The position numbers and the translations under genes are program-made. This document shows positions 1-32,591 of a DNA stretch of 32,591 bases, in pieces. The stretch covers positions 1-32,591 of the forward strand of contig DQSN01000033.1 of the NCBI GenBank assembly GCA_015663245.1, given 5' to 3'. The notes under the pieces were generated by a model. That model did no database searches. It saw only the letters and a list, made by a program, of their open reading frames with translations, and was not told the DNA's origin. The number at the start of each line of letters is the position of its first letter. Position 1 is the stretch's first letter. The stretch is from Leucothrix mucor. GTDB taxonomy: Bacteria; Pseudomonadota; Gammaproteobacteria; Thiotrichales; Thiotrichaceae.

Positions 1-94
1 GCGAATAGCAGGGCTATTTAACGATTTCAATAAGCTCAGATTATGAGGTTTATGGGATTTGCAGTAGCTTCTTAGTTCTCGGACAGGCTCCTAG
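1..94. mobile_element. Right end of a transposable element (rest lies left of the window)
   Basis: Bases 76-94 (TTCTCGGACAGGCTCCTAG) are identical to the outer 19 bases of the right terminal repeat of the complete MITE at 11792-11958. The subterminal block TTTGCAGTAGCTT (58-70) is also identical to that MITE at 11921-11933. Further inward the two differ. This suggests that the sequence here is the end of a longer, possibly transposase-bearing, parent element and that the MITE is a derivative. The end is a CTAG tetranucleotide, as in the MITE. The IS family cannot be named from this fragment. Confidence 0.6.
2..46 (+). CDS. Possible 3' end of a transposase gene (partial)
   Basis: One plus-strand frame is open from base 2 and ends at TGA 44-46, giving the tail RIAGLFNDFNKLRL. 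It stops about 48 bp before the terminal repeat of a mobile element (76-94), which is the usual distance between a transposase stop codon and an IS end. Only 14 codons are visible, so neither the family nor the coding status can be established. The call rests on position relative to the terminal repeat, not on homology. Confidence 0.3.
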   Translation, partial: RIAGLFNDFNKLRL

Positions 95-124
95 GAGGAT
101 GACCGAGAATGGTAAGCCTCCTAG
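91..124. repeat. 34-bp remnant of the same CTAG-bounded element family
   Basis: This stretch starts and ends with CTAG and has 8-bp inverted ends, CTAGGAGG (91-98) and CCTCCTAG (117-124). Between them lies ACCGAGAATGGTAAGC (101-116). Apart from its first base this matches the left end of the MITE at 11802-11817, which reads TCCGAGAATGGTAAGC. It appears to be an element collapsed to little more than its two ends. It shares its first CTAG with the element end on its left. Confidence 0.5.
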
Positions 125-196
125 TACAAAAAATGGCAATCTCACCCATAACTTGAGGTCTAAACTCCCAACCTCTACATTGAAAGATTTCACCTT

Positions 197-217
197 AGCC
201 CTTCTAGGGCTGTTTTT
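197..217 (+). terminator. Rho-independent terminator, plus strand
   Basis: The stem AGCCCT (197-202) pairs with AGGGCT (206-211) around a 3-base loop and is followed by GTTTTT. It would stop plus-strand transcription arriving from the left, including read-through from the mobile element. It points against the lipoprotein gene that ends at 248 on the minus strand. Confidence 0.55.
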
Positions 218-247
218 CTACGTACCGATTTCTCAAGCTTAGATAGT

Positions 248-826
248 TTATATTTCTTGAGCAGGCGGGGTTTGGCTTCCTGATGAGTTAGGTGGTAGTG
301 ACCGATCTAATTCTTGCTTTAACTCTTTAGCACCTTCCTCAAGGCTTTTGCCAAGATCGTTCATAGAGTCGGAGAAGGACTTATCTAGTTCATTGATGCC
401 TTGTTGCAGCATATTATTTAATTGATCAAACACGTTATTTACGGTTTGTTTTACGACTGAGCCTAGTGATTTTTTCACGTCCACTCGCCAGCCGTGGTCT
501 GTTTTAACTAAAACTGTTTTTCCTGGGATGCGTACACTTTGTTGTCCTTCGCGATTACTGTGCAAAGTTACTGCTATTTCGGCACTATTTTCACCAATCA
601 TTTGCTCGCCTAAGTCAAAACGCTCGGGGTGTGTTTTACTGCTATTGAGGTATTTTAAATATTCAACGGTATCCCATGTAGCGAAAGCTTTGGCTTGTTC
701 CATGTCTTTATCTACCACTGCCTGCCAAAAACCTTTGCTTGTGGCTTCTGGAGAATCACTGACATTGCCACAGCCTTGCACTGTGAAAAGTAAAATCAGG
801 AAAGGGATCATTAAATATTGTTTCAT
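248..826 (-). CDS. Small lipoprotein, NTF2/DUF4878-like
   Basis: This is a 192-aa lipoprotein. The N-terminus is a short hydrophobic signal ending in the lipobox VQGC, with Cys19 as the predicted lipidated residue. Residues 25-115 (SPEATSKGFWQAVVDKD, later KTDHGWRVDVKKS) have the pattern of the DUF4878/NTF2-like lipoprotein fold: a short helix with a conserved FW..A stretch, then a beta-sheet ending in GWRVD. Residues 120-175 are predicted amphipathic or coiled helix, and the tail is Pro/Ser-rich. The start codon overlaps the stop of the upstream methylthiotransferase gene by 4 bases (ATGA, 823-826), so the two are probably translationally coupled. No function can be assigned. The role is presumably in the envelope, which makes coupling to a tRNA-modifying enzyme unexplained. 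Confidence 0.8.
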   Translation of the reverse strand: MKQYLMIPFLILLFTVQGCGNVSDSPEATSKGFWQAVVDKDMEQAKAFATWDTVEYLKYLNSSKTHPERFDLGEQMIGENSAEIAVTLHSNREGQQSVRIPGKTVLVKTDHGWRVDVKKSLGSVVKQTVNNVFDQLNNMLQQGINELDKSFSDSMNDLGKSLEEGAKELKQELDRSLPPNSSGSQTPPAQEI

Positions 827-2124
827 ATGACTATGCCTTGCAAGTTTAAATTATCCATAGAAAAACTATCAATGCGTGTTTTGACGATTCTATTTTTTAA
901 GGAAGGATTAGTTTCTATATGGGTGTTAGCAATGCGAGTTTCAACTTTTAGATAGTTAGGTGCATAGCCCGTATAGATCATCGAACCCCCATCTTGTTTA
1001 GCCTGCTCCCATAATACATCGACGTCCAAACCTTTTTGCTTGCTTAGCATTTGCTGTTTCATTGTTGCAGCTAAGGCATGTAATTCTCTGCTACGTTGTT
1101 TTTTTATTTCCTGATCAACGGGATTCGCCAAACGCGCTGCTTTAGTTCCTTCTCGGGGTGAGTAGGAGAATATATGTAGGTGTCCGAAGCCAAGTGCTTC
1201 TACATATTCCATTGTTTGCGCCCATTCCTCATCGGTTTCGCCAGGAAAGCCGACAATAATGTCGGAGGTCACATTAAAGTGAGGAATAGCTGTACGTGCC
1301 TGTTCAACAAGTTCTTTAAATTCAGCCGTTTTGCAACGGCGTGACATGCGTCTTAACACCGAGTCTGCGCCACTTTGCAACGGTAGATGCATATGCGGCA
1401 TTAAGCGTGAATTTTCAAACAGTTCAAAAAAGTTTTCAGGTAAATCCCAAGGCTCTACTGAGGCAAAACGTACACGCGGAATATCGGTATCTTGCAGAAT
1501 TAATTTAACTAAATCATAGAGCGTTGCATCAATATCACTACCATAACCTCCGACATGCACGCCTGTTAATACGACCTCTTGGATACCTTCCTCAACTAGA
1601 GCATTCACTTCATCAATAATATCAGCAAGACTGCGGCTGCGTTCATCACCCCTTGCGACCGTTACTATGCAAAAAGTACAACGGTAACGACAGCCATCTT
1701 GGATTTTTATAAAGGCACGCTGACGACCACGAATAAAGAGCGAACTCTCTCCTGGCTCCATAGCCACTAATGGCATGGTATTGCCAGAAAAAGCATCCAT
1801 CACATGCTGTGGTAAGTTATCTTTTTCTTGATTAGGCACAACTAAATCGACACCTATTCGCTCTGCGACACTTTCATTATCAAGCGTCGCATAACAACCA
1901 CTAACTACTAACTTAGAATGAGGATTTTCGCGATGCAGGCGATTCATCAATTTGCGGGATTTTTTTGTCGCATCGGTAGTAACGGCACAGGTATTAAGCA
2001 CCACAACATCGGCATTGCTTGGCTCCGCTACAATATCATGTCCTGACGCCCGAAAAGAGCGTGACCACTGCTCTAATTCTGCTTCGTTTAAGCGACAGCC
2101 TAATGCTTTTAAATGTACTTTCAT
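823..2124 (-). CDS. mtaB: MtaB-type tRNA methylthiotransferase (radical SAM)
   Basis: This 433-aa protein belongs to the methylthiotransferase family (MiaB/RimO/MtaB). The N-terminal UPF0004 domain supplies Cys10, Cys46 and Cys77 (LKALGCRLN, LNTCAVT, SGCYA), which ligate the auxiliary 4Fe-4S cluster. The radical SAM motif is Cys145-x3-Cys149-x2-Cys152 (DGCRYRCTFC). A C-terminal stretch (about 380-433) could be a weak TRAM domain. The LGCRLNEAE opening and overall length fit the MtaB branch, which converts t6A37 to ms2t6A in ANN-decoding tRNAs, better than MiaB or RimO. The branch was assigned by eye. E. coli has MiaB and RimO but no MtaB, so the gene is an accessory modification gene for this class. 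It heads a two-gene unit with the lipoprotein at 248-826. Confidence 0.82.
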   Translation of the reverse strand: MKVHLKALGCRLNEAELEQWSRSFRASGHDIVAEPSNADVVVLNTCAVTTDATKKSRKLMNRLHRENPHSKLVVSGCYATLDNESVAERIGVDLVVPNQEKDNLPQHVMDAFSGNTMPLVAMEPGESSLFIRGRQRAFIKIQDGCRYRCTFCIVTVARGDERSRSLADIIDEVNALVEEGIQEVVLTGVHVGGYGSDIDATLYDLVKLILQDTDIPRVRFASVEPWDLPENFFELFENSRLMPHMHLPLQSGADSVLRRMSRRCKTAEFKELVEQARTAIPHFNVTSDIIVGFPGETDEEWAQTMEYVEALGFGHLHIFSYSPREGTKAARLANPVDQEIKKQRSRELHALAATMKQQMLSKQKGLDVDVLWEQAKQDGGSMIYTGYAPNYLKVETRIANTHIETNPSLKNRIVKTRIDSFSMDNLNLQGIVI

Positions 2125-2176
2125 AAACTACAATTTCTTAATGGGGCATCTCTATTAATTAGAGCTACTCTAATGA

Positions 2177-2623
2177 TTAATGTTGAACCAAAGCGCGACC
2201 ATTGCGTAATAAGATTTTAACCTTATCGCCGACGTTAAAATTACCGCCTAATGATTGGGTAACTGAAACAAAACTTCCATCACTCTTTTTTACAATTAGT
2301 TCCAAAAGTTTCGGTGGCTTGCGTAAGGCACGCAAAATATTAGCTGCATTGATTGAGCCGTATATTCCAGAATGCCCACCACTGCCGACACTCACGCCAA
2401 TACTGCCACTATCCGCTAGACTGGCATCGTTAGTTTGCACTATTTTTTTCAGTTGAACGATAGTACCAATCTCTACTTTAGAAATAACCCCCATAGCTTC
2501 TGTTGATTTTGCCACCTGTACGGAAGTATTCGCAACCTGTTTGGGGGCATTGGATGAACACGCTGAGATTGATAAAACGATCAATACAAATACTGCCAAA
2601 GGCGAAAAGTTAAACGAAGTCAT
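2177..2623 (-). CDS. SlyB/Pcp-like outer-membrane lipoprotein
   Basis: The chosen start is the ATG at 2621-2623, preceded by an AAGG ribosome-binding site about 8 bases upstream. It gives 148 aa with a clean signal peptide and lipobox (ISAC). The frame is open further to a TTG at 2665, inside the upstream gene, but that start would put a hydrophilic extension before the signal. The mature protein has a central glycine-rich segment (GSIGVSVGSGGHSGIYGSI) like the glycine zipper of SlyB. It ends in ELIVKKSDGSFVSVTQ..FNVGDKVKIL, which closely follows the SlyB/Pcp C-terminal beta domain. SlyB proteins act in outer-membrane stability. The glycine zipper is less regular than in E. coli SlyB, so the name is given as a likeness. 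Confidence 0.75.
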   Translation of the reverse strand: MTSFNFSPLAVFVLIVLSISACSSNAPKQVANTSVQVAKSTEAMGVISKVEIGTIVQLKKIVQTNDASLADSGSIGVSVGSGGHSGIYGSINAANILRALRKPPKLLELIVKKSDGSFVSVTQSLGGNFNVGDKVKILLRNGRALVQH

Positions 2624-2646
2624 ATTAATACCTTGCGATAGAATAG

Positions 2647-3066
2647 TTATATTTTTTTGAGACAATCTAAATAAGCATTTTCATCGGGTGCTGTTTGATT
2701 GCGTTGAGCCGTCCAAATGGCTTCACCTAGACATTCCATCATCTTATGTTCGGCTTCATGCTCACCGTGTTTGAGCACTAACTGTTGGTAGCGTTCTTTT
2801 ATGCCTATAGGACGATCTGTTGATATTTGCTCATGTAAACCTAGGTGCATTCCCATATGTAAAAAAGGATTACTCTCACCCATTTCGGGCAAAAAATCGG
2901 CTTTAATGGAAACTACAGGTGCTTCTAGCATTTTATGATATTCAGGATGCAACTTTACCACGCTGACAATTTGTTGCTCTAAAGGAGACAATAATTGTTG
3001 CTGATTGAATTTTTCCCAGCTATCGCAATAAAGCTTACGCATCGAGTCTCTGTCAGTATCAAACAT
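2647..3066 (-). CDS. DUF1841 family protein
   Basis: The 139-aa protein matches the DUF1841 pattern throughout: FDTDRDSMRKLYCDSWEKF at the start, HPEYH near residue 40, NPFLHMGMHLGLHEQ near 67-81 and HKMMECLGEAIWTAQRN near 107-123. It is His-rich in the central helix (H70, H74, H78), which could suggest metal binding, although no function is established for the family. DUF1841 genes commonly sit beside nth in beta- and gammaproteobacteria, and here the gene begins 9 bases after the nth stop, so they are probably co-transcribed. It has no signal peptide and is predicted cytoplasmic. Confidence 0.85.
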   Translation of the reverse strand: MFDTDRDSMRKLYCDSWEKFNQQQLLSPLEQQIVSVVKLHPEYHKMLEAPVVSIKADFLPEMGESNPFLHMGMHLGLHEQISTDRPIGIKERYQQLVLKHGEHEAEHKMMECLGEAIWTAQRNQTAPDENAYLDCLKKI

Positions 3067-3075
3067 GGCTTCGCC

Positions 3076-3708
3076 CTATTCCGTTTTTTCTTTAAAATCA
3101 CATAAATCAGAGATCAAACACGCGCCACACTTTGGGTTTCTTGCAACACAAATATAACGCCCATGTAATATCAACCAATGGTGCGCATCGACCATAAATT
3201 CTTTAGGAATGTGTCGAAGTAATTTTTTTTCTACTTCCAACACATTTTTACCTTTAGCAATACCTGTTCTATTACCAACACGAAATATATGCGTGTCTAC
3301 CGCCATTGTCGGATGCCCAAATGCGGTATTCAAAACCACGTTTGCTGTTTTTCGCCCCACACCATGCAAAGCTTCTAATGCCACGCGATTATCAGGTACT
3401 TGCGACTGATGTTGTTCGATTAATATCTGACAAGTTTTAATGATATTTTTACCCTTGGCATTGTACAAACCAATAGTCTTAATATATTCCTTTAAGCCTT
3501 CTTCACCTAAAGCAAAGATAGCTTCTGGCGTATTTGCAACGGGGTAGAGTTTATCCGTCGCCTTATTCACGCCTTTATCTGTTGACTGAGCAGAAAGGAT
3601 CACCGCTATTAGTAATTCAAAGGGAGAATTGTAGTGAAGCTCTGTCTTTGGCTCAGGATTATCCTCCCGCCAACGCCTAAAAATCTCAAAACGCTTATCT
3701 TTATTCAT
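3076..3708 (-). CDS. nth: Endonuclease III (DNA glycosylase/AP lyase)
   Basis: Endonuclease III removes oxidised pyrimidines from DNA and cleaves the abasic site, the first steps of base excision repair. At 210 aa it lines up with E. coli Nth without offset. The helix-hairpin-helix LHGVGRKTA carries catalytic Lys120, Asp138 lies in VDTHIFRV, and the C-terminal 4Fe-4S cluster is Cys187-x6-Cys194-x2-Cys197-x5-Cys203. The gene follows rsxE by 16 bases, the same rsxE-nth order as in E. coli, so it probably forms the tail of the rsx operon. All key residues are present. Confidence 0.97.
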   Translation of the reverse strand: MNKDKRFEIFRRWREDNPEPKTELHYNSPFELLIAVILSAQSTDKGVNKATDKLYPVANTPEAIFALGEEGLKEYIKTIGLYNAKGKNIIKTCQILIEQHQSQVPDNRVALEALHGVGRKTANVVLNTAFGHPTMAVDTHIFRVGNRTGIAKGKNVLEVEKKLLRHIPKEFMVDAHHWLILHGRYICVARNPKCGACLISDLCDFKEKTE

Positions 3709-3724
3709 TTTTCCAGCCTGAATT

Positions 3725-4435
3725 CTAAGGGCTTTCTACGGCAACAGGAATTGCAGATATTGAAGATTCTTTTCGCTTTTCAAGCCAGCGGTCAACAATA
3801 TTTTTAAATGCAATCAAAAAGCCTAACCCTAAAAAAGCGCCTGGGGGTAAAACGGCTAATAAAAAGCCTTTGTAATCATCAAAAACTTGTACGGTTAAAA
3901 AGTTTGCGCCTTCACCAAACATAACCGCAGCATTTTCAAACAATGTTCCATTACCGATTAATTCACGCATTGCCCCCAATGCCACCAGAACTAGCATAAA
4001 GCCTATTCCCATCATTATTCCATCAACAATGGCGGGTAACATGGCATTTCTTGATGCAAAAGCTTCTGCTCTGCCAATAATCGCGCAGTTCGTCACAATT
4101 AAGGGAATAAAAATACCCAGTACTAGATGTAAATGTGGCAACCATGCATGCATCAACAAGTCGATGACAGTTACATTCGAGGCAATGACTAATACATAAA
4201 AAGGAATACGAATTTCTTTGCGTATCCAGTTGCGACTAAAAGATATCGAAGCATTAGAAATAACCAAAGTAACCAAAGTTGCGATGCCTAAGCCAATACC
4301 ATTAACTACATTTCCTGTCACCGCCAACAGCGGGCAAAGCCCTAACAATTGAACTAGACCAGGGTTATTGTGCCACAGACCATCCATTGTTAGTTGTTGA
4401 TAATTTACCGCAGGAGACTTTTCTTCTTCACTCAT
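3725..4435 (-). CDS. rsxE: Electron transport complex subunit RsxE/RnfE
   Basis: RsxE is an integral inner-membrane subunit of the Rnf/Rsx complex, which couples electron transfer between ferredoxin and NAD(H) to ion movement. In E. coli it keeps SoxR reduced. The 236-aa protein has about six hydrophobic segments and the signature [18 protein letters not shown] near residues 33-50. It also has the [14 protein letters not shown] motif near 115-128, where the cysteines of RsxA and RsxE are thought to bind an iron-sulfur centre in the membrane. It is paralogous to RsxA, with the matching LCPFMG and TNCAVLG motifs. The start lies 1 base after the rsxG stop, so translation is likely coupled. Confidence 0.95.
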
Positions 4436-4436
4436 T

Positions 4437-5093
4437 TTACTTAGCCTCTTTTTTTATACTTTGAGCAGGTGATTTTGCAAATAATATTGACATATTTTCG
4501 TGTGCATACATTAAAACATGCTCGACCAGCTCCACAATTGCACGCGGTGTGATAGTTGCGCCTGTAAATTGATCGAACTCACCACCATCTTTTTTGACTG
4601 CCCAAGATTTCACCGAAGGTTCAGCCAAAAACTTACCTTTAAAACCAAGAATCCAATCACTTTTCTTTACTTCAACCTTATCCCCTAGCCCTGGTGTTTC
4701 CTTATGCTCGACCACACGTACACCCGTTACATGCTTGTCTTTATAATTTACACCAACTAATAGGGTGATTCTGCCACTATAACCTTGCAAGGTTGTCACT
4801 CTAAAAATAGCCGCGATCGGTTCACCTGATTTGCTTTTCGCTAAATAAACACTGGAGTCGTAGGGTAGATCAAACGCTTCGGCACTGACGATTTTATAAT
4901 CTTCATTAAGATCATTATCGTAACGTGAGACATCTAGCACCTCATTCCACTTTTGTTGTAATAACAGACGCTGATTTTCAACAATCTTCTCTTTTGTCAG
5001 CAGGTGCGAAACAGAAACAAATAATACACCGATAAAAGCAAACAGTGCTAACAGCAAGCCCGACTTACGCATCGCAATCATATGTTTTTGCAT
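4437..5093 (-). CDS. rsxG: Electron transport complex subunit RsxG/RnfG
   Basis: RsxG is the membrane-anchored, periplasm-facing flavoprotein subunit of the Rnf/Rsx complex. The 218-aa product has one N-terminal transmembrane helix (about residues 12-32) and an FMN-binding domain. The flavinylation motif is TGATIT at 177-182; by family knowledge the final Thr182 carries covalent FMN. The typical [13 protein letters not shown] stretch (127-139) is present. The start overlaps the rsxD stop by one base (TAATG at 5091-5095). Covalent flavinylation would need an ApbE-type transferase, which is not in this window. Confidence 0.95.
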
Positions 5094-6139
5094 TACTTGC
5101 CTCCCGACTTCGCGCCAAATACACGCGTTTGAGTGAAGTAATCTATCATCGGCACAGACATATTCATAATAAGCACGGAGAATGCAATAGCATCGGGATA
5201 GTTACCCCATGTTCTGATGATATAAATAAAGAAGCCTATGCTTGCCCCGTATATCAACTGACCGCGTGGCGTTGTACAAGCAGATACAGGGTCGGTTGCG
5301 ATAAAGAAAGCACCCAGCATGGTTGCACCGCTAAAAATATGAAATAGGGATGATTGATGCATGTCAGGCTCTATCCACCCAACCACAAATGCCATTGCTG
5401 CAAGTGCTACTAATAACGAAGCAGGAATACGCCAGTTGATGATGCCTTTATAAAGTAGCCACAAGCCGCCCAATAAAAAAGCAGCGCTAATCCATTCCCA
5501 TGATTTACCTGAAACTAAGCCATAATGGCTCGTCTGGATGATTTCAGAAAAATACATACCTGAACGTAACTCTGTTTTCACATCGTCCAAGGGGGTTGCC
5601 ATGGTCATTGCATCCCATTGCGTAGTGCTAAATACCTCACTTAAACCAGTAAAAACAACAGTAATAGACTCTGATAATGTTGGTAAATTACCATCACTAA
5701 ACTGGGGGTGAATCCACTGACTCATTTCTAAAGGAAAGGAAACAATGAGTACGGCAAAACCAACCATTGCAGGGTTAAAAGGATTATAGCCCAAGCCACC
5801 ATAAAGATGTTTTGCAATGACAATCGCAAAAAACAAGCCAACCACGACAATCCACCACGGAGCAAGGGGAGGCAAAGTTAAGCCAAACAAACACGCAGTG
5901 ACAATCGCACTATAATCGCTGAGAAAGACTTTGATAGGACGCTTTCTTAGCCAGAGTGATATGATTTCAAACGTCAGAGCAACAATAATCGCAAAGACAA
6001 CATTAATGAGTATTCCCCAACCATAAAAATAGCTCATCACGGCAATACCAGGCACTAAAGCGTAGAGTACCTGACGCATGACAGCAGCAACGTTCGAGGC
6101 ACTACCCACAAACGGTGAATTATCCGTTTTAAATTGCAT
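5093..6139 (-). CDS. rsxD: Electron transport complex subunit RsxD/RnfD
   Basis: RsxD is a polytopic inner-membrane flavoprotein of the Rnf/Rsx complex, related to NqrB. The 348-aa sequence has many hydrophobic helices and the conserved LYGGLGYNPFNPAMVG (112-127), ATDPVSACTTPRGQ and FSVLIMN motifs. The flavinylation site is probably Thr182 in TMATPLD, the counterpart of Thr187 in E. coli RsxD. The gene is linked to both neighbours by TAATG junctions, at 6137-6141 with rsxC and at 5091-5095 with rsxG. These indicate tight translational coupling and a need for balanced subunit synthesis. Confidence 0.96.
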   Translation of the reverse strand: MQFKTDNSPFVGSASNVAAVMRQVLYALVPGIAVMSYFYGWGILINVVFAIIVALTFEIISLWLRKRPIKVFLSDYSAIVTACLFGLTLPPLAPWWIVVVGLFFAIVIAKHLYGGLGYNPFNPAMVGFAVLIVSFPLEMSQWIHPQFSDGNLPTLSESITVVFTGLSEVFSTTQWDAMTMATPLDDVKTELRSGMYFSEIIQTSHYGLVSGKSWEWISAAFLLGGLWLLYKGIINWRIPASLLVALAAMAFVVGWIEPDMHQSSLFHIFSGATMLGAFFIATDPVSACTTPRGQLIYGASIGFFIYIIRTWGNYPDAIAFSVLIMNMSVPMIDYFTQTRVFGAKSGGK

Positions 6140-7755
6140 TATGCCTCCGTCTCATTTTTAGCATCCTTAACTTTAGCCTCGGTCTCTCTCGCTATTTTTT
6201 TAGCTTTAGCTCTATCTAATGCCGCTTGAATTGCATCCTTTTTAGCTTTATCCGCAGAAGCCCCTGCTTTCTTTTTCTGCAAGGCTTCTTTGTGCTTACG
6301 ACGTTTTTCATCACGTTCTTGCTTTTCACGCACTTTTCTAAACTCCAAAAACTCATGGCGTTCACGTGCTATATCGGATTTAACTAGGGCTAACTCTTGT
6401 GCGTGTATTTCAGATTTAGCAAAGCGGAAATAACTCACTAAAGGGATATGACTAGGACAAACAAAATCACAACAGCCACATTCAATACAACTGTTTAGCT
6501 TATGCTCGCTAACCCTTTCATAGTCTTTAGCTTGAGTATGCCAATAAAGTTGCTGTGGCAACAAGTTTGCAGGACAAGCATCCACGCACTTACCACAGCG
6601 AATACAAGGCATTTGCAGTTGTGATGAATGCGGCGAATGTGCTTGCTGTAAGACAGCATCCGATGCGACTAAAAAGCAGTTGCTGGCTTTAACCATGGGA
6701 ATATCATCATGTGACAAAGCGAAACCCATCATTGGACCACCCATAATTAACCGCTGAGCATCGGTGGTATAACCACCTGCTTGCATCACTAAATCACTCA
6801 CTGCTGTGCCAATTAGTGCTTCTATATTTTGCGGGTTTTGTACACCATCCCCCGTAATCGTTAGCACTCTTGATATTAGTGGCTCGCCTTTTACGACGGC
6901 TTTGTACAGTGCATAAGTGGTGGCAATATTATGGCAAAGGATATTTAAATTGAGGGGAATACCATCAACAGGAACTTCTTTACCTGTGAGAATTCTGATT
7001 AATTGCTTTTCACCACCGCTAGGATAAATAGTAGGAATCTCGCAGACATGCACATTATCTAACACTGTCGTTGCTTGCTGCATTGCACTTATCGCCTGCG
7101 GCTTGTTATCTTCGATACCGATCAAACATTGCTTCGGTTTTAATAGTTGTAATAATATGCGTATACCAATGACTATTTCATCCGCACGTTCACGCATTAG
7201 CCTATCGTCACAGCTAATATAAGGCTCACACTCTGCGGCATTGATGATTAAAGTCTCAACACCTTGTTTTGCAGAAGAGTCAACTTTTACAAAGGAGGGA
7301 AAAGCTGCGCCCCCTAAGCCTACAAGACCAGCGACGTCGATACGTTCTAACAGTGTTGTAGCATCACATTGTGTAAAATCTGCATAAGGCTCTAAGCGAC
7401 AATCACCCCAATCATCTTGCCCATCTAGCTCTAACACCAGACATAAACCACTTAAGGTAGAGGGATGAGGAATAGCCCGCTTTTCAATCGCACTGATAGT
7501 TCCTGAGCTGGGAGCATGAATTACAGCACCGAGTTGCTCATCAGCTATCTTTGTCAGTACTTGTCCTTTGCTTACCTTGTCACCCACCACAACTAATATT
7601 TCTGCAACCGCACCAATATGCTGCTGTATAGGTAAAATTAATTTCTTGGGAAGTGGCGATATGGCGATAGCTTGCGTGGTGGAAGCATCCTTATGAAAAT
7701 CTGGATGAACACCGCCGTTGAATTTCCACAATTTACGCTTTGCAGATTCACTCAT
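6139..7755 (-). CDS. rsxC: Electron transport complex subunit RsxC/RnfC
   Basis: RsxC is the cytoplasmic subunit that binds NADH and FMN and passes electrons through two 4Fe-4S clusters. The visible order is an N-terminal barrel-sandwich region, the glycine-rich [12 protein letters not shown] (147-158), AECEPY (174-179), and ferredoxin motifs Cys384/387/390/394 and Cys423/426/429/433. The C-terminus (about 460-538) is a charged Lys/Ala/Glu-rich helix. At 538 aa it is much shorter than the roughly 740-aa E. coli protein, whose extra length is a repetitive Ala/Lys-rich tail. The core is complete, so this is natural variation and not truncation. The ATG overlaps the rsxB stop (ATGA, 7752-7755). 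Confidence 0.96.
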
Positions 7756-8360
7756 GATGATGCGCCTTCTTTCTCTTCGACCACAACTGCCATTGCTTGC
7801 AAAGCACTAGCAGGGTGACTTGGCTCAGGCCACTTCCAACTTGCTGGGGTACTTTTGACAGGCTCCATGACAATACAATCAACTGGACAAGGGGGTAAGC
7901 ATAAATCACAACCCGTGCATTCAGATGCGATGACGGTATGCATATGTTTTGCAGAACCAACAATAGCATCGACAGGGCACGCCTGAATACACAGTGTACA
8001 ACCAATGCAAGTATCTTCGATGATAACCGCTACTGTAGCAACATCCTTATGTTCACCACGCTCGGCATCCAACGGCTCAACATCAACATCAAGCAAATCT
8101 GCTAGAGCCTGAATCGTCGCCTCACCACCTGGCGGGCATTGATTAATACCTATCTCGCCACTCGCAATTGCTTCGGCATAAGGGCGACAGCCTGCATAGC
8201 TACATTGTCCGCATTGAGTTTGTGGCAACAAACTATCGATCTGATCGGTGATAGGGTCGCCTTCAACTTTAAAACGTACTGAGGCATAACCTAGAACCAA
8301 GCCTAAAAAGCTGGCGAGTCCAACTAGCACTAGGACTGCCTTGATGATATCTGAGTCCAT
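7752..8360 (-). CDS. rsxB: Electron transport complex subunit RsxB/RnfB
   Basis: RsxB is the polyferredoxin subunit that docks ferredoxin or relays electrons within the Rnf/Rsx complex. The 202-aa product has an N-terminal membrane anchor (about 6-27) followed by three cluster motifs. The first is Cys50-x2-Cys53-x4-Cys58...Cys75 ([17 protein letters not shown]). Then come two bacterial ferredoxin motifs, Cys118/121/124/128 and Cys148/151/154/158. Length and order agree with E. coli RsxB, which has 192 aa. The start lies 5 bases after the rsxA stop. Another frame overlapping its 3' part is open but is a shadow. Confidence 0.97.
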
Positions 8361-8365
8361 ACGCC

Positions 8366-8947
8366 CTATGCCTTAATCAAACCAGTAAAGCCCATAAAGG
8401 CAAGCGCCATCAAGCCCGCTGTGATCATTGCAATGGCATTTCCTTGAAATACTTCAGGCACATCGGATGCGGCTATTCTTTCTCGCATCGCCGCAAACAA
8501 TACTAGAATCAAGGTAAAGCCCATTGCCGAACCAAAGCCGTATAAGCCTGACTCAATAAAGCCATTTGATTTTTGTACATTTAATAGTGCCACACCCAAG
8601 ACCGCGCAATTAGTTGTAATCAAGGGTAAATAAATACCCAGTACGTTATGCAACAGAGGGCTGGTTTTATGCACCACTAATTCTGTAAACCCAACAATTC
8701 CCGCAATCACTAAGATAAAGCTAATCGTGCGTAGATACTCCAGGCCATTGGGAATCAATAGATACTTATGGATTAAATAGCTGGTGATAGAAGATAAAGT
8801 GAGAACAAACACTGTCGCCAAACCCATACCAATAGCCGTTTCTAATTTGCGAGAAACACCCATAAATGGACACAGTCCCAAAAACTGAGACAAGACGATA
8901 TTGTTAACCCATACCGTACCAATAATGATAAAAAAATATTCAATCAT
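8366..8947 (-). CDS. rsxA: Electron transport complex subunit RsxA/RnfA
   Basis: RsxA is an integral membrane subunit of the Rnf/Rsx complex and the first gene of the rsxABCDGE-nth string. At 193 aa it has the same length as the E. coli protein. Signature segments are [18 protein letters not shown] (15-32) and [13 protein letters not shown], which mirror those of RsxE and hold the cysteines thought to ligate a membrane-embedded iron-sulfur centre. About six transmembrane helices are apparent. No strong Shine-Dalgarno sequence is visible before the ATG (8945-8947). The operon promoter should lie in the 440-base AT-rich gap upstream, but no clear -35/-10 pair stands out on this strand. Confidence 0.96.
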
Positions 8948-9388
8948 ACAAAGCGAAAGTGCGACAAATAAACGAGGTATTTTGACATAGCAAAAGGGCT
9001 AAACCTAATTAAATTAGAAAACCAGAAAAGGTATCGAAATATATTTACAAAGTCATTGATATATAACAACACTTCTTATTCTTATATTTTTCGATAAAGT
9101 AATTTAAAGATCACTAAGACAACACCTCTTAGGAGCCACCTTCTATTTACCACCAAATACTTAGCTTGTTAATCAATCACACTCAGGTAAATTTATTAAT
9201 TTTATCAACGATATAAATTATTACAATAGAACCTATTGCCACAATCAATGTCATACTTGCGGAAGTCACTGTGTCTCATCAAGCTTTATAGGTTTCAAAG
9301 CCTTAAAGCTTATGGGTCATTAGAGGCTTTATCGCTGAAACAACAGAAAATCAGCACATTAACAATATAATTAACAAAGGATTAAACG
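8948..9388. other. AT-rich divergent intergenic region
   Basis: This 441-base gap separates rsxA (minus) from the small lipoprotein gene (plus) and must carry both promoters. A hairpin is visible at 9281-9311: AAGCTTTA, one bulged T, AGG, an 8-base loop, then CCTTAAAGCTT. It lacks a T-run on either strand, so it is not a standard terminator. A weak plus-strand promoter, TTGTTA-16-TAAATT near 9168, is possible. I see no coding potential in the region. Confidence 0.4.
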
Positions 9389-9610
9389 ATGAAAAAGCAA
9401 TTAATACTAGCGGGTATGGTTTTATCTACTTTAACATTGACTGGTTGTGGCGGATCAAACGTAGCAAAAGGAGCAGCAGCAGGAGCAGTAGCAGGCGCTG
9501 TTATTGGAAGATCAACAGGTGATCATAGTGATCAACGCACAAGAGAAGCGGCAATAATTGGTGCAGTGGGAGGAGCAATTATAGCTAACGAACGTGATAA
9601 GCGTCGATAA
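9389..9610 (+). CDS. Small glycine-zipper lipoprotein
   Basis: This is a 73-aa lipoprotein, similar in plan to OsmB/YMGG-type proteins. The signal sequence ends in the lipobox LTGC (Cys20). The mature part is dominated by glycine-zipper repeats, first AKGAAAGAVAGAVIG (26-40) and then AAIIGAVGGAIIA (54-66), separated by a charged loop (STGDHSDQRTRE) and closed by NERDKRR. Two such hydrophobic Gly/Ala hairpins usually insert in or associate with a membrane. A good ribosome-binding site, AAAGGA (9376-9381), lies 7 bases before the ATG. The gene stands alone, and the terminator at 9742-9775 is the first one downstream. It is distinct from the SlyB-like protein at 2177-2623. Confidence 0.8.
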   Translation: MKKQLILAGMVLSTLTLTGCGGSNVAKGAAAGAVAGAVIGRSTGDHSDQRTREAAIIGAVGGAIIANERDKRR

Positions 9611-9741
9611 AATAAATTTTTATCGGCTGAATTAGGCTCTGCTGACATTTAATGATTATCTCCCCTTTTTGCCTTATTATAGAATAAGAGATCGACAAAA
9701 AAGTGAAAATATAAGTAAATGTCAACAGGATGCTAGAATAC

Positions 9742-9775
9742 AAAACCTTTGGGGGTTTTTCTCAAAGGTTTTTTT
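9742..9775 (+). terminator. Rho-independent terminator, plus strand
   Basis: A 10-bp stem, AAAACCTTTG (9742-9751) with CAAAGGTTTT (9763-9772), encloses an 11-base loop and runs into a seven-T tract (9769-9775). It lies 131 bases after the stop of the small lipoprotein gene. That leaves either a long 3' untranslated region or a short independent transcript between them. Confidence 0.8.
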
Positions 9776-9953
9776 GTGTCCAAAATTTCACTCTATATAT
9801 CAACCCTGCCACCCTGTTATAAATATTAAGATTTGTTACTTTACAAAGCAACAAAAAATCGGATGAACGCTTACAATCCCCGCCCCATCTATCTTCAAAA
9901 AAACACCTACTATCAAAGAGCTATATATCAAAGATAAAAAAATCAAATAAGCC

Positions 9954-9983
9954 TTGCATAATATTAACAAATGACAATATACT
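9954..9983 (+). promoter_or_regulatory. Sigma-70-like promoter of the small RNA candidate
   Basis: TTGCAT (9954-9959) and TATACT (9978-9983) are separated by 18 bases and match the -35 and -10 consensus at 4 or 5 of 6 positions each. The predicted start, about 9989-9991, coincides with the first base of the closing stem of the structured RNA. No open reading frame follows before the terminator. Confidence 0.6.
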
Positions 9984-9988
9984 AAATC

Positions 9989-10093
9989 ATCTGCGCAGTT
10001 ATCAGTGGCTCAAATGGGTATTTTTAGCCATCTTTGTGTGCAGATTTCATACCCTCCTAGCGGTTGGCACCTTTTTCGGAAGGTGTCCTTTTT
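9989..10093 (+). ncRNA. Candidate structured small RNA, about 105 nt
   Basis: No protein gene lies here, but all parts of a small RNA gene do: a promoter just upstream (9954-9983), a composite hairpin and a terminator. The closing stem ATCTGCGCA (9989-9997) pairs with TGTGCAGAT (10037-10045), 9 bp with one G-U. Nested inside, TGGCT (10006-10010) pairs with AGCCA (10026-10030), and AAAT pairs with ATTT around a GGGT loop. The single-stranded stretch 10046-10065 contains CCCTCCT (10052-10058), complementary to a Shine-Dalgarno sequence. The terminator stem GGCACCTT/AAGGTGTC (10066-10073/10080-10087) ends in TTTTT. I recognise no known RNA family. The layout suits a base-pairing regulatory RNA, but targets are unknown. 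Confidence 0.6.
10066..10093 (+). terminator. Rho-independent terminator of the small RNA candidate
   Basis: The stem GGCACCTT (10066-10073) pairs with AAGGTGTC (10080-10087), with one G-U pair and a 6-base TTTCGG loop. It is followed by CTTTTT. It also separates plus-strand transcription from the convergent DUF4124 gene ending at 10141. Confidence 0.75.
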
Positions 10094-10140
10094 AGGACTC
10101 ATCCTTACATATCTCCTCCCACTAAAAATACTCTCTTACT

Positions 10141-10944
10141 TTAAAGCTTCTTTGCTTCCAAAATATCATTAGATATCTTTATCTTTTCTTTGGCATCTAC
10201 ACGTTTTTTCTTCTTATCAATCCCCCCAGCCAATTGTACTTTAGATGTTTCCTCTGTATTTCGTATTTCTGATAGAGCCTTTTCTAACTGCTTAATCACT
10301 TTTGATTCTTGAGCAGCACTTGCTGGATCTTTCTGCTTTTTTGTTAAATTATCAAAACGCTTCAAGTTTTTATCATATTCTTTTTTCAATTTGCTTTTTT
10401 CGACCATATTCTCAGTAATTGCTTGTTGATATACTTTCAAGCCATCAAGCATGTCATCTATTTTTCCTTCCAATATTTTTTTAAATTTAGGATTTTTCAT
10501 TTTTTCATGCTTTATCTCAGTCTTTTCCAACCGCTTGGACAATACTTTATGCCGCGCCTTTAGTAATACAACACTCTTAGAGGACATAGTAATTTTACCC
10601 TCATATACGTTTATCAATTCATTTCTATTGGAGTAAATAGAAAGCAACTGCTCATCTTGCATTTTCTTTAACGCAGCTTTTATCGCATTCTCACGCTGAA
10701 TCTTTTGCTCTTTCTTTTTCTGTTGTTTTATTTTTTCAACTTCTTTTTTTTGTACTGCCGATAATTTTGATTTTTTTTCTACACCACTATTGTTCAACTC
10801 AACATGACCATACTTTACTGCTGTAGGAGGAATTTTATCTGAATAAGAAACGTTCCCCTGCTCATCGACCCAACGGTATAAGCCCGCAGAAGCTGAAAAA
10901 GGTGTTAATAAAAAGACTACGGAGAATAAAAGGAATATTTTCAT
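10141..10944 (-). CDS. DUF4124-containing exported coiled-coil protein
   Basis: The preferred start is the ATG at 10942-10944, giving 267 aa with a signal peptide (MKIFLLFSVVFLLTPFSASA). A GTG at 11037 would add 31 residues before the signal and is less likely, although neither start has a clear ribosome-binding site. Directly after the signal comes a DUF4124 domain, GLYRWVDEQGNVSYSDKIPP, typical of small periplasmic or secreted proteobacterial proteins. From about residue 60 onward the protein is very Lys/Glu-rich, with heptad-like helical sequence (KKEVEKIKQQKKKEQKIQRE), and probably forms a long coiled coil. Function is unknown. The DUF4124 motif is clear, and anything beyond an envelope location would be guesswork. 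Confidence 0.8.
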   Translation of the reverse strand: MKIFLLFSVVFLLTPFSASAGLYRWVDEQGNVSYSDKIPPTAVKYGHVELNNSGVEKKSKLSAVQKKEVEKIKQQKKKEQKIQRENAIKAALKKMQDEQLLSIYSNRNELINVYEGKITMSSKSVVLLKARHKVLSKRLEKTEIKHEKMKNPKFKKILEGKIDDMLDGLKVYQQAITENMVEKSKLKKEYDKNLKRFDNLTKKQKDPASAAQESKVIKQLEKALSEIRNTEETSKVQLAGGIDKKKKRVDAKEKIKISNDILEAKKL

Positions 10945-11108
10945 TATTAATTTTGATATTTTTATTATAATAATTAATTTTTGAGATAGGCATTTTTTAT
11001 TGCCTAAAACAGTTTTAGCACTCGAATAAAAGCTCACCCGAGCCTATCATAGCTCTAATCCTAAACACGTTATTTATCCGATAAAATGCCCTTATATGAG
11101 CCATATCT

Positions 11109-11756
11109 ATGAAGCCTTACCAGAAAGAATTTCTTAATTTCGCAATTGATAACAATGTCCTACATTTTGGTGAATTTACTTTAAAGTCAGGCAGACTTAG
11201 TCCTTATTTTTTTAATTTCGGATTATTCCAAACAGGCGCATCATTAGCACGTCTAGGTGATCACTACGCTCAAGCGATTATCAACTCGGGCATTCAATTC
11301 GATATGTTATTTGGCCCTGCCTACAAAGGCATTCCATTAGTATCGGTTATTGCTGCTAATTTATATGAAAAGCACGGCGTTGATTACCCCTACGCTTACA
11401 ACCGTAAAGAAGTCAAAGATCATGGTGAAGGTGGCAAGATTGTAGGTGCTCCCCTTGCTGGACGTGTATTAATTGTTGATGATGTTATCAGTGCAGGGAC
11501 TGCCTCTCGCGAAGCCGCTAAAATCATCACCGACAATGGTGCAACACTCGCTGGTATCACTATATCACTTGATCGCCAAGAAAAAGGGCAGGGAGAAAAA
11601 TCGGCAGTACAAGAAGTTGAAGAAAGTTATGACATCAAGGTGATCAATATTATTGGACTAGAGGATGTTATTACGCATATTAAAGCCAATATTAATGATG
11701 ACGAGTTGCTCGAAAAAATAAGTGCTTATCGTGACCGCTATGGTGTGGCTACTTAG
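11109..11756 (+). CDS. pyrE: Orotate phosphoribosyltransferase
   Basis: PyrE joins orotate to PRPP to make orotidine monophosphate, the fifth step of de novo pyrimidine synthesis. The 215-aa protein shows the family features: Lys26 in [23 protein letters not shown] (69-77), the flexible catalytic loop [12 protein letters not shown] (98-109), and the PRPP-binding motif [13 protein letters not shown] (120-132). E. coli PyrE has 213 aa. The usual partner rph is not upstream. Instead a convergent AT-rich region and the DUF4124 gene precede it. A short weak hairpin, AAAAGG-TTTA-CCTTTT (11761-11776), immediately after the stop may act as terminator. Confidence 0.96.
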
Positions 11757-11760
11757 GAGT

Positions 11761-11776
11761 AAAAGGTTTACCTTTT
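11761..11776 (+). terminator. Weak hairpin after pyrE
   Basis: AAAAGG and CCTTTT pair around a TTTA loop 4 bases after the pyrE stop and are followed by CTTA. The stem is short and the T-run sits inside it, so termination efficiency is doubtful. The adjacent palindromic MITE may contribute a stronger structure. Confidence 0.3.
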
Positions 11777-11791
11777 CTTATGCCGATGCCA

Positions 11792-11958
11792 CTAGGAGCC
11801 TGTCCGAGAATGGTAAGCGTCGCGAAAATTTGGCTGATTAGCGCCTGTTTTATGATCAAATGAGGAAAATGGTTGTTCCCTTTAACAAATTTGACCATAA
11901 AACAGGTGCAATCAGGCGAATTTGCAGTAGCTTACTCCATTCTCGGACAGGCTCCTAG
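11792..11958. mobile_element. Complete palindromic MITE, 167 bp
   Basis: The ends are a perfect 22-bp inverted repeat (11792-11813 and 11937-11958), each beginning with CTAG and reading GGAGCCTGTCCGAGAATGG inward. The similarity continues beyond the terminal repeats. The left arm, with GGCTGATTAGCGCCTG then TTTTATGATCAAAT, mirrors the right arm, with GCCTGATTGCACCTG then TTTTATGGTCAAAT, allowing a few mismatches and gaps. Nearly the whole element can therefore fold into one long hairpin with a roughly 25-base centre. It contains no transposase and sits between the convergent pyrE and ylqF genes. CTAG at both ends is either a 4-bp target duplication or part of the repeat; because CTAG is its own complement, one copy cannot decide. 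Confidence 0.85.
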
Positions 11959-11992
11959 GAGGCGGAGTTGCAGTATGCTATGTCATAAAACC

Positions 11993-12916
11993 TTATCTGT
12001 TTCTTCTCCGCTTTCCTTTTTTTGCCGCTTTATTCGCTTCTTTTTCCGCCACAATAATCGCTGTTTCGGCAACCTCTTTTTCCATTATTGCTGGGGTTTC
12101 CATTGTCACTTTCCCCAAGACACCATCCCGTAGCTCTGTTAATAATATTTTGGACACTTTAACTAAATCAACAACACCACCTGAGCGTAAACAACCACGT
12201 TTTTTGCCAATCAACTCAAAAAACTCCAGTTCTGTTTGAGGAATATCATTCAGCTGATAACGCTCACGCAATAACTCTGGGTATTCTTGTAATAAATACT
12301 CTGCCGTAAAGAAACCTACATCATCTATTTCAATTGCAGTGTCCTTAATAGCCCCTGTTGCCGCCAAACGATAACCACTATTTATATTAGTGATATTGCC
12401 CCACAGCATACCTGGAGTATCAAATAAAAGAATATTATGCTCTTTCAATGCGATACGTTGCTGACCTTTTGTCACCGCTGGCTCATTCCCTGTCTTAGCG
12501 ATAGCTCGCCCCACCAAAATATTAATCAGGGTTGATTTACCAACATTGGGAATACCTACAATTACCGCATTAAGTGGCCTATCAGCATCTGTTTTATCAG
12601 GAACCATTTTATGACACAACGCCGTAAGCTGATGAATTTTTTCAGGTTGAGACATATTCACAGCTATTGTTTTTATGCCCTTTTGCTGATCTAGATACTC
12701 TTGCCACTGACGTGTTCGTTCATCATCAGCCAAGTCACTTTTATTTAAAATCTTAATACAAGGCTTGTCTCCACGAATGGAAGCCAACATAGGATTTTCA
12801 CTACTAAAGGGAATACGCGCATCCAAGACCTCGATAATTAAATCGACCATCGGTAAAATCTCTTGCAGCTCTTTACTAGCCTTGTGCATATGGCCTGGAT
12901 ACCACTGTATTTGCAT
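11993..12916 (-). CDS. ylqF: Ribosome biogenesis GTPase YlqF/RbgA
   Basis: RbgA/YlqF GTPases act late in assembly of the large ribosomal subunit. The 307-aa protein has the circularly permuted GTPase order: G4 NKSD (58-61) comes first, then the P-loop GIPNVGKST (121-129), G2 around Thr149 (PAVTKG), and G3 DTPG (166-169). The opening WYPGHMHKA is the family signature. The C-terminus (about 245-307) ends in a basic Lys/Arg tail (KKGKRRRNR) suited to RNA binding. The role in 50S assembly is established for B. subtilis RbgA and is inferred here. The stop lies 35 bases from the MITE. Confidence 0.93.
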   Translation of the reverse strand: MQIQWYPGHMHKASKELQEILPMVDLIIEVLDARIPFSSENPMLASIRGDKPCIKILNKSDLADDERTRQWQEYLDQQKGIKTIAVNMSQPEKIHQLTALCHKMVPDKTDADRPLNAVIVGIPNVGKSTLINILVGRAIAKTGNEPAVTKGQQRIALKEHNILLFDTPGMLWGNITNINSGYRLAATGAIKDTAIEIDDVGFFTAEYLLQEYPELLRERYQLNDIPQTELEFFELIGKKRGCLRSGGVVDLVKVSKILLTELRDGVLGKVTMETPAIMEKEVAETAIIVAEKEANKAAKKGKRRRNR

Positions 12917-13176
12917 AACACCTTCACTCTGTTAAATTTTGAGAACTCTATTCATCTTTGATTAAAATCTATCTGATATAGTCAGTATAGATAACAAGCT
13001 TCTACCTAATACCCCTAGTAACACTTTAGAAAGCTCTGTTAATTCGTAGATCAAATTGAGACTAAAGAATTAGTCGAGGCTTCATTAAAAGCTCTCTGTA
13101 CGCCAGCAATAGTTTAAAGACCAATCCACTAGGAATAATATTTCTTAACCTCTAAAAAAATAAAAAAAATAAAAAA
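12917..13176. other. AT-rich divergent intergenic region
   Basis: These 260 bases separate ylqF (minus) from the pseudo-receiver gene (plus). Short palindromic stretches exist, such as CTGATATAGTCAG near 12973, but I see no convincing promoter pair, RNA or repeat. The last 30 bases before the plus-strand ATG are almost pure A/T and offer no Shine-Dalgarno sequence. Confidence 0.35.
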
Positions 13177-14856
13177 ATGACTGCTAAAACCCCCAATGAC
13201 ATATTACAAGTTAGCAATAACTTAACTTCACAACCACTAAAGGTAGCTTTAGCTGGTATTACAATGATTCAGCAATCTCTATTAGAGTTTTATTTTGCGA
13301 CACAAGAAGGTGCCAAAAAATACACTCAAGTACTGGGAAAAGATGCCGATGTTTATATTACCAACTTTGACGAGAACGGAGCGATAGAAGCTTGGGAAAA
13401 TTTATATGCCCATGAAAATAAACCTACATTAGTTCTCTCAAATAATCATAAAGAGATCAATAACTATATTTACATCTCCAAACCTATAACACCAACATCG
13501 CTAGTAAATGCCGCTATTTCATTAAAAAAGCTACTTCACAATGACGTTACAACTACTGCGGCTTCGATATCATTGCCGCTTTCTGATTTTGTTGAAGTAT
13601 CACCCTCGATTCAATACAGCAATACTATAACGGATAACTCTGTATCTACAAAAACAGATGAGGGATTATCTCTCTTAGCAGAGTTAGAAATACCAAATGA
13701 ACTAGATCTTCATACCAAAAATACACTAGATGAACTTTCTACACCTTCACTTGAAGCCATAGAAAGCAACGCTATTGATAAGCCTTCCATGTCCTCTCAA
13801 GAAAAAACTGTTAATTTTAATTCTATTGAAGAACTAACGGAAGAACTTACTATATCTGCACTTGATGATATAGCTGAAATTAGTACAATCGAAGAACCCA
13901 CCATCCCTACACTTGATGACATAGATAAAACTAACATCAATACTGAACTTGCCGCAGCCACACCACTAGACACCTTTAGTAACGAACTGGATCTAATAAT
14001 ACCTACCGATAAAGAAGAGCCGACTGATGATCTTCAAGCTTTACTTGATGAGTTCACCGAAGACGAAGAGTCTAAAAAGAAAGAAGTTCTTCCCGCAACA
14101 GATAAGCCAAACAAAGGCCACTCTAAAAAAGGTATAACTAAACAACAACAACGCTGGTACACACTCTGCGGCGAACACGAGAATACTGACTATGAAGAAA
14201 ACTCATCATCAAATATATCCTTCAAAATAAGCAACACTCTATTTCCTTACCTGAAAGATACTATTGATTTTAGCAAACGAAATAACTGCTGGATGGAAGT
14301 TTCTTATAAATACCTATCACTTATCATAGATCCCGAAACGCAACGTATTTACAGCACCCTCTCTCTAAAAAATAAAAACTTCATCTATCTTTGCACCAAA
14401 GACATGGATGAGGATCAAATCGAATTAGAAGAAATTGATGAACAAGGAATAAGTCAGCTAAAACAAAATACTATCGAAGAAAAATATTTTGATTACAGTT
14501 TTGAGTATTTTTTATGGGTATCAAGCCTGATTGTTTCACACGGACGATTACCTGATGATGTAAGTCCAGACGATAGAATTAGCATTAAGAACTGGCTAAG
14601 CCTTAAAGAAGTCGAAAAATTCCCTCATATTATGCAAATAGCCGCTGTTTTTAATCAACATCACGCCAGCTTAAACGAGGTAGCAACCTGGATGAACCTA
14701 CCTAAACGCTATGTTTATGCCTTTTATAATGGCATAGCTGCACTGGATATGATCGAGCATGACAATGATAAATCAAATAAAAAACCATTAATCACCATGC
14801 CCACAAAAGAAAGGGAGAGTACTTTAAAAAAGATTCTATTTACAAAAATAATGTAG
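13177..14856 (+). CDS. Pseudo-receiver protein with acidic linker and C-terminal helical/HTH-like domain
   Basis: I do not recognise this 559-aa protein as a named family. Residues 21-120 read like a response-regulator receiver fold: LKVALAG as strand 1, DADVYITNF as strand 3, and YISKPITPTSLVNA with the usual Lys-Pro pair (102-103). Position 63, where the phospho-acceptor Asp should be, is Asn, so phosphorylation is unlikely. Residues about 150-315 form an acidic, low-complexity linker with repeated LDDI/LDEL-like motifs. Residues 320-559 form a folded domain ending in a helix-turn-helix-like segment (SLNEVATWMNLPKRYVYAFYNGI). There is no membrane segment. parE begins 103 bases downstream on the same strand. 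The protein may be a protein-interaction or DNA-binding regulator, but this is inference. Confidence 0.75.
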   Translation: MTAKTPNDILQVSNNLTSQPLKVALAGITMIQQSLLEFYFATQEGAKKYTQVLGKDADVYITNFDENGAIEAWENLYAHENKPTLVLSNNHKEINNYIYISKPITPTSLVNAAISLKKLLHNDVTTTAASISLPLSDFVEVSPSIQYSNTITDNSVSTKTDEGLSLLAELEIPNELDLHTKNTLDELSTPSLEAIESNAIDKPSMSSQEKTVNFNSIEELTEELTISALDDIAEISTIEEPTIPTLDDIDKTNINTELAAATPLDTFSNELDLIIPTDKEEPTDDLQALLDEFTEDEESKKKEVLPATDKPNKGHSKKGITKQQQRWYTLCGEHENTDYEENSSSNISFKISNTLFPYLKDTIDFSKRNNCWMEVSYKYLSLIIDPETQRIYSTLSLKNKNFIYLCTKDMDEDQIELEEIDEQGISQLKQNTIEEKYFDYSFEYFLWVSSLIVSHGRLPDDVSPDDRISIKNWLSLKEVEKFPHIMQIAAVFNQHHASLNEVATWMNLPKRYVYAFYNGIAALDMIEHDNDKSNKKPLITMPTKERESTLKKILFTKIM

Positions 14857-14959
14857 GCTGACTCCTTGCATTACTGCACACAGAGCAAAAAATTCGATTT
14901 GAATAAACCCCCTATTCCTATTAAAGTAGCCTCTGCCTTTCAATGGATAAATACTGTTT

Positions 14960-16849
14960 ATGTCAAATGAATATAATGCTGCTGCAATAGAAGTCCTTTC
15001 AGGGCTTGATCCTGTGCGTAAACGTCCTGGTATGTATACCGATACCACACGCCCTAATCACCTTGCTCAAGAGGTTATTGATAACAGTATTGATGAGGCG
15101 ATGGCAGGTTATGCTGATCGTGTCAGCGTAGTTTTATATGCCGATGGCTCTTTATCCGTTACCGACAACGGTCGTGGAATGCCCGTCGATATTCACCCTG
15201 AAAAGAAGGTTCCTGGCGTTGAAGTTATTATGTCTACGCTACACGCAGGTGGTAAATTCTCTGATAAAAACTACCAATTTTCAGGCGGCTTACACGGCGT
15301 AGGTATTTCTGTTGTTAATGCTCTTTCTCTAATTCTCGATGTGCGCATCAAACGCGGTGGTCAAGAATATAAGATGATTTTTGAAAATGGTCACAAAGCC
15401 AGTGACCTTGAAGTGATAGGCAAAGTCGGCAAGAAAAACACAGGTACTAGCCTGCACTTCTGGCCGAATGCCCAGTATTTCGATAGCGTGCGTTTTTCTG
15501 TACCACGCCTAAAACATAATCTACGCGCTAAAGCCGTATTATGCCCTGGTCTGCACATCACCTTCACTGAAGAAGCCAAAAATGATACCACCGAATGGTA
15601 TTATGAGGACGGTCTTAAAGATTACTTGATGGATTCTGTTCAGGAGTTTGAGATACTTCCTGAAACTCCTTTTTTAGGAGAGTTAAAAACTGAATCTGAC
15701 GCAGTAGATTGGGCTTTTCTTTGGCTACCAGAAGGTGGCGATCTCATCCAAGAAAGTTACGTCAACCTCATCCCCACCATCCAAGGCGGCACGCACGTTA
15801 ATGGTTTACGCACAGGTATCACTGATGCTTTGCGCGAGTTTTGTGAATTTCGCAACCTCTTACCACGCGGCTTGAAACTAACACCTGATGATGTATGGGA
15901 TAAATTATCCTTTGTATTATCAATAAAAATGCAAGACCCACAATTTGCAGGTCAAATAAAAGAGCGTTTATCTTCCCGAACAGCAGCGAGTTTAGTGACA
16001 GGTGCAATTAAAGATGCCTTTAGCTTATATCTCAATAAAAACTCTGAAATTGGTGATTTGATTGCAGAACATGTCATTAGTAACGCACAAAAACGCCAAC
16101 GCGCCAGTAAAAAAGTAGTTCGTAAAAAAATATCCAGTGGACCACCATTACCAGGAAAATTATCAGACTGCTCCTCTCAAGACCTCGCCCAAACTGAAAT
16201 TTTTCTCGTAGAAGGAGACTCTGCGGGAGGCTCCGCGAAGCAAGCTAGAAGTCGTGAGTTTCAGGCTATCATGCCATTGCGTGGTAAAATTCTAAATACT
16301 TGGGAGGTCCATTCAGACCAAGTTTTAGCCTCTCAAGAAATTCATGATATTTCTGTAGCGCTTGGTATTGAACCCGCCTCTGATGATTTAAGCGGTTTAC
16401 GTTATGGCAAAGTTTGCGTACTTGCTGATGCAGACTCTGATGGCGCGCATATCGCTACTTTACTCTGCGCCCTATTCTTAAAGCACTTCAAACCTTTAAT
16501 AACTGCTGGACATGTTTATATCGCTATGCCGCCATTATATCGTGTCGATATAGGAAAAAAGATTGAATATGCATTGGATGAATCCGAGCGACAAGCAATC
16601 CTAGACCGCATTAAGAAGGAAAAGCTCAAAGGAAAAATCACCATCACGCGCTTCAAAGGTCTAGGTGAAATGAACCCCTTACAACTACGTGAAACAACCA
16701 TGCACCCCGACACACGTCGCCTCGTACAACTTACCTTGGAAAACCCAGAGACGACTGATGCAACAATGGACATGCTGTTATCACGTAAACGTGCACAAGA
16801 CAGAAAAAGCTGGCTGGAAGATAAAGGCAACCTTGCAAATATTCAGTGA
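14960..16849 (+). CDS. parE: DNA topoisomerase IV subunit B
   Basis: ParE is the ATPase subunit of topoisomerase IV, which with ParC unlinks replicated chromosomes. The 629-aa length matches E. coli ParE (630). The GHKL ATP-binding site shows Glu38 and Asn42 (QEVIDNSIDEA), DNGRGMP (69-75) and GGLHGVG (109-115). The TOPRIM domain shows EGDSAGG (418-424), DADSDGAHI (490-498) and PLRGKILN (439-446), the metal-binding and DNA-cleavage elements. ParE rather than GyrB is indicated by the length and by the absence of the long GyrB insertion. parC is not in the window. No strong ribosome-binding site precedes the ATG. Confidence 0.96.
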   Translation: MSNEYNAAAIEVLSGLDPVRKRPGMYTDTTRPNHLAQEVIDNSIDEAMAGYADRVSVVLYADGSLSVTDNGRGMPVDIHPEKKVPGVEVIMSTLHAGGKFSDKNYQFSGGLHGVGISVVNALSLILDVRIKRGGQEYKMIFENGHKASDLEVIGKVGKKNTGTSLHFWPNAQYFDSVRFSVPRLKHNLRAKAVLCPGLHITFTEEAKNDTTEWYYEDGLKDYLMDSVQEFEILPETPFLGELKTESDAVDWAFLWLPEGGDLIQESYVNLIPTIQGGTHVNGLRTGITDALREFCEFRNLLPRGLKLTPDDVWDKLSFVLSIKMQDPQFAGQIKERLSSRTAASLVTGAIKDAFSLYLNKNSEIGDLIAEHVISNAQKRQRASKKVVRKKISSGPPLPGKLSDCSSQDLAQTEIFLVEGDSAGGSAKQARSREFQAIMPLRGKILNTWEVHSDQVLASQEIHDISVALGIEPASDDLSGLRYGKVCVLADADSDGAHIATLLCALFLKHFKPLITAGHVYIAMPPLYRVDIGKKIEYALDESERQAILDRIKKEKLKGKITITRFKGLGEMNPLQLRETTMHPDTRRLVQLTLENPETTDATMDMLLSRKRAQDRKSWLEDKGNLANIQ

Positions 16850-17358
16850 CTATTAACCTGCGCTAAATAAAGATCTGATGACGCAGTTAAATATACTAAA
16901 AATCCAACCGAGAATGCTAAATGTCAAACCATCCAGAGAGAGAAAAAATAACAACCCTTCTTTAATTTTGTAGAAAGAAATAGCAAAAGCCTCAAAGAAA
17001 AGAACTTATCTCCCAAACTAAGGACAAAATAGCTAACAATAGATATAACTTTATTGTTTAAAAATAAAACATCGCCCATAAATAAAGGTCGATAATGATA
17101 AAAAATACTCAAACAGCCCTTATTCTCCGATGAAAACAACTAATCAGGGAGTGCAAATTATTTCTCTATTGCTACACTAATGGGGAATTACACAATGAGT
17201 AATTACTGTGTTATTGCTAACTAAAAAACCAGCAGTTTATGAAATAGATATATTAAATGGTCATTTTTCCAATAGATAACATACCCCCGTATGCATGCTA
17301 TAAAAAATCAGTTGTAAGCCATTTCAATGTACCATTATATTAGAAAAAAGGAACACTT
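16850..17358. other. Long AT-rich intergenic region after parE
   Basis: This 509-base gap has no credible gene; a 71-codon minus-strand frame at 16924-17139 has no ribosome-binding site and a composition typical of chance. A hairpin just after parE pairs TTAACCTGCG (16853-16862) with CGCAGTTAA (16882-16890), with one bulged C and a 19-base loop. It could mark the transcript end but has no T-run. CCGAGAATGCTAA (16908-16920) resembles a piece of the MITE terminal repeat. A promoter for the downstream secreted protein must lie in the last 200 bases but is not obvious. Confidence 0.35.
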
Positions 17359-19056
17359 ATGCGCGCAACAAAATACGCCACATGGATGATAGGTAAAGCC
17401 CTAATATTTTTAACCATTATTGGTTTAGTCAGTACCTCTCAAGCCAACCCAGGAAATCGTTTAGGTATTAATGTAAGCCCTCTACATAAACTTACCTCTT
17501 CTGATCCCTTCATTGATATTTTTAAAGTATCACGCGGTTGGGTAACCTCTTGTGAATTCAACTGGCAACAAAATCGTGCGATTGATCCTGGTTGTACCAA
17601 ACAAACAGCATTCAACACCAATGAGTCACACCTCGTTTCTTTGGATAGAAATGGCTGGGTAACGCGTCTACCTTCGCGTAATGAGCGCCCTACTTTTACC
17701 ACTGTAAATAGTATCTGGGATATGCCACCAAACTTCCCACTAGGCGACTACTTTGTAACCTACGAAGGTGATGGCGAAATTAGTGTTCATGGTAACATTA
17801 CAGTCAAACAGCAGCGCCCTGGACGAATTGACTTCACAATGAAAGAAGCGAAAGGTTTACGTATTCATCTGAAATCAGTGAATCCTCGCAACTACATTCG
17901 TAATATTAAAGTTATCCCTAAAAAATACGAAAGTATTTATAGAACGCAACAATTCAACCCCGAATATATCAGAACGATTCGCCCCTTTAACTCACTTCGT
18001 TTTATGCCTTGGCAGAATACCAAAGACACTCAACTAGCACATTGGAATGAACGTACAACACCTGCAAATGCACATTACAATAACAATGCGGGCCTGCCTG
18101 TTGAAACCATGATTGACCTTGCTAATACTATCAATGCCGCTCCTTGGTTCTCTATGCCACATAAAGCAACTAACGGCTTCATGGTCAACTTTGCACGTAC
18201 CGTTAAGCAACGTTTAAAGCCTGGGCAAAAGGTTTATGTCGAATACTCCAATGAAGTTTGGAATATGATGTATCCAGCGACTAACTACGCTTCACGCGAA
18301 GGTCTACGTTTATGGCCTAATGCTTATCCAAAACTAAATTCTGGCTCACGCAAAATGAAGTTAGCACTCAACTATCTGGGTAAACGAACCAGAGAAATGT
18401 GTGATATTTGGAAACGTGAATTTGGTGGACAACGCAACAGAGTTGTTTGTGTTTTATCATCTTATGCAGGCGGCCCTACCTTGGGTGAAGAAGCTTTAAG
18501 TTGCCCATTAGTTGGTGGCGGAGCATGTTCTAAAAGTATTGACGCTTACGCAGTAGGCCCTTACTTTGGTGACTATATTGCACGTATTGAAAACCGCAAC
18601 TTACTACGCAACTGGTCACGCTCAGGTGGCGCAGGTATGAATAATTTATTTACTGAAATAATGCGTGGCGGCTTAGTTAGAGATCAATACCCAGGCGGAG
18701 CAATGGAACGCTTAACAGCTTTGCGTATCAAACCCAATGTAGCACTTGCACGCAAACATGGCTTGAAATTACTTGCTTACGAAGGTGGACAGCATTTGCT
18801 ACGTGTTGATCGCCCTCATACGATTAAAGACGAAAGAATTTTCGAGTTCTTCGCCAAGGCAAACCAAAACCCACGCATGGGACAAGCCTATAGCAAATAT
18901 CTTCGCACATGGCGAAACCAAGGCGGTGGTTTGTTAATGCACTTCAACGGCATTGCAACGATAAATAATCACAGTTATTTTGGTATGCTGGATAATGTAG
19001 AGCAACATTCATCGCCTAAATATAATGCTTTAATTAACTTCTTGCGTGGTCGATAA
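17359..19056 (+). CDS. Secreted glycosidase-like (TIM-barrel, GH-A-type) protein
   Basis: This is a 565-aa exported protein. Residues 1-29 are a signal peptide with likely cleavage after TSQA. The first part (about 30-190) is beta-rich and includes an ISVHGNITVK strand pair. The second part looks like a glycoside-hydrolase barrel: YVEYSNEVWN (294-302) places Glu299 after Asn298, as for the acid/base of clan GH-A enzymes, and LLAYEGGQHL (471-480) places Glu475 as a candidate nucleophile. Similar proteins are sometimes annotated as cellulose-binding, which I cannot confirm. Cysteines at 349, 364, 382 and 390 could form disulfides. A good AAAAAGGA site precedes the ATG. Its end overlaps murI by 11 bases. 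Substrate is unknown. Confidence 0.75.
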   Translation: MRATKYATWMIGKALIFLTIIGLVSTSQANPGNRLGINVSPLHKLTSSDPFIDIFKVSRGWVTSCEFNWQQNRAIDPGCTKQTAFNTNESHLVSLDRNGWVTRLPSRNERPTFTTVNSIWDMPPNFPLGDYFVTYEGDGEISVHGNITVKQQRPGRIDFTMKEAKGLRIHLKSVNPRNYIRNIKVIPKKYESIYRTQQFNPEYIRTIRPFNSLRFMPWQNTKDTQLAHWNERTTPANAHYNNNAGLPVETMIDLANTINAAPWFSMPHKATNGFMVNFARTVKQRLKPGQKVYVEYSNEVWNMMYPATNYASREGLRLWPNAYPKLNSGSRKMKLALNYLGKRTREMCDIWKREFGGQRNRVVCVLSSYAGGPTLGEEALSCPLVGGGACSKSIDAYAVGPYFGDYIARIENRNLLRNWSRSGGAGMNNLFTEIMRGGLVRDQYPGGAMERLTALRIKPNVALARKHGLKLLAYEGGQHLLRVDRPHTIKDERIFEFFAKANQNPRMGQAYSKYLRTWRNQGGGLLMHFNGIATINNHSYFGMLDNVEQHSSPKYNALINFLRGR

Positions 19057-19894
19057 ACGACCTTATCAAGCACACACCGATAGTGCTGTAGGAGCAAATT
19101 CTAATCGCTCCTCTCCTATCGGTGTATTTGATTCAGGAATGGGTGGGCTTTCGGTTCTACGAGAAATCCACCGACTCCTTCCCCATGAAAACCTCATCTA
19201 TATTGCTGACTCTAAACACGCCCCCTATGGTGATAGAAGCACGCAGCACGTAAAAAAACGCTCCCAAAAAATTGCAATTTTTCTGCTTGAAAAAAACATT
19301 AAAATACTAGTCGTTGCCTGCAATACTGCAACCGCAATAGCCGTAGAGATACTCCGCCAACAACTCCCTATACCTGTCATTGGACTAGAACCCGCCATTA
19401 AACCTGGGGTTAAAATGAGTAAAACAGGCGTAATTGGCGTACTAGCAACACAACGAACCATCGAAAGCCAGCGACTGCACGGCTTAACACTCCAATATGC
19501 ACCACATACCAAAGTGTTAGCCCAGGCCTGTCCAGGTCTTGTTGAAAAAGTCGAAGCCAATCATTTAAACCATTACGACACCAAACAACTCATCAAACAA
19601 TACACACAACCTTTGTTACAACAAAATGCCGACACTATTATTTTAGGCTGCACCCACTACCCTTTTTTACATCAAACCATTAGCAAAATTGTCGGTAACG
19701 ATATTCAACTCATCGACACAGGAAAACCTGTTGCTCAACAATTACAACGAGTGCTACAACAAAATGGACTGAGTATCTCATCAGAAAAAAAAGGTGTGAT
19801 AAGTTTTTATAACAGTAGCAATTGCAAGCATCATACAAATACTATGCAGCAACTTTGGCATGAAAAAGTCGATGTTAAACTGCTAACCGTATAG
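19046..19894 (+). CDS. murI: Glutamate racemase
   Basis: MurI makes D-glutamate for peptidoglycan. The 282-aa protein has the opening IGVFDSGMGGLSVLREI with Asp29 and Ser30. It has the catalytic cysteines Cys92 (VVACNTATA) and Cys202 (LGCTHYP), and the ADSKHAPYGDRS loop (54-65). The start is a GTG at 19046-19048, inside the upstream secreted-protein gene. The only later ATG lies within the catalytic FDSGMGG motif and is too late, and a similar N-terminal extension of about 20 residues is found in E. coli MurI. With no Shine-Dalgarno sequence of its own, translation probably depends on ribosomes finishing the upstream gene. Confidence 0.93.
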   Translation: MVDKRPYQAHTDSAVGANSNRSSPIGVFDSGMGGLSVLREIHRLLPHENLIYIADSKHAPYGDRSTQHVKKRSQKIAIFLLEKNIKILVVACNTATAIAVEILRQQLPIPVIGLEPAIKPGVKMSKTGVIGVLATQRTIESQRLHGLTLQYAPHTKVLAQACPGLVEKVEANHLNHYDTKQLIKQYTQPLLQQNADTIILGCTHYPFLHQTISKIVGNDIQLIDTGKPVAQQLQRVLQQNGLSISSEKKGVISFYNSSNCKHHTNTMQQLWHEKVDVKLLTV

Positions 19895-19901
19895 CTATTA
19901 C

Positions 19902-19945
19902 ATTACATCTCCCAAGCTTTGTAAGGAAGCTTGGGGAAATGTAAT
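19902..19945. terminator. Large hairpin between convergent genes
   Basis: ATTACAT (19902-19908) pairs with ATGTAAT (19939-19945), and CCCAAGCTT (19911-19919) pairs with AAGCTTGGG (19927-19935). Together they give a 16-bp interrupted stem with a 7-base loop. It starts 8 bases after the murI stop and 31 bases before the convergent oxygenase gene ends. No T-run follows on either strand, so it may be a Rho-assisted or mRNA-stabilising structure and not a classical terminator. Confidence 0.5.
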
Positions 19946-19975
19946 ATTTGGTATTCTTCATACTTTTTATACAGG

Positions 19976-20650
19976 TTAAACCTCGCTCCACATCCGTAAT
20001 AAATTAGCATAGGTTCGGCTAATTCTGCCTGTTTCATCCGCTTGGGGTTTATCAGCAATCAATTTATCTCTGGCAATTGATAAATCATACAATAGCTCAC
20101 GTTTTTCTGAGCTTTTCACCATACTTTGCGCCCATGTTACGGCAACAATACGCTCACCCTTGGTCACTTCTGCCACTTTATGCAAGCTTTTTGATGAGTA
20201 AACTACGGCAGCACCTGCATCTAGCTTAACGGTTTGCTCGCCAAACTCTGTTTTTATAATTAACTCACCGCCTTCATATTCATCTTTATTGGATAAAAAA
20301 ACAGTGGTGGAAATATCGGAGCGATAACGCCCTGTCATCGGTCCCATCACAGGATCATCGACATGAAAACCGTAAGACATACCAGAGGTATAACGGGCGT
20401 AAAAAGCAGTTGCCAGTTTGAGGGGTAAAGCTGCTGTTTGATAGGTTCGGTTCTGTACTAATGCACCCATTACAATTTGATTTAACTGTTGATGAAGCGG
20501 ACTTTGCTGAGAAAGCTCTTCATTATTTTTAACAATTTTTGCTTCTTTACCTGCGGATAGTTTGCCATCAATAAAATCAGCTTTTTTTAACATCTCTCTC
20601 ACAACTTTTAGACGTTGCTGATCGAGCAAATTATCGATTGTAAGTAACAT
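19976..20650 (-). CDS. PKHD-type Fe(II)/2-oxoglutarate hydroxylase (YbiX/PiuC-like)
   Basis: This 224-aa protein belongs to the Fe2+-dependent PKHD hydroxylase family (E. coli YbiX, Pseudomonas PiuC). The iron triad is His96-x-Asp98 (FHVDDPVMG) and His157 (SLHKVAEV), and Arg167 (GERIVAVTW) should bind 2-oxoglutarate. The GRYRSDISTTVFLS and EYEGGELII stretches are family hallmarks. The natural substrate is not established. In Pseudomonas piuC lies beside iron-uptake receptor genes; no such receptor is present here. It is divergent from the 117-aa protein gene at 20737, and the shared promoter region contains a dyad (20682-20711). Confidence 0.92.
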   Translation of the reverse strand: MLLTIDNLLDQQRLKVVREMLKKADFIDGKLSAGKEAKIVKNNEELSQQSPLHQQLNQIVMGALVQNRTYQTAALPLKLATAFYARYTSGMSYGFHVDDPVMGPMTGRYRSDISTTVFLSNKDEYEGGELIIKTEFGEQTVKLDAGAAVVYSSKSLHKVAEVTKGERIVAVTWAQSMVKSSEKRELLYDLSIARDKLIADKPQADETGRISRTYANLLRMWSEV

Positions 20651-20681
20651 GCTTTAACCTCATAGTTAATATTATTAAAAC

Positions 20682-20711
20682 CACAATATCATTACATAGG
20701 ATATTATTGTG
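20682..20711. promoter_or_regulatory. Candidate operator dyad in divergent promoter region
   Basis: CACAATA (20682-20688) is an inverted match to TATTGTG (20705-20711). A nested AATATC (20685-20690) matches GATATT (20700-20705). The dyad overlaps the predicted -35 of the plus-strand promoter and lies about 32 bases upstream of the divergent oxygenase start. A bound regulator could therefore control both genes. The binding protein is not identifiable. Confidence 0.4.
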
Positions 20712-20719
20712 CTTATAAA
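20692..20719 (+). promoter_or_regulatory. Sigma-70-like promoter for the 117-aa protein gene
   Basis: TTACAT (20692-20697) and TATAAA (20714-20719) lie 16 bases apart. They are followed within 20 bases by the GGAG ribosome-binding site and the ATG at 20737. The -35 element lies inside the dyad described at 20682-20711. Confidence 0.45.
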
Positions 20720-20736
20720 ATTTACGGAGAACACAA

Positions 20737-21090
20737 ATGGAACTCAAAGTTGTTGTAGAAGGTCACCCTCACATGGTCGATTTCCCAGATGAAATAATGA
20801 CGCAAGCCGCTGATTATTTTGACATGATGGATAAGGACATGGATAAAGGCTACCAAATGAGCCAACAATGGGTAGACAAACCTGATACCTTTCAACGCTG
20901 TCAAATTGCTGCCGACAAATTACTAACCGCTTTAGAAACACAAAATAACAATACCACTAAACTGATGGCAGCTTATATTCTATCGCGTATGCCCAATACT
21001 CAAGTTGTCTCATTGAGTCAAAGTGGTGACATGAGCACACATGACATTGATGATCAGGATATTGATAGCTTTGATATGAGCATGTTTTAG
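20737..21090 (+). CDS. Uncharacterised acidic, Met/Asp-rich protein, 117 aa
   Basis: I do not recognise this protein. It opens with a beta-like MELKVVVEGHPHMVDFPDEI, continues as helix (ADYFDMMDKDMDKGYQMSQQWVDKPDTFQRCQIAADKLLTALE split by loops), and ends in a disordered acidic tail, DIDDQDIDSFDMSMF. Met and Asp are strongly over-represented and there is one Cys. It has no signal peptide or membrane helix. A GGAG ribosome-binding site 7 bases before the ATG and a clear promoter make it a real gene. It lies between two 2-oxoglutarate oxygenase genes, so it could be their substrate or partner, but this is only positional inference. Confidence 0.7.
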   Translation: MELKVVVEGHPHMVDFPDEIMTQAADYFDMMDKDMDKGYQMSQQWVDKPDTFQRCQIAADKLLTALETQNNNTTKLMAAYILSRMPNTQVVSLSQSGDMSTHDIDDQDIDSFDMSMF

Positions 21091-21164
21091 GCTGAACTTA
21101 AAGAATCTTTAAACATCGCCCCTGTGGCTCGTTATGTAGATTTGCAAAATACGGGGATCGAAGC

Positions 21165-21204
21165 TACGCGCTGTCCCGTAATTACGTAAACTGCATACGG
21201 GCTA
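21165..21204. repeat. Intergenic dyad repeat, copy 1
   Basis: Read on the minus strand this 40-base stretch has the order TAGCCCGTATG, TTTACGTAATTACGGGA, CAGCGCG. It matches the copy at 24146-24186 read on the plus strand, with a few substitutions and single-base gaps. Each copy carries CCCGTA and TACGGG as inverted arms around a TTACGTAA palindrome. Similarity weakly continues for another 20 bases. Function is unknown. Confidence 0.55.
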
Positions 21205-21255
21205 TACACTTTTCCAGCTCCCTGAGTTGAGGGACGCAAATAAAAACCCATCTCA

Positions 21256-21843
21256 TCACTCCCGAAATACGATCCAAGTAGTCGCAATATACTTTGCGCC
21301 CTCCCCTACAATCGCGGCGCGATGTTCATGCGTCCAAAATGGTGGGAATAAAACCAAGCTACCTTTTTTCGGAGTAATTTTCACATCTTGAAATAAAAAC
21401 TCAGTCTCCCCACCCTTCCCCTCCATATCATTTAGATACCATAAAGCAACCAATTGGCGTTGTGCCAGCTCGGGGTTATCGCCATCGACATGCCAGTGAT
21501 AATACTCCCCTGGCTGATAGCGTTGTAAGTTGTAACCCTTGTCCCCAAAGCGCTGAATTTGAGAAAAGTAAGGATACGCCTCACCAAATTCTCGTAATGC
21601 CAAGCTTAAAGAACGAAATAAATTATTGTTCACATCTTGCCAATGAGGTTTGCCTGTCACCACTAAATCGGTGGTTTTTTTCAAACCTGCGTTTGCACCC
21701 ATTTCTGAACCTACGCGTCCTTTATATTGATCAGCTTCATTCGCCTCAAAGCGCTCGATCATGTCATCACAGAGAAAATCAGGCAGTGCATTTTTATATT
21801 CAAATATAAAGCTATTGGGTTTTACTTCTTTGATATTTTTCAT
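21256..21843 (-). CDS. 2-oxoglutarate/Fe(II) oxygenase (prolyl 4-hydroxylase-like)
   Basis: The 195-aa protein has the double-stranded beta-helix core of 2OG-Fe(II) dioxygenases. The iron ligands are His118-x-Asp120 (YYHWHVDGDN) and, most likely, His174 in WTHEHRA. Lys184 (GAKYIATTWI) sits where prolyl-4-hydroxylases bind the 2-oxoglutarate carboxylate, whereas the neighbouring PKHD enzyme has Arg. LVALWYLNDMEGKGGETEF is the usual second half of the core. The substrate is unknown. The start overlaps the stop of the 358-aa gene by 4 bases (ATGA, 21840-21843), so the two proteins are made together and probably act together. Confidence 0.88.
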   Translation of the reverse strand: MKNIKEVKPNSFIFEYKNALPDFLCDDMIERFEANEADQYKGRVGSEMGANAGLKKTTDLVVTGKPHWQDVNNNLFRSLSLALREFGEAYPYFSQIQRFGDKGYNLQRYQPGEYYHWHVDGDNPELAQRQLVALWYLNDMEGKGGETEFLFQDVKITPKKGSLVLFPPFWTHEHRAAIVGEGAKYIATTWIVFRE

Positions 21844-22916
21844 AAATAATTTTGCTCCACCAAACGTTCAATATCATCTGCGGCATCAACGCCCTTTTCT
21901 GCGAATTTATCAAGACTCTGTTGGGCTAATTGCTCCCAATGTTGGCGTGATGGCTCGATAATATCTGTAATATGTTGTAAATCATTACTTTCATACCACG
22001 CCTCATAAGCCAACATCAATTGTGGAGCGAGCTTTTTGCGCATAGCCGTTAAACTACCAAAGTAAAAGTGGATGGAAGCAGGATTATTTTTTGCAACCAC
22101 CTGCGCTAAGGTAGTTAAAGCATCCGCAAGATGATCTCTAATTGCGCGCAACATAATTTCTGCGGTGGAGCGCGGCAAAGTATTGAGCATTTCATTCCAC
22201 TGCTCACCCAGTAATTTACCTGCTAATACCTCACCTAGTTCATGCTCAATAATTAAGCTAGATTCGACTTCTGCCATTTTATGCAGAGCAACCTCAATAT
22301 CACCTTCAAAATCGTAAGCCGCTACAGCACGTCCTAAAGGACTGTCAACAGGGCTCATTCGCCACTCTTCGACCTTTTCCCACAGCATCCGACGCAAAGA
22401 CTCATTGCGGATAAAGATCAAACCATTTTGCATCATCGCAGGCGGAGCCGCCATATCTCGTGCAAACTCATGTCCTGAGATAAAAATCTCCACACCATCA
22501 CGCTGATAATGTTCCTCAAGGCTGGCAATAAAGAAGTGCGGGCGACAACGAATACCCAAGCCTGCATTGTAGATATAACCTTGAGGGTTCAATACCGCAT
22601 TAATTTTATCATTATCAAAAGCATCATAGGCTACACCATCAACTTCTACAGGCACATAAGCTAACTCCTCCAAGTCATCCCAAAGACCTTCACGCGCTGT
22701 CAGCCAATCACCAACATCATCCACGCCAATTACTTCGTTGAAGCTAATGCCCAACTCCCAACGGTACATTTCACGCATTTTCAGCAAGTATACGCACAAA
22801 GTGTAATCACCCGCATGACGTGCATCAGCTATATTACAATTCTTTTGCACGGTTTCGATCACGCTTTGAAGCGACTCTGGTATTGAGCTTTCTGGTACTG
22901 ATTTTTTAGTCATCAT
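21840..22916 (-). CDS. Uncharacterised conserved protein, 358 aa
   Basis: There is no catalytic motif I can name with confidence. The protein is soluble and largely helical. Notable segments are ARHAGDYTLCVYLLKMREMYRWE (33-55, split by turns), GLGIRCRPHFFIASLEEHY (119-137), and a His/Glu cluster, IIEHELGEV, near 225. It loosely recalls a conserved family known only by locus name (Sfum_1244-type), but I hold that lightly. The gene is translationally coupled to the P4H-like oxygenase downstream and divergent from the 226-aa gene upstream, with a 98-base shared promoter gap. It may be the oxygenase's partner or substrate; this is inference from context only. Confidence 0.7.
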   Translation of the reverse strand: MMTKKSVPESSIPESLQSVIETVQKNCNIADARHAGDYTLCVYLLKMREMYRWELGISFNEVIGVDDVGDWLTAREGLWDDLEELAYVPVEVDGVAYDAFDNDKINAVLNPQGYIYNAGLGIRCRPHFFIASLEEHYQRDGVEIFISGHEFARDMAAPPAMMQNGLIFIRNESLRRMLWEKVEEWRMSPVDSPLGRAVAAYDFEGDIEVALHKMAEVESSLIIEHELGEVLAGKLLGEQWNEMLNTLPRSTAEIMLRAIRDHLADALTTLAQVVAKNNPASIHFYFGSLTAMRKKLAPQLMLAYEAWYESNDLQHITDIIEPSRQHWEQLAQQSLDKFAEKGVDAADDIERLVEQNYL

Positions 22917-22970
22917 CTATTAATAGTATCAAGCTTCACATAGATATTCGCATTTCCTTACAGCGGTCTT

Positions 22971-22976
22971 TATAAT
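22971..22976 (+). promoter_or_regulatory. Consensus -10 box upstream of the 226-aa gene
   Basis: A perfect TATAAT lies 39 bases before the ATG at 23015, in the 98-base gap between divergent genes. The expected -35 position (TCGCAT at 22948-22953, 17-base spacing) is a poor match, so activation by a regulator is possible. Confidence 0.4.
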
Positions 22977-23014
22977 CTGCTCATCTTTTTCAGTATTTTA
23001 GGAATCATCACACC

Positions 23015-23695
23015 ATGCGTATACGAATTAAAACCAAATGGAGCAACAAAGAGCGCGAAGTCTCGGTTGAAGAAACTGTCAGTATTTTAGCGTTTAATTG
23101 CTGGAAAATTGGTATGCAAACCCTTTTAGAGATCGAGAATGAGAATTTTCAGATTGATACACACGGGCAGCGCATTGAGATTATGGAGGAGATTGTCGCT
23201 TTCTTAATTCATGCTTTAGATCGTATGGTTCACGATACGATTAATGATGAAGATCGTGGCGTACTTATCCAGCTTTACGCACAGAAAATGGCGGATCATG
23301 TGCAGGATAATGCGCGTGATGTGCATGGTAATGGTGATTATCGTACACCGTTTTATGAGAAGTTAAACCAGCGTTTTATCGGTTATGCTGATACAAAATG
23401 GAATGATGATAAAGATAAGGCTGGCTTCTCAATGGAGCTTGAGTTTGGCAATAATATTGCAGCGGTACTCGGCGCTCGTGACCAGAAATGGGCATTGGAT
23501 TATCTCCAGCAGATTTTATTGCCTGAATTTTTTACGCTATATAGGAAAACGGTTAAATCGGTGGGGCTTATTGAAGATAAATCAGGTGAAGGCGCTACGC
23601 TGGATGGTCGTCATCATATGATTACCGATAAGGAAGAGAAGTTGAAGAAGGTTGATATGCCTCGTTATGAAGTTGCTGCTGATAAAAAATCTTAA
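23015..23695 (+). CDS. Uncharacterised conserved protein, 226 aa
   Basis: I do not recognise a named domain. The protein is soluble, mixed alpha/beta, and opens with a strand-rich segment (MRIRIKTKWSNKEREVSVEE). A central helical region follows (MEEIVAFLIHALDRMVHDTINDEDRG split by turns), then WALDYLQQILLPEFFTLYRKTVK, and a charged, probably flexible, C-terminal 40 residues. It has no signal peptide and no Cys pairs. The single AGGA ribosome-binding site lies about 11 bases before the ATG, a little far. The gene diverges from the 358-aa/oxygenase unit and precedes a cytochrome c gene by 85 bases, which has its own ribosome-binding site. Confidence 0.7.
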   Translation: MRIRIKTKWSNKEREVSVEETVSILAFNCWKIGMQTLLEIENENFQIDTHGQRIEIMEEIVAFLIHALDRMVHDTINDEDRGVLIQLYAQKMADHVQDNARDVHGNGDYRTPFYEKLNQRFIGYADTKWNDDKDKAGFSMELEFGNNIAAVLGARDQKWALDYLQQILLPEFFTLYRKTVKSVGLIEDKSGEGATLDGRHHMITDKEEKLKKVDMPRYEVAADKKS

Positions 23696-23780
23696 TAAGT
23701 ATTTTTTATTGATACATCTCAATGACACATCCAGCATATTTTTATAGGCTTTTAGCTCATTTAATATTTTGGAGAAAACC

Positions 23781-24104
23781 ATGTCTAAACTTATAAAAAT
23801 TGGGGCTGCACTTGCAACGTCTGTTATTATTTCACTCAGCGGAACGGCTTTCGCAGCAGATGGCGCAGAGACTTATAAATCAAAAGGCTGTGGTGCTTGT
23901 CATGGAGCGGATGCAAAGACGCCTATTATTCCTGCTTACCCTAAAATTGCAGGACAAGCGAAAGAGTATACAACTCAGCAGATGACAGACATCAAAAGTG
24001 GCGCAAGAAGTAACGGACTTAGTGCTGCGATGAAAGCCATTATGGCTTCTGTTTCAGAAGATGAAATTAAGACTCTTGCAGAGTATCTTGAAACTTTAAA
24101 GTGA
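23781..24104 (+). CDS. Small periplasmic c-type cytochrome (class I, c553/c5-like)
   Basis: The start is the ATG at 23781, with GGAG (23771-23774) six bases before it; an in-frame TTG at 23769 would overlap that site and is rejected. The 107-aa product has a signal peptide cleaved after AFA (about residue 25), then one haem-binding motif, Cys37-Gly-Ala-Cys40-His41. Met84 (SAAMKAIM) is the likely sixth haem ligand. The closing SEDEIKTLAEYLETLK is the usual C-terminal helix of monohaem class I cytochromes. Such proteins shuttle electrons in the periplasm. The partner is not evident here, although nap genes lie 7.5 kb downstream. Confidence 0.9.
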   Translation: MSKLIKIGAALATSVIISLSGTAFAADGAETYKSKGCGACHGADAKTPIIPAYPKIAGQAKEYTTQQMTDIKSGARSNGLSAAMKAIMASVSEDEIKTLAEYLETLK

Positions 24105-24145
24105 TGTAATGATTTGGCATGGCTCAATCCAAGATAATACTTCTG

Positions 24146-24186
24146 TAACCCGTATGAAATTTACGTAATACGGGATAGCCCGCAGC
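24146..24186. repeat. Intergenic dyad repeat, copy 2
   Basis: CCCGTAT (24149-24155) and ATACGGG (24168-24174) form a 7-bp inverted repeat around TTTACGTA. Flanks continue as AGCCCGCAGCC. The same order appears in opposite orientation at 21165-21204. It starts 42 bases after the cytochrome stop, so it might act as a transcript-end structure, but there is no T-run. Confidence 0.55.
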
Positions 24187-24289
24187 CACGACCTCCCATG
24201 TTCCCCTTAAAATACATACGGAAGGTCACGGAAGAGTACTCAATATTGTTCGTCATTGAACCATGCCAATCATTTAAAAGGACTAACAC

Positions 24290-24526
24290 ATGAAAATAAA
24301 AGTAAATTACTTTGCTAGCCTACGCGAAGAAATGGGTTGCGGTGAAAGCATCCTCCAGTCGGATGAAAGTACTCTTAGTGCCGCAGAAGTCTGGGCGCTA
24401 GCCACAGGGCAAAAAATATTCCCCAATAAAATACTTATCGCGGTCAATCAAGAATATGTTGATTTAAAAGCCAAGATTGTCGATGGCGATGATGTAGCTT
24501 TTTTTCCTCCCGTCACGGGTGGTTAA
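24290..24526 (+). CDS. moaD: Molybdopterin synthase small subunit MoaD
   Basis: MoaD is the ubiquitin-like sulfur carrier of molybdopterin synthase. Its C-terminal glycine is thiocarboxylated and donates sulfur to precursor Z. The 78-aa protein has the beta-grasp pattern (IKVNYFASLREEMG at the start, AVNQEYVDLKAKIVDGDDVAFFPPVTGG at the end) and finishes with the required Gly-Gly. AAAGGA lies 8 bases before the ATG. It heads a moaD-moaB-moeA unit. The catalytic partner MoaE is not adjacent as it is in E. coli, so it must be encoded elsewhere. Confidence 0.93.
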   Translation: MKIKVNYFASLREEMGCGESILQSDESTLSAAEVWALATGQKIFPNKILIAVNQEYVDLKAKIVDGDDVAFFPPVTGG

Positions 24527-24560
24527 GCCTAGTCTCCTCCCAAAGTAGGAAGCCATTATA

Positions 24561-25091
24561 ATGCCTCATACTCAAGATACAGCCCAGTTCAAGCCCCTCA
24601 ATATTGCTATATTAACTGTCTCAGATTCACGCGATGAAGCCAACGACAAATCGGGTAATATATTGGTTGACCGCTTAAAAGAAGCGGGACATATTCTCGC
24701 AGACAAACGAATTGTGGTTGATAATATTTACCAACTACGCGCAACAGTTTCCGATTGGATCGCTAATCCTGATATTCACGCCGTTATCACTACAGGCGGC
24801 ACTGGTTTGACAGGCAGAGATGTCACCCCAGAAGCCTTAAAAATCTTATACGACAAAGAAATTGAAGGATTTGGTGAGGTCTTTCGTATGATTTCCTACA
24901 AGCTTATCAGTACCTCTACCATTCAGTCCCGCGCTATTGCTGGCATTGCAAATGGCACGGTTATTTTCTCTCTGCCAGGTTCTCCTGGTGCTTGCAAAGA
25001 TGGTTGGGATGAAATTATTGGGCATCAACTCGACCTTCGTACCAAGCCCTGCAACCTCGTGGAAATGATGCCACGTTTCTTAGAAAAATAA
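24561..25091 (+). CDS. moaB: Molybdenum cofactor biosynthesis protein MoaB
   Basis: MoaB/MogA-type proteins adenylylate molybdopterin before molybdenum insertion. The 176-aa sequence carries the nucleotide/molybdopterin-binding signatures TTGGTGLTGRDVTPEA (78-93) and SLPGSPGACKDGW (137-149), plus the opening NIAILTVSDSRD. MoaB rather than MogA is suggested by length and by the GRDVTPEAL form, but the two are close. AGGAAG precedes the ATG. The gene follows moaD by 34 bases and is followed by moeA after 11 bases, consistent with one transcript. Confidence 0.92.
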   Translation: MPHTQDTAQFKPLNIAILTVSDSRDEANDKSGNILVDRLKEAGHILADKRIVVDNIYQLRATVSDWIANPDIHAVITTGGTGLTGRDVTPEALKILYDKEIEGFGEVFRMISYKLISTSTIQSRAIAGIANGTVIFSLPGSPGACKDGWDEIIGHQLDLRTKPCNLVEMMPRFLEK

Positions 25092-25102
25092 GGAAGATAA
25101 CA

Positions 25103-26356
25103 ATGCCCGACGAATCTAATGACAATTGTGATAACAAACAGAGTTTAATAACTGTTGATCAAGCATTAGAGTTACTGCTCAATAAATCAACGCTAATTGA
25201 AGAAACAGAAACAATTGAGCTGATTCATGCAGGTGGGCGTACTCTTGCTGAAGATGTCCGCTCTACTCTCCAAGTTCCACCGTTAGATAATAGTGCGATG
25301 GATGGCTACGCGATTCGTAGTTCCGATTTTGCCACCTCAAGAGAAGTTTGCTTACCCATCAGTCAGCGTATCTGTGCTGGAGAGGTCGGTACAGAACTAG
25401 ACTCAAATACTGTTGCACGTATTTTTACGGGTGCAGCCATTCCCGAAGGTGCTGATGCCGTCATCATGCAGGAACGCTGTGAAATTGATGATAACAAAAT
25501 GCTATCAAGCGGCCCTATTTCTGCTGGAACGAATGTACGAAAAGCAGGCGAAGATATTGCCACGGGTGATACCATCCTCAAAGCAGGTAACAAACTCAGA
25601 CCACAAGACTTAGGCTTAGCGTCCTCCGTTGGAGCCAATCAACTAACAGTTTATCGTCGTCTAAGAGTGGGAATATTCTTTACAGGTGATGAGCTACAAG
25701 AGCCAGGAACTCCTCTACAAGCAGGACAAATCTACAACTCCAACCGCTACACATTACGCGGACTGCTGGACAACTTAAATTGTGAAATAATCGATCTTGG
25801 CATTGTGGGCGACACCCTAGAAGCAACACGCGATGCAATGCTAGAAGCTGCTGAAAAAGCTGACTTAGTAATGACTAGCGGTGGTGTGTCTGTTGGTGAA
25901 GAAGATTATGTACGCATTGCCTTAGAGGAACTTGGACAACTCGAAATGTGGCGTATCAATATTAAGCCAGGCAAACCTTTGGCTTTTGGCAGTATCGGCA
26001 ATACTCCTTTCTTGGGTATGCCAGGCAACCCTGTGTCTGTCTTTGCTACTTTTTGTATTTTTGCTCGCCCTTATATTCTCAAAAAACAGGGTAACAGCAA
26101 TACTCAAGCTAATAGCTTTATGGTTCCTGCTGCATTTGACTGGAACAAAAAAGGCAGCCGCTGCGAATACTTGCGAGCAAGACTAGAGCAAAATTCAGCT
26201 GGGAAAACTATTATCAAACTCTACCCACACCAAGGTTCTGGAGTGCTCACCTCGACTAGCTGGGCAAATGGCTTGGTGATTATTAAGCCTTATGCCACCG
26301 TTAGCAAAGGTGATTTAGTAAAATTTATACCTTTTAGTGAGTTAAGTATTTATTAG
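25103..26356 (+). CDS. moeA: Molybdopterin molybdenumtransferase MoeA
   Basis: MoeA inserts molybdate into adenylylated molybdopterin, completing the cofactor used by enzymes such as NapA. The 417-aa protein matches E. coli MoeA (411 aa). It has LDNSAMDGYA (61-70), the RIFTGAAIPEGADAV loop (106-120), TSGGVSVGEEDYV (258-270) with the conserved acidic pair, IKPGKPLAFG (287-296), and GMPGNPVSVF (305-314). The ribosome-binding site GGAAG lies just after the moaB stop. It is the last gene of the cofactor unit; a diverged MITE arm begins 3 bases after its stop. Confidence 0.96.
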   Translation: MPDESNDNCDNKQSLITVDQALELLLNKSTLIEETETIELIHAGGRTLAEDVRSTLQVPPLDNSAMDGYAIRSSDFATSREVCLPISQRICAGEVGTELDSNTVARIFTGAAIPEGADAVIMQERCEIDDNKMLSSGPISAGTNVRKAGEDIATGDTILKAGNKLRPQDLGLASSVGANQLTVYRRLRVGIFFTGDELQEPGTPLQAGQIYNSNRYTLRGLLDNLNCEIIDLGIVGDTLEATRDAMLEAAEKADLVMTSGGVSVGEEDYVRIALEELGQLEMWRINIKPGKPLAFGSIGNTPFLGMPGNPVSVFATFCIFARPYILKKQGNSNTQANSFMVPAAFDWNKKGSRCEYLRARLEQNSAGKTIIKLYPHQGSGVLTSTSWANGLVIIKPYATVSKGDLVKFIPFSELSIY

Positions 26357-26359
26357 AAA

Positions 26360-26400
26360 CCTGTCTGACAATCCAATAAGCGACTACAAATCCACCTGAT
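26360..26400. repeat. Diverged arm of the CTAG-bounded MITE family
   Basis: By eye, 32 of 41 positions match the inner side of the right arm of the 11792-11958 MITE read on the opposite strand (from CCTGTCCGAG to CGCCTGAT). Here it begins CCTGTCTGAC, then AATAAGC, GACTACAAAT and CACCTGAT. The outer CTAGGAG is missing. A counterpart arm is not clear, although AATTGCAGGCTTTT (26442-26455) loosely resembles the AATTTGCAGTAGCTT block. This points to an old, decayed insertion between moeA and aroQ. Confidence 0.55.
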
Positions 26401-26542
26401 AATAGCTAGCACAAGTGGTGTGATAAGTGTAAACTCCGCAGAATTGCAGGCTTTTGTTGTTAACATCTTTTAAAAAATATTTTCATCTCTAACTCTCAAG
26501 ACACATCCAAGAATTATCATCCACTGCTAAGACTCAAACTTT

Positions 26543-26983
26543 ATGGCTAAAATACTTCTCTTAAATGGCCCAAATCTCAATCTACTTGGGCAGCGCGAAC
26601 CTGGACATTATGGAACACTATCGCTAGCTAATATTGAAGAAAATTTACGCCAGATTGCCACACAACAAAAACACGAGCTAGATTGCTTTCAAAGCAATGC
26701 CGAATACAAACTTATTGATAGAATTCATGCAGCACAGCTAGAAGCGGTTGAATTTATTTTATTCAACCCTGCTGCATTTACGCACACCAGCATCGCTTTA
26801 CGTGATGCTTTATTAGCGACCAAGCTACCTTTCATAGAAATTCATCTATCCAATGTATACAAACGGGAAGCGTTTAGACATCACTCCTACTTCTCTGATA
26901 TTGCAGAAGGTTGTATCGTGGGCTTAGGGCCTAAAGGTTATGAACTTGCTTTGATCGCCGCCATTGAAAAACTCGAAGCTTAG
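26543..26983 (+). CDS. aroQ: Type II 3-dehydroquinate dehydratase
   Basis: AroQ dehydrates 3-dehydroquinate to 3-dehydroshikimate in the shikimate pathway. The 146-aa protein shows [16 protein letters not shown] with Asn11, Arg18 and catalytic Tyr23, then [17 protein letters not shown] with Asn75 and His81. [17 protein letters not shown] follows with catalytic His101 and Arg112. These positions agree with the well-studied M. tuberculosis enzyme to within one residue. No strong Shine-Dalgarno sequence is seen. The aroQ-accB-accC order is common in gammaproteobacteria, and a 94-base gap precedes accB. Confidence 0.95.
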
Positions 26984-27077
26984 GATGCAGTATTATATTC
27001 CAAGCTCCAAAACAATAACTCTAAAAAATGCACTACTGAAAAAAGCAGTCATTTAGCTAACTAAATAGGAAAATCCA

Positions 27078-27527
27078 ATGGATGTTCGCAAAGTAAAAAA
27101 ACTCATTGAATTAATAGAAGATAGCGGCATTGCCGAATTAGAAATTGTAGAAGGCGAGGAGTCGGTACGTATTACTCGCTACAGCCCTGCTCCACCAGTT
27201 GCTGCTCCTTTAGTTGCCGCCGCACCTCCAGTGGCGGCAGTTGAAGCTGCTCCTGCTGCCGCAATTCCAGCACTCGCAGATGATGCAGTATCAGGTATTA
27301 CTATTGACTCCCCAATGGTAGGAACCTTCTATCGATCTTCATCACCCACTGCTGCACCCTTTTCTGAGATTGGGCAAAAAGTTTCTGTTGGCGATACCTT
27401 ATGCATTATCGAAGCGATGAAAATGCTTAATGAAATTGAAGCAGATAAGTCAGGAACCATTAAATCTATCCTTGTCGAGAATGAGCAGCCTGTAGAATTC
27501 GGTCAGCCTCTTTTCGTTATTGAATAA
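27078..27527 (+). CDS. accB: Biotin carboxyl carrier protein of acetyl-CoA carboxylase
   Basis: AccB carries biotin between the two half-reactions of acetyl-CoA carboxylase, the first committed step of fatty acid synthesis. The 149-aa protein has an N-terminal helical domain ([18 protein letters not shown]), an Ala/Pro-rich linker (about 37-68) and a biotinyl domain. The biotin site is Lys115 in [13 protein letters not shown]. The thumb stretch typical of bacterial BCCP ([14 protein letters not shown], 82-95) is present. AGGA precedes the ATG and the stop is 15 bases from accC, forming an accB-accC-prmA unit. Confidence 0.97.
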
Positions 27528-27542
27528 TAGGAGTTATTTTCC

Positions 27543-28886
27543 ATGATAAAAAAACTCCTAATTGCCAACCGTGGTGAAATTGCGTTACGCATTTTACGTG
27601 CTTGTCGAGAAATGGGCATTAAAACCGTTGCCATACACTCAACTGCTGATAGAGATCTAAAACACGTTCGCTTAGCAGATGAAGCCGTTTGTATTGGTCC
27701 ACCTAGCTCACTTGAAAGTTACCTCAACATTCCCGCCATTATCAGCGCCGCAGAAGTAACTGATGCCGACGCTATCCACCCTGGTTATGGCTTTCTCTCC
27801 GAAAATGCTGATTTTGCCGAGCGCGTAGAGTCCAGTGGTTTTATTTTCGTAGGGCCTACCGCAGACTCTATCCGCGTGATGGGCGATAAAATACGCGCTA
27901 AAGAAGCAATGGAAAAGTCAAACGTACCCTGCGTTCCAGGCTCTGAAGGTGCGATTCCTGATGATCCAGATGAAAGTCTCGCAATGGCGGAACGCATCGG
28001 CTACCCATTAATCATCAAAGCCACGGGTGGTGGTGGTGGTCGCGGCATGCGTGTCGTTTATGATTCATCTGATCTTGTTGAATCAATCGCATTGACAAAA
28101 ACAGAAGCGGCAGTAGCATTTAATAATGACGTTGTATTTATGGAAAAATTCCTACAAAAGCCACGTCATATTGAATTCCAAGTCTTAGCAGACACACATG
28201 GTAATGCAATCCACCTTTGCGAACGCGATTGCTCAATGCAACGTCGTAATCAAAAGGTAGTGGAAGAAGCTCCAGCTCCAGGCATCACCCATGAACAACG
28301 TAATACCTTGGGTAATATCCTTGCCAAAGCCTGTGTGGATATTGGCTATCGCGGTGCTGGTACTTTTGAGTTTCTCTATGAAAATGAGGAGTTTTACTTC
28401 ATTGAAATGAATACGCGCTTACAAGTAGAGCACCCTGTCACTGAATTCATTACTGGCGTTGATCTCGTCAAGCAGCAACTCCTCATTGCTTCAGGCAAAG
28501 AACTTAAAATCAAGCAGGAAGATATTGTCCCTAGAGGACACGCGATTGAGTGCCGCATAAATGCTGAAGATCCTGATACCTTTACTCCATCACCAGGCAC
28601 TATTCAAAGCTTCCATCAACCAGGCGGCTTGGGTGTAAGAGTCGATTCGCATATTTATGGTGGCTATAAAGTACCGCCTCATTATGATTCGATGATTGGA
28701 AAGTTAATTGTTCATGCCGATAATCGAGAAGCGGCTATCACTAGAATGGAAGGTGCTCTTACAGAAATGGTCATTCAAGGTATCAAAACCAATATTCCGC
28801 TACAACGCAGGATCATGGCTGATACAGTATTCCGCAAAGGTGGCGCAGCTATTGACTACTTAGAAAAGAAGCTTAGCCAAAAATGA
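27543..28886 (+). CDS. accC: Biotin carboxylase subunit of acetyl-CoA carboxylase
   Basis: AccC carboxylates biotin on AccB using ATP and bicarbonate. The 447-aa sequence aligns without offset to E. coli AccC (449 aa): Lys116, Lys159, the glycine-rich loop GGGGGRGM (162-169), Lys238, Glu276, Glu288, Asn290 and Arg292 are all present. ATP-grasp and the C-terminal carboxylase domain are complete. GGAG precedes the ATG. The stop overlaps the prmA start (ATGA, 28883-28886), so prmA is translated by coupling. Confidence 0.98.
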
Positions 28887-29776
28887 CCAACCCTCACTGG
28901 CTGCAAATAAATTGCCACTGCAATAAATCATTTCAAGATGAAATAAGTGATTGCATGGAGAGTGCAAATGCACTTTCTATTACGTGGCAAGATGCTGGTG
29001 ATACACCTGTTTTAGAACCATTACCAGGTGAAACTCCTTTATGGGATGATTTAATTATCACCGCATTATTTGCTGGTGATAGCGATATATCTAATTTACT
29101 AGCAACGCTTGAAGCCAATAAGCAGCAATGGCAAATCAGTAAAAATATAAGCGAAACCTTAGAAGATCAAAACTGGGAACGCGCATGGATGGAAGATTTT
29201 CACCCCATGCAATTTGGTAAAAACTTGTGGATTTACCCAAGCTGGAATGAAGTTCCCGAAGATGACAGCACCAAAATAATTCTAGATCCTGGCTTAGCCT
29301 TTGGTAGCGGCACACACCCTACTACCGCTTTATGTTTAGAGTGGCTAGATGCAAACCCACCTAAAAATTTATCTGTGATTGATTATGGTTGTGGCAGTGG
29401 TATTTTAGCTATTGCCGCAGCATTACTAGGCGCAGGAAAAATATTAGCAACTGATATTGACCAGCAAGCCTTAGTTGCGACAAAAGATAATATGCAAAAA
29501 AATCATATTGCTGATGAGGTAATCGCAACCTGTTTCCCTGAAGATTTATCAACAAAAGCTGTTGATCTACTCATTGCAAATATCCTATCTGGTCCTTTAG
29601 TTGAGTTAGCAGAAACCTTTGCGCAACTCACAAAAGTTGGGGGAAGTATTGTACTTTCTGGCATCTTAGAAGAACAAACTAGCGATATTAAACGAGCTTA
29701 TAAAAAATATTTCAGTCACATCAATGTTGCACAAAAAGGTGACTGGATTAGAGTCACGGGCATTCGCCACGCTTAG
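28883..29776 (+). CDS. prmA: Ribosomal protein L11 methyltransferase
   Basis: PrmA methylates lysines and the N-terminus of ribosomal protein L11. The 297-aa protein has an N-terminal substrate-recognition domain with [18 protein letters not shown] (95-112) and [15 protein letters not shown] (134-148). It also has the SAM-binding motif [16 protein letters not shown] (165-180), the acidic residue Asp191 in ATDID, and [11 protein letters not shown] (233-243). All match E. coli PrmA (293 aa). The gene is coupled to accC. The dus-fis genes that often follow prmA are absent, and the unit ends here before the glmM promoter region. Confidence 0.96.
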
Positions 29777-29836
29777 AACAGCACAATATACCCCCCCTGA
29801 ACATCATAATCACCACGACCGAAAATCAGCCCGAAA

Positions 29837-29864
29837 TTGAGACTTATTTTATAAATGTTATACT
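29837..29864 (+). promoter_or_regulatory. Sigma-70-like promoter upstream of glmM
   Basis: TTGAGA (29837-29842) and TATACT (29859-29864) are 16 bases apart. The predicted transcript would have a leader of about 118 bases before the glmM ATG at 29989. I see no recognisable riboswitch or ribozyme in it. Another TATACT at 29892 lacks a correctly spaced -35. Confidence 0.5.
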
Positions 29865-29988
29865 CTTAAACATTGTTGCACTAGTACAAATATACTAATA
29901 GACCCTATAAGCATAGGTACTCTAGAGGCTGTAAAAATATTCATTTTCAGTCTCTTTAGCTTATCTACAACGTAAAAGAGTAATATCA

Positions 29989-31347
29989 ATGAGTAGAAAG
30001 TATTTCGGAACAGATGGCATTCGCGGGGAAATCGGCAAAGCACCTATGACACCAGATTTTGCCTTAAAATTGGGCTGGGCAGCAGGAAAAGTGCTAACAA
30101 AACAGGGGCACCCCTTAGTTGTTATTGGTAAAGACACACGTATCTCGGGCTATATGTTAGAAACTGCATTGCAAGCAGGACTCGTTGCTGCGGGCGTTGA
30201 TGTGCGTTTACTTGGCCCTATGCCAACACCTGCCGTCTCTTATCTAACTCGCACTTTTCGTGCTTCTGCTGGCATTGTTATCAGCGCATCGCATAACCCT
30301 TATCAAGATAATGGTGTAAAGTTTTTCTCTGCGGAAGGCACAAAGCTAGCCGATGAAGTTGAAGAAGAAATAGAAAGCTATTTAGAGCGTGATATTGAAA
30401 CCGTCAGCTCAGAAAAGCTCGGCAAAGTTATACGTGTTGAAGATGCTGGTGGGCGTTATATTGAGTTCTGCAAACGCGCCATCCCTACAGATACCTCCTT
30501 TGAGTCTTTGCGCATTGTGCTCGACTGCGCTAACGGTGCAACCTATCAGGTGTCACCTCATGTATTAACCGAGCTAGGCGCAGATGTTATTACTATTGCA
30601 GACAAACCTAATGGTATTAATATCAATCACAATTGCGGGGCTACTTCCCTCGACACACTCACTAAAAAGGTAAAACAGTACCGTGCAGATATTGGTATTG
30701 CACTTGATGGCGATGGTGATCGCTTAATGATGATCGATAATAAAGGTGAAACGGTTGATGGCGATGAAGCTATCGCAATTATTGCTCAGCACAAGCACCA
30801 AGAAGGCACATTAGGTAATGATGTTGTCGGTACATTAATGAGTAACTTAGGCTTGCAACAAGCAATCGAAAAAATGGGGATAAATTTTCATCGTGCAAAT
30901 GTAGGCGACCGTTATGTCATGGAGTTACTGCGTAAATATGATGGTGTTTTAGGTGGAGAAGGCTCTGGACATGTTATCGTGAGAGATCGTATACCTACTG
31001 GCGATGGCACTATCGCGGCCTTACAAATTCTACATGCAATGATTAGCAGCAAGAAATCACTGCACGAACTAAAACAGGTTATGAAGAAATACCCACAAAC
31101 TTTAAAGAATGTACGCATCAGCAAAGATGTTGATTTTGATAAAGACCCTGCAATTCAGGATGCTGTTAAAACAGCAGAAGCACAATTGGGCGAACGTGGA
31201 CGCGTATTACTTAGAGCCTCTGGCACCGAGCCACTAATTCGCGTAATGGTCGAAGGTGATGATCCTGACGAAACCGAGCATCTAGCAGAAAGTATTGCAA
31301 TGGTGGTCGAAAACATCTCAAAAGGGCATCGAAGAAGCACCGATTAA
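29989..31347 (+). CDS. glmM: Phosphoglucosamine mutase
   Basis: GlmM converts glucosamine-6-phosphate to glucosamine-1-phosphate, leading to UDP-GlcNAc for peptidoglycan and lipopolysaccharide. The 452-aa protein starts with the signature KYFGTDGIRGEIGK. The phosphorylated serine is Ser101 in ISASHNP, the metal loop is DGDGDR (240-245), and the sugar-binding GEGSGH and the C-terminal phosphate-binding RASGTEPLIRVM are present. The usual E. coli partner folP is not upstream. The gene has its own promoter and a strong terminator (31381-31412), so it is monocistronic. Confidence 0.97.
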   Translation: MSRKYFGTDGIRGEIGKAPMTPDFALKLGWAAGKVLTKQGHPLVVIGKDTRISGYMLETALQAGLVAAGVDVRLLGPMPTPAVSYLTRTFRASAGIVISASHNPYQDNGVKFFSAEGTKLADEVEEEIESYLERDIETVSSEKLGKVIRVEDAGGRYIEFCKRAIPTDTSFESLRIVLDCANGATYQVSPHVLTELGADVITIADKPNGININHNCGATSLDTLTKKVKQYRADIGIALDGDGDRLMMIDNKGETVDGDEAIAIIAQHKHQEGTLGNDVVGTLMSNLGLQQAIEKMGINFHRANVGDRYVMELLRKYDGVLGGEGSGHVIVRDRIPTGDGTIAALQILHAMISSKKSLHELKQVMKKYPQTLKNVRISKDVDFDKDPAIQDAVKTAEAQLGERGRVLLRASGTEPLIRVMVEGDDPDETEHLAESIAMVVENISKGHRRSTD

Positions 31348-31380
31348 ACAATTCCATACACTCCCTTCTTTTCCTTATTT

Positions 31381-31412
31381 AAAGCCAGTTACCTCCTGTA
31401 ACTGGCTTTTTT
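31381..31412 (+). terminator. Strong Rho-independent terminator after glmM
   Basis: AAAGCCAGTTAC (31381-31392) pairs perfectly with GTAACTGGCTTT (31398-31409) around a 5-base CTCCT loop, and the stem runs into six T residues (31407-31412). It starts 33 bases after the glmM stop and isolates the nap operon from glmM transcription. Confidence 0.95.
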
Positions 31413-31539
31413 ATGCACTTAATTATTAAATTATAATATTCGGAAATAGTTATACTTAATAAGTAAGCATGATACCCACATAAAAACACCTAATTGTTAA
31501 CATGAATCAATCTTTATCAACTTTTATACTGATATGCTC

Positions 31540-31553
31540 TTGATCTAAGTCAC
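31540..31553 (+). promoter_or_regulatory. FNR-like site upstream of napF
   Basis: TTGAT-CTAA-GTCAC matches the FNR consensus TTGAT-N4-ATCAA fully in the left half and at 3 of 5 positions in the right half. If it centres at -41.5, the start would be near 31588 and the -10 near CATAAA (31576-31581), an acceptable geometry for class II activation. nap operons are commonly controlled by FNR/ANR-type regulators. One imperfect site is weak evidence, so this is a suggestion. Confidence 0.4.
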
Positions 31554-31610
31554 AGATAGCACAAAATCTTAGCAACATAAATTCCTTATTTTATAGGCAA
31601 GGGTAGGCAT

Positions 31611-32123
31611 TTGAACCGACAAAAAAAGACATCACTCGAACTGTCTCGTCGCCAACTATTTGCGGGACGCGTTAATAAATCTCTCCCCTATCGCCCACCT
31701 TGGGCTGTCTCTGAATCAGTCTTTGATGACACTTGCACTAATTGTGGCGACTGCATAGAAGTTTGCCCAACTAATATCATATCTTTTGGACGTGGTCGCT
31801 TGCCCGTTATCGACTTCAGTCAAAATGAATGCACTTTCTGTGGACAATGCGAAGCAAGTTGCAAACCTAATGCCCTAGTAAAAATAGATCAACAAGCTGC
31901 TTGGAATCTTTCCATCGAGATTAGTAACGATTGTCTCTCTATAAACAGCATCACTTGTCGTAGTTGTGGTGATATGTGTGACAACGAAGCCATAAAGTTT
32001 CGCTTAGAAGTTGGCGGTAAGGCAATACCTATTATTTCGACTGACAAATGCACAGGCTGTGGCGCATGTATTGCTCCCTGCCCTAATCAGTCGATTAAAA
32101 TTACAAGGAAAACACTTCAATGA
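31611..32123 (+). CDS. napF: Ferredoxin-type protein NapF
   Basis: NapF is a cytoplasmic polyferredoxin linked to assembly of the periplasmic nitrate reductase. The start is TTG at 31611, with AAGGG seven bases upstream and no usable ATG in frame nearby. The 170-aa protein follows E. coli NapF closely: LSRRQLFAGR near the start and RPPWAVSES, then cysteines 42/45/48/52, 74/77/80/84 and 147/150/153/157 for three 4Fe-4S clusters. Extra conserved cysteines are 108, 116, 119 and 123. The stop overlaps the napD start (ATGA, 32120-32123). Confidence 0.94.
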   Translation: MNRQKKTSLELSRRQLFAGRVNKSLPYRPPWAVSESVFDDTCTNCGDCIEVCPTNIISFGRGRLPVIDFSQNECTFCGQCEASCKPNALVKIDQQAAWNLSIEISNDCLSINSITCRSCGDMCDNEAIKFRLEVGGKAIPIISTDKCTGCGACIAPCPNQSIKITRKTLQ

Positions 32124-32410
32124 CTATTTGTAGCTTAGTAATACAAGCGAAACCAGAATATATAGAGACTGTTTCCCAATCTCTCAAGTCAATGGAAGGT
32201 GTTGAAATACATGCACAAACTGATCAAGGAAAAATGATTGTTAGTCTTGATCACCCTAGCCGTAGCTATTGTGGCAATACCATGACTGAAATGACACGAA
32301 TTGATGGTGTGATGAGCGCCTCTCTGGTCTATGAATACCAAGAAGATCTAGAAGACGACGATACCCCGAATACGCCCATGCCCACTCACCTCGATGGAGA
32401 TATGAAATGA
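32120..32410 (+). CDS. napD: NapA signal-peptide chaperone NapD
   Basis: NapD is a small cytoplasmic chaperone that binds the twin-arginine signal of NapA and holds it until the enzyme has matured. The 96-aa product has the ferredoxin-like beta-alpha-beta pattern of the family: [38 protein letters not shown] and [16 protein letters not shown]. The acidic tail ([10 protein letters not shown]) is typical. It overlaps napF upstream and napA downstream by 4 bases each, so the three proteins are made in step. Confidence 0.93.
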
Positions 32411-32591
32411 AACTATCAAGACGCGCCTTTATAAAATCTCAAGCTGTCGTTGCCGCAGCGGCAACTGCTGGAGTCACACTACCATTAACTCAGTTGGCGC
32501 ATGCAAAATCAGACGGTGATGATGGGGATGTGCGCTGGGATAAAATACCTTGTCGCTTTTGTGGCACAGGCTGTAGCGTATTAGCAGGCAC
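32407..32591 (+). CDS. napA: Periplasmic nitrate reductase catalytic subunit NapA (5' part)
   Basis: NapA is the molybdenum (bis-MGD) catalytic subunit of periplasmic nitrate reductase. Only the first 61 codons are present; the window ends inside the gene. The start [19 protein letters not shown] is a twin-arginine signal peptide (SRRAFIK), with likely cleavage near AHA. Then come VRWDKIP and the first three cysteines of the 4Fe-4S site, CRFCGTGC. This N-terminal cluster with C-x2-C-x3-C is diagnostic of the family. The ATG overlaps the napD stop (32407-32410). Later operon members (napG, napH, napB, napC) cannot be seen. Confidence 0.95.

Follow-up and report, generated by a model that had tools for sequence, protein, structure and literature searches.

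Results

A small RNA gene in a gene-free gap

Does the gap between two protein-coding genes in the window, a stretch of 32,591 nucleotides from Leucothrix mucor, encode a free regulatory RNA, and what might such an RNA control? The gap is bounded by a glycine-zipper lipoprotein ORF that ends at 9610 and a DUF4124 ORF on the minus strand that ends at 10141. The original prediction placed in this gap a complete non-coding transcription unit, here called sRNA A, with a TTGCAT-18-TATACT promoter, a 9-bp closing stem enclosing a second hairpin, a 20-base linker containing CCCTCCT, and a T-tailed terminator. All of these elements are present where they had been placed, with agreement at every base, and an ORF check with Pfam found no convincing gene in the gap. 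The features of the locus are listed below, where g1 to g8 label genera within the family and g1 is the genus of the window; we tentatively equate g2 with Thiothrix and g5 with Leucothrix.

8366..8947, minus strand: rsxA (Rnf-Nqr subunit of the Rnf complex; Pfam PF02508, synteny), the divergent neighbor of A in most genera
9954..9959, plus strand: -35 element TTGCAT of the sRNA promoter; every Cocleimonas-type and g5 copy has TTG
9978..9983, plus strand: -10 element TATACT after an 18-bp spacer; TATACT or TATAAT in all g1 and g5 copies but one (G042, TACACT)
9989..10093, plus strand: sRNA A, predicted transcript of about 105 nt (fold, conservation, covariation, profile search)
9989..9997, plus strand: P1 5' arm, pairing with 10037-10045 (9 bp); both-side changes at 2 of 9 pairs in g1 and 7 of 9 in g5
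10005..10010, plus strand: P2 5' arm, pairing with 10026-10031 (6 bp); in the g1 alignment 100% of cells paired, with both-side changes at 4 of 6 pairs
10016..10021, plus strand: P2 loop GGGUAU, candidate pseudoknot with 10049-10054; both strands invariant in 14 of 14 g1 and g5 sequences
10026..10031, plus strand: P2 3' arm; covariation in the g1 alignment
10037..10045, plus strand: P1 3' arm; covariation in both alignments
10046..10065, plus strand: 20-nt linker including CCCTCCT, read from the sequence
10049..10054, plus strand: AUACCC, loop partner in the candidate pseudoknot; in g2 its counterpart UAYCC pairs with a strand upstream, and A-U/G-C compensation is seen
10053..10067, plus strand: invariant block CCUCCUAGCGGUUGG, putative anti-Shine-Dalgarno seed, to which RNA B is also proposed to bind; 26 sequences share an invariant CCTCCTAGCGGTT
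10066..10093, plus strand: intrinsic terminator with T tail; a terminator lies 3' of the block in all relatives

The terminator is formed by a stem (10066-10074 with 10079-10087) followed by CTTTTT to 10093, which gives it a U tail, and its first GG is also part of the conserved block. The fold of sRNA A has a predicted energy of -32.3 kcal/mol, as compared with -22.9 +/- 3.1 kcal/mol for dinucleotide shuffles (z = -3.0), and none of 200 shuffles was as stable. The promoter is unremarkable by itself: a consensus scan did not list TTGCAT-18-TATACT, and promoter-like sites were about as numerous as in shuffled sequence. Because a terminator-like hairpin (9742-9772) lies 3' of the lipoprotein gene and the DUF4124 gene runs on the opposite strand, the unit stands alone.

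Conservation and covariation of A

We judged the gene to be real from its conservation rather than from its promoter. Comparison with relatives, on which the original prediction could have failed, upheld it. The promoter, stems, linker, and terminator are retained in 5 other genomes of the genus (171-bp query; 8 further genomes searched), and both stems covary in two independent alignments. In g1 (n = 6 sequences), six pairs of P1 and P2 changed on both sides (13 cells), and in g5 (n = 8 sequences) this was true of 12 of 22 pairs (23 cells); none of 500 shuffles scored as high in either case. The signal was lost from both alignments when the pair columns were shifted by one to three. These both-side changes, together with their loss upon shifting, indicate that P1 and P2 are real RNA helices.

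The 5' domain varies by genus: g1 and g5 have the nested P1/P2 structure, g2 has a long hairpin in which the block is partly sequestered, and g3, g4, and g6 have just one simple hairpin. The most conserved part of A is the linker segment CCUCCUAGCGGUU; CCTCCTAGCGGTT is invariant across sequences from six genera and abuts the terminator stem directly. Near-invariance of this kind would also suit a protein-coding or DNA-level signal, such as a small ORF, a repeat, or an uptake or regulator site, in place of an RNA. We give this explanation a negligible chance, since the stems flanking the block covary as RNA, the frame of an ATG in the loop is not retained and meets stops after 3 to more than 20 codons in relatives, and the terminator is always 3' of the block.

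In g1 and g5, AUACCC at the start of the block has its complement, GGGUAU, in the P2 loop. Neither strand ever varies, and we treat the helix that they could form as a candidate pseudoknot. In g2, a switch between UAUCC and UACCC is matched by A-U/G-C compensation at alignment columns 35/76 (7 and 5 sequences), and the helix holding UAYCC covaries overall (21 cells; 0 of 500 shuffles). As judged from these alignments, placement of the block beside a pairing partner is a recurrent theme, with a candidate loop in g1 and g5 and a strand in g2. The RNAalifold structure behind our model R1 pairs CC with GG within the conserved block; this is probably wrong, and R1 is mainly a sequence profile.

The original prediction had recognized no common RNA family in A, and our scans agree. 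Rfam 15 covariance models at the gathering threshold matched no family over A, nor any at A or at the partner RNA B (see below) in relatives, and a relaxed scan (E<=10) gave chance-level matches only, none overlapping A. From these sequence comparisons we conclude that 9989-10093 on the plus strand is a genuine gene for a small RNA, and that its family had not been described before.

Distribution, neighborhood, and siblings of A

Using a profile of the 3' core (E <= 1e-7), we found relatives of A in 41 of 63 genomes and 7 of 8 genera of the family, a count in which several matching sequences also served to build the profile. A class-wide profile search of 369 genomes gave strong matches in family members only; outside the family, matches in class genomes were weak and for the most part to generic terminators. 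Some family genomes (such as G004, genus g8) gave no match to A; a number of these are incomplete, and the absences are weak evidence because many genomes are fragmented. About ten matches in unrelated phyla from an exact 16-mer scan were without flanking stems or terminator and were discounted as chance.

In most of the genera examined, A and rsxA are divergent genes. Among the exceptions are a Cocleimonas relative that retains the DUF4124-pyrE side only and two g3 genomes. A sibling of A with the same block and its own hairpin and terminator occurs in g2 and g4 beside nqrF (identity confirmed by TIGR01941), a gene of the Na+-NQR complex that is homologous to Rnf. Coordinates also place siblings close to NqrE-like genes in g6 and in further g2 genomes. 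The terminator of A and its position near conserved genes would be compatible with a cis-acting element (a leader, an attenuator, or the terminator of a neighbor) rather than a free RNA. This is highly unlikely given that the upstream gene, rsxA, is divergent, the downstream genes checked are on the opposite strand, and siblings occur at nqrF and elsewhere.

The promoters of the siblings are unrelated. They are sigma70-like in g1 and g5, and most g2 and g3 copies have TGAAC-N16-(GCGAC or TAGAC) with constant spacing (loci L045-L056, L073, L076, L144, and L147); the resemblance of the latter to an ECF-sigma promoter is suggestive. In the nqr-linked sibling, a conserved TGCTGCACTGCAAAA box is found about 45-70 bp 5' of the hairpin (L194-L205, L165, and L166, upstream of ~1500), and similar boxes precede some rsx-linked copies of A (L083, L071, and L043). 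This box is possibly an activator or repressor site.

Two further kinds of element were seen in these searches. A genome from another family (G245, L094 at ~1500) contains a hairpin followed by TTTCCTCCTGGTTGGG and a terminator (E 3e-6 with R1), which was excluded from the counts of A and is a possible analogous anti-Shine-Dalgarno RNA outside the family. In genus g8 (G020, L140; 4240536 and 4245350), two weaker elements consisting of CTCTCCTCCT...TTTGGGC and a terminator lie 3' of paralogous ORFs, about 190-217 codons in length, and may be related 3'-UTR elements.

Candidate targets of A

The original prediction pointed to CCCTCCT as a complement of Shine-Dalgarno sequences. Candidate targets are consistent with this idea and strengthen it, but the invariant block proved to be CCUCCUAGCGGUUGG rather than CCCUCCU alone. 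The sequence CUAGGAGG is the perfect complement of CCUCCUAG in A. A search of five genomes of the genus with one pattern, CTAGGAGG at 3-9 nt before ATG, returned 25 sites. In four of the five genomes, including that of the window (contig C162), soxX has CUAGGAGG as its Shine-Dalgarno region (SoxX 87.5 bits against a cut-off of 61, TIGR04485). This gene is the first of soxXYZA, in which the order of soxY, soxZ, and soxA was read by eye from ORFs. The 8-mer stands out because only 8-14 of the 30 bases 5' of it are identical between genomes, which is near random. The energies of the soxX duplexes are modest, with 4 to 65 of 1000 shuffles as good.

CTAGGAGG is also present before two SoxAX-binding-like genes, before genes for a NapC-type and a diheme cytochrome, and before a sulfurtransferase gene and cydA, all assigned on family scores below the curated cut-offs. 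In g5, one CGCTAGGAGG site lies ahead of a gene that by eye looks like soxA; a Pfam search with its first 90 residues gave no match. A wide search for the CGCTAGGAGG complement before ATG was partly confounded by TAG stop codons that overlap Shine-Dalgarno sequences. We also observed that a 23-mer, TTCTCGGACAGGCTCCTAGGAGG, occurs as two identical copies in the window (76-98 and 11940-11962, 11.9 kb apart); it is a dispersed repeat and also contains CTAGGAGG.

With a conserved, exposed segment in which CCUCCUAGCGGUU is invariant in 26 sequences, and with complementary sites before start codons, A has the sequence hallmarks of an anti-Shine-Dalgarno RNA. Since CUAGGAGG includes AGGAGG, itself a Shine-Dalgarno sequence, strong ribosome-binding sites match by themselves and only the CU prefix adds specificity; this prefix is rare by chance in the four diverged soxX sequences, which share ancestry. 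A might, then, act on ribosome-binding sites of other mRNAs while the match at soxX reflects merely a strong Shine-Dalgarno sequence, as the overlap of CUAGGAGG with the consensus and the heterogeneity of the other target matches would allow. We consider this unlikely. The match recurs at soxX in four of five genomes despite the near-random identity upstream, and several of the further matches are at SoxAX-binding-like, sulfurtransferase, and cytochrome genes, a theme that seems improbable by chance.

A putative partner RNA with a loop complementary to A

A search for the complement of the block surfaced a second unannotated RNA element, B, which is divergent from rnd (identity confirmed by TIGR01388). 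B, the complementarity of GGGUAU with AUACCC, the link to rsx and nqr, and the sibling copies all go beyond the original prediction. In the genome of the window (G000), B is on contig C184 (~2095-2200 of L207), convergent with lexA; its other loci are L206, L208, L209, L212, L230, L232, and L233. B is found in eight g1 genomes, five g5 genomes, G011 (g4), and G013 and G057 (g6). A loose scan for the loop complement, too permissive for statistics, recovered B in G003 and G057. A group II intron domain near rnd in G002 (L212:229-426, minus strand) scored above the Rfam gathering score.

B contains a short hairpin with the loop A(A)YCGCUA, the complement of UAGCGGUU in A. The loop is retained while the stem changes between genera, from UCUCC paired with GGAGA or GGAGG (g1) to CCUCC/GGAGG (g5), CCUCA/UGAGG (g6), and CCAAC/GUUGG (g4); within g1 and g5 alone, covariation of this stem is modest. 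Compared with 200 shuffles of B, the A-B duplex had a better energy than every shuffle in 8 of 11 genome pairs; in the other pairs it surpassed 197-199 of the 200. In g5, the complement reaches about 20 nt (CCAACCGCUAGGAGGGGUAUG) and B carries its own terminator. The g1 promoter of B has a TTGAC-N4-RTCAA motif that resembles an FNR-type box and overlaps the -35 region.

Complementarity is symmetric, and A and B could also pair with the roles reversed, such that B (or its targets) is the primary regulator and A a sponge or decoy, with the siblings of A at rsx and nqr reporting the respiratory state by mopping up B. The promoter of B in g1, with its FNR-type-like box, and the terminator in g5 agree with such an arrangement. 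We nonetheless regard it as quite unlikely, as A has a classical anti-Shine-Dalgarno segment with complements of the soxX type and occurs in seven genera as compared with four so far for B.

Discussion

We favor, with some reservation, a model in which A is an anti-Shine-Dalgarno sRNA that represses sulfur-oxidation and cytochrome mRNAs and B is its sponge. According to this model, A would be transcribed as a stand-alone, trans-acting small RNA. Its 5' part would serve as a structured, stabilizing domain and its 3' part would present CCUCCUAGCGGUU just 5' of the terminator. By antisense pairing of CCUCCUAG with CUAGGAGG at ribosome-binding sites, A would block translation, above all of soxX and also of other periplasmic sulfur-oxidation and cytochrome genes. 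Repression is presumed here rather than activation. For a possible role of Hfq, the U tail of the terminator is the only feature seen. The loop GGGUAU, folding back on AUACCC beside the seed as a candidate pseudoknot, may tune seed exposure. B would display its A(A)YCGCUA loop, bind UAGCGGUU of A in cells, and so titrate A.

More tentatively, and with slightly less than even confidence, we suggest that this pair forms a two-RNA circuit in sulfur-oxidizing Thiotrichaceae. In such a circuit, anti-Shine-Dalgarno siblings at Rnf and Na+-NQR would tie the state of the respiratory chain to Sox translation, with a dedicated, loop-displaying sponge divergent from the RNase D gene. If the sRNA-sponge model holds, a central sulfur-oxidation operon is under riboregulation in these bacteria. 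With siblings beside both rsx and nqr, the proposed link from redox pumps to sulfur metabolism is concrete and testable, and the covariance models and target lists open the hypothesis to direct tests in cultured Leucothrix or Thiothrix. A limited literature search (Thiothrix and small RNAs) turned up no account of regulatory RNAs from this lineage.

How does A compare with known systems? In enterobacteria, CyaR covers ribosome-binding sites with a CCUCCUUAG-like seed. Rfam scans here did not match A to CyaR, which differs from A in structure, location, and lineage; the likeness is a lead only. NmsRA and NmsRB of Neisseria are, like A, sibling sRNAs with anti-Shine-Dalgarno segments between stem-loops, through which they repress metabolic genes, as A is presumed to do; they differ from A in being tandem copies with three stem-loops, another sequence, and TCA cycle targets (PMC5362039). 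The ar14/cuckoo RNAs, for example NfeR1, share with A a conserved, unpaired anti-Shine-Dalgarno motif amid variable stems; however, they have three hairpins, each with CCUCCUCCC, whereas A has one CCUCCU in a linker, nested P1/P2, and a terminator (PMC10746234).

The closest parallel is with the aR8 sRNAs SisA-D of Caulobacter, siblings with unrelated promoters that have in common a single-stranded UUUCCUCCCU 5' of the terminator, and with the sponge CrfA, which binds the aR8 core via a G/A-rich stem loop (PMC12559287). Like SisA-D, A has a hairpin, then a single-stranded C/U-rich anti-Shine-Dalgarno core, then a terminator (PMC12559287). Both systems also have several siblings with unrelated promoters and a partner RNA whose loop complements the core, here by sequence. 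If our model is correct, the sRNA-sponge pair parallels this alphaproteobacterial pair with unrelated sequence. Sponging is experimentally shown for CrfA (PMC12559287) and presumed for B. The core of A is AUACCCUCCUAGCGGUUGG / CCUCCUAGCGGUU rather than the 10-nt UUUCCUCCCU of aR8, and the alphaproteobacterial aR8 RNAs are linked to an N-formylglutamate amidohydrolase gene, whereas A is linked to rsx and nqr. Because its core sequence, lineage, and neighborhood differ, A is not a member of aR8, ar14, or NmsR. We view A as a new family within a known kind of RNA, with aR8/SisA-D and CrfA as its nearest counterpart in logic.
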